53,023 nucleotides of DNA from Gemmatimonadota bacterium (GTDB lineage Bacteria > Gemmatimonadota > Gemmatimonadetes > Gemmatimonadales > Gemmatimonadaceae), in NCBI GenBank assembly GCA_016874035.1, contig VGVM01000012.1, positions 1-53,023 of the forward strand, given 5' to 3'. The translations under genes and the position numbers were made by a program. Shown here piece by piece: positions 1-53,023 of the stretch; within the stretch, counting starts at the first letter, position 1, and the number at the start of each line of letters is the position of its first letter. The notes below the pieces were generated by a model that was not told the DNA's origin, searched no databases, and saw only the letters and a program-made list of their open reading frames with translations.

Positions 1-1
1 G

Positions 2-634
2 GGGCGCCAGGAGCGCGGCGGCTGGGGCGCGCGCGCCCAGGCTGGCCCCGATGGGCGGGCCCAGGCGGATGACATCCCACCGCCGGACGCCTACGCGGAC
101 GAGGGCGAGGGGGAGGCCGCGGTGGCCCGCCCGAGGCCGCACGAGAGCTCGGCGGAGCGCGAGCTCGTGCGCGTCATGCTGCTGCATCCGGAGCAGGTGG
201 AGCGCGTGGTGGAGGAAGTGGGACGGCTGGACGCCGAACTGGATGAACGGCCGGCGATCGAAACCATGGATGAGGCCGGGGTGCAGCCCGCCCTGCGCGA
301 TCCTGTGTATGCGAGCATTTTTCGGGCACTCGCCGATGGCGCCGTGGACGCGGAGGGGCTGGGCGAGCGATTGACCTTACTCGAAAACAGGGAAGTGGAA
401 GCGCTTCGCTCCGAGCCAGCGGTGGTCGCCGATCCCGGGCGCACGATCGCGGACGCGGTGGCGATGTTGCGCGAACGATTGTTGCGCGAACGCCTGGACG
501 AACATGCGCGGATGCTTCCGCTCGCCGCGGAGCAGGACAAGGATGCGCTGCTGCGCCTTGGCGTGACGCTGCAAAAGGAGCTGCGGGCGGTGGGGAAGCG
601 AGAATGGCGGAGCGTGCGACGTCGCGACTGGTGA
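2..634 (+). CDS. dnaG: DNA primase DnaG, C-terminal part (5' end outside window)
   Basis: The frame is open from the first bases of the window to TGA at 632-634, so only the last 210 residues are seen. After a low-complexity Gly/Ala/Asp-rich linker comes an all-helical region beginning ERELVRVMLLHPEQVERVV. This resembles the DnaB-helicase-binding C-terminal domain of DnaG, which recruits primase to the replisome. The zinc-binding and TOPRIM catalytic domains would lie upstream and cannot be checked. The identification rests on the helical domain and on the linker preceding it, so it is probable rather than certain. The gene is followed after 79 bases by a zinc-ribbon gene. Confidence 0.7.
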   Translation, partial: GRQERGGWGARAQAGPDGRAQADDIPPPDAYADEGEGEAAVARPRPHESSAERELVRVMLLHPEQVERVVEEVGRLDAELDERPAIETMDEAGVQPALRDPVYASIFRALADGAVDAEGLGERLTLLENREVEALRSEPAVVADPGRTIADAVAMLRERLLRERLDEHARMLPLAAEQDKDALLRLGVTLQKELRAVGKREWRSVRRRDW

Positions 635-713
635 CGACCACGACGGATGACCCGGTCGCGAACCGTGCGGCCATGGAAAACTTGTGAACCAGGTCACCCC
701 TGGTGGAGGCGGA

Positions 714-1436
714 GTGTCAACGGAACTTCAAGCGTTGTTGGTAGTGCAGGCGGACGACGTCATCATCCATGGCCTCGAGCAACGGATCGTCGCGCTCGAG
801 CCCAGGATCCGGGAACTCGATGCACGGCGTAATCGCGTGGCGGAGGCCATCGCGCGGTCGACCCAGGCCGTGCAGGCCGAGGAGCAGCGACAGGCCTTCC
901 TCCGCGACAAGATTGCCGAGCACAAGCAGTTGATCGAGAAGAACCAGGCGCAGATGGACGCCGTGAAGACCATGAAGCAGGCGACGGCTGCGGCGGCCCA
1001 GCTCGAGCAGGCGCGCCGGATCGTGCAGGTGGAAGAAGGCGACCTGCTGGCGCTCAACCGGCGACTCGACGAGCTCCGCGGGGCGCTGACGACGCAGAAG
1101 AAGGAACTTGACGCGATCGAGGCGGAGCAGGAAACGGCGCGGAGTGAGGTCGCTGCCGAACGCGCGGCGATTGACGGCGAGCTCTCGACGGCGCGTGAGA
1201 AACGCGCGACCAGCGCCAAGGCGGTGCCCGGGGGCCTGTTGTCGAAGTACGACCGCATCCGCGGCCGGAAGCGTGTCGAAGCCGTGGTCGCGATGCGCGG
1301 CATGGCGTGCGGCGCCTGCGACACGGCGATCCCGATGCAGCGCCGCCATGTGATGACGGCCACGGCGGCGATCGAGCTGTGCGAGGCCTGCGGCGTCCTG
1401 ATGTACTTCGTCGCCGGTGACACTGCGGCGACCTGA
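714..1436 (+). CDS. Coiled-coil zinc-ribbon protein (CT398-like, C4 ribbon)
   Basis: A 240-residue protein. Residues about 1-190 are an almost continuous charged helical hairpin (EIxxLxxR-like heptads). The C-terminus carries a four-cysteine zinc ribbon, CGACDTAIP...CEACGVLMYF. Proteins of this family are widespread and probably bind nucleic acid or act as structural adaptors, but no reaction is established. I chose GTG 714 because GGTGGAGG at 702-709 sits just upstream and because homologues begin (M)xxxLQALLxxQ. An upstream in-frame GTG at 684 would add ten residues. The 3' end overlaps recJ by 20 bases, so the two are probably co-transcribed. Confidence 0.75.
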   Translation: MSTELQALLVVQADDVIIHGLEQRIVALEPRIRELDARRNRVAEAIARSTQAVQAEEQRQAFLRDKIAEHKQLIEKNQAQMDAVKTMKQATAAAAQLEQARRIVQVEEGDLLALNRRLDELRGALTTQKKELDAIEAEQETARSEVAAERAAIDGELSTAREKRATSAKAVPGGLLSKYDRIRGRKRVEAVVAMRGMACGACDTAIPMQRRHVMTATAAIELCEACGVLMYFVAGDTAAT

Positions 1437-3132
1437 TCCGCGCTGGGTCACCAGCGCTACACCTGATGCGTCCGCCGCCGCGTCCCTCGCCACGCGGCTC
1501 CAGCTTCCCTCGGCGCTCGCGCGCCTGCTGGTCGTGCGCGGCATCACGGACGAGCGCGTCGCGCGCAGCTACCTCCGGCCGGCCGTCGAGGAACTCGGGG
1601 ACCCGGCGCAAATGGCCGGCATGCAGGCGGCGGTCGAGCGGCTCGCCGACGCGATCCGCCGCGGCGAAACGATCCTGGTGCACGGCGACTACGACGTGGA
1701 CGGCATCTGCTCGACGACGCTGCTCACGCGGTCCATCAGGGCACTCGGCGGCCGCGCGCTGCCGTTCATTCCCGATCGGCAACGCGATGGCTATGACTTG
1801 AGCAGCGCCGGTGTCGCGCAAGCGGTGCGGCAGCAGGCCTCGCTCGTCGTGACCTGTGATTGCGGGACCACCGCGGTTGCACCGGCGCTCGAGCTGCAAC
1901 GCGCCGGGATTGACCTCATCATCACCGACCACCACCTGCCGGGTGCCGCGCTGCCACCGGCGGTGGCGATCCTCAACCCGCGGCGGCCGGACGACACCTC
2001 GGCGGACAAGGACCTCGCCGCCGTTGGCGTGGCGTTCAAGCTTGCGCTCGCCCTGACCCGGCACCTGGGTGGGAACGACGCGGTCGTCTACAACCAGATG
2101 GACCTGGTCGCGCTCGCGACCGTGGCCGATGTCGCGCCGCTGCGCGGCGAGAACCGCATCTTCGTGCGCAAGGGACTCGCGCTCATGGCCGAGACGCGGA
2201 ACGTCGGGCTCCGTGCGCTCATTCGCGCGGCCGGGCTCGACGGCAAGGAGATGACCGCCGGGAGAATCGGCTTCATCCTTGCGCCGCGGCTCAACGCGCT
2301 CGGCCGGATCGATCGCGCGCTGCGCGGCGTGGAACTCCTGCTCGCCGATGACGAAGCGACGGCGAACACCATCGCGCGCGAATGCGAGGAGAGGAACCGC
2401 GAGCGTCAGGACCTTGACCGCGCGACCCTCGAGCAGGTGATGCGCCGTGTGGATGCGCTCGAGGCCGACGCATCGTGGGGAATCGCGATCGCGGATCGCG
2501 CCTGGCACCCCGGGGTCATCGGGATCGTGGCGTCGCGCGTGGTGGAGACGACGGGACGGCCGACGTTCCTGATCGCCGTCCAGGATGGCGTCGGGAAGGG
2601 CTCCGGCCGTTCCGTTCCCGCGTTCGACCTGCACGCGGCGTTGGGGGCATGCGCCGACCTGCTCGACAAGCACGGCGGGCACCGGGCAGCCGCCGGCCTC
2701 ACCATCCAGGAGGCGCGGGTCGAGGCGTTCGCGGAACGGTTCAATGCCGTGGCGCAGGCGCAGCTCACCACGGATGACCTGCGCCGGACGGTGCACCTGG
2801 ACCTCGAACTTCCCCTTGGCGAGGCGACCGCGGAGCTCGAGCGCTTGCTGCGCCACGTCGAACCGTTCGGCGTCGCGAATCCGGCGCCCACGTTCGTCGC
2901 GCGCGGCTTGGCCGTGGGGACCGGGGCGAGGCGGATCGGGACCGACGGCGTGAAGTGCGTGCTGACGGATGGCGAGACATCGCTCGAGGCGGTGGGGTGG
3001 GGCATGGCCGGACGGTCGCAAGAGCTGGCGGCGGGGCGTCGCGTGGATGTCGCGTACAAACTCGAACGCAACGTGTTCCGCGGCGCCGAGTCGCTCCAGC
3101 TCGCCTTGGTGGACTTCAAGCCGGCGGCCTGA
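1417..3132 (+). CDS. recJ: Single-stranded-DNA-specific exonuclease RecJ
   Basis: A 571-residue protein, the usual RecJ length. It degrades ssDNA 5' to 3' in recombination and base-excision or mismatch repair. Catalytic DHH-family motifs are visible: DYDVDG at 91-96, CDCG at 147-150 and TDHH at 170-173. The DHHA1 motif GGHRAAAG lies near residue 425 and an OB-like C-terminal domain follows. The GTG start at 1417 gives the conserved N-terminal RWVxxxxP segment and the LLVVRGI helix. It overlaps the upstream zinc-ribbon gene by 20 bases, and only three bases separate it from rsmD, so it is an internal member of this operon. Confidence 0.95.
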   Translation: MTLRRPDPRWVTSATPDASAAASLATRLQLPSALARLLVVRGITDERVARSYLRPAVEELGDPAQMAGMQAAVERLADAIRRGETILVHGDYDVDGICSTTLLTRSIRALGGRALPFIPDRQRDGYDLSSAGVAQAVRQQASLVVTCDCGTTAVAPALELQRAGIDLIITDHHLPGAALPPAVAILNPRRPDDTSADKDLAAVGVAFKLALALTRHLGGNDAVVYNQMDLVALATVADVAPLRGENRIFVRKGLALMAETRNVGLRALIRAAGLDGKEMTAGRIGFILAPRLNALGRIDRALRGVELLLADDEATANTIARECEERNRERQDLDRATLEQVMRRVDALEADASWGIAIADRAWHPGVIGIVASRVVETTGRPTFLIAVQDGVGKGSGRSVPAFDLHAALGACADLLDKHGGHRAAAGLTIQEARVEAFAERFNAVAQAQLTTDDLRRTVHLDLELPLGEATAELERLLRHVEPFGVANPAPTFVARGLAVGTGARRIGTDGVKCVLTDGETSLEAVGWGMAGRSQELAAGRRVDVAYKLERNVFRGAESLQLALVDFKPAA

Positions 3133-3135
3133 CCC

Positions 3136-3669
3136 GTGCGGATCATCGCAGGTGAGTGGAAAGGGCGGCGCATCCTCGCGCCGCCGGGCCGCGAGGTCCG
3201 GCCGACCTCCGATCGCGCGCGTGAGGCGTGGATGAGCATCGTGCATCCGCGACTGCCGGGCGCTCGGGTCGTGGACCTGTTTGCCGGCACCGGGGCGCTG
3301 GGACTCGAAGCGCTGTCGCGCGGCGCGGCACACTGCGATTTCGTCGAGCACTCCGCGCGGGTCGCCAAGGTCCTCCGCGACAACATCGCGACGCTCGGCG
3401 CCGGTGAGCGTGCGACGGTTCACGTGATGGATTCGTTGAGCTTCGTCGCGCGCTGCACCGACGGGGCATTCGACATCGGGTTCGCCGACCCACCTTGGCG
3501 AAAAGGGTACGCCGAGCGCGTGGCGGAGCTGTGGCTGGAACGTCCGTTCGCCACCGTGTTGGGCGTGGAGCACGAGACGGCCGCGCCGATGCCCGATGGC
3601 GGGGAGACTCGCCGGTACGGGGACACCGGCATCACGATCTACCACCGCCAGACAGAAGGCCCGCCTTAG
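3136..3669 (+). CDS. rsmD: 16S rRNA (guanine-N2)-methyltransferase RsmD
   Basis: A 177-residue SAM-dependent methyltransferase expected to make m2G966 in 16S rRNA during 30S assembly. The N-terminus MRIIAGEWKGRRI and the RPTSDRAREA segment are family hallmarks. The SAM-binding motif DLFAGTGALGLEA is at 47-59 and the catalytic DPPW motif at 118-121. It starts with GTG three bases after recJ and precedes coaD, a pairing (rsmD-coaD) that is very common in bacteria. Confidence 0.95.
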   Translation: MRIIAGEWKGRRILAPPGREVRPTSDRAREAWMSIVHPRLPGARVVDLFAGTGALGLEALSRGAAHCDFVEHSARVAKVLRDNIATLGAGERATVHVMDSLSFVARCTDGAFDIGFADPPWRKGYAERVAELWLERPFATVLGVEHETAAPMPDGGETRRYGDTGITIYHRQTEGPP

Positions 3670-3728
3670 GGCCCCTCGCCGTCGTCCTGACCCTCGCCGT
3701 ACTTTCCTCCCACCCTTACCCCTTCGCT

Positions 3729-4205
3729 GTGCTGGCCCTGTACGCCGGAAGCTTCGATCCAATCACGAACGGTCACACCGACCTGATCCGTCGCGCCCTC
3801 GGGTTCGCCGATCGGATCATCGTCGCGGTGGCGAACAACCCCGCCAAGAAGCCGCTGTTCACGCCCGACGAGCGGGTCGGACTGATCGCCAAGGCGCTGG
3901 AGGGCGAAACGCGGGTCGAAGTCCAGCAGTTTGAGGGTCTGCTGGTGGATTTTGCCCGGACCGCCGGCGTCGGCATGATCATCCGCGGCTTCAGGGCCGT
4001 GAGCGACTACGAGTATGAGTACCAGATGGCCCTGATGAACCGGCACCTCGCGCCCGAGATCGAGACCGTCTTCATGATTCCCTCGCTCGACACCACGCAC
4101 ATCAGCTCGAGCCTGGTCCGCGAGGTTGCCCGCTTTGGCGGCGACGTGGCGAGCCTGGTTCACCCAAGCGTGCACCAGGCGTTGCGCGCCAAGTTTGGCA
4201 AGTAG
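3729..4205 (+). CDS. coaD: Phosphopantetheine adenylyltransferase CoaD
   Basis: A 158-residue nucleotidyltransferase catalysing 4'-phosphopantetheine + ATP to dephospho-CoA, the penultimate CoA step. The nucleotide-binding signature YAGSFDPITNGHTDLI is at the very N-terminus, and the C-terminal ISSSLVREVARFGG loop is present. The same frame stays open upstream. I selected GTG 3729 because it starts two residues before the YAGSFDP strand, as in other CoaD proteins (about 160 residues). No convincing Shine-Dalgarno precedes it, so coupling to upstream translation is possible. Confidence 0.93.
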   Translation: MLALYAGSFDPITNGHTDLIRRALGFADRIIVAVANNPAKKPLFTPDERVGLIAKALEGETRVEVQQFEGLLVDFARTAGVGMIIRGFRAVSDYEYEYQMALMNRHLAPEIETVFMIPSLDTTHISSSLVREVARFGGDVASLVHPSVHQALRAKFGK

Positions 4206-4269
4206 CCGGTACATCGGCGGCCCTGATTATCTTCCGTTTCGCGAACCCTGATTCCGGAGTCGTGAACCC

Positions 4270-4602
4270 ATGAGCTTCACCGTTGCGCGCAAAGGCGACG
4301 TCACCATCGTGGATGTCGAAGGCCAGCTGATCGTCGGCAACCGTCAGGAGCTCAAGCAGAAGGTGCTCGACGAGGTCGAGAAAGGGGCGAAGAAGATCCT
4401 GATCGACTTCTCCCGCACCGGGTACATCGACAGCTCCGGGCTGGGCGTGCTCGTCTCGCTGGCCAAGCGCATTCGCGACGCCGGCGGCGAGCTCCGGCTC
4501 GCCAACCTCCACGACGAACTCCAGACGTTGTTCGAGCTGACCAAGCTCGATACGCTCTTCCAGATCTCCAAGACCCGGGACCACGCGCTCGAGAGTTTCT
4601 GA
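4270..4602 (+). CDS. Anti-sigma factor antagonist (STAS domain, RsbV/SpoIIAA-like)
   Basis: A 110-residue single STAS domain. The phosphoacceptor loop YIDSSGLGV places the conserved serine at residue 55. Family members bind and sequester an anti-sigma kinase when unphosphorylated. GGAG at 4256-4259 lies about ten bases before the ATG. The next gene encodes the matching HATPase anti-sigma factor and the third a PP2C phosphatase, so this is a complete partner-switching cassette (antagonist, kinase, phosphatase). No sigma factor gene lies beside it; its target is unknown. Confidence 0.9.
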   Translation: MSFTVARKGDVTIVDVEGQLIVGNRQELKQKVLDEVEKGAKKILIDFSRTGYIDSSGLGVLVSLAKRIRDAGGELRLANLHDELQTLFELTKLDTLFQISKTRDHALESF

Positions 4603-4604
4603 TC

Positions 4605-5024
4605 GTGGGGGCGGCGGAGTCGCTGGACTTTCGCATTCCCAGCGACGTCCAGTACATCGAGGCGGTGGTGGTGCAGGTCGTGCGGCGCTGCGAGGCGCTC
4701 GACTTCTCGCGTCGGCACACGGCGCTGAACGTGCCGGTCGCGCTCACGGAGGCCATGTCGAACGCCATCCAGCGTGGCAACCGTGACGACGCGAGCCGCG
4801 ACGTCGTCGTGCGGGTGGCGATAGACGAAACGCGACTGGTCGCCGAGGTGCGTGACGAGGGCGATGGGTTCGACCTCGAGGCGTGCACCGTGGATGCCAC
4901 CAGCGACGACAACCTCCACCGGGAAGACGGGCGCGGCCTGTTCTTGATGCGAAAACTCATGGACCGCGTTGAGCGATTTCACGACGGCGGGAACGTCGTT
5001 CGCCTCGTCCTGCATCGCGTCTAG
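4605..5024 (+). CDS. Anti-sigma regulatory factor, serine kinase (RsbW/SpoIIAB-like HATPase)
   Basis: A 139-residue GHKL ATPase. The N-box is TEAMSNAIQRGN, the G1 box is RDEGDGFD and the G2 region is EDGRGLFLM. Such proteins bind a sigma factor or another partner and phosphorylate the STAS antagonist encoded immediately upstream. The GTG start at 4605 falls two bases after the upstream stop, so translation is probably coupled. The downstream PP2C phosphatase starts four bases after this stop. The family also includes anti-sigma-like regulators with non-sigma targets. Confidence 0.88.
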   Translation: MGAAESLDFRIPSDVQYIEAVVVQVVRRCEALDFSRRHTALNVPVALTEAMSNAIQRGNRDDASRDVVVRVAIDETRLVAEVRDEGDGFDLEACTVDATSDDNLHREDGRGLFLMRKLMDRVERFHDGGNVVRLVLHRV

Positions 5025-5028
5025 GCCG

Positions 5029-6330
5029 GTGGACGAGCTCGAACGGGCGCGACAAGAGGTGCGCCTCGCTTCGCAGGCGCTCGCCGAAAGCTGGGAGGAA
5101 ATCAACCTCCTCTACTCGATCGGTGAGATCCTCGGACGCACGGTCCAGCTGGAGGATGCCGCGGGCACGATCCTGACCGAGATCGCCGAGACCGTCGGCG
5201 CAGACCTCGGGGCGATCTACCTCCACGATGCGAACCGTGGCTTGCTGGCGCCGATCGCAGCCCGGGGAGCCGCGCCGAAGGACCTGGACGCGATCCCGGT
5301 GGACGACGAGGTCACGGCGGCGGCGAACGTGTTCCGCGACGCGCAGCCCCGACGGTTCGGCCCCTCGGCGGTGCCGGCGCTCGAGGTTCCCGTGCGGCGT
5401 GAGGCGACACTCGCGGTCCCAATCGCCTGGTCGGGGCCGAAAGGCAGCACTGTCCTTGGCGTCGTGCTGCTCTCGGCGCCGCGCTACGATGCGCTCTTCA
5501 CCGCCGGCGACGAAAAGCTCGTTGCCGCGATCGCCACGCAGATCGCCACGGCGATCCAGATCAACCGCCTCGTGCGCTTGTCGGTCGAGCAGGAACGCCT
5601 GGCGCACGAAATGCAGCTCGCGCACGACCTGCAGATGCGGCTCCTGCCGCCGCCGGCGGCGCTCGCGCCGGATGCGAGGTGCGCGGCGCGCGTGGAGTCG
5701 GCGCGGAGCGTGGGCGGTGACTTCTACCACCTGTTCCGGCTCGGCGGCGGACGGGTCGGTGTGCTGCTCGGTGACGTGTCGAGCCATGGCTACCAGGCCG
5801 CGCTGATCATGGCGCTCACGATGAGCGCGATGTCCATCCATGCGCAGAAGGGCCAGTCGCCGTCCGAGACGATCCGTTCGTTGCTCGCGACGATCGCCGA
5901 TGAACTCGAGGACACGGAGATGTTCCTCGCCCTCTGTTATGCCGTGATCGACCCCGGTCAGGGCGAGATCTGCTGGGTGAACGCGGGCCAGCCGCACACG
6001 TTCGTCGTCGCCGGTGACGGTCGTCCGACCCGTCTCGAAGCGACCGACCCACCGCTCGGCATGGGGTCGGCCTCCCCGCACGAGATGCGCCGGCCGTGGA
6101 ACCGCGCGACCGACATGCTGGTGTTGTTCACCGATGGCGTCTGCGATGCGCGCGATATTGACGGCAAGACGCTCGGGGAGTCGCGTGTGCTCGACGTCCT
6201 CGCCGCGCGGCGCGGCGACACCCCGGAACGCGTGGTGGACGGCGTGTTCGCGCTGCTCGAGGGGCACATGGGCGGCGGTATCGCGCCAGACGACCAGGCG
6301 GTGCTCGTCCTCCGCACCCCGCCGGCGTGA
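5029..6330 (+). CDS. GAF-domain PP2C serine phosphatase (RsbU/SpoIIE-like)
   Basis: A 433-residue protein. An N-terminal helix (ARQEVRLASQALAESWEEI) leads into a GAF-type sensor domain (about 25-180). A short coiled linker then leads to a PP2C/SpoIIE phosphatase domain with SVGGDFYHL, LLGDVSSHGYQAAL, FTDGVCDAR and DDQAVLVL metal-site motifs. It should dephosphorylate the STAS protein of this operon in response to a GAF-sensed signal. The frame is open further upstream, but GTG 5029, four bases after the previous stop, gives a normal N-terminus. The last four bases overlap the rsmA start. Confidence 0.88.
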   Translation: MDELERARQEVRLASQALAESWEEINLLYSIGEILGRTVQLEDAAGTILTEIAETVGADLGAIYLHDANRGLLAPIAARGAAPKDLDAIPVDDEVTAAANVFRDAQPRRFGPSAVPALEVPVRREATLAVPIAWSGPKGSTVLGVVLLSAPRYDALFTAGDEKLVAAIATQIATAIQINRLVRLSVEQERLAHEMQLAHDLQMRLLPPPAALAPDARCAARVESARSVGGDFYHLFRLGGGRVGVLLGDVSSHGYQAALIMALTMSAMSIHAQKGQSPSETIRSLLATIADELEDTEMFLALCYAVIDPGQGEICWVNAGQPHTFVVAGDGRPTRLEATDPPLGMGSASPHEMRRPWNRATDMLVLFTDGVCDARDIDGKTLGESRVLDVLAARRGDTPERVVDGVFALLEGHMGGGIAPDDQAVLVLRTPPA

Positions 6331-7151
6331 CGTCGCGGGTCGGCGGTCACACGCCACGGAAACGCTTCGGTCAGCACTTCCTCAAGGACCGCGCGGTACT
6401 TGCCGCGATCGCGGATGCGGCCGCGTTGCAGCCGGGTGAGACCGCGGTGGAGATTGGACCCGGGCAGGGGGCCCTGACGGAGCTCCTGATTGAGCGGGTC
6501 CGCCCGACGGGGCGGCTGATCGCCGTCGAGATTGACCGGGACCTCGCCGCCGGCCTGCGGGCGCGCTACGCGCTGCGGCCGGAGTGCGAGATCATCGAAG
6601 GCGACTTCCTGAACGTCGCGCTTGGCCCGGTCGTGCGCGGGCCGTACACGCTCGTCGGCAACATTCCGTACAACATCACGACGCCGATCGTGTTCAAGGC
6701 GCTCGAATCGCCGCGCCCGCGGAGCATGGTGTTCCTGGTGCAACGCGAAGTCGCCGAGCGCGTGGCCGCCGCTCCGGGCACCGACTCGTACGGCGCACTC
6801 TCGGTGAACCTACAGGCACTGGCGACGGCCGAGACGTTGCGCGTGGTGCCCGCGCGGGCGTTCGCCCCGCCGCCCAAGGTGGACAGCGCGGTGTTGAAGA
6901 TCGTCCCGCTCGCCGCGCCGCTGCTGCCCCGCGAAGACGAATCGTCCTTCCGCAAGCTCGTGACCGCGCTGTTCTCGAACAGGCGCAAGCAAATGCAGCG
7001 GGCGCTGCGGAGCGTACGCGGGCTGTCGGCACCTGAAGCCGCCGCGGCCCTCGAGGCGGCCGACATCGCGGCAACGGCCAGGCCCGAAGTGCTGGCGCCG
7101 GCGGATTTCGCGCGCCTGTTACGCGTGCTGCGCGGGCCGGAACGGGCCTGA
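6327..7151 (+). CDS. rsmA: 16S rRNA dimethyladenosine transferase RsmA (KsgA)
   Basis: A 274-residue methyltransferase that dimethylates A1518 and A1519 of 16S rRNA late in 30S assembly. Visible motifs are FGQHFLKD (14-21), EIGPGQGALTELL (42-54), GDFL and the catalytic NIPYN (112-116). The C-terminal helical domain has the family's FxNRRKQ-like segment (LFSNRRKQMQRAL). It starts at GTG 6327 in a GTGA overlap with the phosphatase gene and ends 26 bases before the stop of rex on the opposite strand, so the two genes converge. Confidence 0.95.
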   Translation: MTSRVGGHTPRKRFGQHFLKDRAVLAAIADAAALQPGETAVEIGPGQGALTELLIERVRPTGRLIAVEIDRDLAAGLRARYALRPECEIIEGDFLNVALGPVVRGPYTLVGNIPYNITTPIVFKALESPRPRSMVFLVQREVAERVAAAPGTDSYGALSVNLQALATAETLRVVPARAFAPPPKVDSAVLKIVPLAAPLLPREDESSFRKLVTALFSNRRKQMQRALRSVRGLSAPEAAAALEAADIAATARPEVLAPADFARLLRVLRGPERA

Positions 7152-7177
7152 CCTGCCGCGGTCCGCCGGGAAGGCGC

Positions 7178-7807
7178 CTACTTCTTCCTTGCGTTGGTCA
7201 GGGCGTAGCTGAGGATCTCGAGTTCGAGCGCCATATCAACGTGTCGAACCTCAACGCCGGCCGGCGCGTGGATCTGGGCCGGGGCAAAGTTCAGGATGCC
7301 GCGGATTCCCGCCTTCGCCGCGCGCTCAACGAGCGTCTGGGCTGCGGTCGGCGGAACCGCGAGCAGGGCGATTTCCGGCTTCAGCCGTGCGGCATCGCCT
7401 TCGAGTTCCTTCTGGTCTCGCACGGTGATGCCATCCAGCGACACGCCGATCCGCGCCGGCGCGACGTCATAGATCCCGACGATCCGGTAGCCGCGATCCG
7501 CGAATCCACGGTACTGCGCGAGTGCGGCGCCGATCTTGCCCGCGCCGATGATGACGACCCGCCATTCCCGTTCGAGTCCGAGGATCTCGCGAATCCGCCG
7601 CGAGAGCGCCGACACCGAGTACCCCAGGCCGCGCGTGCCGAACGACCCGAAAAACGACAGGTCCTTTCGCACCTGCGCCGACGTCGTGCCGCCGAGCCCA
7701 GCGAGATCTCCGCTGGAAATCGTGTCCTTCCCCTCGCGCCGCGATTGCTCCAGGAATCGCAGGTAGAGGGACAGGCGGCGGACCGTGGATTCGGCGATGT
7801 GCTTCAC
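7178..7807 (-). CDS. rex: Redox-sensing transcriptional repressor Rex
   Basis: A 209-residue protein. The N-terminal winged helix (about 1-80; STVRRLSLYLRFLEQ, SSGDLAGLGGTTSAQVRKDLSFFG) is followed by a Rossmann NAD(H)-binding domain with VIIGAGKIGAAL. A C-terminal swapped helix (VDMALELEILSYAL) completes the fold. Rex represses fermentation and respiration genes when NADH/NAD+ is low and is released by NADH. It starts with GTG at 7807. A perfect Rex operator lies 18 bases upstream of this start (7825-7844), implying autoregulation, possible control of the divergent exonuclease gene, or both. Confidence 0.95.
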   Translation of the reverse strand: MKHIAESTVRRLSLYLRFLEQSRREGKDTISSGDLAGLGGTTSAQVRKDLSFFGSFGTRGLGYSVSALSRRIREILGLEREWRVVIIGAGKIGAALAQYRGFADRGYRIVGIYDVAPARIGVSLDGITVRDQKELEGDAARLKPEIALLAVPPTAAQTLVERAAKAGIRGILNFAPAQIHAPAGVEVRHVDMALELEILSYALTNARKK

Positions 7808-7824
7808 AGTCAGGGCGGAGTGGG

Positions 7825-7844
7825 CTTGTGAATGATTTCACAAG
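7825..7844. promoter_or_regulatory. Rex operator (ROP site), perfect palindrome
   Basis: CTTGTGAA-TGAT-TTCACAAG is an 8-4-8 perfect inverted repeat. The inner 18 bases match the established Rex consensus TTGTGAANNNNTTCACAA at all 14 defined positions. It sits in the 111-base gap between rex (GTG at 7807, minus) and the exonuclease gene (ATG at 7919, plus). Binding there would most simply make rex autoregulated. Confidence 0.88.
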
Positions 7845-7918
7845 TTACAAACGGGTTCGGCGGGGTGGGTAGTGGAGGAACTCCCGGCGGCGCCGACAAC
7901 CGGCGACCTTGCGGCGGA

Positions 7919-8608
7919 ATGAGTTCGCGCCCGCTTGCACTTCACGATGCCTGGACCGGCGACGGCACGCCGCACGCGACCGTGGATTTCGCGGTCGTGG
8001 ATATCGAGACGACGGGGACGGGCGCGGTGGGCGCAGATCGAGTCACCGAAGTTGCCGCCGTGCGTGTGCGTGGGTCCGAGTGCCGCCTGTTGTTTCATTC
8101 GCTCGTCAATCCCGGGCGCCCGATCCCGGCGCACATCACGCGCCTGACGGGCATTCACGACGCCATGGTGTCCGGAGCGCCACGGTTCGCGGATATCGCG
8201 GGTGCGTTGGCCGCCGAGCTCGCCGGACGCGTGTTCGTCGCGCACAACGCGCGCTTCGACTGGCGGTTTCTCGACGCCGAGTTCCGTCGCCTTGGCGCGC
8301 CGGCGCTCGAGGGAGTCGTGGCCGGCCGCCTCTGCACGGTGCAGCTGGCCCGGCGCGTGCTTCGACACCTGCCGCGGCGAAACCTCGATGCCGTGTGCCA
8401 CCACTACGGGATCGAGAATGACGGCCGCCACCGGGCGGCGGGTGATGCGCAGGCGACCGCGCAGGTGCTGGTGCGCCTGCTCCGCGATGCTGACCGCGCC
8501 GGGTGGTGGTCGCTCGAGTCGCTCGGTCGCGCGCTCGTGAATCCGCGCCGCCGCGCCCGCGGCCGCAGTGGCCTCCCGACGTCCAGCGAGGGGGCCGACG
8601 GGGCGTAG
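7919..8608 (+). CDS. DnaQ-like 3'-5' exonuclease (stand-alone DEDDh family)
   Basis: A 229-residue protein with the three exonuclease motifs of the proofreading epsilon family: Exo I VVDIETTG (D and E), Exo II HNARFDWRFL (D), and Exo IIIe HRAAGDAQAT (H and D). It should remove nucleotides from 3' DNA ends. Whether it is the true Pol III epsilon subunit or an accessory nuclease cannot be told. ATG 7919 gives a normal start. The frame extends back to 7832, but that would begin inside the Rex operator. The gene is divergent from rex. The C-terminus is Arg/Gly-rich. Confidence 0.82.
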   Translation: MSSRPLALHDAWTGDGTPHATVDFAVVDIETTGTGAVGADRVTEVAAVRVRGSECRLLFHSLVNPGRPIPAHITRLTGIHDAMVSGAPRFADIAGALAAELAGRVFVAHNARFDWRFLDAEFRRLGAPALEGVVAGRLCTVQLARRVLRHLPRRNLDAVCHHYGIENDGRHRAAGDAQATAQVLVRLLRDADRAGWWSLESLGRALVNPRRRARGRSGLPTSSEGADGA

Positions 8609-8624
8609 TGCTAGTTTCTTGCGC

Positions 8625-9512
8625 ATGTCGAATCCGCTGGTCGAAACGCGACGCATAGGCCGATTCACGGTCCATGCCATACAGGCGGGCGCCCAGGCCC
8701 TCGATGGCGGCGCCATGTTCGGCGTTGTCCCCAAGACGCTCTGGTCGCGGCGCATCGCCCCGGATGAGAAGAACCGCATCCCGCTCGGGATGCGCTGCCT
8801 GCTTGTCGAGCATGATGACGGCCTGATCCTGCTTGACACCGGTGCGGGCAACAAGGAGGACGAGAAGTTCCGTTCGATCTACGGCCTGGAGAACAGCGCG
8901 CCGGATGCCGAGCCCGATGGTACGCGACGGACGGCGCTCGAAGCCGGACTTCGGGCCGCCGGCTACGGCCCCGCCGATGTGAAGCTGGTGATCAACACGC
9001 ACCTGCACTTTGACCACGCCGGTGGAAACACCTACCTGGACGCGTCGGGAATCGTCCGGCCGAGCTTTCCCAACGCGCGGTACGTGGTGCAGATGGGCGA
9101 ACACGAGTGGGCGACGCACACCAACGAACGGACGGCGGCGAGCTACTTCGGGAAGAACTGGGATCCGATCATCCAAGCGAACCGGTTCGATTTCATCGTC
9201 GGCGACCGAGAAGTTGTGCCGGGGATCAGCGTGACCGTGACCGCGGGCCACACTCCACACCATCAGAGCGTGCTCATTGACGGCGGGGACGGATTGGCGT
9301 GCTTCCTTGGGGACTTGTGCCCGACCTCGGCTCACCTACCGCTGCCCTGGATCATGGGCTACGACGTCGAGCCGCTCGTGACGCTGGAGTCGAAACGCCG
9401 GCTGCTGGGTCGAGCGGCCGCCGAAGGGTGGCTGCTGATCTTCGAGCATGACGCCAGCGTCCCGTGGGGCCGGGCCGTCCACGATGGCAAGGGGTACGCG
9501 CTCGCGACCTGA
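8625..9512 (+). CDS. Metallo-beta-lactamase-fold hydrolase
   Basis: A 295-residue MBL-fold protein. The metal-binding signature is THLHFDHAGG, with a downstream TAGHTPHHQS histidine, GDLCPT aspartate and a C-terminal FEHD histidine. This is the full set of di-zinc ligands. The sequence belongs to the broad class containing lactonases and other esterases; substrate is not predictable. I chose ATG 8625 (MSNPLVETRR...) over an in-frame ATG 19 codons earlier that overlaps the exonuclease gene, because the upstream residues are low complexity. Confidence 0.8.
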   Translation: MSNPLVETRRIGRFTVHAIQAGAQALDGGAMFGVVPKTLWSRRIAPDEKNRIPLGMRCLLVEHDDGLILLDTGAGNKEDEKFRSIYGLENSAPDAEPDGTRRTALEAGLRAAGYGPADVKLVINTHLHFDHAGGNTYLDASGIVRPSFPNARYVVQMGEHEWATHTNERTAASYFGKNWDPIIQANRFDFIVGDREVVPGISVTVTAGHTPHHQSVLIDGGDGLACFLGDLCPTSAHLPLPWIMGYDVEPLVTLESKRRLLGRAAAEGWLLIFEHDASVPWGRAVHDGKGYALAT

Positions 9513-9607
9513 CGCGGCGTTGCCAGTGAGGCGGGACTGCGCGCCCCGGTCCGGGAAGCGTTACCACGCGCGGCCGTTGGCGGCGCGGTGTAGCGGCTCC
9601 GGCTGAC

Positions 9608-9636
9608 TTGCGCTAACCCCAATCCCTGCCTAGGTT
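9608..9636 (+). promoter_or_regulatory. Possible sigma70-type promoter for infC-rpmI-rplT
   Basis: TTGCGC (9608-9613), a 17-base spacer, then TAGGTT (9631-9636). Each box matches only three of six consensus bases. The spacing is ideal, and the -10 box resembles the TAGCTT proposed upstream of rplM. It would leave a leader of about 200 bases. It is weak evidence taken alone. Confidence 0.3.
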
Positions 9637-9780
9637 TACCGGACATCGCAAAGTGGTTCGGCCTCACGCTACACCAGCCGAGCCCACCCTTTGGCCCTCG
9701 TCGGCGGCAACGACGTTGTGCTGCAGGTGTCCATGACTGACCGTCCGCACAGCGACTGTTCGCTGGGTGGCGTCGTGTTC

Positions 9781-9822
9781 GCGGGCCCTGAGAGGAATCC
9801 AAGGGTCCGCGATTTGTTTTTT
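9781..9822 (+). terminator. Intrinsic-terminator-like attenuator before infC
   Basis: GCGGGCCCT (9781-9789) pairs along its full length with AGGGTCCGC (9802-9810), using one G-U pair, around a 12-base loop. It is followed by a T-rich run (TTTGTTTTTT, 9813-9822). It ends only eight bases before the infC Shine-Dalgarno. A terminator here would cut off the IF3/L35/L20 operon, so it is best read as a conditional attenuator rather than the end of the upstream gene, which stopped 270 bases earlier. Confidence 0.65.
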
Positions 9823-9844
9823 CACCAGTTGGAGGAGCGCCTCG

Positions 9845-10366
9845 ATTAACGAAACACCAGTAAAGCGGGGGCCGCGGGTCAACCGGCAAATCCGCATCAG
9901 CCCGGTCCGGGTCATCGGCGCCGATGGTTCGCAGCTGGGCATCATGGAGACCGAGGCGGCACTCGCATCGGCTGTTGAACAGGGATACGACCTCGTCGAA
10001 GTGGCAGCGATGGCGCGCCCCCCCGTGGTCCGGATCATGGACTACGGGAAGTACAAGTTCGAGATGGCGAAGCAGGCTCGACAGGCCAAGAAGAAGCAGC
10101 ACGTGATCCAGATCAAGGAGGTGAAGTACCGCCCCGGGATCGAGGATCATGATTTCGAGACAAAGACGCGCCACGCCCGGCGGTTCCTGGGCGAGGGCAA
10201 CAAGGTGAAGGTGACGTTGATGTTCCGCGGTCGGCAGATCACGCATCCGGAGTTGGGACGCGCGGTCGTGAACCGGGTGGCAGCCGCGCTGGCGGACGTG
10301 GCGAAGATCGAGACGGACGCGCGCCTTGAGGGCAAGGCGCTGACGATGATTCTGACGCCCAAGTAG
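9845..10366 (+). CDS. infC: Translation initiation factor IF-3, AUU start
   Basis: A 173-residue IF-3, with N-terminal ([15 protein letters not shown]) and C-terminal ([32 protein letters not shown]) domains and the linker DYGKYKFE. It binds 30S subunits and proofreads start-codon selection. No ATG, GTG or TTG stands at the expected position. The homologous N-terminus begins at ATT 9845, preceded by an excellent GGAGGAG (9831-9837) with seven-base spacing. AUU starts on infC are known from enterobacteria, where IF-3 discriminates against its own start codon and so autoregulates. The same logic probably applies here. Operon order is infC-rpmI-rplT. Confidence 0.93.
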
Positions 10367-10380
10367 GGCAGGGATACGCA

Positions 10381-10578
10381 ATGCCAAAGATGAAGACGCA
10401 CAAGGGAGCGAAGAAGCGCTTCTCTGTGACCGGGAAGGGAAAGGTGCGCCGCCTCAAGGCGTACAAGAGCCACATCCTCACCAAGAAGGACGCGAAGCGG
10501 AAACGCCGCCTCCGTCGGCCTGCGATCGTCGGCCCGGTGGGTGACACGAAGCGCATGCGCCGCCTCTTGCAGGCCTAG
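10381..10578 (+). CDS. rpmI: 50S ribosomal protein L35
   Basis: A 65-residue, Lys/Arg-rich protein starting [22 protein letters not shown], the L35 hallmark. It lies 14 bases after infC and 20 bases before rplT, in the universal infC-rpmI-rplT order. It is a structural protein of the large subunit. Confidence 0.97.
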
Positions 10579-10598
10579 CACGCTAAGGAGACCAATCA

Positions 10599-10961
10599 AT
10601 GCCACGCGTCAAATCCAACGTTGCGCGACTGAAGCGCAAGAAGCAGGTCATGAAGGCCGCTCGCGGCGCCTTCGGCGGTCGGAGCAAGCTCTGGAAGGCC
10701 GCCAAGGAGACGGTCGAGCGCGGTTGGGTGTATGCCTACCGCGATCGGAAGAACAAGAAGCGCGAGTTCCGCCGCCTGTGGATCGTCCGCATCAACGCGG
10801 CCGCCCACCAGAACGCCCTCAACTACAACGCGTTCATGAACGGGCTGCGGAAGGCCGGCATCGAGGTGGATCGCAAGATGCTCGCCGACATTGCCGTTCG
10901 TGATCCGGCCGCGTTTACCGCGCTCGCCGATCAGGCCAAGAAGGCGCTCGCCGCCGCGTAG
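10599..10961 (+). CDS. rplT: 50S ribosomal protein L20
   Basis: A 120-residue protein of standard L20 length, with the long basic N-terminal helix ([20 protein letters not shown]) and globular C-terminal domain ([20 protein letters not shown]). It is essential early in 50S assembly. In other bacteria L20 represses its own operon through the leader or intercistronic RNA, which makes the structured leader upstream of infC relevant. AAGGAG lies upstream of the ATG. A strong GAAA-capped hairpin follows the stop. Confidence 0.97.
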
Positions 10962-10996
10962 TCCGTTTGCCAGCCAAGCACGGTTGGCGAGTTTGA

Positions 10997-11030
10997 AACG
11001 GAGGGCGGCGCGAAAGCGCCGCCCTCCGTT
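10997..11030 (+). terminator. Perfect 15-bp hairpin with GAAA loop after rplT
   Basis: AACGGAGGGCGGCGC (10997-11011) and GCGCCGCCCTCCGTT (11016-11030) are exact complements around a GAAA tetraloop. It lies 36 bases after the rplT stop and 65 bases before pheS. There is no U-tract beyond the final two T's. It may act as a weak terminator, a 3'-end stabiliser against exonucleases, or a processing site between the two operons. Confidence 0.6.
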
Positions 11031-11094
11031 AGCGTTAACACCGCGCCGCGCGCGCACGTTTCGTCCCCCAAGCCCCAGGTTTACCCGCGTCATC

Positions 11095-12135
11095 GTGGCT
11101 GACTCGCTTACCCTCGACGAATTCCTCGCCCGCGTCGCCGCGTTTTCGGCCGAGGCCAGGCCGGCGATCGCCGCCGCGGACAGTGCGGACGCCCTGGAGG
11201 GCGTGCGTGCGAAGTACCTCGGGCGAAACCACGGCTGGCTCAAGGACCTGTCCGCCGCACTCGGCCAGCTCCCCAAGGAAGCGCGGGGCGCAGCCGGGAA
11301 GGCGTTCAACGACGCCCGCACCGACGTCGAGGGCGCTCTCGAAACTCGGCAGGCGTCGCTTGCCCCGTCGTCCGCCGGCGTCGCCCTCGCGGATCCCACC
11401 ATGCCCGCGCGGCACGCGTGGCGCGGCGCGGTGCATCCCGTTTCGCAGGTCATTGATGAAGTCGTCGCGATCTTCCGCGAACTCGGGTTCACCGTCGCAC
11501 TGGGGCCTGAGGCGGAGTCGCCGTGGTACAACTTCGGCTCGCTGAACTTCCCGGCGGATCACCCCGCGATGGACCTGCACGACACGCTGTACATCTCGGA
11601 TGACGTCGTGCTGCGCACGCACACGTCTCCGGTGCAGGTGCGCACGCTGCAGTCCTACCCGCCGCCGATCCGCGTGCTGATTCCCGGCAACGTGCATCGC
11701 CGCGACCCGTTCGACCCGTCCCATGCGCCGACATTTGCGCAGATCGAGGGCCTCGTCGTGGACGAAGGCATCAGTTTCGCCGACCTCAAGGCGACGCTGA
11801 CGCATTTCGCCAACCGGTTCTTCGGCTCGACGAAGACCCGGTTCCGGCCCTCGTACTTCCCGTTCACCGAACCGAGCGCCGAGATGGACGTGCTCTGCGG
11901 CGTGTGCAAGGGCAGTGGCTGCGGCGTCTGCAAGCAGTCGGGGTGGGTGGAGATCCTCGGGAGCGGACTTGTGCATCCCGCCGTGCTCGAAAGCGCGGGC
12001 GTGGACAGTGAGCGATACAGCGGGTGGGCGTTCGGGATGGGTCCGGCGCGTACCGCGCTCGCGCGGCACGGCATTCCGGACATCCGGCTCCTGTACGACT
12101 CGGATGTGCGCTTCCTCGACCAGTTCGCGCGATGA
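11095..12135 (+). CDS. pheS: Phenylalanyl-tRNA synthetase alpha subunit
   Basis: A 346-residue class II synthetase subunit that charges tRNA-Phe together with PheT. The N-terminal helical tRNA-binding arm (about 1-90) is followed by the catalytic core: HDTLYISDD, HTSPVQ, motif 2 region NVHRRDPFDPSHAPTFAQIEG, PFTEPSAEMDV and motif 3 GWAFGMGPARTALARHGI. A CxxC pair of knuckles (CGVCKGSGCGVCKQSGW) occurs, as in many bacterial PheS. The frame is open upstream; GTG 11095 gives the expected N-terminus. The stop overlaps the pheT start (ATGA). Confidence 0.95.
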   Translation: MADSLTLDEFLARVAAFSAEARPAIAAADSADALEGVRAKYLGRNHGWLKDLSAALGQLPKEARGAAGKAFNDARTDVEGALETRQASLAPSSAGVALADPTMPARHAWRGAVHPVSQVIDEVVAIFRELGFTVALGPEAESPWYNFGSLNFPADHPAMDLHDTLYISDDVVLRTHTSPVQVRTLQSYPPPIRVLIPGNVHRRDPFDPSHAPTFAQIEGLVVDEGISFADLKATLTHFANRFFGSTKTRFRPSYFPFTEPSAEMDVLCGVCKGSGCGVCKQSGWVEILGSGLVHPAVLESAGVDSERYSGWAFGMGPARTALARHGIPDIRLLYDSDVRFLDQFAR

Positions 12136-14555
12136 ACGTCTCGCATGAATGGCTGGGCGCGTTCGTGCCGCACGGACTTCCGGCCGAACGCGTACGTGAC
12201 CTGATCACCGCGCACGTCGCGACGGTCGAGGGGTTCGAGCGCACCCGTGCGGAGCTGGCGCCGTTCGTTGTCGGGCAGGTCGTCGCCTCGGAGCGGATCC
12301 CAGACACGCGCCTCTCGTTCAATAAGGTTGACGACGGCACCGGCACGTTGCTCGAGGTCGTCTGCGGCGCACCGAACGTCACGGTGGGCGCGAAGTACCC
12401 GTTCGCGCGCACCGGCACAACAATGCCCGCGGGCTTCGTAATCGAGAAAAAGAAGATTCGCGGGTTCACGTCCAACGGCATGCTCTGCTCGGCGCGCGAA
12501 CTCGGACTCGGTGACGACCACGACGGGATCTACGCGCTGGACACCGAAGCACCCGTGGGCACGCCGCTCCTCTCGGTGCTGCCGCTCGCGGATACGCGCC
12601 TCGTGCTGGATGTGCTCCCGAACCGGCCAGACCTGCTGTCGCACCTGGGCGTCGCGCGCGAGCTTGCGGCGCTCACGGGGACCACCGTGCGCCTGCCGGA
12701 AGAGCTGCCTGCTGCAGCGGCGGTTACACCGGTTCGCGGCGCGGCGTCGGCGTCGGCGGGGGGCGTCCGGGTCACGCTCGCGGACTCCGCCGATTGCGGG
12801 CGCTACTGCGCGGTGATTATCCGCGGCCTGAAGGTCGGGCCGAGCCCTGATTGGCTGCGGCGCCGCGTCGAAAGCGTGGGTGGCCGCTCCATCAACAATG
12901 TGGTGGACGCGACCAACTACCTCCTGCACGGGTTTGGACAACCGGTCCACGCATTCGACCTCGCGACGCTCGGGGGCGGCGCGATCGGAGTCCGCCGGGC
13001 TGCGGCCGGGGAATCGCTCACCACGCTCGACGGTGCTGCGCGCACGCTCGATGCCTCGGTGCTGGTGATCGCCGACGCCTCCGTCCCGGTCGCCCTCGCC
13101 GGGTTGATGGGCGGCAAGGCGACGGAGGTGACCGAATGCACGACGGACGTGCTGCTGGAAGTCGCGACGTTCGCGCCGCGGGTCGTGCGCGGCGGTCGGC
13201 GCAAGCTGGGAATGTCCACCGACGCGAGCTACCGCTATGAGCGGGGCATTGATGACGCCGCGGTGGAGTCGAACGCGCGAATCGCGGCGGCGTTGATCGT
13301 GGCGGTGGCCGGAGGCGAAGTCGCCGCCATGGCGAGCGTCGGCACCGATCCGGCGGCGCGCGCGAGTGTCGCTGTCGCGGCGACCAAGGTGTCGCGGTTG
13401 CTCGGCGACGCGGTCGGGCCCGAGGAATCGGCGGCGCTCCTGCGCGCGATCGGTTTCGCGACAACGGTTGACGGCGACCGCGTGACGGCGACTCCACCAA
13501 GCTGGCGGCACGACGTCGCACGCGACGTGGATTTGGTGGAGGACATCGCCCGGCTGCGCGGCTTCGACCGGTTGCCGGACGCCCTCACGGCTGCGCGGCT
13601 GGGAACCGTCCCGGATCATCCGCTCTACACGCTGGGCGTTCGGGTGCGAAACGCGCTCGTCGCCGACGGGCTGCTCGAAGTCCGCCCGCTGCCGTATCGG
13701 GCCGGCGCGGAGCGGCCGCTCGTCCGTGTCCGGAATCCGCTTGGCGAGGACGAACCGTTCCTGCGCGACTCGATCCTGGACACGCTCGCGCGGCGTGCGG
13801 AACACAACCTCGCGCGGATGCAGGGGAACGTCCGGATCTTCGAGATCGGGACGGCGTTCCTGCCGGGCGACGGCGCCTCTGTGAAGGAAGCGATCCATGT
13901 CGGTGCGCTGGTCATGGGGGCACGCCGCCCGCCGCACTTCACGGAATCCGAGCCGCCCGCGTTCGACGCGTGGGACGCCAAGGCGCTCGCGGAGCGCATG
14001 GTGCATGCCGCGTGGCCGGCGTCGCGCGTGGAGCTGAAACCCGCCGAGGCGCCGGCGCTGTGGTCGGCCCTTGTTGATGGCACCGCGCGCGGCGTGGTTA
14101 CGCCGGTCGCGCTGGACGCGCCGGTCTGGGCCAGCGCCGCGTTCGGTGTCGAACTGACGCTGGGCAAGATGCCGGCGCGCCCGCCCGCCGCCCGCGGCGC
14201 GCACGAATACGAGCGGACGGGCGGCGCTGACCGGAGCACGACGCCCGCGCGTTATGTGCCGCTTCCGACCACGCCGGCGGCGGAGTTCGACCTCGCGCTC
14301 GTCGTGCCCGACGCCGTCAGCGCCGCGGCGGTGGAGAAGACGCTCCGCGGCGTGAGCGGCGAGATGCTGGAGTCGCTCCTGCTGTTCGACGAATACCGCG
14401 GCGACAAGGTGCCCGCGGGCACCCGGTCGCTGGCCTGGCGGCTTACGTTCCGGCATCCCGAACGCACGCTCCGCGACAAGGAAATCGAAGGGCGTCGCGC
14501 GCAGTTGCTCAAGACTCTCGAGAAGGAGCTGAACGTCCGTGCCCGAACAACCTGA
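12132..14555 (+). CDS. pheT: Phenylalanyl-tRNA synthetase beta subunit
   Basis: An 807-residue protein of normal length. It begins MNVSHEWLGAFVP. An EMAP/OB tRNA-binding domain (about 40-145; VVCGAPNVTVGAKYPFA) is followed by the B3/B4 editing domain that removes mischarged Tyr. Next come the B5 domain and a class-II-like core (GRRKLGMSTDASYRYERGID), and a C-terminal FDX-ACB anticodon-binding domain (YVPLPTTPAAEFDLALVV). It overlaps pheS by four bases and the following coiled-coil gene by 17 bases. Confidence 0.95.
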   Translation: MNVSHEWLGAFVPHGLPAERVRDLITAHVATVEGFERTRAELAPFVVGQVVASERIPDTRLSFNKVDDGTGTLLEVVCGAPNVTVGAKYPFARTGTTMPAGFVIEKKKIRGFTSNGMLCSARELGLGDDHDGIYALDTEAPVGTPLLSVLPLADTRLVLDVLPNRPDLLSHLGVARELAALTGTTVRLPEELPAAAAVTPVRGAASASAGGVRVTLADSADCGRYCAVIIRGLKVGPSPDWLRRRVESVGGRSINNVVDATNYLLHGFGQPVHAFDLATLGGGAIGVRRAAAGESLTTLDGAARTLDASVLVIADASVPVALAGLMGGKATEVTECTTDVLLEVATFAPRVVRGGRRKLGMSTDASYRYERGIDDAAVESNARIAAALIVAVAGGEVAAMASVGTDPAARASVAVAATKVSRLLGDAVGPEESAALLRAIGFATTVDGDRVTATPPSWRHDVARDVDLVEDIARLRGFDRLPDALTAARLGTVPDHPLYTLGVRVRNALVADGLLEVRPLPYRAGAERPLVRVRNPLGEDEPFLRDSILDTLARRAEHNLARMQGNVRIFEIGTAFLPGDGASVKEAIHVGALVMGARRPPHFTESEPPAFDAWDAKALAERMVHAAWPASRVELKPAEAPALWSALVDGTARGVVTPVALDAPVWASAAFGVELTLGKMPARPPAARGAHEYERTGGADRSTTPARYVPLPTTPAAEFDLALVVPDAVSAAAVEKTLRGVSGEMLESLLLFDEYRGDKVPAGTRSLAWRLTFRHPERTLRDKEIEGRRAQLLKTLEKELNVRARTT

Positions 14556-14826
14556 CGCGGCCGCATTCGACGAGTTGTCCGCCCTCGTCCGAAACCTCGG
14601 CGAGGAGATCGCGACATTCCGCAAACGCGCGCATGCGGCGGAGGCGCGCCTTCAGGCGATCGCGACGCGCGGCGGTGGCGGAGACGCGGCGGCCGAAGAA
14701 CGGGTGGGGCAGCTCGAGGCCGAGAACGCCGAGCTGCGGGCGCGGCTCGCCGCCGTCTCGGAGCGCACGGGCAAGGTGCTCGAGCGCGTGCGCTTCATGC
14801 GCCAGCAGCATCAGGGGGGCGTCTGA
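14539..14826 (+). CDS. Small coiled-coil protein upstream of zapA (function unknown)
   Basis: A 95-residue protein, almost entirely predicted coiled coil in two segments (about 8-48 and 57-88) separated by a glycine run. It starts at GTG 14539 within the end of pheT, with GGAG about 11 bases upstream, and shares one base with the zapA start. The position beside zapA suggests a divisome partner; ZapB of enterobacteria is a coiled coil of similar size. No sequence motif proves that. It is conserved in reading frame with good coupling, so I regard it as real. Confidence 0.65.
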   Translation: MPEQPDAAAFDELSALVRNLGEEIATFRKRAHAAEARLQAIATRGGGGDAAAEERVGQLEAENAELRARLAAVSERTGKVLERVRFMRQQHQGGV

Positions 14827-15140
14827 TGAGCACCAAGCACAGCACGACCGTGATCGTCGCGGGCGAGTCGTACAACCTCAAGTCCGACATGACGCCCGAG
14901 CGAACGCACGAAGTGGCGGCGCGCGTGGATCGTGAGATCGCGGCCCTCGCGGCGCACCCGGGTGCCACGCTGTCACACCGCGTCGCCGTCCAGGCCGCGA
15001 TGTCCATCGCGGGTGAGCTGTTTCGCGTCCAGGACGAGCGCGCCGCGCTCGCCACGGAGATGCGGGCGCTGTCGAGCGAGCTTCGGCGCTGGCTACCGCC
15101 CGCGAAGCGCGTGACCGGGGCGCAGGCCGCGCAGGAGTAG
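14826..15140 (+). CDS. zapA: Cell division protein ZapA
   Basis: A 104-residue protein. The N-terminal globular domain (STTVIVAGESYNLKSDMTPERTHEVAARVDREI) matches ZapA, and a C-terminal coiled coil follows (about 60-90). ZapA cross-links FtsZ filaments and stabilises the Z-ring. The context pheT-x-zapA, with rny further on, is typical of many bacteria. The ATG overlaps the last base of the preceding gene, so the two are translated together. A response-regulator gene on the opposite strand ends ten bases later. Confidence 0.88.
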   Translation: MSTKHSTTVIVAGESYNLKSDMTPERTHEVAARVDREIAALAAHPGATLSHRVAVQAAMSIAGELFRVQDERAALATEMRALSSELRRWLPPAKRVTGAQAAQE

Positions 15141-15150
15141 TCGCCGGCGC

Positions 15151-15573
15151 TCAGGCGCCGAGTACGCTCCGAACCACCATGGTCAGCTCGGCCGCCGTGA
15201 ACGGCTTGAGGAGGATTGACACCGTGTCGGCCGTCGCGTGCTCGTCCGTGGTCGCCTCGGTTGCCCCGGTCACGAGCACGACGCGCAGGTCACTGCGCCG
15301 CGCGAGGAGCGCCGCCAGGATTTCGCCGCCGGAGGTGCCAGGCAGGTTCCAATCGAGCAGCACCAACTGGATGTCGGGGGCGTTGGCGTCGTAGAGTCGC
15401 AGCGCCTCGCTGCCGCCGGACGCCATCAGCGGCCGGCACCCGCACTGCGTGAGGATTTTTCCGATCAGGTGTCGGATGCTCGTGTCGTCCTCGACAACAA
15501 GGACCACGGGCCCGGATTCACCATGCGTTCGTGTCAGCGCCGGCCCCGTCCAGGGCGACGAATTCCTGGTCAT
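15151..15573 (-). CDS. Single-domain response regulator
   Basis: A 140-residue receiver domain: VVLVVEDDTSIRHLI (acidic pair), phosphoacceptor Asp in LLDWNLPGTSGGE, Thr in VLVTGATE and Lys in LLKPFTAAEL. No output domain. The ATG at 15573 overlaps the stop of the upstream EAL regulator by four bases on the same strand, so the two are co-translated. It may act as a phosphate sink or CheY-like adaptor for the divergent hybrid kinase at 17162-18268. A longer frame upstream only reads through the EAL gene and was not used. Confidence 0.85.
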   Translation of the reverse strand: MTRNSSPWTGPALTRTHGESGPVVLVVEDDTSIRHLIGKILTQCGCRPLMASGGSEALRLYDANAPDIQLVLLDWNLPGTSGGEILAALLARRSDLRVVLVTGATEATTDEHATADTVSILLKPFTAAELTMVVRSVLGA

Positions 15574-16829
15574 CGACCGGCGCCGGCAATCACGCCCGAA
15601 CCCGTGAACGAACGCGTCAGGTTCCACTGCGCCGCCCATGCGTAGAGCGCATGCTCGGTCATCGGCCGCGCCGTGAAATAGCCCTGCATCTCCTCGCAGC
15701 CGAGCGATTGCAGGAGGTCCCATTCCGGTCGTTGCTGGATGCCTTCGGCCACCGAGGTCATCTCGAGGTTGCGCGCGAGCGCGACGCTTGCCTCGACAAC
15801 CGAGCGCTTGGTGGCGGACTCGGCCGCCCCATGCACGAACTGGCGGTCAATCTTCAGCTCGTTGAAGGGGAGTCGCCGCAGCTGGGCGAGGCCGGAGTGT
15901 CCCGTGCCGAAGTCGTCTATCGCGAGCCCGAATCCCTTCAGGCGGAGTCGCGTGGCTACATCGAGCATGCGCACGGCGTCCTTCGCCACGGACCGCTCCG
16001 TGATCTCCAGCGTGATGTACTGCGGCGGCACCCCGTGCCGTCGCGCGAGCGCCTCGACCCGCTCGGGCAGGTCCACCTGGTCGAACGCCCGCGCATGCAC
16101 GTTGAGCGCAATGTTGAGGTCCGAGCCGCCCTCGCGCCAGCGTACGGAGAAGGCCATCGCCTCCTCGAGCGTGAAGTCAAGGAGCCAGCGGCCAAGCGAG
16201 TCCGACTCCTCGCACACGGCGACGAAGACATCGGGGCTGATCGCGCCGTATTCCGGGTGGTTCCAGCGCGCGAGCGCCTCGACCCCCGCGAATTGCCCGG
16301 TCGCCATCACGATCTTTGGCTGGTATACGAGGTGCAACGCGCCGCTCGTGAGTACCTGGCGAATGGTGTCACGCGCCAGGCCCGGGGCTTCCGCGGGCGG
16401 TGAACCCTGGCCCTCGAGAACCTTGTAGAGGATCGGTTCGAGCTTCTCGGTGGTCACCGGCTTTGGGATCGTGCCGAGAATCCGCAGGCCCTGTTCTTCC
16501 GCGAGCAGCCCCGAGGTTTCCAGTACGCGGGCGCTTTCCATGCTGACCAGCACGATCGCCGTCTGGATGCCAAGCGCGGCAAGCGCGCGGACGAGTTCGA
16601 TGCCATCGCCCTTCGGCATCTTCAGGTCGCACAGCACTACGTCGTAGGCAGCCCCTGGAGCCGTCAGGAACGAGAGCCCGCTCCGGCCGTCCTCGGCCTC
16701 CGTGATGCGCTCCACACCGAGCTGGCGGAGCACGCGCCGGACCCATCGTCGAACATGTTCCTGGTCATCCACGACAAGCACGCGGAGGCTGGCGAGTCCG
16801 GACGGGGCATACGCGACGGAGGCGGACAT
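15570..16829 (-). CDS. Response regulator with EAL domain (c-di-GMP phosphodiesterase candidate)
   Basis: A 419-residue protein. The receiver domain (about 15-140) has VLVVDDQEHVR, phosphoacceptor Asp in LCDLKMPKGDG and Lys in PKPVT. The EAL domain (about 160-410) has VEALARW, a conserved LNIALNVHA region, ITERS, AIDDFGTGHSGL, LKIDRQFV and EGI. All catalytic metal and Glu positions look intact, so c-di-GMP hydrolysis controlled by phosphorylation is likely. ATG 16829 (MSASVAYAP) is the simplest start; an in-frame codon at 16883 would add 18 residues. It is divergent from the broken kinase and followed by a second receiver gene. Confidence 0.85.
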   Translation of the reverse strand: MSASVAYAPSGLASLRVLVVDDQEHVRRWVRRVLRQLGVERITEAEDGRSGLSFLTAPGAAYDVVLCDLKMPKGDGIELVRALAALGIQTAIVLVSMESARVLETSGLLAEEQGLRILGTIPKPVTTEKLEPILYKVLEGQGSPPAEAPGLARDTIRQVLTSGALHLVYQPKIVMATGQFAGVEALARWNHPEYGAISPDVFVAVCEESDSLGRWLLDFTLEEAMAFSVRWREGGSDLNIALNVHARAFDQVDLPERVEALARRHGVPPQYITLEITERSVAKDAVRMLDVATRLRLKGFGLAIDDFGTGHSGLAQLRRLPFNELKIDRQFVHGAAESATKRSVVEASVALARNLEMTSVAEGIQQRPEWDLLQSLGCEEMQGYFTARPMTEHALYAWAAQWNLTRSFTGSGVIAGAGR

Positions 16830-16930
16830 GGGAGGTCGGGTGGGATGGGTCTGGCCTCCGGAGTATCGGGATCGCACGCGCAAGGTTGAGCGTACGACCG
16901 TCCGCCCGCGCGGCCGATACTGAACAGACC

Positions 16931-17161
16931 GTGACTACTGTCGCCGCTGACTGCTTCGAAGCTGCCCCCGGGTCGGGCTCATGGCGTTCGACGCGGTGAG
17001 CGGTCGCTGCTTGCACGCGAACGCGGCCGCCGAGGCGATCACGTTGGTCGCGCGCGACGACCTCCTGGCGTCGGATCTCTGGGCGCTCCCCGCGTGGTGC
17101 GATTCGGCGGTGGTACGCACGGCCGAACGCGCGCTGTTGTCCGGCGCGCCTCGAGGAACAA
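16931..17161 (+). pseudogene. Frame-disrupted PAS-domain remnant of the adjacent hybrid kinase
   Basis: Starting at GTG 16931, one frame encodes a PAS-like start (TTVAADCFEAAP) but hits TGA at 16997-16999. PAS-like coding then continues in another frame from about 16972 (VGLMAFDAVSGRCLHANAAAEA ... TAERALLSGAP, to about 17150). Kinase coding then resumes in the first frame (RLEEQVRVAQKLEAV). The second half of the PAS fold (roughly 50-60 residues) is missing between ALLSGAP and RLEEQ. This looks like two frame changes plus an internal deletion. Sequencing error could explain the frame changes, but not the missing PAS half. Confidence 0.6.
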
Positions 17162-18268
17162 GTGCGCGTGGCGCAAAAACTCGAGGCGGTGGCGCAACTC
17201 GCGGGCGGCGTCGCCCACGACTTCAACAACCTGCTGACCGTCATCTCCACCTACACGACGTTGCTGCTCGAGACGGCGCCGGCCGACGATCCCGCGCGCG
17301 AGGACCTGGGCGAAATCGCAAGCGCCGCGGAACGCGCCACGACGCTCACGTCGCAGCTGCTGGCGTTCGGTCGCCGGCAACTGCTTGCCCCGCGACTGCT
17401 CGACTTGAACGTGGTGATTCGCGACATGTCGGAGGTGCTGCGCCGGTTCCTTCCGGCGGGGATCGACCTGGACTTCGCGTTCGACGATTCGCTCGACCGT
17501 GTGTGGGCGGATCGAGGGCAGGTGGAGCAGGTCCTGCTCAACCTGATCCTGAACGCCCGCGACGCGATGCCCAATGGGGGGCGGCTGAGCGTCGCCACGC
17601 GAAACGTGGCGCAGGCGGGGAGCGGCGAACGGTGGGTGCTGCTCGATGTGCGCGATTCCGGCATGGGAATGGACGCGACGACGCAGGCGCGGATCTTCGA
17701 CCCGTTCTTCACGACCAAGCGCCCGGGCAAGGGAACCGGGCTTGGCCTCTCAACGGCGCTCGGAATCGTGCGTCAGAGCGGCGGCGACCTCGAGGTTGAA
17801 AGCGCCTTGGGCGCCGGTTGCCGCGTCACGATCCGACTCCCGGGTCTCGCCGCACCGGCGAACACCACGGGCCTGCGGAAACCCGCCGCGCCCATCGTGC
17901 ACAGCGGGCGCGTCCTGCTCGCCGAGGACGACGACGCGGTCCGCCGGATCGTCGCCCGTACGCTCGAGGCGACCGGCTACAGTGTCATCGCGGCCGCGGA
18001 CGGCGCCGCCGCGATCGCGGAAGCCAACGCCTGGCGTGAGGCGCCCCGCCTCCTCGTGACCGACTTGATCATGCCACGGGTTGGCGGCGCTGAACTTGCC
18101 TCAACACTGCGTCGGCGCTGGCCGGACTTACCGACGGTTTTCATTTCCGCGTATGCCTCGCCGGAGGCCTCCGGCGGGGCCGGCGACTTTCCCGGTGTGC
18201 TGCTCCACAAGCCATTTGTTCCCGCCGACATGATCCGCGCCGTCGAGGAGGCGCTGGCCGCCGCCTGA
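17162..18268 (+). CDS. Hybrid histidine kinase core (HisKA-HATPase-REC), N-terminus lost
   Basis: A 368-residue product if initiated at GTG 17162. The H-box LAGGVAHDFNNLL is close to the N-terminus. The HATPase domain has N-box LNLILNARDAMPNGG, G1 DVRDSGMGMD, F-box IFDPFFTTK and G2 GTGLGLSTALG. The C-terminal receiver has VLLAEDDDAVRRI, phosphoacceptor Asp in LVTDLIMP and Lys in LLHKPF. The coiled RLEEQ helix and the PAS domain expected upstream are out of frame or missing (see 16931-17161), so it is either a truncated functional kinase or a decaying one. It is divergent from the RR-EAL/RR pair, its probable partners. Confidence 0.75.
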   Translation: MRVAQKLEAVAQLAGGVAHDFNNLLTVISTYTTLLLETAPADDPAREDLGEIASAAERATTLTSQLLAFGRRQLLAPRLLDLNVVIRDMSEVLRRFLPAGIDLDFAFDDSLDRVWADRGQVEQVLLNLILNARDAMPNGGRLSVATRNVAQAGSGERWVLLDVRDSGMGMDATTQARIFDPFFTTKRPGKGTGLGLSTALGIVRQSGGDLEVESALGAGCRVTIRLPGLAAPANTTGLRKPAAPIVHSGRVLLAEDDDAVRRIVARTLEATGYSVIAAADGAAAIAEANAWREAPRLLVTDLIMPRVGGAELASTLRRRWPDLPTVFISAYASPEASGGAGDFPGVLLHKPFVPADMIRAVEEALAAA

Positions 18269-18444
18269 GCCCCCGCGTATCTTCCGCTTGCGTTCGCTGA
18301 TCGTGACGTAGGTGCAAGCCGCATAGGGAGTTAGCCCACTCCACCGCGCGCCCTTCGACGGCGCCCGGCCGGGTGGTACACCGACCCTCCACGGTTTCGA
18401 CTACGCCCGCATCGCAGCGTGCAGGTTCACTGATACGCGGGGCT
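18268..18444 (+). ncRNA. Candidate structured RNA upstream of rny (6S-like architecture)
   Basis: CCCCGCGTATC (18271-18281) is exactly complementary to GATACGCGGGG (18432-18442). Inside that closing helix, CTTGC (18287-18291) pairs with GCAGG (18421-18425) and CGCTG (18295-18299) with CAGCG (18415-18419). Small internal loops separate them, giving one long imperfect stem. A central unpaired region and an apical arm (CCACC 18341-18345/GGTGG 18372-18376, then GCGCC/GGCGC) follow. Size (about 175 bases), one long bulged rod and a zapA-side location resemble 6S RNA. No sequence signature proves it, and it could instead be an rny leader. No T-run terminator is seen after it. Confidence 0.45.
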
Positions 18445-18494
18445 GGTCACGTGGTCCTTCATTCGAGGCCCGCCGCCGCTGCGAGGCCATACGT

Positions 18495-20084
18495 ATGACT
18501 GGACTGGAAATTCTCGCGATCGCGCTCGCCGGGTTTGGCGTGCTGGGAGCCACGATCGCCTTTGTGGTGGGACGGAAGACCGGACGGGACGCCGAACTGC
18601 GCGCCCGCAAGGCGGCCGGCGATACCGCCGAGGAACTGAGCCGCCGGATGCTGGCCGAGGCCTCGCGCGACGCGGACGGCCTTCGCAAGCAGGCCATCCT
18701 CACGGGGAAGGAAGAGGCCATGCGCCTGCGCGAGGAGTGGGAGGCCGACGCGCGGCGGCGTCGCGAGGAGATCGAGCGCGAGGAGAAGCGCCTGCAGGAA
18801 CGCGAAGGCGTGCTCGACCGGAAGTTCGACGTCATCGAAACGCGCGACAAGGACATCGGGCGCCGCGCCAGCGACCTGGGCCGGAAGGAAAAGGCCGTCG
18901 AAGAAAGGCAGTCGGAACTGGACCGCATCGTCGCGGACGAGCGACGCCGGCTGGAGCAGATGGCCGGCATGTCGGCGACCGAGGCCAAGGCCGAGCTGAT
19001 CCGTCGCATCGAGGAAGAGGCCCACGCCGACGCCGCGAACCGGATGCGCGAGATTCGCGAAGCGGCAAAGCGGAATGCCGACCGTGAAGCGCGGAAGATC
19101 GTCGCGCTCGCCGTACAGCGGATCGCGGCCGAGCACACGGCGGAAACCACGGTCAGCGCCGTGTCGCTCCCCAAGGATGACATGAAGGGACGGATCATCG
19201 GCCGCGAGGGCCGGAATATCCGCGCCTTCGAGTTGGCCACGGGCGTGGACGTCATCATTGACGACACGCCGGACACGGTGGTCGTCTCGTGTTTCGACCC
19301 GGTGCGCCGTGAGGTCGCGCGGCTGGCCCTCGAGAAACTCGTGGCCGATGGCCGGATCCACCCGGGCCGCATCGAGGAGGTCGTCGAGAAGTCCCGCAAG
19401 GAAGTGGAGGCGGGCATCATCGAATCCGGCGAGCGCGCGGCCTACGACGTAAACGTGCACGGCCTCCACCCCGAGCTCATCAAGCTGGTCGGCCGCATGA
19501 AGTGGCGCACCAGCTACGGCCAGAACATCCTGCAACATTCGAAGGAAGTGGCGTGGCTCGCCGGTATCATGGCCGAGGAGCTCGGGCTCGACGCCGCGCT
19601 GGCCCGCCGCGGTGCGCTGCTGCACGACGTCGGCAAGGTGCTGACGCACGAGCACGAGGGCACGCACGTGCAGCTGGGCGTCGAAGTGGCGACCAAGTAC
19701 GGGGAGAACCCGCTCGTCGTCAACTGCATCGCCGCGCACCACGACGATGTCCCGCACGAGTCCGAGGTGAGCGTCCTGGTCCAGGCCTCGGATGCGATCT
19801 CAGGTTCCCGGCCCGGCGCGCGGCGCGAAGCGTTCGAGACCTACGTCAAGCGGCTCGAGGGACTCGAGAAGATCGCGTCGAGTTATCGCGGTGTGGACCG
19901 CGTGTTCGCGATCCAGGCGGGCCGCGAGATCCGCGTGATCGTGAATCCCGAGGACGTGGACGACGCGCGCATGCAGACGCTGACGGAGGAGATCGCGCGC
20001 CGCGTCGAGACCGAGTTGCAGTATCCGGGCCAGATCAAGGTGGTCGCGATCCGCGAAAAGAGGGCCATGGACATTGCACGCTGA
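18495..20084 (+). CDS. rny: Ribonuclease Y
   Basis: A 529-residue membrane-anchored endoribonuclease that initiates mRNA decay. An N-terminal transmembrane helix (about 5-24) is followed by a long charged coiled coil (about 30-200). A KH RNA-binding domain follows ([19 protein letters not shown]). The HD phosphohydrolase domain has the HD pair in LLHDVGKV and HEHEGTHV and AAHHDD downstream. Length and architecture are standard. The region upstream is a probable structured RNA. The 3' end overlaps folD by 11 bases. Confidence 0.96.
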
Positions 20085-20976
20085 ACTGATTGACGGCGTC
20101 GCCGTCTCGAAGAAGATCCGCGACGAAGTCGCCGCCCGGTGCGCCGCGCTGGCCGCGCGCGGGGTGGTGCCCGGACTGACGGTCGTGCTCGTGGGTGATG
20201 ATGCCGCGAGCGCCGTGTACGTACGGAACAAGGAGAAGCAGAGCGTCGAGGCCGGCATGAAGGGCGAGACCATTCGCCTCCCGGCCAGCACGTCCCAGGA
20301 GGAGCTGCTCGCCGTCGTGGATCGGCTCAATGCGGATCCCGCGGTCCACGGGATCCTCGTGCAGATGCCGCTCCCCAAGCAGATCGACCCGCAGACGGTG
20401 ATCCGGCGACTCGCGCCGCACAAGGACGTGGATGGATTCCATCCGGTGAACGTCGGCAAGGTGCTGATCGGGGAAAAGGACGGGTTTGCGCCTTGCACAC
20501 CCGCCGGCGTCCAGATGCTGCTGCAGGAATACGGTGTGGACACGGGCGGCAAGCACGTGGTGATCATCGGCCGGAGCAACATCGTCGGCAAGCCGATGGC
20601 GTCGCTCCTGATCCAGCCCGGCAAGGGTGGCGATGCGACGGTGACGATCTGCCATTCGCGGACGCCGGATCTCTCGTGGCACACCAAGCGGGCCGACATC
20701 GTGATCGCCGCGGTGGGCCGGCCGGGAACGGTGACCGGCGACATGCTGAAGCCGGGCGCGGTGGTCATTGACGTCGGGATCAACCGGATTGCCGACCCCA
20801 CGACCAAGTCCGGGGCACGGCTCGTCGGCGACGTGGACTTCGAGTCGGCGCGCTTGACGGCCTCGAAGATCACGCCGGTGCCCGGTGGGGTCGGCCAGAT
20901 GACGATCGCCCTGCTGCTCCGGAACACCGTTCGCGCCGCGGAACAGTCCATCCCAGCCGCGACGGTGGCGGGCTGA
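20074..20976 (+). CDS. folD: Bifunctional methylene-THF dehydrogenase/methenyl-THF cyclohydrolase FolD
   Basis: A 300-residue protein that interconverts 5,10-methylene-, methenyl- and 10-formyl-tetrahydrofolate. The catalytic Tyr/Lys are in YVRNKEKQ. Substrate-site motifs are GILVQMPLP and [10 protein letters not shown]; the Rossmann motif is [13 protein letters not shown] and the C-terminal signature [10 protein letters not shown]. The start appears to be TTG 20074, within the end of rny, giving [15 protein letters not shown]. No better in-frame start is available. The stop overlaps the xseA ATG. Confidence 0.95.
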
Positions 20977-22256
20977 TGCCGGCGAAGCAAGCGGCCGAGG
21001 CGGTGCCGGGTTCGTCGCAGGAGCATGCGCTGACGGTCAGCGCGCTCAACGCGGCGATCCGCGACACGGTGGAGGGATTCCTGCCTCCGGTCTGGCTTGC
21101 GGGGGAGGTGTCGTCGTTCAAGGTCCACCAGGGCGGGCACTGGTACTTCACCCTGAAGGATGTGGACGGCTCCTCGCTGGATTGCGTCATCTGGTCGAGC
21201 CAGACGGCGGCGTTTCCGGCGCAGCCGGAGATCGGGATGCGGGTCTTCGCGTTCGGGCAGCTCTCGGTCTGGGTCAAGACGAACCGCGTGCAGTTCAAGG
21301 TTCGCAAGCTCGAGGATCAGGGCGAAGGGATCTGGCGCAAGGCGTTCGAGAAGACGCGCGCGGCGCTGGAGCGCGACGGCTTGCTCGACCCGGCCCGCAA
21401 GCGTGCCATCCCGCGTTTCCCCCGCACGGTGGGCGTGATCACCAGCGCGAGTGGCGCGGCAGTCCACGACATCGTGTCCGTGATCAGGCGCCGGAATCGC
21501 GCGATCCACGTCGTCATCATCCCGGCGGCCGTGCAGGGCGACGGCGCCGCGGAATCGCTCGTGGCGGCGCTCGCGCGCGCGGCGCGGTGGCGCGAGGCCG
21601 ATGTGCTGATCGTCGGCCGCGGCGGTGGGTCGAGGGAAGATCTCTGGTGCTTCAATGATGAACGCGTGGCGCGGGCGCTCGCGGCGTCGCCGATCCCGAC
21701 CGTCAGCGCTGTCGGGCACGAGTCGGACGTGACAATCGCCGATTTCGTGGCGGATCTCCGCGCGCCGACGCCGAGCGCGGCGGCGGAACTCGTCGCGCCG
21801 CTGCTCGATGACCTCGCGCGCGAACTCGCGCGGCTGCACCGCTCGCTTATTCAGGGGCTCGAACGGCGCGCTTCGGACGGCCGCAAGCGACTCGCGCGCG
21901 CCGTGACCGGACTGGTCGGGCGCGGGGCGCTGATGATCGAACGCCGCCGCGCCCGCGTCGAGCGATCGGGCGATCTCCGACAGCGCGTTGCGCGACTCAT
22001 CCAGCGCCGACGCGACCGCGTCGCGTCACTTTCGGCGACCCTCAATGCCCTGTCACCGCTGGCCGTGCTCGGCCGCGGCTACGCCGCGGCATTCCTGGCC
22101 GCGGGCGGGCCGCTCGTTTCGGTGGGCCAGGTGTCGGTCGGCGCCGCGCTCCGCCTCGTGGTGCGCGACGGCGACCTCGATGCGACGGTCGGCGCCGTGC
22201 GAGCGCAGCCGGGCCGCGAACACGCAACCGTACCCCGTTCGGGAGCACCGGCATGA
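20976..22256 (+). CDS. xseA: Exodeoxyribonuclease VII large subunit
   Basis: A 426-residue protein with an N-terminal OB domain (LTVSALNAAIRDTVE..., VWLAGEVSSFKVHQGGHWYFTLKD) and the catalytic domain (GVITSASGAAVHDIV, VGRGGGSREDLWCFNDE, SAVGHESDVTIADFVAD, RAPTPSAAAEL). A coiled-coil arm that recruits XseB follows. It cleaves ssDNA into oligonucleotides. It overlaps folD by one base and xseB by four. Confidence 0.95.
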   Translation: MPAKQAAEAVPGSSQEHALTVSALNAAIRDTVEGFLPPVWLAGEVSSFKVHQGGHWYFTLKDVDGSSLDCVIWSSQTAAFPAQPEIGMRVFAFGQLSVWVKTNRVQFKVRKLEDQGEGIWRKAFEKTRAALERDGLLDPARKRAIPRFPRTVGVITSASGAAVHDIVSVIRRRNRAIHVVIIPAAVQGDGAAESLVAALARAARWREADVLIVGRGGGSREDLWCFNDERVARALAASPIPTVSAVGHESDVTIADFVADLRAPTPSAAAELVAPLLDDLARELARLHRSLIQGLERRASDGRKRLARAVTGLVGRGALMIERRRARVERSGDLRQRVARLIQRRRDRVASLSATLNALSPLAVLGRGYAAAFLAAGGPLVSVGQVSVGAALRLVVRDGDLDATVGAVRAQPGREHATVPRSGAPA

Positions 22257-22486
22257 AGCAAGCGACGTTTGAGCAACAGGTGACGCGGCTCGAGAAGATC
22301 GCCGAATCCCTCGAACGCGCCGACGTTCCGTTGGACGAGGCGATGAAGCTCTTTGAGGAAGGGATCGTACTGCTCCGGGCCGCCCAGGCCACGCTGGCCG
22401 ATGCCGACGGACGCGTCAAGGAGCTCGTCGAGCGCGCCGACGGGGCGTTGGACACTGTGGAGCGCGGCGGGAACGCCGACGACTGA
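22253..22486 (+). CDS. xseB: Exodeoxyribonuclease VII small subunit
   Basis: A 77-residue helical protein with the XseB pattern FEQQVTRLEKIAESLERADVPLDEAMKLFEEG. It forms the small-subunit collar on XseA. ATGA overlap with xseA and a one-base overlap with ispA indicate tight translational coupling. Confidence 0.93.
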   Translation: MKQATFEQQVTRLEKIAESLERADVPLDEAMKLFEEGIVLLRAAQATLADADGRVKELVERADGALDTVERGGNADD

Positions 22487-23394
22487 TGGTCGCCGCCGTG
22501 GCATCTCCCTCGCCGATGTCGTTCGACACGGAGCGCGATGCGGTCGGTCGCGCCCTGGCGGCGCTGGGCGCGCATGCCGATCGCTGCCTCGAGCCTCGCG
22601 TGGGCGCGGCGGTGCGGTATGCGCTGTCGGGCGCGGGCAAGCGGCTGCGCGGTGTCCTGGTCGTGGCCGCGTATCGCGCCGTGGGCGGCCGATCCGACGT
22701 GAGCGCGCTCGGCGCCGCCGTCGAAGCCGTGCACGCGTACTCGCTTGTGCACGATGACCTGCCGTGCATGGACGATGACGATGTGCGCCGCGGACGGCCG
22801 ACCGTCCACCGCGTGCATGGCGTTCGCACTGCCGCGGCCGCGGGGCTGGCCATGGTTCCGCTGGCGGCTCGCGCGGCCGCCGATGCGGCGCGGTCGTTGG
22901 GGCTCGACGTGGGAGTGCAGAGTGAGATCGTGCGCGTGCTCATGCAGGCCTCGGGTGCGGGCGGGATGATCGGCGGTCAGTTGCTCGACCTCCAGGCGGA
23001 AGGGCTGGTCCTCGATGCCGCCGGTCTTGAGCGGGTGCATCGGCTCAAGACGGGTGCGCTGATCGGCGCGGCGGTACGGCTCGGCGGGTTGGCGGCCAAC
23101 GCGCCGGCCTCCACCATGGCTGCCCTCGCGGGCTACGGCGACGCGGTCGGGCTCGCGTTCCAGATCGCCGACGATGTGCTGGACATCACGGCGACCACGT
23201 CGCAGTTGGGCAAGACTGCGGGGAAGGACGTCGCCCATGGCAAGAACACCTATCCCTCGGTTTTCGGGCTGGATGGCGCTCGCGCGCGCGCGATCGCCCT
23301 CGCAGACCACGCCTGCGACGCCCTCCGCGCCGGCGGAATCCAGTCCGCCGAGCTCGAATACCTGGCCCGCTACGCGGTCGCGAGGCCGTCGTGA
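22486..23394 (+). CDS. ispA: Polyprenyl (farnesyl/geranylgeranyl) diphosphate synthase
   Basis: A 302-residue trans-prenyltransferase. The substrate-binding first Asp-rich motif is HDDLPCMDDDDVRRG; the second is FQIADDVLD. The GKRLRG motif near the N-terminus and KTGAL are also present. The xseB-ispA-dxs context favours a short-chain farnesyl diphosphate synthase feeding isoprenoid and quinone synthesis, but product length cannot be fixed by eye. It may start at ATG 22486 or at the internal ATG 22516. Confidence 0.88.
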   Translation: MVAAVASPSPMSFDTERDAVGRALAALGAHADRCLEPRVGAAVRYALSGAGKRLRGVLVVAAYRAVGGRSDVSALGAAVEAVHAYSLVHDDLPCMDDDDVRRGRPTVHRVHGVRTAAAAGLAMVPLAARAAADAARSLGLDVGVQSEIVRVLMQASGAGGMIGGQLLDLQAEGLVLDAAGLERVHRLKTGALIGAAVRLGGLAANAPASTMAALAGYGDAVGLAFQIADDVLDITATTSQLGKTAGKDVAHGKNTYPSVFGLDGARARAIALADHACDALRAGGIQSAELEYLARYAVARPS

Positions 23395-23427
23395 CACCTT
23401 TGCCGCAACGAGGCGGTACCATTCTGC

Positions 23428-25329
23428 ATGGCTGACCTGACGCACCTGAACCGCATCAATGGTCCCGTCGACCTGAAGTCGCTCCCAGTCGAGCAGCTGC
23501 AGGCGGTCGCGGACGACGTGCGCGCTTTCCTCATTGAGACATGCTCCAAAACCGGCGGTCATATCGGCGCCGGTCTCGGCGTTGTCGAGCTGACCGTGGC
23601 GCTCCACTACGTGTTCGACGCGCCCCGCGACCAGATCGTCTGGGACGTCGGGCATCAGGGGTACCCGCACAAGGTGCTCACCGGACGCGCGGGCCGAATG
23701 CACACGCTTCGGCAGGAGGGCGGGCTCTCCGGCTTCCTCAAGCGCTCGGAGAGCACCTACGATTCGTTTGGTGCCGGGCACGCGGCGACCTCGATTTCGG
23801 CCGCGTACGGCATGGCCGTCGGGCGCGACCTGCGCGGCGAGGACTTCAAGGTTGTCGCCGTGATCGGCGACGGCTCGCTTGGCTCCGGGCTCGCGTACGA
23901 AGGACTCAACAACGCCGGCGCATCGCACCGCGACATGATCGTCGTGCTGAACGACAATGAAATGTCCATCGCGCCAAACGTGGGTGCGATGCATAAGTAC
24001 CTCACGTCCGTGCAGCGGAACTCCCTGTATAACCGCATACGGAACAAGATCGGCGAGCTTGCGCGCCAGGCGTCGGGACCGTTCGAGGGCGCCGAGCGCC
24101 TGCTCCACAAGTGGGAAGAGAGCCTTAAGGCGTTCCTGACGCCCGGCGTGCTCTTCGAGGAGCTCGGCTTCCGCTACTTCGGCCCTATTGACGGCCATGA
24201 CATCCCGCAGATGGTGAGTACGCTGGCCGCGTTGCGCGACATGAAGGGAACGATCCTCTTCCATGTCATCACGCAGAAGGGGAAGGGGTTCCCGGCCGGC
24301 GAGCACGGTGAGAAGTGGCACGCGCTGCCGCCCGGGCATGACCCGGCCACGGGGCAGCAGCTGAAGGCCTCGACCGCAAATGCGAACTACACGGCGGTGT
24401 TCGGGAACGGGCTCGCCGAGCTGATGCGCGAGGATCCGCGCATCGCCGTGCTCACCGCCGCTATGCCCAGCGGCACGGGTACGTCGGTCGTGGCGAAGGC
24501 GCATCCGCAGCGGTTCTTCGATGTCGGCATTGCGGAAGGCCACGCCATCACGATGGCCGCCGGCATGGCGACATGCGGCGTGAAGCCGGTCGCGGTGATC
24601 TACTCGACATTCCTGCAGCGCGCCTACGACAACATCATCCACGATGTCGCCATCCAGCACCTGCCGGTCGTGATGTGCATGGACCGCGCGGGCCTGGTGG
24701 GCGAGGACGGCGAGACGCATGCGGGGCTGTACGACATCGCGTACATGCTCGCGGTGCCGGGCATGACCGTGATGGCGCCGAAGGACGGTCGTGAGATGCT
24801 CGGGCTGCTCCGGACGGCTGTCGCCCACGACAGCGGCCCGTCGTGCCTGCGATATCCGCGTGACGCCGCGCCCGACATCGTGCCGCCGATCGCCGAGATC
24901 CCAGCGGTACCGTACGCCAGTTGGGAGATGCTGCGGCAGGGAAGCGAGGTGGCGATCCTGGCGGTCGGCACGATGGTGTTGCCGTCGCTCGAGGCGGCGA
25001 CCGCGCTTGCGGCCGACGGATTCGACGTGTCGGTCGTCAACTGCCGGTTCGTGAAGCCCTACGACGCGGCTATGCTCGCGACGCTGGTGGCGACGCACAA
25101 GGCGCTGCTCGTTGTCGAGGAGGGAACGGTGGTCAACGGCTTTGGCGCGATGATTGCCGCTGAGGTCGGGCGGCTCGACGCCACGGTGCGTGTGGGTGTG
25201 CACGGCGTCCCGGACCGGATCATCTACGCGGCGGCCAGGGCGCGACAACTCGCCGAGTGCGGGCTGAACCCTGCGGGAATTGCCGACCGCGTGCGCGCGC
25301 TCCACGGCACGGAAGCGGCCGTCGGCTGA
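23428..25329 (+). CDS. dxs: 1-deoxy-D-xylulose-5-phosphate synthase
   Basis: A 633-residue thiamine-diphosphate enzyme condensing pyruvate and glyceraldehyde-3-phosphate, the first step of the MEP isoprenoid pathway. Visible are WDVGHQGYPHKVLTGR, the ThDP-binding segment GDGSLGSGLAYEGLNNAG (about 149-166) and the transketolase central region (FFDVGIAEGHAITMAAGMA). CMDRAGLVGEDGETHAG and a C-terminal domain follow. It sits 33 bases after ispA; its stop overlaps nadK. The ThDP motif has Ser/Leu where many Dxs proteins have Ala/Thr, a mild variation. Confidence 0.95.
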   Translation: MADLTHLNRINGPVDLKSLPVEQLQAVADDVRAFLIETCSKTGGHIGAGLGVVELTVALHYVFDAPRDQIVWDVGHQGYPHKVLTGRAGRMHTLRQEGGLSGFLKRSESTYDSFGAGHAATSISAAYGMAVGRDLRGEDFKVVAVIGDGSLGSGLAYEGLNNAGASHRDMIVVLNDNEMSIAPNVGAMHKYLTSVQRNSLYNRIRNKIGELARQASGPFEGAERLLHKWEESLKAFLTPGVLFEELGFRYFGPIDGHDIPQMVSTLAALRDMKGTILFHVITQKGKGFPAGEHGEKWHALPPGHDPATGQQLKASTANANYTAVFGNGLAELMREDPRIAVLTAAMPSGTGTSVVAKAHPQRFFDVGIAEGHAITMAAGMATCGVKPVAVIYSTFLQRAYDNIIHDVAIQHLPVVMCMDRAGLVGEDGETHAGLYDIAYMLAVPGMTVMAPKDGREMLGLLRTAVAHDSGPSCLRYPRDAAPDIVPPIAEIPAVPYASWEMLRQGSEVAILAVGTMVLPSLEAATALAADGFDVSVVNCRFVKPYDAAMLATLVATHKALLVVEEGTVVNGFGAMIAAEVGRLDATVRVGVHGVPDRIIYAAARARQLAECGLNPAGIADRVRALHGTEAAVG

Positions 25330-26189
25330 TGCGACTCGGCGTCTTCGGCCACCGGGAGTATCAGGGACTCGCCGATGTCGTCGGGATGCTCGAGCGCGAG
25401 GCGCCGCGCCTTGGGATCGAACTGCTGGTCGAGCCGGACCTTAAGTCGGTGTTGCCGTCGGCGCGTGCGCTGACGGATGCGAGCGAGGTGGACGCGGTCG
25501 TCACGCTTGGCGGTGACGGGACCTTTCTCCGTGCCGCGCGGTTCATGGACGGCGCGCCGGTGCCGGTGCTTGGCGTCAACCTCGGCCGCCTGGGGTACCT
25601 GACGGGCTGTTCGGTACGTGAGTTCCCGCGCGTCCTGCAGCGCCTGGCCAAGGGCACGGTGGTGATCGAAGACCGGATGGCACTCGATGCGACGACCGGT
25701 CCGCCCGGCGGAGAGCCCGTCGCGCGCCTCCGGGCCCTCAACGACGTGGTGCTCCATAAAGGCGGGTTCGCGCGCGTCCTCCGGATGCGGCTCTTCGTGG
25801 ATGGCGACGAAGTCGGCGTGCTCGCCGGCGACGGGATCGTGATTTCGACGCCGACCGGCTCGACCGCCTATTCGATGTCGGCGGGCGGGCCGATCGTGGA
25901 GCCGACGGTCGAGTCCATCCTCGTGACACCGATCGCCGCGCACACGCTGTCCGTCCGCCCGTTGCTGCTGCGGCCCGCCGCGGTGATCACCGTGCAACCG
26001 GAAGATCCCCCTGGTGAGCTTTTGGTAACGGTGGACGGCCAGCCCGGGGCGAATGTTCCACCGGGGCATGCGCTCACGCTCCGCCGCGCCGAGCGGCCGG
26101 TCCGTCTGGTGCGAAACACCAGCGCGACGTTCTTTGCGCGGCTGCGGCGAAAACTGGGTTGGGGTGGTCTCGTCGAGCGCGACGACTGA
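25329..26189 (+). CDS. nadK: NAD kinase
   Basis: A 286-residue kinase making NADP+ from NAD+ and ATP or polyphosphate. Motifs present: LGGDGTFLRAAR with the catalytic Asp, GVNLGRLGYLT, NDVVLHKGG, and the glycine-rich TPTGSTAYSMSAGGPIV. ATG 25329 overlaps the dxs stop by one base. An in-frame upstream start lies inside dxs and gives no homologous residues. Confidence 0.95.
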   Translation: MRLGVFGHREYQGLADVVGMLEREAPRLGIELLVEPDLKSVLPSARALTDASEVDAVVTLGGDGTFLRAARFMDGAPVPVLGVNLGRLGYLTGCSVREFPRVLQRLAKGTVVIEDRMALDATTGPPGGEPVARLRALNDVVLHKGGFARVLRMRLFVDGDEVGVLAGDGIVISTPTGSTAYSMSAGGPIVEPTVESILVTPIAAHTLSVRPLLLRPAAVITVQPEDPPGELLVTVDGQPGANVPPGHALTLRRAERPVRLVRNTSATFFARLRRKLGWGGLVERDD

Positions 26190-26207
26190 CACGAGGAGTC
26201 TTGTTCG

Positions 26208-27974
26208 GTGCTGCGGCAGCTCCGCATTCGCAACGTTGCGATCATCGAGTTCGTTGACATCCCGCTGACGGCGGGACTCAACGTGCTCAGCGGCGAGACC
26301 GGCGCCGGCAAGTCCATCATCGTCGGCGCGCTGGGCCTGCTCATGGGCGGGCGCGCGTCCGCCGACGATGTCCGCACCGGTGCCGACCGCGCCACGATCG
26401 AGGGCGAGTTTGATCTCGAGGTCGGACACGCCCTGCTGGGCCTGCTCGACGCCCATGGCATCGAGGCGAACGATGGCGTGATCGCCGTCAAGCGCGAGGT
26501 CACGTCCGCCGGTCGCACGCGCGCGTGGGTCAACGGTACGCCGGTCACGGCCGGCGTGCTGGGCGACGTGGGGCGGATGCTCGTCACGATCCACGGGCAG
26601 AACGATGCGCACGCGCTCCTGGACGAAGCGTCGCAGCGCCGCATGGTGGATCGCTTCGGCGGCTGCGAGACCGCGGCGCGTGAGGTCGAAGTGCTGTGGG
26701 AGGCGCGCGCCGCGGCGCGGGCTGCCGTCACGGCGCTGGTCACGCGGCGCGACGAAGCGGCGAAACGGGCGGACTATCTTCGCCACGTCGCGGAGGAAAT
26801 CGAGTCGGCGCAGCTGCGTGAGGGCGAGGATGCCGAGCTGGCCAGCGAGTCCGCCCGGCTGACGCATGCGGAGGATCTTACAGCGCTCGCGTCCGAGTTG
26901 CGCCAGGTGCTCGACGAAGGCGACGATGCCGTGGTCGCGCGCCTCGGCCACTTGCAACGAACCTTGGCCGGCATCCAGAAGGTCGATCCCGGTGCGGAGC
27001 GCCTGCAGCAGCTCTACGATGCCGCCTTTTACGCCGCCGAAGAGCTCGCGCGTGAATCGAGCGCGTACGCCGAGAGCCTCGAGCACGATCCCGATCGCCT
27101 TGCCGATGTCGAGCGTCGTCGCGACCAGATCTTTCGCTTGCTCCGGAAGCACGGCGGTTCTGTGGCCTCGGCGCTCGCGGCCGGCACCGAAGCCCGGCAA
27201 TCGCTCGACCTGCTCGACACGAGCGCCGGTGACCTCGCCGCGTTGCAGGCGGCGGCGAAGCGGGCGGACGCGGACTTTGTCGCGGCGGCGGACCGACTCT
27301 CCGTCGCGCGGCGGGCAGCGGCCTCGCGGCTCGGAACTGCGGTGGAGCGCGTGTTGCCGCGCCTGGGGATGCAGGGCGGGCGGTTCTCCGTGGTGCTGCG
27401 TCCGCTCGAGGCGCCGGGTCCCAGTGGGAACGAAGCCATCGAATACCGCGTGGCGCTCAATGTCGGGCACGACGACCGGCCGCTCGCGCGCGTGGCGTCA
27501 GGCGGGGAACTCGCCCGCGTCATGCTCGCGCTGCAGACGATTCTCGCGGGCCTCGCCGAGGTGCCGACGGTGATCTTCGATGAAGTGGATTCGGGGATTG
27601 GCGGAGCCGTCGGGCTCCTGGTTGCCGATGCCATGCGCGAGGTTGCAGGCCGCCATCAGGTGTTTGCCATCACGCACCTCGCCCAGATCGCGTCACGCGC
27701 CCACAATCACGTCATGGTGCGCAAGGCGGCGCGCGGTGGCGTCACATCGGCCGACATCGCAGCGCTCGCTGGCGCCGATCGCGAGGCGGAACTTGCCCGC
27801 ATGCTCGGCGGCGCGGGGGAAAGCGAAGTCGGGCGCGCGCACGCCCGCGAGCTGCTGGGCGCCGTCAGCGCGGGGCGACCGGCGCCGGCGCCGCCGCAGC
27901 GCGCCGCCGCCAGTACCAGTGCAACGCCACGGCGTCGAACGCCTCCTTCTCGAGATAGCCGCCGGCGCCCGTGA
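26208..27974 (+). CDS. recN: DNA repair protein RecN (SMC-like)
   Basis: A 588-residue SMC-family ATPase acting in double-strand-break repair. Walker A SGETGAGKSIIVG is near residue 30. The two arms form coiled coils around the middle, and the signature ASGGELARVMLALQTI and Walker B TVIFDEVDSGIGG lie near 430-460. It starts at GTG 26208. The conserved core ends about residue 555; the last 35 residues are Pro/Ala/Arg-rich and read through the 3' end of the convergent outer-membrane gene (110-base overlap), so this tail is probably non-conserved. Confidence 0.93.
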   Translation: MLRQLRIRNVAIIEFVDIPLTAGLNVLSGETGAGKSIIVGALGLLMGGRASADDVRTGADRATIEGEFDLEVGHALLGLLDAHGIEANDGVIAVKREVTSAGRTRAWVNGTPVTAGVLGDVGRMLVTIHGQNDAHALLDEASQRRMVDRFGGCETAAREVEVLWEARAAARAAVTALVTRRDEAAKRADYLRHVAEEIESAQLREGEDAELASESARLTHAEDLTALASELRQVLDEGDDAVVARLGHLQRTLAGIQKVDPGAERLQQLYDAAFYAAEELARESSAYAESLEHDPDRLADVERRRDQIFRLLRKHGGSVASALAAGTEARQSLDLLDTSAGDLAALQAAAKRADADFVAAADRLSVARRAAASRLGTAVERVLPRLGMQGGRFSVVLRPLEAPGPSGNEAIEYRVALNVGHDDRPLARVASGGELARVMLALQTILAGLAEVPTVIFDEVDSGIGGAVGLLVADAMREVAGRHQVFAITHLAQIASRAHNHVMVRKAARGGVTSADIAALAGADREAELARMLGGAGESEVGRAHARELLGAVSAGRPAPAPPQRAAASTSATPRRRTPPSRDSRRRP

Positions 27975-29562
27975 TGCTCTGCGAGTGCGTGGCCGTGATC
28001 TCGACCGGCCAGCGACTCGTCCCGCGCTCGTGCGCGGCGAGTGCCGAGTAGCTGAGGGTCGCGCCAAGACGATGGTCCGTGCCGCCCGGCGAAAGCGGGC
28101 GCGGAGCATGGACCGGCCTCACGCCCGCGTCCAGGTTCGTGGCGGATCGGTGCTGGAGCGCATAGTCGGCGCCGACCGTGATCGCCTCGGAGAGTCGCCA
28201 GTACGGCGCGAGGCGCGCGGCGACTTGGCGGCCCCAGCGAACGTCGGCCAGCACTTCCTGGCCGAGCCCGGGAAAGCCCCCGACTTCCGACTCGGGCTCG
28301 CGATAGCGGACCCGTTCGGTCCTCGGCAACGAAAGCCCGAGCCCGACGGTCGCGCCAAACCGGTCGCGCCATAGAAAATCCGTCTGGCCGGCGACGGTAA
28401 CCGCCGACGTCTCGTTCCCTCGCGGCGTGGTTTCGGTCAGGTCGGCGGCGGTGGCCGGGGACCCGGCGAACGTGACAGCGCCGCGAACCACCGCGCGCCA
28501 CGAAACAGGGCCGCGCCAATCGAAGGTCCCGCTGCCGGCGGACCAGGTTGCGCCCAGGACGGCGAGCGATCGGCCGCGTTGGACGACATCGCCCAGTCCG
28601 AGCGACCGGATGCCGTACGCCGAGTCGGTGAGCACCCGCTGGAGCTCAGCGGCCGTGAGAGGCGCGGGCGCGCCGGTTGGGCCGGCAGCGCTGACCGACG
28701 CGGCGCCGAATGTCGTGAGTTGCGCCTTGAGCGCGGCGATACGGGCCAGGACCGCGGAGTGCGCCGCGCTCCCCACCAGTGGCACGAACGGCGCGGGCGC
28801 GGTGGTCGCGCTTCCGTAAAGCGCACCGAGGGCCGTCGCGAGCGCGCTCGCCTGCGCAGCGGTGGCTTGGGCGAGCGCGGGCGCGGCCGTGATCGAGCCA
28901 CACCCGACCGTCGCCGGCTGCGCGGTGCAGGTCGCGATCCGGCCCGTCAGGCTGGCGCTCGAAGCCGTCAATTGAGCGACCAGCGCAGCGTTGGACGCCG
29001 CGACTTGCGTCGACCCGAGCGCTGGACTGAGCCCGACATTCGCCGCTCGCGCGACTGCGCCGATCAGCGCGTCCACGCGCGTCGCGGCCGTCGCGTACTC
29101 GACACGGGCGTCAATGGTCAGGCGGCTCGTCACGCCATAGGCCACGGTCAGCGGAATGACCTCGCGATTTCGGCGCATGATGGTGCGAAGATCGCCGAGC
29201 GTAGCGCGGAACCCCGGGTCGCCGGCGGCGTTGCGCGCCGCGAGTTCAATCGGGCCGAGCGATGCGAGCTGCGCGGCGCCAAGCGAGTCGAACGAGAACC
29301 TGCGCCCGAGCGGTTGCAGGCCGTTTCGGGTGTAGGCCTCGGGCGCGCGCGTCCACTCACCACCGATGCCGGTGCGGAGCGTGCCTTGCGGCAGGGTCCT
29401 GATCTCGACCGGTTGCTGCGCCTCGACCCGCGTTGCTGACGCGAACACGGCCGCAACAGCCAATGCGAAGCTGGCCGCGCCGGTTGCCGCGCCGGTTGCC
29501 GCGACAGGTGCCGCGAAGGCGACGGCGAGATTGACCACGGGCAACGCGCGGCGACGGGGCAT
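27865..29562 (-). CDS. Secreted, probably outer-membrane beta-barrel protein of unknown function
   Basis: A 565-residue protein. MPRRRALPVV begins a long signal peptide ending near TRVEA-QQPVE. The mature part opens with RTLPQGTLRTGIGGEW. It contains a central Ala-rich helical insertion (about 200-300) with two cysteines. It continues with alternating hydrophobic strands rich in aromatic ends (FLWRDRFGATVGLGLSL, RLAPYWRLSEAITVGADYALQHRS) and ends HWYWRRRAAAAPAPVAPR. This resembles a transporter-type barrel, but I do not recognise the family. ATG 29562 is chosen for the signal peptide; the frame extends to 29718 without homologous-looking residues. It is divergent from the next gene. Confidence 0.65.
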   Translation of the reverse strand: MPRRRALPVVNLAVAFAAPVAATGAATGAASFALAVAAVFASATRVEAQQPVEIRTLPQGTLRTGIGGEWTRAPEAYTRNGLQPLGRRFSFDSLGAAQLASLGPIELAARNAAGDPGFRATLGDLRTIMRRNREVIPLTVAYGVTSRLTIDARVEYATAATRVDALIGAVARAANVGLSPALGSTQVAASNAALVAQLTASSASLTGRIATCTAQPATVGCGSITAAPALAQATAAQASALATALGALYGSATTAPAPFVPLVGSAAHSAVLARIAALKAQLTTFGAASVSAAGPTGAPAPLTAAELQRVLTDSAYGIRSLGLGDVVQRGRSLAVLGATWSAGSGTFDWRGPVSWRAVVRGAVTFAGSPATAADLTETTPRGNETSAVTVAGQTDFLWRDRFGATVGLGLSLPRTERVRYREPESEVGGFPGLGQEVLADVRWGRQVAARLAPYWRLSEAITVGADYALQHRSATNLDAGVRPVHAPRPLSPGGTDHRLGATLSYSALAAHERGTSRWPVEITATHSQSITGAGGYLEKEAFDAVALHWYWRRRAAAAPAPVAPR

Positions 29563-29659
29563 CCAAGGAGCGGTTCGAAGACGGAAGTGCAGGGGCGTCG
29601 CCCGGTTCGTGCGGCTACGTTTCGTACCCGCGCCAAGATAACCGAGGTCCGCGTCCCGA

Positions 29660-31456
29660 ATGCAGCAGCCGTTGCAGCAGCCGCCTCTCGGCGGTGTCCC
29701 ATGGCAAATCACCGGCAATCACTGGCTCGCCGTGCCCTGTGTGCACCCGGCGGACGGTGCGATTCACTCCGTCAGCATCCTGCATCGCGGCGCGCGCGCG
29801 GCGTTGGACTTCGCCGGGAGCGAGGGGTTCCTCGACGCCAGGGGCCCCGCGCTGCTTCGGCCGTTCGTGCGCATCAATGGCGTCGAGGTGCTCGGAGCGG
29901 CCAATGCGATGGCTTGGGAGCGGACGTTCCAGTGGATCCCCAGCTTCACGAGTTCGTCCGGTGACGCGGTGGTTCGCGGCACACTGTTCGCGCCGTTTGG
30001 ACGCGACTCGGACATGTCGGGCGCCGTGTACGTGCTGTCGGTCGAGAATCGGGGACCGACGCCTTTGGCGGCGGCGCTCGGCGTTGAGGGACGAATCGCG
30101 CACGCGCAGCTGCGCGTACAGTCGGCGCGGGCGATGCCGTCGCCGTGGCGGGCGACAAGCGCGGCGGATGCGATCATCGTGCTGGACGGCGCCGACGTGC
30201 CGGGGCTTGCCGCGCTGGCGATCGCCGGCGAACCGGGGGCGCACGGCGCGACGCGCGACGCCGGCGGGTACGGGATCGAGCGCGAACTGACGATCGCGGC
30301 CGGTGCGCGCGTGGATGTGGCGTTCTACCTCGCCGCCGGACCCGAACGCGATGGCGCGGTCGCGACCGCCGACACGATGCGCCGCCGCGGCTGGAAGGCG
30401 CTGCTCACGTCAACCCGCGACGCGCTCCGAGCGCTCGAACAGGCGTCCGGCGTGGACGCGCTCGACGGCCTGATCAACCGCCACCTGCTGTACGCGTACT
30501 TCCTCGGTGTCGCGCGTGCCCTCGATGACGCCCAGTTCTATCTCGTCCGCAGTCGCGCGCCATGGGCATCGCGTGGCACGACGATCCGGGATTGGGAAGC
30601 ACTGATGTGGACCATCCCAGCCGTCCAGCTCGCCGATCCGCCGCTGGCCCGGGAACTCATCCTGCGGATGTGCGAAGTGCACGGGTACGCGCCGGGCGCC
30701 GGCGTGAACTATTTCGACGGGACGCTGTTCGCGCCGGGATTCACCATCGAAGGCGCCGCCGCCTACGCGATCGCCGCCGAGCGCTATGTGCGGGAGTCGG
30801 AAGACGACCGTATCGTCGAGGAACCAATCCTGGCCGACACGCTCTACCTCGCGTCGGACGACCTCGCGGCGCGGCGCGACGCGACCTTGCCCTTGTATAT
30901 GTCGGACGTGGACCTCGATGGCGAAGCCGCCCGGGGATTCTCGTTGCACGCCAACGCGGCCGCCGCGTTCGCGCTCGAATGCCTCGGCCACCTGCTTGAC
31001 GAGGAGGACGCGAAGCAGCTCGAGGATCCCGATGCCGTGCGTGCCGCGATGCGGCGCCAGTTCGCCACCGGGGATCGGAGCAAGGCCGTGTTTGCATCGC
31101 ATGCCGACTCGGCCGGCAACCCGATCGACTCCGCCGACAGCGCTCCCATGCTGTGGCTGCCGCTGCTCGAGGCGGTCGAGCGCGGCGATGCGACGTTCAA
31201 GCGCACGGCCAAGGCAATCCCGGGCGAAACGCCGCGGCTCGAACACCGCATTGCCCGGCTACTCGGGCCCGACGCCGGCGCTGCGCTCGATTGGCTTCGG
31301 CGCGCGCCGCTCGACCGCGGGTTTGCGGCGGAGTTTGTGGACGACGCGGGGAACGCGACCGCCGGGGGCGGCGATGCCGCGCTCAGCGGTCTCCTCGCCG
31401 CCGTGACCTGGCTCGCCGTCCACACACACGGGGTCCGGCCCGCGTCACCCCGCTAG
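29660..31456 (+). CDS. Six-hairpin-glycosidase-like protein, substrate unknown
   Basis: A 598-residue cytoplasmic-looking protein without a signal peptide. Residues about 10-250 look like an all-beta sandwich. From about 270 a helical repeat region follows: SRGTTIRDWEALMWTIPAVQL, ARELILRMCEVHGYAPG, NYFDGTLFAPGFTIEGAAAYAIAAE. This order matches (alpha/alpha)6-barrel carbohydrate enzymes such as glycogen-debranching or glucoamylase-like proteins. Catalytic acids cannot be assigned with confidence. A GAGG lies about ten bases before ATG 29660. The 97-base gap to the divergent outer-membrane gene may hold both promoters. The next genes are tRNAs. Confidence 0.5.
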   Translation: MQQPLQQPPLGGVPWQITGNHWLAVPCVHPADGAIHSVSILHRGARAALDFAGSEGFLDARGPALLRPFVRINGVEVLGAANAMAWERTFQWIPSFTSSSGDAVVRGTLFAPFGRDSDMSGAVYVLSVENRGPTPLAAALGVEGRIAHAQLRVQSARAMPSPWRATSAADAIIVLDGADVPGLAALAIAGEPGAHGATRDAGGYGIERELTIAAGARVDVAFYLAAGPERDGAVATADTMRRRGWKALLTSTRDALRALEQASGVDALDGLINRHLLYAYFLGVARALDDAQFYLVRSRAPWASRGTTIRDWEALMWTIPAVQLADPPLARELILRMCEVHGYAPGAGVNYFDGTLFAPGFTIEGAAAYAIAAERYVRESEDDRIVEEPILADTLYLASDDLAARRDATLPLYMSDVDLDGEAARGFSLHANAAAAFALECLGHLLDEEDAKQLEDPDAVRAAMRRQFATGDRSKAVFASHADSAGNPIDSADSAPMLWLPLLEAVERGDATFKRTAKAIPGETPRLEHRIARLLGPDAGAALDWLRRAPLDRGFAAEFVDDAGNATAGGGDAALSGLLAAVTWLAVHTHGVRPASPR

Positions 31457-31556
31457 GCGTTCGACCCCGGAATCCGCCGCGGCAACGCTTCACCGCCAGG
31501 CCCTTCGCGCGCACTCTGTGGCGCACGTTCACGACTGCCCCTAACTTGCCGGTGTT

Positions 31557-31629
31557 GCGGGAATAGCTCAGTTGGTAGAGCACAACCTTGCCAAGGTTGG
31601 GGTCGCGGGTTCGAGTCCCGTTTCCCGCT
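31557..31629 (+). tRNA. tRNA-Gly (anticodon GCC)
   Basis: A 73-base cloverleaf. The acceptor stem is GCGGGAA (31557-31563) with TTCCCGC (31622-31628) and U discriminator. A D-arm AGCTCAGTTGGTAGAGC, anticodon stem CAACC/GGTTG with loop TTGCCAA, and T-arm with GTTCGAGTC are present. Anticodon GCC reads glycine GGC and GGU. CCA is not encoded. It lies 52 bases upstream of tRNA-Leu. Confidence 0.97.
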
Positions 31630-31681
31630 TTCTTATGCTGTTATGACCGTCTGCCAGCGCTGAGGCGCCGGGCATCCGAGC

Positions 31682-31766
31682 GCCGGGGTGGCGAAACTGG
31701 TTAGACGCGAGGGACTTAAAATCCCTTGGGCGAAAGCCCATCTGGGTTCGACTCCCAGCCCCGGCA
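31682..31766 (+). tRNA. tRNA-Leu (anticodon UAA)
   Basis: An 85-base class II tRNA. The acceptor GCCGGGG (31682-31688) pairs with CCCCGGC (31759-31765), with A discriminator. The anticodon loop CTTAAAA carries UAA. A long variable arm TGGGCGAAAGCCCA and T-loop GTTCGACTC follow. CCA is not encoded. Only 16 bases separate its 3' end from the ATG of the dapE-like gene, so tRNA processing would create the 5' end of that mRNA if they are co-transcribed. Confidence 0.97.
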
Positions 31767-31782
31767 TGTCCCTGTCCATCCA

Positions 31783-32778
31783 ATGACTGACCCGCTCGCA
31801 CTGGCCGCTGAACTTGTCGCAATCCCGTCCGTCACCAAGGATGAAGGGAAAGCGGTCGAGTTTGTCGCACGCTGGCTCGTCGCGCGCGGATGGAACGTCC
31901 AGCTCCAGGAAGTGACGCCGGGCCGCTCGAACGTCTGGGCGTCGCGGAAGGGCGGCGGCGTTACGCTCAGCACGCACCTCGACACCGTGCCGCCATTCGT
32001 GCCCCCACGCTCGGAGGGCGGGCGGTTGTATGGACGCGGTGCCTGCGACGCGAAGGGCATCGCGGCCGCGATGATGGCCGCCGCCGATCGCCTCGTCGCC
32101 GAAGGTGAGGAACGGGTGGACCTGCTCTTCGTCGTCGGCGAGGAGCGCGGCTCGGACGGCGCGCGTCTGGCGAACCAGCTGCCGGCAACCAGTCGCTTCC
32201 TGATCAACGGTGAACCGACGGAGAGCCACCTCGCCGCCGGCACCAAGGGCGCATTGCGCGTCACCCTCATCACGAAGGGGCGCGAGGCGCATTCGGCCTA
32301 TGCGGAACTGGGCCAGTCGGCCATCACGCCGATGTTGCGCCTGCTGCTGGATATCGGCGCGCTCGAGCTCCCGGTGGACGACCTCCTCGGTCCCTCGACG
32401 GTGAATGTGGGCACGATCCGCGGCGGCAGCGAAGCGAACATTGTCCCGGGCGAGTGCACGGCCGAACTCATGCTGCGCGTCGTCGGCGATGTCGCCGAGC
32501 TCAAGGCGAACGTCGAGCGCTGGGTCGCCGGGCGCGCCGAGATTCGCTACCCGTCGTTCACGCCGCCACAGCGACTGGGCGCGGTCGCGGGTTACACGCC
32601 GCGCCCGTTCGCGTACACCACCGATGCGCCGCTGCTCACGAACTGGGGTACGCCGTACCTGTTCGGGCCGGGGTCGATCACCGTTGCGCACACACCCGAT
32701 GAGTTCATCGATGTGGCCGAGCTGCGCGGTGCCGTTGATCACTACATGCGCCTCGTGCGCACCCTCCTCGGCTCCTGA
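31783..32778 (+). CDS. dapE: M20-family deacylase, probable succinyl-diaminopimelate desuccinylase
   Basis: A 331-residue zinc peptidase-fold amidohydrolase. Metal and catalytic positions: His-Asp in LSTHLDTVPP, Asp in GRGACDAKGIAAAMM, Glu-Glu in VGEERGSDG, Glu in NGEPTES and the C-terminal His in AHTPDEFI. The lid/dimerisation segment is GREAHSAY. M20 enzymes include ArgE, DapE and LysK. The downstream asd-lysC-dapB-dapA-dapD operon, with a succinyltransferase, argues for DapE (release of succinate from N-succinyl-LL-DAP). No Shine-Dalgarno precedes ATG 31783; the tRNA-Leu 3' end is 16 bases away. Confidence 0.78.
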   Translation: MTDPLALAAELVAIPSVTKDEGKAVEFVARWLVARGWNVQLQEVTPGRSNVWASRKGGGVTLSTHLDTVPPFVPPRSEGGRLYGRGACDAKGIAAAMMAAADRLVAEGEERVDLLFVVGEERGSDGARLANQLPATSRFLINGEPTESHLAAGTKGALRVTLITKGREAHSAYAELGQSAITPMLRLLLDIGALELPVDDLLGPSTVNVGTIRGGSEANIVPGECTAELMLRVVGDVAELKANVERWVAGRAEIRYPSFTPPQRLGAVAGYTPRPFAYTTDAPLLTNWGTPYLFGPGSITVAHTPDEFIDVAELRGAVDHYMRLVRTLLGS

Positions 32779-32780
32779 TC

Positions 32781-33848
32781 GTGACTGACACGCGAATTCC
32801 CGTCGCCATCCTCGGCGCGACCGGTGCGGTCGGGCAGACGTTCATCCGGTGCCTGCGCGCGCACCCGTGGTTCCGCATTGCGGAACTGGGGGCGAGCGAA
32901 CGGTCGGTCGGCAAGCGGTATGCGGAGGCGGCGCATTGGCTCGAGGGTGACCTCGATCCCGATGTCGCCGCGATCGTCGTGGCGCCCTGCGATCCGACGC
33001 GCGTGACGTCGCCCGTGATCTTCTGTGGCCTGGACGCCGCCACGGCGAGCGAGGTCGAGCCCGCCTTCGCGCGCGCCGGGCGCTTCGTCTTCAGTAACGC
33101 CAAGACCTTTCGCATGGACGCCGATGTCCCGCTGATGATCCCCGAGGTCAACGCGGACCACATGGCGCTGATCGCCCGGCAGCGGCGCGAACGGGGGTGG
33201 AGCGGCGCGATCGTGACCAACGCCAACTGTTCGAGCACAACGGCAGCCGTCGCGATGGCGCCGCTGCACGAGCGCTTCGGTATCAAGACGGCCTTCGCGG
33301 CGACGCTCCAGGCGGTTTCGGGCGCCGGGTACCCGGGTGTGGCGTCGCTCGACATCCTCGGCAACATCATCCCGTACATCGGTGAGGAAGAACCCAAGAT
33401 CGAGCGCGAGATCCAGAAGATGCTCGGCAAGGTTTCCGGGGAGGCCATCGCGCCGGCCGCGTTCGTGGTGAGTGCACACGCGAACCGTGTGCCGGTCGAG
33501 CACGGCCACACCGTGTGCCTGTCGCTCGGATTCGAGGACGCCCCGACACCCGAGCAGGCCATCAAGGTGTTGGCGGAATGGCGCGGCGCGCCCGCGGTCC
33601 GCGGCCTTCCGTTCGCGCCGGAGCCGCCCATCCGGGTGCGATCGGAGCCGGATCGCCCCCAGCCGCGCCGCGATGTAATGGAAGGGCGCGGCATGACTAC
33701 GGTCGTCGGGCGCGTGCGCGCGGACACGGTGCTCGACCTCCGGCTTGTCGCCATGTCGCACAACACGATCCGGGGCGCTGCGGGCGGTTCGATCCTCAAT
33801 GCCGAGCTGATGGTTTCGACCGGCGAGATTCCGCGGCGCCCGTCATGA
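32781..33848 (+). CDS. asd: Aspartate-semialdehyde dehydrogenase (archaeal/fungal-type)
   Basis: A 355-residue NADP-dependent enzyme converting aspartyl-4-phosphate to the semialdehyde. N-terminal Rossmann motif is ILGATGAVGQTF. The nucleophilic cysteine lies in VTNANCSSTTAA, and SGAGYPG and HGHTVCLS follow. The NCSSTT and GAGYPG signatures and the length are those of the archaeal/yeast-type branch rather than the E. coli-type one. It starts at GTG 32781, two bases after dapE. Confidence 0.93.
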   Translation: MTDTRIPVAILGATGAVGQTFIRCLRAHPWFRIAELGASERSVGKRYAEAAHWLEGDLDPDVAAIVVAPCDPTRVTSPVIFCGLDAATASEVEPAFARAGRFVFSNAKTFRMDADVPLMIPEVNADHMALIARQRRERGWSGAIVTNANCSSTTAAVAMAPLHERFGIKTAFAATLQAVSGAGYPGVASLDILGNIIPYIGEEEPKIEREIQKMLGKVSGEAIAPAAFVVSAHANRVPVEHGHTVCLSLGFEDAPTPEQAIKVLAEWRGAPAVRGLPFAPEPPIRVRSEPDRPQPRRDVMEGRGMTTVVGRVRADTVLDLRLVAMSHNTIRGAAGGSILNAELMVSTGEIPRRPS

Positions 33849-33867
33849 CCGGCGCCAGGCACATGCG

Positions 33868-35226
33868 ATGATCGTCGCCAAGTTTGGCGGCACGAGCGTT
33901 GGCGACGCCGCGGCGATCCGGCGCACGGCGGGGATCATTCGCGCGCGCCTCCCGCAGCAGCCGATCGTGGTTGTCTCGGCGCTCGCCGGCACGACGAACG
34001 CGTTGCTCGCGGCGGCCGAGCAGGCGTCGAGCGGAAACCTCGTGGCCGCGATCGCCGGTGTGCAGCAACTGCGCGAGCGGCACCTTGCCGCCGTGCAGGA
34101 ACTCGCTGGGTCGGGGCCGGAATCGCAGGAACTCGCGGCGACCGTCTCGGCCTTCCTCGACGAGCTCGCGCATCTTGTCGAAGCGCTCTCCGTCCTGGGG
34201 CATGCCACGCCGCGTTCGCTCGATGCGATCGCGTCGCTCGGCGAACAACTGTCCGCCCCGATCGTCACCGCCGCGTTCCGCCGCGAAGGCATTGACGCCG
34301 TGCTGGTGGATGCCCGGCGGGTCATGGTGACGGACGATGACCATGGCCGGGCCAAGCCGCTGCCCGAGCGGATCGCCGACGCCGCACGCGACCTCGTGGT
34401 GCCGTTGGTGCTCGCGAATCGCGTGCCCGTGCTTGGCGGATACATCGGGGCGACCGTGACCGGCGTGACCACCACGCTGGGACGCGGCGGTTCGGATTAC
34501 TCGGCGTCGCTGATCGGCGCGGGCGTCGAGGCGACCGCGATCGAGATCTGGACCGACGTGGACGGCATGCTCACCGCCGATCCGCGCGTGGTTCGCGGCG
34601 CCCGCCTCATTGACCATATCCGGTTCGACGAGGCCGCTGAGTTGGCCAGTTTCGGCGCGAAAGTCCTGCATCCGAACACGATTACGCCGGCCGTCGCGCG
34701 GGGCATTCCCGTGCTTGTGTTTAACTCCATGCGGTCGGAAGGCAGCGGCACGCGCATCACCGCCGACGCCCCGCGGGTGGCGGTTCGCGCGATCGCGGGG
34801 AAGGGCAATACCGTGATCGTGAAGGTGCGCTCGCCCCGCATGCTCGGCACGCCCGGGTTCCTGCAGCAGATCTTCGAGGTGTTTGCCCGGCACAAGACAT
34901 CCGTGGATGTCGTGACGACCTCGGAAGTGTCCGTCTCGCTGACGGTGGACGACGACCAATACCTCGAGGCCGTCGTCGCGGAACTGCGCCAATGCGGTGA
35001 CGTGGGCGTCGAACGCAGCCGTGGGATCCTCGCGGTCGTCGGCGCCAGCCTCGCGGCGAATCCCAGCGCGATGGCGACGGCGATCGCCGCCGTGGGTGAC
35101 GTGCACCTGCACATGGTGTCGCTGGATTCCACGGGGATCAACTTGACCATGGTCGTGGATGCCGATGCGGTGAAGCCGCTCATGCAGCGCTTGCACGATG
35201 CGTTCTTCCCGGAGGCGGCGGCATGA
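33868..35226 (+). CDS. lysC: Aspartokinase
   Basis: A 452-residue monofunctional aspartate kinase, the entry step to Lys, Met and Thr. The kinase domain (about 1-290) has VAKFGGTSVGD, GGYIGATVTGVTTTLGRGGSD and EIWTDVDGMLTADPR. Two C-terminal ACT domains (about 305-450; GNTVIVKVRSPRM, INLTMVVDADAV) predict allosteric feedback, lysine being the usual effector of this class. It overlaps dapB by four bases. Confidence 0.95.
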   Translation: MIVAKFGGTSVGDAAAIRRTAGIIRARLPQQPIVVVSALAGTTNALLAAAEQASSGNLVAAIAGVQQLRERHLAAVQELAGSGPESQELAATVSAFLDELAHLVEALSVLGHATPRSLDAIASLGEQLSAPIVTAAFRREGIDAVLVDARRVMVTDDDHGRAKPLPERIADAARDLVVPLVLANRVPVLGGYIGATVTGVTTTLGRGGSDYSASLIGAGVEATAIEIWTDVDGMLTADPRVVRGARLIDHIRFDEAAELASFGAKVLHPNTITPAVARGIPVLVFNSMRSEGSGTRITADAPRVAVRAIAGKGNTVIVKVRSPRMLGTPGFLQQIFEVFARHKTSVDVVTTSEVSVSLTVDDDQYLEAVVAELRQCGDVGVERSRGILAVVGASLAANPSAMATAIAAVGDVHLHMVSLDSTGINLTMVVDADAVKPLMQRLHDAFFPEAAA

Positions 35227-35930
35227 ACGCCCGCCGGCCGGTGGCCATCATTGGCGACGGGAAGATGGGGCGGGCGATACGCGACCTGGCCCCGGAAATG
35301 GGCTGCGACGTCGTGGCGTTCCTCGGCGAGCGCGACCTGGCGCATCGCGGTCCCACCACCGCGCAGTTGGCGGGTGCGGCAGTCGCCATCGAGTTCACCG
35401 TGCCTGAGGCAGCGGCGCGAAATGTGGAAGCGTGCGCCAAGGCCGGCGTGCCGGTGGTGTGCGGGACGACCGGCTGGGACGCGGCGCGGCCGGCCGTCGA
35501 GGCGGCCGTGTGGGCGTCGAACGGCGCGCTGCTTTGGGCGCCCAACTTCTCGCCTGGTGTCCACCTGTTCGCGCGACTGGTCGAGTACGCGGCCGCGCAG
35601 GCGCGGCGACTCCCGACCTCGCCATTCGCCGCCCACCTCGTGGACATGCACCACGCCGCGAAGAAGGACGCGCCGTCAGGTACCGCGAAGCTGCTGGCCG
35701 CGCGCGCCTCCGGTGCGGGCGAGACCGGCGTCCCCATCACGAGCATCCGCGTGGGGAGCGTGCCGGGTACGCACGAGTTCGTCCTCGACGGTCCCTTTGA
35801 GCAGATTCGGCTGGTGCACGAGGCCCGCGACCGGCGAGTCTTCGCCGCGGGCGCACTCCAGGCGGCGGCGTGGCTGGTCGGCCGTCGCGGCGTGTTCACA
35901 TTCGACGACTTTCTCGGAACGAACGGATGA
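35223..35930 (+). CDS. dapB: 4-hydroxy-tetrahydrodipicolinate reductase
   Basis: A 235-residue reductase making tetrahydrodipicolinate. The nucleotide-binding motif is VAIIGDGKMGRAI and the conserved substrate loop DMHHAAKKDAPSGTA has catalytic His and Lys. GTTGWD and the C-terminal AAAWLVGRRGVFTFDDFL are also family features. The motif's first residue is Asp where Glu is usual. ATGA overlaps on both sides with lysC and dapA. Confidence 0.94.
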   Translation: MNARRPVAIIGDGKMGRAIRDLAPEMGCDVVAFLGERDLAHRGPTTAQLAGAAVAIEFTVPEAAARNVEACAKAGVPVVCGTTGWDAARPAVEAAVWASNGALLWAPNFSPGVHLFARLVEYAAAQARRLPTSPFAAHLVDMHHAAKKDAPSGTAKLLAARASGAGETGVPITSIRVGSVPGTHEFVLDGPFEQIRLVHEARDRRVFAAGALQAAAWLVGRRGVFTFDDFLGTNG

Positions 35931-36814
35931 CCGCACTGCTCACCGGCTGCTACACCGCGCTCGTCACGCCCTTCGCGGCGGACGGATCGTTCGATGAACC
36001 GGCGTTCCGCGGGCTCGTGGACTGGCAGCTTGCCGAGGGGATGAACGGCCTCGTGCCGGTCGGCTCGACGGGTGAGGCAGCGACTCTCTCGCCCGACGAG
36101 CGCCTCCGGGTGGTGCGCGCCTGTGTTGAGCAGGCCGCCGGCCGTGTCCCCGTCGTCGCGGGCGCAGGCGGCAACGATACTCGGCTTGCTATTGAAACGT
36201 CGAAGGCGATGGCCGCCGTTGGTGCCTCGCACCTGCTGCATGTCTCGCCCGCATACAGCAAGCCGCCGCAGCGCGGCATCATCGCGCACTTTCGCGCGAT
36301 TGCCGATGCCTCGCCCGTGCCGATCATGCTGTACAACGTGCCGGGCCGCACGGCGAGCAACATGGAGGCCGAGACCACGCTCGCGCTCGCGGAGCACCCC
36401 AACATCGTTGCGGTGAAGGAGGCATCCGGGAACCTCGCGCAGATGTCGGAGATCATTCGGCACCGGCCAGCGCACTTCTCCGTGATCTCGGGAGACGATC
36501 CGCTGACGCTGGGCCTGATCGCCGCCGGCGGACACGGCATCGTGTCCGTGGTGTCGAATGCGACCCCGCGCCCGATGGCCGAGCTGTGCCGCGCCGCGCT
36601 TTCGGGCGATTACGCACGGGCGCGGGAACTTCACTTGCGCCTCACGCCCTGGTTCGCCGCGGCCTTCGTCGAGTCGAACCCGCTTCCGGTAAAGGCCGCG
36701 CTCGCGATGATGGGCCGCATCGGCAACCGATTGCGATTGCCGCTGGTACCGATGGACCAGAAGCACGAGCAGCGAGTGCGGGATGCACTGTCCACGGCGG
36801 GAGCGACATCCTGA
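35927..36814 (+). CDS. dapA: 4-hydroxy-tetrahydrodipicolinate synthase
   Basis: A 295-residue class I aldolase condensing pyruvate and aspartate semialdehyde. Seen: TALVTPFAADGSFDE, GSTGEAATLS, the YNVPGRT catalytic tyrosine segment and the Schiff-base lysine in VAVKEASGN. ISGDDPLTLGLIAAGGHGIVSV follows. It starts in an ATGA overlap with dapB; its stop overlaps the dapD start. Confidence 0.95.
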   Translation: MTALLTGCYTALVTPFAADGSFDEPAFRGLVDWQLAEGMNGLVPVGSTGEAATLSPDERLRVVRACVEQAAGRVPVVAGAGGNDTRLAIETSKAMAAVGASHLLHVSPAYSKPPQRGIIAHFRAIADASPVPIMLYNVPGRTASNMEAETTLALAEHPNIVAVKEASGNLAQMSEIIRHRPAHFSVISGDDPLTLGLIAAGGHGIVSVVSNATPRPMAELCRAALSGDYARARELHLRLTPWFAAAFVESNPLPVKAALAMMGRIGNRLRLPLVPMDQKHEQRVRDALSTAGATS

Positions 36815-37668
36815 TGGCGGCCGCACTCTCGCGTGAGGCGCTTGCCGCACGGATCGGCGAAATGGCGCAGCTGCCCGGTGGGTCCCCCACGCCGGCCGAC
36901 GCGTCGCAGGTGATCGAGTCGCTGCTCACGGCGCTCGAAGCCGGGACGATTCGCGCCGCCGAGTGCGGAGCCGACGGTGCGTGGCGCGCCGTGAGCTGGG
37001 TGAAGCAAGGCATCCTGCTCGCCTTTCGATTCGGGACCATGACCGACCTCAGCGGCGCCCCGTTCTCCTTCATTGACAAGCACACGATCCCGCCGCGGCA
37101 GTTCGACGTCGCGCAGGGCGTGCGGATCGTTCCCGGCGGGTCCACGATCCGTCGCGGCACGTTCGTGGCGCGCAGTGTCGTCTGCATGCCGCCGATGTTC
37201 GTCAACGTCGGCGCGTACATCGGCGAGGGAACGATGGTGGACTCGCACGCGCTCGTCGGGTCCTGCGCCCAGGTCGGCCAGCGCGTGCACCTCAGCGCGG
37301 CCGCGCAGATCGGGGGTGTCCTGGAACCCATCGGGGCGAACCCGGTGGTGATCGAGGACGATGTCGTCGTCGGCGGGAACTGCGGTGTGTACGAGGGCAC
37401 GATCGTCCGCGAGCGGGCGGTGATCGGCGCCGGCGTGGTGCTCACGCGAGGCACGCCGGTGTTCGACCTCGTGAAGGAAACGACGTATCGGGGCAGTGCG
37501 GACGCGCCGCTCGAGATCCCCGCGAACGCCGTGGTGGTGCCCGGCGCGCGGGCGGTGAGCAGCGGCTGGGGCGCGGAGCAGCGGCTTTCGTTGCAGGCGC
37601 CCGTGATCGTGAAGTACCGCGACGCAAAGACGGACCTTTCGACCGCGCTGGAGTCGTGGCTCCGCTGA
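36814..37668 (+). CDS. dapD: Tetrahydrodipicolinate N-succinyltransferase
   Basis: A 284-residue acyltransferase transferring succinyl from succinyl-CoA to tetrahydrodipicolinate. An N-terminal helical domain (about 1-75) is followed by a left-handed beta-helix of hexapeptide repeats (GSTIRRGTFVARSVVCMPPMFVNVG and so on, about 110-235). Catalytic-region residues MVDSHALVGSCAQVG and the conserved VVGGNCGVYEGTIV are present. The product is desuccinylated by the M20 enzyme at the operon's start, so the succinylase branch is used. Confidence 0.94.
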   Translation: MAAALSREALAARIGEMAQLPGGSPTPADASQVIESLLTALEAGTIRAAECGADGAWRAVSWVKQGILLAFRFGTMTDLSGAPFSFIDKHTIPPRQFDVAQGVRIVPGGSTIRRGTFVARSVVCMPPMFVNVGAYIGEGTMVDSHALVGSCAQVGQRVHLSAAAQIGGVLEPIGANPVVIEDDVVVGGNCGVYEGTIVRERAVIGAGVVLTRGTPVFDLVKETTYRGSADAPLEIPANAVVVPGARAVSSGWGAEQRLSLQAPVIVKYRDAKTDLSTALESWLR

Positions 37669-38936
37669 CAGGACGCTTGCGGGTTCGAGGCCGCATCCAG
37701 GTCCCTGGCGACAAGAGCATCTCCCATCGTGCACTGATGCTGGGCGCGCTCGCGCGCGGGACGTCCCGGGTGCGCGGGCTGCTCGACTCCGCCGATGTGC
37801 GGAGCACCGCCGCCATGCTCCGGGCGCTGGGCGCCCGGGTCGACGCCGAGCCTGATGGGCGCGTCCGTATTGACGGAGGTGGCCCGGAGTCACTGCGCGC
37901 GGCAAGCGAAGCGCTCGACGCCGGCAACAGCGGGACGACCGCGCGACTCATGACCGGCGTACTCGGCGCACTGCCGTTCGAGTCGCGCATGATCGGTGAT
38001 GCGAGCCTCTCGCAGCGCCCGATGGGGCGTGTCGCCGCGCCGCTCCGGGCCATGTGCGCGACTGTTGAACTTGCGGAGCGTGAGCGACTGCCGATGCGGA
38101 TTGTCGGTGGGGCGCTGCAGCCCGTGGACTGGACGAGTCCCGTGGCCAGCGCCCAGGTCAAGAGCGCCGTGCTGCTGGCCGCGTGCGCCGCGGGCATTCC
38201 GTCATCCGTGACGGAGCCGGCGCCCTCGCGCGATCACACCGAACGTATGCTGCGGGCTCGCGGAGTCGCCGTGGAGTCCAGCGGCGCGACCACAGCGGTA
38301 CAGGCATCGCGCGGGCTCCGTCCGCTCGATTGCGCAGTCCCGGGCGACCCGTCGTCGGCGGCGTTCTTCGCGGTCCTCGCGGCACTGGCGGCGTCCGGCG
38401 AGGTCGAGTTGCCGAACGTCGGCGCGAATCCCGGTCGCACCGGCGCGTTTCGCGTGCTCGACCGCATGGGCGCGCGGATCGGCTGGGAAGACCTCCGCGA
38501 CGAAGGCGGCGAACCGGTGGCGACGCTGGTCGTGGCGCCGCGCACGCTGAAGGCAACCGAGATCGCCCCGGACGAAGTGCCTTCATTAATTGATGAACTG
38601 CCCGCGCTGGCCTGCCTGGCGGCGCGCACGCCCGGCGAGACGCGCGTGACCGGCGCGGCGGAGCTGCGCGTCAAGGAGAGCGACCGGATCGCGCTGATCG
38701 TCTCGAACCTCCGCGCGGTCGGCGCCGATGCCGAGGAACTGCCGGATGGATTCGTCGTGCGGGGGAGCGACCGCCCGCTCGCCGGCCGCGTGCTGACGGG
38801 CGGCGATCACCGCATTGCGATGGCGTTCGGCGTGCTCGGTGCGGCCACGGGCGGCCTGATCGAGGTGGACGACAGCGGCTGCGTCGCGGTATCGTATCCG
38901 GCATTCTGGAACGACCTCACGAACGCCTGTGGCTGA
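37656..38936 (+). CDS. aroA: 3-phosphoshikimate 1-carboxyvinyltransferase (EPSP synthase)
   Basis: A 426-residue shikimate-pathway enzyme joining PEP to shikimate-3-phosphate. Motifs: PGDKSISHRALMLGALARG, the PEP-loop LDAGNSGTTARLM, SQRPM, SAQVKSAVLLAA, DPSSAAFF, ELRVKESDRI and DHRIAMAFGVLG. GTG 37656 overlaps dapD by 13 bases. The gene continues the lysine operon and overlaps cmk, so aromatic and lysine synthesis are transcriptionally linked here. Confidence 0.95.
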   Translation: MAPLTGRLRVRGRIQVPGDKSISHRALMLGALARGTSRVRGLLDSADVRSTAAMLRALGARVDAEPDGRVRIDGGGPESLRAASEALDAGNSGTTARLMTGVLGALPFESRMIGDASLSQRPMGRVAAPLRAMCATVELAERERLPMRIVGGALQPVDWTSPVASAQVKSAVLLAACAAGIPSSVTEPAPSRDHTERMLRARGVAVESSGATTAVQASRGLRPLDCAVPGDPSSAAFFAVLAALAASGEVELPNVGANPGRTGAFRVLDRMGARIGWEDLRDEGGEPVATLVVAPRTLKATEIAPDEVPSLIDELPALACLAARTPGETRVTGAAELRVKESDRIALIVSNLRAVGADAEELPDGFVVRGSDRPLAGRVLTGGDHRIAMAFGVLGAATGGLIEVDDSGCVAVSYPAFWNDLTNACG

Positions 38937-39603
38937 TACGCCTTTCGTCATCACCATTGATGGCCCCGCGGCATCGGGGAAGTCGAGCACGGCGCGGGCG
39001 GTCGCGCTTGAGCTCGGACTCCGCCACGGGGACTCCGGTGCGATCTACCGGGCGATCACGGCGGCGCGGATCGGCGCCGGCGGTGAGACCAGCACGTGGA
39101 CAGAGGATTCGGTCCTCGACGCGGCCGCGCGGGTTCGCGTGCATCCTATCCCGGCCGGGTTCGCGCTGACGATCGGCGCGACCGATGCCGGGCGGTTCAT
39201 CCGGTCCCCCGTGGTGACGGCGAACGTCAGTGTCGTGGCGAAGATGCCGCGCGTGCGCGACTGGGTGAACGCGCGCATGCGCGAATGTGCGCGTTACGGC
39301 GGGCTGGTCGTGGACGGCCGCGACATGGGGACGGCGGTGTTTCCCGATGCGGCGCTCAAGATCTGGCTGGTGGCCGATGCCACGGAACGGGCGCGGCGCC
39401 GGAGTGTCGAGATGCTGGGCCGCGTACCGTCGGCCGACGAAGTGGCGGATGAAGCGGCCGCCCTCGGGGCGCGTGACGCCAAGGACCAGGAGCAGACCCA
39501 GCCGGCGGCGGACGCGGTGCACATCGACACGACACTCCTCAAGCCGGATGACCAGGCGGCCAAGATCGTCGCCCTCGCTACCCAGAGACGAAAACCCGGA
39601 TAG
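38929..39603 (+). CDS. cmk: Cytidylate kinase
   Basis: A 224-residue nucleoside monophosphate kinase phosphorylating CMP and dCMP. The P-loop IDGPAASGKSSTAR spans 10-23. GDSGAIYRAIT, VVDGRDMGTAVFPDAALKIWL and the RARRR lid region are present. It starts at GTG 38929 within aroA. The aroA-cmk-rpsA order is conserved widely. About 130 bases separate it from rpsA, with a promoter between. Confidence 0.94.
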   Translation: MADTPFVITIDGPAASGKSSTARAVALELGLRHGDSGAIYRAITAARIGAGGETSTWTEDSVLDAAARVRVHPIPAGFALTIGATDAGRFIRSPVVTANVSVVAKMPRVRDWVNARMRECARYGGLVVDGRDMGTAVFPDAALKIWLVADATERARRRSVEMLGRVPSADEVADEAAALGARDAKDQEQTQPAADAVHIDTTLLKPDDQAAKIVALATQRRKPG

Positions 39604-39610
39604 ACGGCGG

Positions 39611-39641
39611 TTGATCCCATGGCGGGTCGTCGCCATATTAT
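39611..39641 (+). promoter_or_regulatory. Probable sigma70 promoter of rpsA
   Basis: TTGATC (39611-39616) and TATTAT (39636-39641, five of six to TATAAT), with a long 19-base spacer, stand in the only AT-rich patch of this gap. A start site near 39648 would leave about 84 leader bases before GTG 39732. It would also exclude the ATG at 39642, which directly abuts the -10 box. Confidence 0.5.
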
Positions 39642-39731
39642 ATGGCTCCGGCAAATCCGCCGGATTGGCAGCGCCAGCTGGTTCACTCCATCCTCACCGC
39701 GACGAGCCGAAGGCTCGCGGACAATCGAAAC

Positions 39732-41531
39732 GTGTCTCCTGAAACACTCACCGCGCCCGGGGCCGTGTCCACGCTGACCGCCCGCGAGAAGCGCGACCTG
39801 CAGAAGGCGCAACTCCGCCCCCTCGCCAACCGCCGCCCCGAGCTCTACGAGGAAGACGAATACTCGTCGTCCGACTACGAGCGCATGATGGACCTCTACA
39901 ATGGCACGCTGGCCGCCATTGAAGAGGGCGAAATCGTCAAGGCGCGCGTCCTCGACATCCGCGACAACCTCGTCGTCCTCGACATCGGCTTCAAGTCCGA
40001 AGGCTCGATCCCGCTCGAAGAGTTCAAGGACATGCCGGAGCTCAAGGCCGGCGACGAGATCGACGTGCTCCTTGAGCACCTCGAGGACCAGGAAGGGTCG
40101 GTCGTCCTGTCGAAGAAGAAGGCCGACTTCATGCGCGTGTGGGAGAAGATCCGCATCGCGTATGAGAGCGACCAGCCGGTGGAAGGCGTGCTCACCAAGA
40201 AGATCAAGGGCGGCGTCGTCGTGGACCTCATGGGCGTGGACGCGTTCCTCCCGGGTTCGCAGATCGCGCTCCGCCGTGTGCCGAACATCGACGATCTCCT
40301 CGGCCAGAAGTACCAGTTCAAGATCATCAAGCTCAACAAGCGCCGCCGCAACATCGTCGTGTCGCGCCGGGTGATCCTGGAGACCGAGCGCGCCGGCAAG
40401 CGCGAGAAGCTCATGAAGGAGCTCCAGAAGGACCAGGTGCGGAAGGGCGTCGTCAAGAACATCACCGACTTCGGTGCATTCATTGACCTCGGCGGCGTGG
40501 ACGGACTCCTCCACATCACCGACATGTCCTGGGGCCGCATCCAGCACCCGACCGAGATGGTCCAGATCGGGCTCGAGCTGGAGATCAAGGTCCTCGACAT
40601 CGACTGGGAGCGCGAGCGCATCTCGCTCGGCCTCAAGCAGCTCCAGAGCTATCCGTGGAAGGACGTCGCGGCAAAGTATCCGGTCGGCACGCGCGTCTCG
40701 GGCAAGGTGGTCTCGATCACCAACTACGGCGCGTTCATCGAGATCGAGCCGGGCATCGAAGGCCTCGTGCACATCAGCGAAATGAGCTGGACGCGCAACG
40801 TGCGCCACCCGTCGAAGATCGTCTCGATCGGCGAGGCGATCGAAGCCGTCGTGCTCAAGGTGGACCAGACCGAGGAGAAGATCTCGCTCGGCATGAAGCA
40901 GACGGAGCAGGATCCGTGGATGGTGCTCCCGACCAAGTACCCGGTCGGCACGCGCCTCTCGGGCAAGGTCCGCAACCTCACGTCGTTCGGCGCCTTCGTC
41001 GAGATCGAACCGGGCATTGACGGCCTGATCCACATCTCCGACATGAGCTGGACCAAGCGCGTGCAGCACCCGTCCGAAGTCGTGAAGAAGGGCGACGACG
41101 TGAACGTCGTCATCCTCAACATTGACGCCGACAACAAGCGCATCTCGCTCGGCCTCAAGCAGGCCGCCGAGGATCCGTGGCTCCGCATCGGCGAGTCCTA
41201 CCCGGTGGGTACGGAACTCCCGGGTGTGGTCGCCCGCTTGATGGAGCAGGGCGTGGTGGTGGACATCGGAAACGACATCGAGGGCTTTGTGCCGCTCTCG
41301 CACCTGTCGGAGTTGGGCAATGTCGCGAGCCCCGCGGACGTCGCGTGGGAGAAGATGTCGATGAACGTGCGCGTGCTCGAGGTGGATCCCATTCACCGCC
41401 GGATCGTCCTCGGCGTGGTGAGTATCCCCGCGGGTCAGGAGCGCCCGGCCGAGCCGTCGAAGATCCACTCGGAAGACGAACCGCTGCCGCCGGTGGACAT
41501 GTCGGCGGTGGACATGGACGACGACGAGTAG
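39732..41531 (+). CDS. rpsA: 30S ribosomal protein S1 (six S1 domains)
   Basis: A 599-residue protein with six OB-fold S1 repeats. The third to fifth are most canonical (VKNITDFGAFIDLGGVDGLL, VSITNYGAFIEIEPGIEGLV, VRNLTSFGAFVEIEPGIDGL); the first, second and sixth are more diverged. It binds mRNA on the 30S subunit and helps initiate on structured or SD-poor messages, common in this window. I prefer GTG 39732 to ATG 39642 because the latter adjoins the promoter -10. An acidic tail (VDMSAVDMDDDE) ends the protein, followed by a terminator. Confidence 0.92.
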   Translation: MSPETLTAPGAVSTLTAREKRDLQKAQLRPLANRRPELYEEDEYSSSDYERMMDLYNGTLAAIEEGEIVKARVLDIRDNLVVLDIGFKSEGSIPLEEFKDMPELKAGDEIDVLLEHLEDQEGSVVLSKKKADFMRVWEKIRIAYESDQPVEGVLTKKIKGGVVVDLMGVDAFLPGSQIALRRVPNIDDLLGQKYQFKIIKLNKRRRNIVVSRRVILETERAGKREKLMKELQKDQVRKGVVKNITDFGAFIDLGGVDGLLHITDMSWGRIQHPTEMVQIGLELEIKVLDIDWERERISLGLKQLQSYPWKDVAAKYPVGTRVSGKVVSITNYGAFIEIEPGIEGLVHISEMSWTRNVRHPSKIVSIGEAIEAVVLKVDQTEEKISLGMKQTEQDPWMVLPTKYPVGTRLSGKVRNLTSFGAFVEIEPGIDGLIHISDMSWTKRVQHPSEVVKKGDDVNVVILNIDADNKRISLGLKQAAEDPWLRIGESYPVGTELPGVVARLMEQGVVVDIGNDIEGFVPLSHLSELGNVASPADVAWEKMSMNVRVLEVDPIHRRIVLGVVSIPAGQERPAEPSKIHSEDEPLPPVDMSAVDMDDDE

Positions 41532-41565
41532 GCATCGCTTGGCGAGATCCGGCCGCACGGTCGGC

Positions 41566-41606
41566 AGACGACCCTCAGGTCTTGGCCTGGGGGTCGTCTT
41601 GCTTTT
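41566..41606 (+). terminator. Intrinsic terminator of rpsA
   Basis: AGACGACCCTCAG (41566-41578) pairs with CTGGGGGTCGTCT (41587-41599) across 13 positions including one G-U pair, with an eight-base loop. A T-rich run (to 41606) follows. It lies 35 bases after the rpsA stop and separates rpsA from the tyrosine operon leader. Confidence 0.85.
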
Positions 41607-41670
41607 GCCACGCGATCGGTCGCACCACCGCCTGCGAAAGGTCGGCGCCGGGCTCAGCTTACCGCTCCTG

Positions 41671-41745
41671 ATGCGCGCACCAAACTCCTCGATCCGGTAT
41701 TACTACGCCGTCGGCCACAACACGGGCCGCTCGGTGGAGTTGTAG
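41671..41745 (+). CDS. Tyrosine-rich leader peptide of the aro/tyr operon
   Basis: A 24-codon ORF (ATG 41671, TAG 41743-41745) reading [15 protein letters not shown]..., with three consecutive tyrosine codons TAT-TAC-TAC at 41698-41706. It precedes an intrinsic terminator and the genes for DAHP synthase, chorismate mutase and prephenate dehydrogenase, the route to tyrosine. This is the layout of a transcription-attenuation leader peptide. Its Shine-Dalgarno is weak, the one weakness of the assignment. Confidence 0.75.
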
Positions 41746-41806
41746 CGCGTAGTACGACGTCAGCGTTGTGCGAGCCCGTGGAAAACTCCACGGGCTTTTT
41801 CTTTTT
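41701..41806 (+). promoter_or_regulatory. Tyrosine attenuator: alternative RNA pairings and terminator
   Basis: Three pairings can be drawn. (a) TACTACGC over the Tyr codons (41701-41708) with GCGTAGTA (41747-41754). (b) Antiterminator CACGGGC (41721-41727) with GCCCGTG (41774-41780). (c) Terminator AGCCCGTGGA (41773-41782) with TCCACGGGCT (41787-41796), loop AAAC, then TTTTTCTTTTT (41796-41806). (b) and (c) exclude each other. A ribosome stalled at the Tyr codons would leave 41721-41727 free, giving (b) and readthrough. A ribosome reaching the TAG would cover it, giving (c) and termination. Confidence 0.75.
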
Positions 41807-41822
41807 CCCTCACGGCATTCCC

Positions 41823-42869
41823 ATGATCATTGTCACTAAGTCCGGCACGACCGATGAAGCCCTCGACGCAATTCGCGAAGCCGTCGAGCGTACGGGCCTC
41901 GCGACCCACCTGTCGCGCGGCGAGCAGCGCACCATTATCGGTTGCATCGGGGACGAGCGCCTCCTGAACGCCGCGTCGCTTGGCGCGCTGCCAGGCGTCG
42001 AGAGCGTGATTCCGATCCTCAAGCCGTACCGGCAGGTGTCGAAGGGCTTTCGCGCGACGCACACCGTGGTGGAAGTCGGGGGATCCGAGCGCGCGCGATT
42101 CGGCGATTCCACTGTGGTCGTGGCCGCGGGCCCGCGCTCGGTGGAAGGCCGAGAGATGCTGCTCCGTACGGCGCGCAGCACACGGGACGGCGGCGCTGCC
42201 GTCTTGCGCGGCGGTGCCTTCAAGCCGCGCTCGTCACCCTATGCGTTCCAGGGCCTTGGCGTGGAAGCGCTTGAGTTCCTGGCTGAGGCGCGCGCGGAGA
42301 CGGGGCTGCCGGTGGTGACCGAAGTCATGGACACGCGACAGGTGGAGACGGTCGCGGAGTATGCCGACATGCTGCAGGTCGGTGCGCGCAACATGCAGAA
42401 CTACCCGTTGCTGAGCGCCGTCGGTGAGGTCCGCAGGCCCGTCCTGCTCAAACGCGGGCTCTCGGCCACGATCGAGGAACTGCTCCTTGCCGCCGAGTAC
42501 ATCGTCGCGCAGGGGAACGACCAGGTCGTGCTCTGTGAACGGGGCATTCGCACGTTCGAGCGCGCCACGCGCAATACGTTTGACGTGGCCGCGGTCCCCG
42601 TGCTGAAGCGCGAGACGCACCTGCCGGTGATCGTGGATCCGTCGCATGCCGGGGGCAGGGCCGACCTCGTCGCGCCGTTGGCGTTCGCGGCCATCGCAGC
42701 CGGCGCCGACGGCCTGATTGTCGAGGTGCACCCGGCGCCCGCGTCCGCGCGGTCCGACGGCGATCAATCACTAGACTTCGAGGCGTTCGGGACGTTGATG
42801 GCACGACTCGCCCCGTTCGCGGGCGCGGCCGGCCGTACGATGGGAACACTCCAGGAGGTGCCCGCGTGA
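41823..42869 (+). CDS. aroF: 3-deoxy-7-phosphoheptulonate synthase (DAHP synthase, type I-beta)
   Basis: A 348-residue enzyme condensing PEP and erythrose-4-phosphate, the first shikimate step. The N-terminal ferredoxin-like regulatory domain (about 1-70; [31 protein letters not shown]) precedes the barrel. Barrel motifs include [48 protein letters not shown] and VDPSHAGGR. In Thermotoga this extra domain gives tyrosine/phenylalanine inhibition, so feedback is likely. ATG 41823 is 16 bases past the attenuator's T-run. Confidence 0.94.
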
Positions 42870-43171
42870 CTACTCGACGGCTCGCTGGTCGGCACGCCGA
42901 TCGGCTCGCGCGGCTGCGCGCGCGCATCGAGCGCACGGACGACCAGATCGTGGCGCTGCTCGCGCGCCGGGCCGCGATCGCGGCGCGAATCGGCGCGGCG
43001 AAAGCGGCCGCGGGTGCGGCCATTCACGATCCGGCGCGCGAGGCCCAGGTCGTGCGGCGCGCCGGCAGTCGTGCCCGCGAGGCCGGCCTGCCGGCCGAGG
43101 ACGTGCGCGCGCTGTTTTGGCGGATCATCGGCGTATGTCGTGCCGCACAGCGAAGGCCCGCGAAGCCATGA
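42866..43171 (+). CDS. Chorismate mutase (AroQ type)
   Basis: A 101-residue all-helical protein with the AroQ pattern [30 protein letters not shown], then [11 protein letters not shown]. Arg and Lys residues expected to hold chorismate are present. It converts chorismate to prephenate for the next gene. GTG 42866 overlaps the DAHP synthase stop, and the end overlaps tyrA by four bases. The class is diverse in sequence, so identity rests on the helix-1 motif and the operon. Confidence 0.82.
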
Positions 43172-44007
43172 AGATTGCCGTCATCGGCCTCGGGTTGATC
43201 GGCGGCTCGTTGGCGCGGGACTTTCGGGCGGCGGGGCACACCGTCGTCGCGTTCGACCGCCGCGCAGCGTCGCTGCGGGCGGCGCGGCGCGCGCGGGTGA
43301 TCGCCGGGACGCTGCCGCGGTCGCTTGCCGGAGTCGAGTCCTGCGATGCCTGCGTGCTTGCGCTCCCGGTTGACGCGATTGAACGGACGCTCGGTTCGGC
43401 GAGGCAACGGCTCCGGCTGGTCCCGCTGGTCATGGACGCGGGCAGCACGAAGCGCGGCGTCATGCGCGCCGCGCGCGATGCGGGCTTGCGCGCGAACTTC
43501 GTCGGGGCGCATCCCATGGCGGGTGACCACGTGTCGGGGTGGCCGGCTTCGCGCAGCGCCTTGTTTGCGGGAAAGACAGTGTACCTCACGACGCATCGTG
43601 AACTCCGGCTTCCGTCGCTGCGGCGCGCCAAGTCCCTCTGGCGTTCCGTTGGCGCTCGTGTGCAGGTCTGTGACGCCGACGCGCACGACGCGCTGCTCGC
43701 GGGCGTCAGTCACGTGCCTCAGGTTGCCGCCGTGGCGCTCGCGATGCTGCTCGCCGATTCGGGAATCCGCCGGAGTACGCTGGGGCGGGGTGGCCGCGAC
43801 ATGACGCGACTGGCCGCGTCCAGCGCGGGTGTCTGGACGCCGATCCTGTTGTCGAACCGCGATCGCGTCGCCATCGGCGTTCGCCGGCTCGTCCGGGCAC
43901 TGCGGCAGGTCGAGGACCGCGTCACGGCGGGCGACGCCCCCGCGCTCAACCGCCTGCTTCGCCGCACCAATCGCTGGGCGAACGCAAGGGGCTCCGCCAG
44001 CTCGTGA
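43168..44007 (+). CDS. tyrA: Prephenate dehydrogenase
   Basis: A 279-residue dehydrogenase making 4-hydroxyphenylpyruvate from prephenate. The Rossmann motif is IAVIGLGLIGGSLARDF. The catalytic-region histidine lies in GAHPMAGDHVSGW, and SHVPQVAAVALA and GGRDMTRLAASS follow. ATG 43168 overlaps the mutase stop (ATGA). It ends the attenuator-controlled operon, which fits a tyrosine-responsive leader. No ACT domain is visible. Confidence 0.9.
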   Translation: MKIAVIGLGLIGGSLARDFRAAGHTVVAFDRRAASLRAARRARVIAGTLPRSLAGVESCDACVLALPVDAIERTLGSARQRLRLVPLVMDAGSTKRGVMRAARDAGLRANFVGAHPMAGDHVSGWPASRSALFAGKTVYLTTHRELRLPSLRRAKSLWRSVGARVQVCDADAHDALLAGVSHVPQVAAVALAMLLADSGIRRSTLGRGGRDMTRLAASSAGVWTPILLSNRDRVAIGVRRLVRALRQVEDRVTAGDAPALNRLLRRTNRWANARGSASS

Positions 44008-44056
44008 CCGCCGGCGCCACTGGACGCGGGTTTTCGCGCGGGGTTGATTTCGCCCC

Positions 44057-45607
44057 ATGACGATGCGCGAAAAGCTCGACCTGCTCGAACGCCGGATCGC
44101 CGAGTCGGAGCAGGGTGGCGGTGCCGAACGGATCAAGGCGCAGCATGCCAAGGGCAAGCTCTCGGCCCGAGAGCGTCTCGACGCGCTGCTCGATGAGGGC
44201 TCGTTCGTCGAGTTGGATCGGTTCGTCACGCATCGCTCGAGCGATTTCGGGCTCGACGCGCAGCGTCCGTACGGCGACGGGGTCGTGACGGGCTTCGGCC
44301 GGATTGACGGGCGACTCGTGTACGTCTTCTCGCAGGACTTCACGGTGTACGGCGGGTCGCTGTCCGAGACGCACGCCGAGAAGATCTGCAAGGTCATGGA
44401 TCTCGCGGTCCGGAACGGCGCCCCGATGATCGGGCTGAACGATTCCGGCGGCGCGCGAATCCAGGAGGGCGTCGTGTCGCTTGGCGGGTACGCGGACATC
44501 TTCCTGCGGAACACGATGGCCTCCGGTGTGATCCCGCAGGTCTCGGCGATCCTCGGGCCCTGCGCCGGCGGTGCGGTGTATTCGCCGGCGATCACCGACT
44601 TCGTCTTCATGACCCGCGGGACGAGTTACATGTTCGTCACGGGCCCGAATGTCGTGAAGACCGTCACGCACGAAGACGTCACGATGGAGCAGCTCGGCGG
44701 CGCGGACACCCATGGCGGCACAAGCGGCGTCTCGCACTTCACGTCATCGAGCGAACTCGAATGCCTCGACGGCATCCGGCGCCTGATGGCGTTCCTGCCG
44801 TCGAACAACGTGGACACGCCGCCGCGCGGCGCGGGCCGCGACCCGCGCGACCGACGCGACGAGTCGCTGCGGGGCGTGGTGCCGGACAACGCGAACAAGC
44901 CGTATGACATGCACGAGGTGCTCAAGCGCATCGTGGACGACGGGGATTTCCTCGAGGTCCAGGCCGACTTCGCACAGAACATCATCTGCGGCTTCGCGCA
45001 CCTGGGCGCGTTCAGCGTGGGCGTGATCGCCAACCAACCAGCCGTGCTCGCCGGCGTACTCGACATCAACGCCAGCATGAAGGCGGCGCGGTTCATCCGG
45101 TTCTGCGACGCGTTCAACATCCCGATCGTGACCTTCGAGGACGTGCCCGGATTCCTCCCGGGGCTGGCCCAGGAGCACGGCGGCATCATCCGGCATGGCG
45201 CGAAGCTCCTGTACGCGTATTGCGAGGCGACCGTGCCCAAGCTGACGGTGATCACGCGCAAGGCGTATGGGGGTGCGTACGACGTCATGAGTTCGAAGCA
45301 CATCCGGGGCGACTACAACGTCGCGTGGCCGACGGCAGAGGTCGCCGTCATGGGCCCCAAGGGGGCGGTCGAGATCCTGTTCCGGAAGGAAATCGCCGAG
45401 GCCAGCGACCCGGTCGCGGCCACCGACCAGCGCGTGGCCGAATACACGGAGAAGTTCGCCAACCCGTACATCGCGGCGGCCCGCGGCTTTGTGGACGACA
45501 TCATCGATCCGGCCGACACTCGCCCGCGGCTGATCGAGGCGCTCGAGTCGCTGCAGGGGAAACGCGACCGCAACCCGCCGAAGAAGCACGGCAACATCCC
45601 GCTGTGA
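44057..45607 (+). CDS. Acyl-CoA carboxylase carboxyltransferase subunit (PccB-type)
   Basis: A 516-residue crotonase-fold carboxyltransferase. N-half: [45 protein letters not shown] and [17 protein letters not shown]-half: [42 protein letters not shown] and [14 protein letters not shown]. It transfers carboxyl from biotin to an acyl-CoA; the sequence type points to propionyl-CoA rather than acetyl-CoA carboxylase. Biotin carboxylase and BCCP genes follow, so a complete enzyme is encoded. Confidence 0.92.
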
Positions 45608-45617
45608 GCGTGCGGTC

Positions 45618-47141
45618 GTGCTGAAGAAAGTCCTGGTTGCGAATCGGGGCGAAATCGCCCTGCGCGTCGTTCGCGCGTGCCAGGAACTGGGGATCCGCTC
45701 GGTCGCCGTATACTCCGACGCCGATGCGCACGCGCCGCACGTGCGCGAGGCGGACGAGGCGGTGCACATCGGCCCCGCGCCCTCACGCGAGAGCTACCTC
45801 GATGGTGAGCGGATCATCGCCGCCGCCAAGGCGGCGGGCGCGGATGCGGTGCATCCCGGGTACGGTTTCCTTTCCGAGCGTGAATGGTTTGCGCGCGCGG
45901 TGCGCGAGGCCGGCCTCGTCTGGGTCGGCCCTCCGGCGGAGGCCATCGCCGCCATGGGGTCGAAGACCGCAGCGCGGACGCTGGCCGTGGCGCACGATGT
46001 GCCCGTCGTGCCGGGCACCACCGAGGCGCTCCCCGACGCGGCTGCCGCCAAGAAGGTCGCGAAAACATTCGGCTATCCCGTGCTGCTCAAGGCCGCTGCC
46101 GGTGGGGGCGGGAAGGGCATGCGCGTCGTTCGGACTGCTGCCGAGCTTCCGGAAGCGTGGGAGTCCGCGCGGCGCGAGGCGCGCAACGCGTTCGGCGACG
46201 ACGCGGTCTACGTCGAGAAGTACATCGAAGGACCGCGGCACGTGGAAATCCAGGTGCTCGCCGATCACCACGGCACGGTGATCGCGCTCGGCGAGCGCGA
46301 GTGCTCGGTGCAGCGCCGCCACCAGAAGATGATCGAGGAAGCGCCGAGCCCGGCGGTGTCGCCGGAGCTCCGCGCGCGCATGGGTGCCGCGGCCGTCCGC
46401 GCGGCGAAGGCCGCCGGCTACCGGAATGCGGGAACCTGCGAGTTCCTGCTTGCGCGCGATGGCAACTTCTATTTCCTCGAGATGAACACGCGGATCCAGG
46501 TTGAGCACCCGGTCACGGAACTCGTGACCGGCGTGGACCTGGTACAGTGGCAGCTGCGGATCGCCGGCGGCGAGCGCATCCCATTCCCCGACACGATGGA
46601 GCCGCGCGGCTGGGCGATCGAGTGCCGGATTACGAGTGAAGATCCGACCAACGGCTTCCTCCCCTCGACGGGGCGCATCGAGTGCCTGCACGTGCCGTCC
46701 GGGCCCGGGGTGCGGTGGGACGGGGGCGTCGAATCCGGCTCCGAGGTCGGGCTGCACTACGATCCCATGCTCGCCAAGCTCATCGTGTGGGGATCGAGCC
46801 GCGAACAGGCGGTGGACCGCATGCATCGGGCGCTGCGGGAGTTGATCGTCGCCGGGGTGGAAACCTCACGCGAGTTCCACCTCCGGGTCATGGAGGACGC
46901 GGAGTTTCGCGCCGGTGCGATTGACATCCAGTGGTTGGAGCGGCGCCTGCCGTCGCTGCTCGGCGCGGCGCCCTCGGTCGCGGAACGGCAGGCGGCGGCG
47001 ATCGCCGCCGCGCTCATCGCCGACGCGGACCGGCGGGGCACGCGTCACACTGCGCAAGCTGTCGCGAGCGAGTCCGCGAGCGGTGCGGGGGTGGCCAGTG
47101 CCTGGGCGACGCTGGCTCGACGCGAGGCGTTGCGGCCATGA
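45618..47141 (+). CDS. accC: Biotin carboxylase subunit
   Basis: A 507-residue ATP-grasp biotin carboxylase. Seen: KVLVANRGEIALRVVRACQELG, HPGYGFLSE, the glycine-rich AAAGGGGKGMRVV ATP loop, CSVQRRHQKMIEEAP, FLEMNTRIQVEHPVTE and the C-terminal HYDPMLAKL. It is longer than a 450-residue AccC because of an Ala-rich tail after about 455. There is no biotinyl domain; that is supplied by the separate BCCP at 48385. GTG 45618 follows the carboxyltransferase by ten bases. The symbol denotes subunit type only. Confidence 0.92.
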   Translation: MLKKVLVANRGEIALRVVRACQELGIRSVAVYSDADAHAPHVREADEAVHIGPAPSRESYLDGERIIAAAKAAGADAVHPGYGFLSEREWFARAVREAGLVWVGPPAEAIAAMGSKTAARTLAVAHDVPVVPGTTEALPDAAAAKKVAKTFGYPVLLKAAAGGGGKGMRVVRTAAELPEAWESARREARNAFGDDAVYVEKYIEGPRHVEIQVLADHHGTVIALGERECSVQRRHQKMIEEAPSPAVSPELRARMGAAAVRAAKAAGYRNAGTCEFLLARDGNFYFLEMNTRIQVEHPVTELVTGVDLVQWQLRIAGGERIPFPDTMEPRGWAIECRITSEDPTNGFLPSTGRIECLHVPSGPGVRWDGGVESGSEVGLHYDPMLAKLIVWGSSREQAVDRMHRALRELIVAGVETSREFHLRVMEDAEFRAGAIDIQWLERRLPSLLGAAPSVAERQAAAIAAALIADADRRGTRHTAQAVASESASGAGVASAWATLARREALRP

Positions 47142-48388
47142 GGACGGGCCGCGCGGAAGCACGGGAGTCGCGGATCGCCGTGCTCGAGATCGAGTCCATC
47201 GCGGCCGGCGGCGACGGCGTCGCGCGAGAGAACGGACTGGTGACGTTCGTCCCGCGAACTGCCCCCGGGGATCGCGTGCGAGCGACGGTGACGGTTGCGG
47301 GCCGCCTCGCGCGCGGCCAGGTGGTGGAGGTGCTGAGCCCGGCGGCATGTCGCGCGACACCCACATGTCCGCACTATGCCACGGACGCGTGCGGCGGTTG
47401 CCAGCTCCAGCACCTCAGCCTCGACGCGCAGCGCAACGCGAAGCGGGTGATCGTGCGCGATGCCCTGACGCGAATCGGGAAGCGTCCCATCGCGCTGCCC
47501 CCGATTCGCGGGGGTGCCGCCACGCGCTATCGCAGCCGCATCGCACTCGCATTGCGTCGTGAAGGTTCCGCAATGCCGTGGACAGGCGGTTTTCACCGCT
47601 TCGACAATCCCGACTCGGTGTTCGAACTCCGCGACTGTGCCGTAGCCGATGAGCGCTTGGTCCAGGTATGGCAGGCGATCCGACCCCACGCGCGGCTGTT
47701 TCCGCGGACCCGCGCGCTGCGCCTGACCATCCGGCTGGCCGGCGACGGCGTCGCGCTGGTCGTCGAGGGGGCGGACCGGTGGAACGAGGACGACCCGCGC
47801 GAGCTGCTGGCTCAGGTCCCGACGATCCGCTCAGTGTGGTGGGTACGGCCCGACGGGTCGAAGGCCCTGGCCGCCGGTGTGCGGGACGCCGCGCCCGCCT
47901 TTGTCCAGGTCAACGCCGAGGTGGGCGCCATGCTGCGGGCGCATGTCGAATCGGCCGTGAGAGCCGTCGCGCCCGGACATGTCGTGGACGCGTATGCGGG
48001 CGTTGGCGAGCTCACGACAGCCCTGGGCGCGTCTGGTGTGCGCTGCACGGCGATCGAACTCGACGCAGAAGCGGTGGAGGAACTCCGGCAGCGTGTCGCG
48101 GCGCCCTCGGTGGTGATCGCGGGGCGCGTCGAAGATTCGATCGCGGTGGCGCTTCCCGCCGACGTCATCGTGCTCAACCCCCCGCGCGCCGGCGTCGGCC
48201 CGGGCGTCTGCGACGCCGTCAACGCGTCCAACGCGCGTGTGGTGATTTACGTGTCGTGCGACCCGGCGACCCTCGCCCGGGACCTGGCGCGGATGCCGCG
48301 CTGGGCGATCGCCGACGTGATGTTGTTCGACATGTTCCCCCAGACAGCGCACGTGGAAACCGTGGTGTGCCTGGAGCGAGCCGCGTGA
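47138..48388 (+). CDS. TrmA/RlmD-family RNA 5-methyluridine methyltransferase
   Basis: A 416-residue SAM enzyme. An N-terminal TRAM domain (about 10-70) is followed by a cysteine set for a 4Fe-4S cluster (ATPTCPHYATDACGGCQLQHL and later LRDCAV). The methyltransferase domain has FVQVNAEVGAML, VVDAYAGVGELTTAL, LNPPRAGVGPGV and the catalytic-loop VSCDPATLARDL. It should methylate a uridine in 23S rRNA or tRNA; which site is unknown. It overlaps its neighbours by four bases on both sides, lying inside the carboxylase operon. Confidence 0.88.
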   Translation: MRTGRAEARESRIAVLEIESIAAGGDGVARENGLVTFVPRTAPGDRVRATVTVAGRLARGQVVEVLSPAACRATPTCPHYATDACGGCQLQHLSLDAQRNAKRVIVRDALTRIGKRPIALPPIRGGAATRYRSRIALALRREGSAMPWTGGFHRFDNPDSVFELRDCAVADERLVQVWQAIRPHARLFPRTRALRLTIRLAGDGVALVVEGADRWNEDDPRELLAQVPTIRSVWWVRPDGSKALAAGVRDAAPAFVQVNAEVGAMLRAHVESAVRAVAPGHVVDAYAGVGELTTALGASGVRCTAIELDAEAVEELRQRVAAPSVVIAGRVEDSIAVALPADVIVLNPPRAGVGPGVCDAVNASNARVVIYVSCDPATLARDLARMPRWAIADVMLFDMFPQTAHVETVVCLERAA

Positions 48389-48888
48389 AGTATGTCGTAG
48401 ATCTCGACGGCGTTCGCCACGTGGTCGAACTCGACGGCGCAACGGCGCGCGTGGATGGCGGTGCGCCCGTGGCGGTCGCGCTGGCGGACGTGGCCTCCAC
48501 ACCGCTGCGGCTGGTCTCGGTCGGGACCGCGGTCCATCGCGTGACCGCCCGCCGGGACGGGCCGCGCGGGAAGTACATCGTGCACATTGACGGCCGGCGT
48601 TATGCCGTGGACGCGGTGGACGAACGCACGCGCGCGGTGCGCGACATGGCCGAGGCGTCGCGGCCGGCGACGGGGAATCGCCCGTTGGTTGCCCCGATGC
48701 CGGGGCTCGTGGTCAAGGTGCATGTGGGAGCGGGCGACGCCGTCTCCGCCGGCCAGCCACTCGTGACCATCGAGGCGATGAAGATGGAAAACGAGCTACG
48801 GGCGGCGGCGGACGGGGTCGTCGGCGAGGTGCACGTGGCGCCCGGCAAGCCGGTGGAGAAAGGCGCGACGCTAGTCTCGTTTCGCTGA
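48385..48888 (+). CDS. Biotin carboxyl carrier protein (acyl-CoA carboxylase)
   Basis: A 167-residue protein. Residues about 1-85 form a beta-rich linker domain, like that before the biotinyl domain in acyl-CoA carboxylase alpha chains (VHRVTARRDGPRGKYIVHIDGRRYAVD). Residues 95-167 form the biotinyl domain with APMPGLVVKVHV and the biotin lysine in EAMKMENE. It shuttles carboxyl-biotin between the two upstream enzymes. GTG 48385 overlaps the methyltransferase stop. It converges with the kinase gene, overlapping it by 18 bases. Confidence 0.9.
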   Translation: MKYVVDLDGVRHVVELDGATARVDGGAPVAVALADVASTPLRLVSVGTAVHRVTARRDGPRGKYIVHIDGRRYAVDAVDERTRAVRDMAEASRPATGNRPLVAPMPGLVVKVHVGAGDAVSAGQPLVTIEAMKMENELRAAADGVVGEVHVAPGKPVEKGATLVSFR

Positions 48889-50199
48889 CGCCGCCACTTC
48901 GATCCGCTTCCGGATCAGGGCGGCGACTTCGACCAGGTCGAACGGTTTCCAGATCGTGTCTTCGAGGGGCGGTACGCGACCCGGCGCGCCCGGGGACTCG
49001 GCGTATCCCGACATGAACAGGATCGGGATACGCGGTGCGCGCGCCCGCAGCTCCTGCGCGAGTTCGAGTCCCGTGCGTCCGGGCATCCTGACATCGGTGA
49101 GGACCAGCGCCACCGCCCACTGTTCGCGCTCCATGATCTCAACGGCTTCCGTGGCGTCAGCGGCGGGGAGCGCCCTGAATCCGACGCGATCCAGGTACCG
49201 GGCGAGCGCCGTGCGAATGGGCGCCTCGTCGTCAACGATCAGGACGGCACGGGCCGCCCCGTCGACTTGCGGCGGCTCGGGGAGGGCCGGGGCGTGCACG
49301 GCACCGGTGTCCGCCAGTGGAAACAGTATCGACATCGACGTGCCGGCCTGCGGTGCACTGTCAACGACGATGTGACCGCCCGACGAGCTGACGATCCCGG
49401 CGACCGTGGAGAGCCCGAGGCCGGTGCCGCCGGCGCCCTCCTTGGTGGTGAAGAACGGTTCGAAGATCTGGCTCTGCGTGGCCGCATCCATTCCGGATCC
49501 TTCGTCGCGCACCTGCAGGAGCGCCCAGCTGCCGGTTGGCACGCCGCGGGCGTGCAGCGTTGATTCGGGGGTGACGCTCACCCGACGCGTCGCGACGGTG
49601 ATTGTGCTCGCAATCGGCGATGCATCGCGCGCGTTGATCGCGAGGTTGAGCAGGACCTGTTCGAGCTGGCCGTCCGCGAGCGACACCACCGCGCCGTCGT
49701 CGTTGAGTTCCCAGTGCAAGGTCGTGTCCGATACGACCAACTGGCGAAGCATCGGCTGCATGGATCGCACGGCGGGGGTCAGCTCGACGGGCCGCAGCAC
49801 GGGCGACTGGCTGCGGCTGAACGTGAGCAACCGCTTGACGATCGTCGCGGCGCGCTGTGTGGAATGTTCGATCTGCCGCGCCTCGCCCGACACGTCGGTG
49901 GCAACGCCGGTGCGCAGCAACTGCGCGTGGCCGGAAATGCCGGCAAGGATGTTGTTGAAGTCATGCGCGATCCCGCCGGCGAGGCGCCCGACGGCTTCGA
50001 GCTTCTGCGATTGCCAGAGCTGCTGCTGCAAGCCGATCCGGCTTGCCACCAGCTCGTCGATTTCGCGGCGGGCGAGCCGCTGGCGCACGAGTGCCAGCAG
50101 CACGAGCACGACGGCGCCAAAACTCGACGCCGTGCGCGGGCCGAGCGGCCCGGCGTCCCGCATCGCTTCGGCGGCCAGCGGGATCAACGATGCGAGCAT
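48871..50199 (-). CDS. Hybrid histidine kinase (TM-HisKA-HATPase-REC)
   Basis: A 442-residue protein. Two hydrophobic stretches at the N-terminus (about 1-15 and 24-40) precede a helix RQRLARREIDELVASR. The H-box is LAGGIAHDFNNIL; the HATPase has LNLAINARDAS, QVRDEGSGMD, IFEPFFTTKEG and GTGLGLSTVAG. The C-terminal receiver has VLIVDDEAPIRTAL, Asp in LVLTDVRMPG and Lys in IWKPFDL. ATG 50199 overlaps the end of the 8-TM gene by 16 bases, and in-frame TGA lies 33-36 bases further up. The two genes probably derive from one. Confidence 0.82.
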   Translation of the reverse strand: MLASLIPLAAEAMRDAGPLGPRTASSFGAVVLVLLALVRQRLARREIDELVASRIGLQQQLWQSQKLEAVGRLAGGIAHDFNNILAGISGHAQLLRTGVATDVSGEARQIEHSTQRAATIVKRLLTFSRSQSPVLRPVELTPAVRSMQPMLRQLVVSDTTLHWELNDDGAVVSLADGQLEQVLLNLAINARDASPIASTITVATRRVSVTPESTLHARGVPTGSWALLQVRDEGSGMDAATQSQIFEPFFTTKEGAGGTGLGLSTVAGIVSSSGGHIVVDSAPQAGTSMSILFPLADTGAVHAPALPEPPQVDGAARAVLIVDDEAPIRTALARYLDRVGFRALPAADATEAVEIMEREQWAVALVLTDVRMPGRTGLELAQELRARAPRIPILFMSGYAESPGAPGRVPPLEDTIWKPFDLVEVAALIRKRIEVAASAKRD

Positions 50200-51038
50200 C
50201 GCCGCGGCGACCAGGCGATCGACCGTGCGGGTGTTGCCGGAGGTTCCTCAGCCGGCGGCCGGTAGTAGCAGTGCCGGTCGGCGGCGATCACCTGCAGGAG
50301 GATGGCCAGCCCATACCACACGTCGAGCAGCGAGCCGGGTTGGTAACTGCCGTCGAGCAGTTGGTCCTCGATCACGAGGTCGGCGGCCAGCATCATGGCC
50401 GCCGCAATCGCCATGCGCGGCATCGCGCCCGGTGCGAGGCCCTGTGGCGAGCGCAGCCACACCGCCGTCGCGAACATCAGGGTTGCACTGCTCGCGGCCA
50501 GGTCGGCGATGAGAAGCGCGGCGCCCCCGCTGTCGTCGTACACCGTCGTGACCAGCCGCGCGGCGATGAAATACCACGCGATGCTGAGAGAGGCCACGGC
50601 AAGCGCGGCCGCGTCGATCCAGTCGCCCGGACGCCCGCGCACGCCGCCCTTCGGCGCCATCATGCGCCAGTACCCGGCGAGTGTCAGCACGCTCTGCGGG
50701 ACCGTCCACGCCAGGTAAGTACTGTTCTCCGTCTCGACGCCGGTGAGGTCGCTGTACACCCAGGTGGCGTTCCCGAACACGGCGAATGCCTGGCCGGCGG
50801 CGAGCAGGTACCACCCCCGCGCGAGATGCCGATCGACCGAGCAGCGCGCCGCCCACCAGAGGGCGAGCGTCAGCGTCACGCGGAAGACCATGTACGCCGT
50901 GTCTGCGATCGCCGGGAACGGCGGCGACTTGTCGCGCACGAGCCCCAAGACGATCGCGTAGGCCGCCAGGTAGGCCGCAAGGAACAGCACTTTGCGGGTC
51001 GGGGGGACGAACAGGGCCTGGCGGGTTACGAGCGGCAT
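50184..51038 (-). CDS. 8-TM sensory membrane protein, probably split from the kinase
   Basis: A 284-residue protein with about eight hydrophobic helices (for example VLFLAAYLAAYAIVLGLV, GWYLLAAGQAFAVFGNATWVY, IDAAALAVASLSIAWYFIAA, LLDVWYGLAILLQVIAA). It resembles the multi-TM sensor modules that precede GGDEF or kinase domains. It ends with an unrelated, Arg/Pro-rich stretch RPPAEEPPATPARS.... The kinase gene continues in another frame with two more TM helices. Joined, they would form a 10-TM sensor hybrid kinase, so a frameshift or a coupled two-gene arrangement is likely. Confidence 0.65.
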   Translation of the reverse strand: MPLVTRQALFVPPTRKVLFLAAYLAAYAIVLGLVRDKSPPFPAIADTAYMVFRVTLTLALWWAARCSVDRHLARGWYLLAAGQAFAVFGNATWVYSDLTGVETENSTYLAWTVPQSVLTLAGYWRMMAPKGGVRGRPGDWIDAAALAVASLSIAWYFIAARLVTTVYDDSGGAALLIADLAASSATLMFATAVWLRSPQGLAPGAMPRMAIAAAMMLAADLVIEDQLLDGSYQPGSLLDVWYGLAILLQVIAADRHCYYRPPAEEPPATPARSIAWSPRRCSHR

Positions 51039-51116
51039 GGGGTGGCCCCAAAACGACCGCCGTGCGGGTCACGCGACAAGGGCAGCGGCCGGTTGCTTCA
51101 CCGACAGCCGCCGGCG

Positions 51117-51145
51117 TTGACCTGAGCTAAGTCATTGTGTAGCTT
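51117..51145 (+). promoter_or_regulatory. Probable sigma70 promoter of rplM-rpsI
   Basis: TTGACC (51117-51122, five of six to TTGACA), spacer of exactly 17, and TAGCTT (51140-51145). The start site would lie near 51152, leaving about 114 leader bases before rplM. The surrounding gap (51039-51265) holds no other gene. Confidence 0.5.
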
Positions 51146-51265
51146 CAAGGTCTGTCAAAAATCCCTTCGGGGTGCCAAGACCCGGGTTGCAGCCCGCACC
51201 GGTGAGGCGTGGTTCGTACCGTGGGTGCGCGATGCGCACGCCACACAGCAGGTGATTCGGTTTCA

Positions 51266-51715
51266 ATGTCCACGTATTCGGCACGACCCGCCGACGTTGA
51301 ACGCAAGTGGTTCATCGTTGACGCGGAAGGGGTGGTCCTGGGGCGCCTCGCCAGCGAGGTCGCGAAGGTCCTCCGAGGCAAGCACAAGCCCATGTTCACG
51401 CCGCACATTGACACGGGCGACAACGTCATCGTGATCAACGCGTCCAAGGTTCGCCTGACCGGCCGGAAGGCTGAGCAGAAGACCTACTTCGCCCACACGG
51501 GCTACATGGGTCACGAGCGTCACGACCCGATCGGCACCGTGCTGGCGAAGCATCCGGAGCGCGTGATCGAGAAGGCCGTGTTCGGCATGCTCCCGAAGAA
51601 TGCGCTCGCGCGCCAGGTGCTTCGGCTCAAGCTCCGTGTCTATCCGGGCACCGAGCACCCGCACAAGGCGCAGCAACCCGCGCCGCTCACGTTCGGCAAG
51701 CAGGGGGGCAAGTAA
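51266..51715 (+). CDS. rplM: 50S ribosomal protein L13
   Basis: A 149-residue protein. The core motifs are [56 protein letters not shown] and HPHKAQQP, all L13 hallmarks. ATG 51266 ([12 protein letters not shown]) follows an AGGTGAT about ten bases upstream; an in-frame start 19 codons earlier lies in the leader. rpsI follows immediately after the stop. Confidence 0.95.
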
Positions 51716-52108
51716 ATGAGCGACGCAGCGATTCACTCGATCGGACGCCGCAAGGAAGCGGTGTGCCGTGTGTACCTCCGCGCCGGGTCCGGCAAGTGGG
51801 ATGTCAACGGGCGCACGCTCGGCGATTATTTCCCGCGGCCGACGCTGGTGACGGCGATCCAGCAGCCGTTTACCGCGACGGACACGCTCGGTCGGTTCGA
51901 CGTGCAGGCCAACCTCTCCGGCGGCGGCTCGAACGGCCAGGCGGGAGCACTGCGCCTCGCCGTGGCGCGCGCGCTCGTCAAGATTGACGAGGCGCATCGC
52001 CGGAAGCTGCGTGACCTCGGCCTCCTGACGCGCGACGCCCGAGCGGTCGAGCGCAAGAAGCCGGGTCGTCCGAAGGCCCGCAAGCGGTTCCAGTTCAGCA
52101 AGCGCTAG
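51716..52108 (+). CDS. rpsI: 30S ribosomal protein S9
   Basis: A 130-residue protein starting (MSDAA)IHSIGRRKEAVCRVYLRAGSG and ending in the basic tail KARKRFQFSKR that contacts the P-site tRNA. GGGSNGQAGALRLAVARAL is the S9 signature. The ATG directly abuts the rplM TAA, the usual rplM-rpsI pair. Confidence 0.97.
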   Translation: MSDAAIHSIGRRKEAVCRVYLRAGSGKWDVNGRTLGDYFPRPTLVTAIQQPFTATDTLGRFDVQANLSGGGSNGQAGALRLAVARALVKIDEAHRRKLRDLGLLTRDARAVERKKPGRPKARKRFQFSKR

Positions 52109-52209
52109 TTCACCCATCTCTCAGGGGCGATGAGCCGAGGCCGGGTGCCGCGCGAGCGGTCGGCCAACGCGATGAGTCGCCCCGACGACACCAACCCACG
52201 ACGGACACC
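52109..52209 (+). promoter_or_regulatory. rpsI-rpsB intergenic region, possible rpsB leader
   Basis: A 101-base gap without coding features. GGGGCGA (52126-52132) is complementary to TCGCCCC just upstream of the rpsB start region, enclosing a GC-rich segment. rpsB leaders regulate S2 synthesis in other bacteria, but nothing here proves that. No convincing terminator or promoter is visible. Confidence 0.25.
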
Positions 52210-53023
52210 ATGTCACAGATCTCGTTGGACGACCTCCTGAAAGCCGGGGTCCATTTCGGCCACCAGACCCGCCGATGGAACCCCAAGATGCGTCGGTTCA
52301 TCTTCGCCGAGCGCAACGGCATTCACATCATTGACCTGCAGAAGACGATGCACCAGGTGGAACTCGCGCGGCAGTTGGCGCGCGAGGTCGTCCTCCGCGG
52401 TGACAACGTGCTCTTCGTCTGCACCAAGCGGCAGCTGGCGCAGATCGTGCAGGGCGAAGCCGAGCGTGCGGGCGCGCTGTCCGTCACGGAGCGGTGGCTG
52501 GGCGGGCTGCTCACGAACTTCGCGACGATCAAGAAGCAGATTCGCCGCCTCAAGGAACTCCAGGCGGGCACGGAAGCCGGCGGCGAGTTCGAGAACTACA
52601 CGAAGAAGGAGCAGTTGCTCCTGACGCGGCAGCGCGACAAGCTGCTCAAGAACCTGGCCGGTATTAGGGCGATGTCGCGCCTCCCCGGCCTGATCTTCGT
52701 CGTGGACGCGAAGAAGGAGCGGATCGCGGTGGACGAGGCGAACAAGCTCGGCATCCCGATCGTCGCAATCTGCGATACCAACTCGAATCCCGACCTGATC
52801 ACCGTGCCGATCGCCGGCAATGATGACGCGATCAAGTCCGTGGAACTGATCACGCACGCGTTTGCGGATGCCGTGGTCGAGGCGCGTCGCGAGGCCCCGG
52901 TGCGCGAGGAAGCCGAAGAGGGCGAGAGCTACACGTATTCGTCGGACCGTGGCGCCGAGCCGGAAGGCGAGCGCGATCGCGGCGGCCGCGGTGGCCGCGG
53001 TGGCCGCGGTGGCGGCGGTGGCG
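52210..53023 (+). CDS. rpsB: 30S ribosomal protein S2 (3' end outside window)
   Basis: 271 complete codons are visible. The canonical S2 core runs from (M)SQISLDDLLKAGVHFGHQTRRWNPKM through ERWLGGLLTNF, RLPGLIFVVDAKKE and IPIVAICDTNSNPDLI. It then continues past the usual end into an acidic linker (REEAEEGESYTYSSDRG) and an Arg-Gly-Gly repeat tail running off the window. S2 binds late to the 30S and helps anchor S1. The RGG tail is not part of standard S2. Confidence 0.95.
   Translation, partial: MSQISLDDLLKAGVHFGHQTRRWNPKMRRFIFAERNGIHIIDLQKTMHQVELARQLAREVVLRGDNVLFVCTKRQLAQIVQGEAERAGALSVTERWLGGLLTNFATIKKQIRRLKELQAGTEAGGEFENYTKKEQLLLTRQRDKLLKNLAGIRAMSRLPGLIFVVDAKKERIAVDEANKLGIPIVAICDTNSNPDLITVPIAGNDDAIKSVELITHAFADAVVEARREAPVREEAEEGESYTYSSDRGAEPEGERDRGGRGGRGGRGGGGG
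52984..53010 (+). repeat. Three tandem GGCCGCGGT nonamers coding for GRG
   Basis: GGCCGCGGT is repeated exactly at 52984-52992, 52993-53001 and 53002-53010 within the 3' part of rpsB, encoding Gly-Arg-Gly units. It continues as glycine codons to the window edge. Such coding microsatellites can change length by slippage. Confidence 0.85.

Follow-up and report, generated by a model that had tools for sequence, protein, structure and literature searches.

A putative tyrosine-codon attenuator upstream of aroF-aroQ-tyrA in Gemmatimonadota

What controls the tyrosine-branch operon aroF-aroQ-tyrA of a Gemmatimonadota bacterium, and does the short open reading frame (ORF) that precedes it, with its three consecutive tyrosine codons, take part in this control? 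The question is raised by a 53,023-nt stretch of DNA, referred to here as the window, from contig VGVM01000012.1 of a Gemmatimonadota MAG (GCA_016874035.1), in which a first-pass annotation had proposed a tyrosine-codon attenuator. From the sequence, we consider it highly likely that the region carries a ribosome-mediated leader-peptide attenuator of aroF-aroQ-tyrA that senses charged tRNA-Tyr. It appears to work like the classical tryptophan attenuator, sensing tyrosine instead.

Leader, terminator and genes of the window

The first-pass annotation placed genes for DAHP synthase, chorismate mutase and prephenate dehydrogenase behind the leader, and profile matches agree with each assignment: aroF (DAHP synthase, 41823-42869; NF006421, 468 bits), aroQ (chorismate mutase type II, 42866-43171; CM_2 domain) and tyrA (prephenate dehydrogenase, 43168-44007; PDH_N/PDH_C domains). 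All three lie on the + strand with open and complete reading frames, and they overlap by 4 nt at both gene joins. Upstream of the attenuator and on the same strand is rpsA, which has a strong terminator at 41566-41599, directly 5' of the attenuator. Downstream of tyrA, five other loci (L035, L038, L041, L059 and L072) have genes that resemble those for the ATPase and the permease of an ABC transporter.

The leader ORF consists of 24 codons on the + strand (41671-41745), from the ATG at 41671 to the TAG at 41743-41745, and contains the run Tyr-Tyr-Tyr (TAT TAC TAC, 41698-41706), all as previously annotated and read directly here. Tyrosine makes up 1.7% of the residues encoded by the neighbouring genes, which gives an expectation of about 1e-4 for YYY in an ORF of 24 amino acids; among the 121 ATG-initiated ORFs of 15-45 amino acids in the window, the leader ORF alone contains it. 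Downstream on the same strand, the perfect 10-bp terminator and T-run of the annotation are likewise found, with a 5' arm AGCCCGTGGA (segment 3, 41773-41782), an AAAC loop, a 3' arm TCCACGGGCT (segment 4, 41787-41796) and a T-rich tract TTTTCTTTTT read directly at 41797-41806. Both arms are supported by the terminator fold and by stem covariation in relatives. The hairpin has a z-score of -3.8 and the RNA fold from the leader ATG to the T-run one of -5.9; in each case 0 of 200 shuffled sequences folded as well.

The terminator 5' arm is also complementary to a stretch within the leader. The candidate antiterminator arm CACGGGC (segment 2, 41721-41727, + strand) pairs with GCCCGTG at 41774-41780 and lies 15-21 nt past the last Tyr codon, in agreement with the coordinates of the competing 7-bp pairing annotated earlier. 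In a single-sequence test this pairing lies within chance (P of about 0.065), and support for it comes from the covariation in relatives.

Aromatic-codon leaders across the phylum

The nearest named relatives of the window are Gemmatimonadetes MAGs. Fetching aroF homologues yielded 133 distinct Gemmatimonadota loci. At 99 of these, aroF is preceded by a short ORF in which Tyr, Phe or Trp codons are clustered, the counterpart of the leader ORF in the window; the leader at each locus was taken as the most aromatic ORF, a choice biased towards aromatic clusters with no preference for Tyr over Phe or Trp. The stop codon of the leader mostly lies 70-180 nt upstream of aroF in the relatives, and a terminator is present after 85 of the 95 leaders scanned. 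The nearest relatives, L032, L033 and L034, have the leaders MSTLYASYYYYAVGRHTGRTAGARRG, MNTRSYSYYYSAAGRHTGRTAGALRT and MNSRYASYYRYYHAAGRYTGRSAGALRS, with the similar Tyr clusters YYYY, YYY and YYRYY, respectively; in these three and in the window, Tyr is the sole aromatic residue of the cluster. The check for conserved Tyr codons that the first-pass annotation had proposed came out in its favour, with one correction: the relatives as a whole are not restricted to Tyr, and their leaders carry Tyr, Phe or Trp codons.

The codons used differ with the genes that follow. Before the 59 aroF-aroQ-tyrA operons the mean cluster share of Tyr/Phe/Trp is 0.74/0.24/0.02, and YYY occurs in 32 of the 59 leaders. 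The corresponding shares are 0.33/0.61/0.06 for six aroF-pheA operons, which occupy three places on the aroF tree, and 0.53/0.28/0.20 for the 33 other aroF loci, mostly a lone aroF with argH on the opposite strand, where Trp is found in 24 of the 33 leaders. Permuting the labels of leader codons against operon type reproduced the association in 0-1 of 20000 trials, with operon types clustered on the aroF tree. A phylogenetic sign test of the same association was not significant and was underpowered, with two independent pairs on supported branches. Because there are just these two pairs, the link is read as a pattern only, in which the choice of leader codons tends to match the operon: Tyr with aroQ-tyrA, Phe with pheA, and a mix of Tyr, Phe and Trp with a lone aroF.

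Outside aroF, a pheA-like gene in L126/L260 (L260 319-620, G029:C4) is preceded by the leader MNAAARRAFFFSFSLPHPGENGGA, together with a TTGAC promoter and a terminator. The downstream gene reads like a chorismate mutase-prephenate dehydratase, and the leader, with its FFF run, is by its sequence a predicted Phe attenuator of identical design. With the exception of L126/L260, the trpE and pheA genes of the family are mostly without a leader peptide; in the genome of the window, reading the DNA upstream of trpE, pheA and a second DAHP synthase gene revealed no leader peptide. The pheA of that genome (L234 1180-1260), which has no leader peptide, lies beside a tRNA-like gene on the opposite strand.

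Competing pairings and the proposed mechanism

Across the relatives, an arm in the leader is complementary to the terminator 5' arm. The commonest versions of the two arms are CACGGGCC with GGCCCGTG and CGGGAGCC with GGCTCCCG, and less common pairs include CGCGGGCC/GGCCCGCG and CGAGGGCC/GGCCCTCG. In an alignment of 53 distinct rows, selected by complementarity in a 21-nt window, a choice that favours pairing, 89% of the cells of the leader arm and the terminator 5' arm are paired, with 65 double changes vs 28 in shuffled alignments (0/500), and slid registers are all far lower. For the terminator stem, 99% of cells are paired, with covariation and loss on register shift as for the leader arm. 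Permutation controls in which arms were swapped between loci, one of them repeating the identical search, give values far lower than those observed: arms matched within a locus exceed arms permuted between loci (0/20000), and at 76 of 87 loci at least 7 of 8 positions pair, vs a permuted maximum of 61. The comparison with relatives that the first-pass annotation had recommended thus recovered both the aromatic leader and covarying arms.

The position of the arm is also conserved. Its distance from the last aromatic codon is 11 nt in 47 of 87 loci and 10-17 nt in 79 of 87; in the window it is 14 nt. At this spacing the arm would lie immediately downstream of the stretch covered by a ribosome that has stalled at these codons. 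When folding starts at the edge of such a ribosome, at least 6 antiterminator pairs form at 80 of 85 loci, and 10 bp of leader arm with terminator arm form in the window; when it starts downstream of the stop codon, the terminator forms at 83 of 85. In the window, the full-length fold still favours the terminator even when it begins at 41716, so antitermination would have to win before the terminator 3' arm is made.

From these features we infer that the leader is translated, that ribosomes stall on it and that the operon responds to tyrosine, as follows. When tRNA-Tyr is charged, the ribosome would pass the three Tyr codons, and segment 1, the candidate protector arm GCCGTCGGCC (41707-41716, + strand), could then mask the antiterminator arm at 41721-41727 by pairing with it. 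With this arm masked, the terminator at 41773-41796 would fold and RNA polymerase would stop near 41806. With uncharged tRNA-Tyr, in contrast, the ribosome is predicted to stall on the Tyr codons and cover segment 1, leaving free the antiterminator arm that begins just past its leading edge; this arm would pair with the terminator 5' arm and allow transcription into the tyrosine genes.

The first-pass annotation described the tyrosine-replete state differently: there, the antiterminator arm is covered once a ribosome has reached the stop codon. Partial cover is compatible with the distances, but full cover is not: the arm ends about 14 nt upstream of the stop codon in the window, and a median of 21 nt upstream in the relatives, so that a ribosome positioned there would overlap the arm with its rear edge by a few bases at most. 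Since cover would be just partial, pairing of segments 1 and 2 seems the more likely basis of this step. In the window, GCCGTCGGCC is complementary to GGGCCGC and pairs in the fold with GGCCG, beside and inside the antiterminator arm. In the relatives, the first 10 nt downstream of the aromatic cluster pair with the arm at -8.45 vs -7.64 kcal/mol in permuted combinations (0/300), a small effect, and the arm is paired in the free leader at 55 of 87 loci.

Leader start, alternative readings and known systems

The leaders of the relatives share a promoter pattern close to the start codon. TTGAC occurs near -36 from the leader ATG at 82 of 99 loci vs a 1% background, and in most relatives a TAnnnT-like hexamer ends 6-7 nt before the ATG (TTGAC-N17-TAnnnT). 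With accepted -35 variants the count rises to 95 of 99, and the leader of the window is among the four without. A Shine-Dalgarno-like site precedes 5 of the 99 leaders vs 59 of the 99 aroF genes. Because the promoter lies so close to the ATG and hardly any leader has a Shine-Dalgarno site, the leaders of the relatives are probably leaderless. Such genes seem to be common in Gemmatimonadota, since the promoter pattern before ATG is enriched in 21 genomes (4-32 occurrences per genome vs 0-4 for the reversed pattern), and many of those inspected mark the start of an ordinary long ORF; TTGAC-N17-TAnnnT is found 5-8 nt before the ATG in L243, L244, L245 and others. Before the leader of the window no recognisable -35 element was found, nor any promoter at 41500-41900, and TACCGC at 41660-41665 on the + strand (TACCGT in several relatives) may be a weak -10 element.

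The lack of a recognisable promoter in the window is what suggests that its attenuator may be a decayed or inactive copy, functional in the relatives, with aroF expressed by other means; the -35 variant kept before 95 of 99 leaders speaks for the same. We think this improbable, as the leader frame, Tyr run, antiterminator arm and terminator are all intact, the region from ATG to T-run folds with the z-score of -5.9 given above, and the reading frames of aroF, aroQ and tyrA are unbroken and complete. A leader that senses aromatic amino acids as a class, or the rate of translation, with the Tyr run as one state of a drifting cluster, is an unlikely reading that draws on the free mixing of Tyr, Phe and Trp codons in the relatives and on aroR of Corynebacterium glutamicum, which holds Phe-Tyr-Phe yet is reported to lack a response to Tyr (PMC11802643). 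It is opposed by the restriction of the cluster aromatics to Tyr in the window and L032-L034, and by the operon of the window being the tyrosine branch. The attenuator of the window is, on this sequence evidence, probably Tyr-specific.

That the hairpin could instead simply end the transcript of rpsA, accompanied by a chance ORF, is conceivable from the position of rpsA upstream on the same strand, but a separate terminator for rpsA lies at 41566-41599, and conservation and covariation of the leader and arms extend through the phylum, which leaves this reading with hardly any probability. In some Firmicutes, tyrosine genes are under T-box control, and a T-box or another tRNA- or ligand-binding riboswitch would be the corresponding explanation here. 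What is conserved instead is a leader ORF with its start, stop and codon spacing, and we hold a riboswitch to be exceedingly improbable. Two tRNAs are the only Rfam families in the window, with no T-box match at the gathering threshold.

Leader peptides that regulate aromatic synthesis have precedents of several kinds. The E. coli trpL and pheL leaders, which are led by Shine-Dalgarno sites, follow the logic proposed for the window, in which a stalled ribosome sets the antiterminator against the terminator. The aroR transcript of C. glutamicum is leaderless, as the leaders of the relatives here appear to be. TrpL and pheL differ from the window in having Trp or Phe codons and in controlling other operons (PMC11802643). 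The aroR leader peptide, with Phe-Tyr-Phe, precedes aroF (Neshat et al. 2014, cited in PMC11802643; PMC4046766) and its reported response is to Phe and not to Tyr (PMC11802643). It comes from an actinobacterium; the window has a pure Tyr run and a tyrosine-branch operon. The likeness is one of position and design only: in both, a leader peptide with aromatic codons stands ahead of a gene for DAHP synthase. In Acholeplasma, the uORFC-13-1 motif upstream of aroF likewise combines a predicted leader ORF with an intrinsic terminator, but it has Phe codon(s) and a ribosome-binding site and is known from Acholeplasma and unnamed environmental sequences only (PMC8632094).

Leader-peptide attenuators are described mainly from Proteobacteria and Actinobacteria, with some from Firmicutes (PMC2965389). 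Among the openly accessible papers searched, none links Gemmatimonadota to an attenuator with a leader peptide, and none treats leader-peptide attenuation together with tyrosine codons. The rarity that the first-pass annotation claimed for a Tyr-codon attenuator is tempered by the Tyr within the aroR codons, although aroR reportedly responds to Phe (PMC11802643). The balance stands about even on whether leaderless aroF attenuators extend across Gemmatimonadota, their codons re-tuned several times to the following gene, with the window as the first described purely tyrosine-sensing form.

A phylum-wide set with a Tyr-only form would widen both the organisms and the amino acids known for such sensing. 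With codons that seem matched to operon content, the set would also provide a natural series for studying how attenuator specificity changes, and the apparent leaderless start offers an easy way to test how leaders of this kind are translated. Three records titled Gammaproteobacteria (L048, L101 and L110) also contain a Gemmatimonadota-like aroF; these MAGs are probably mislabelled.
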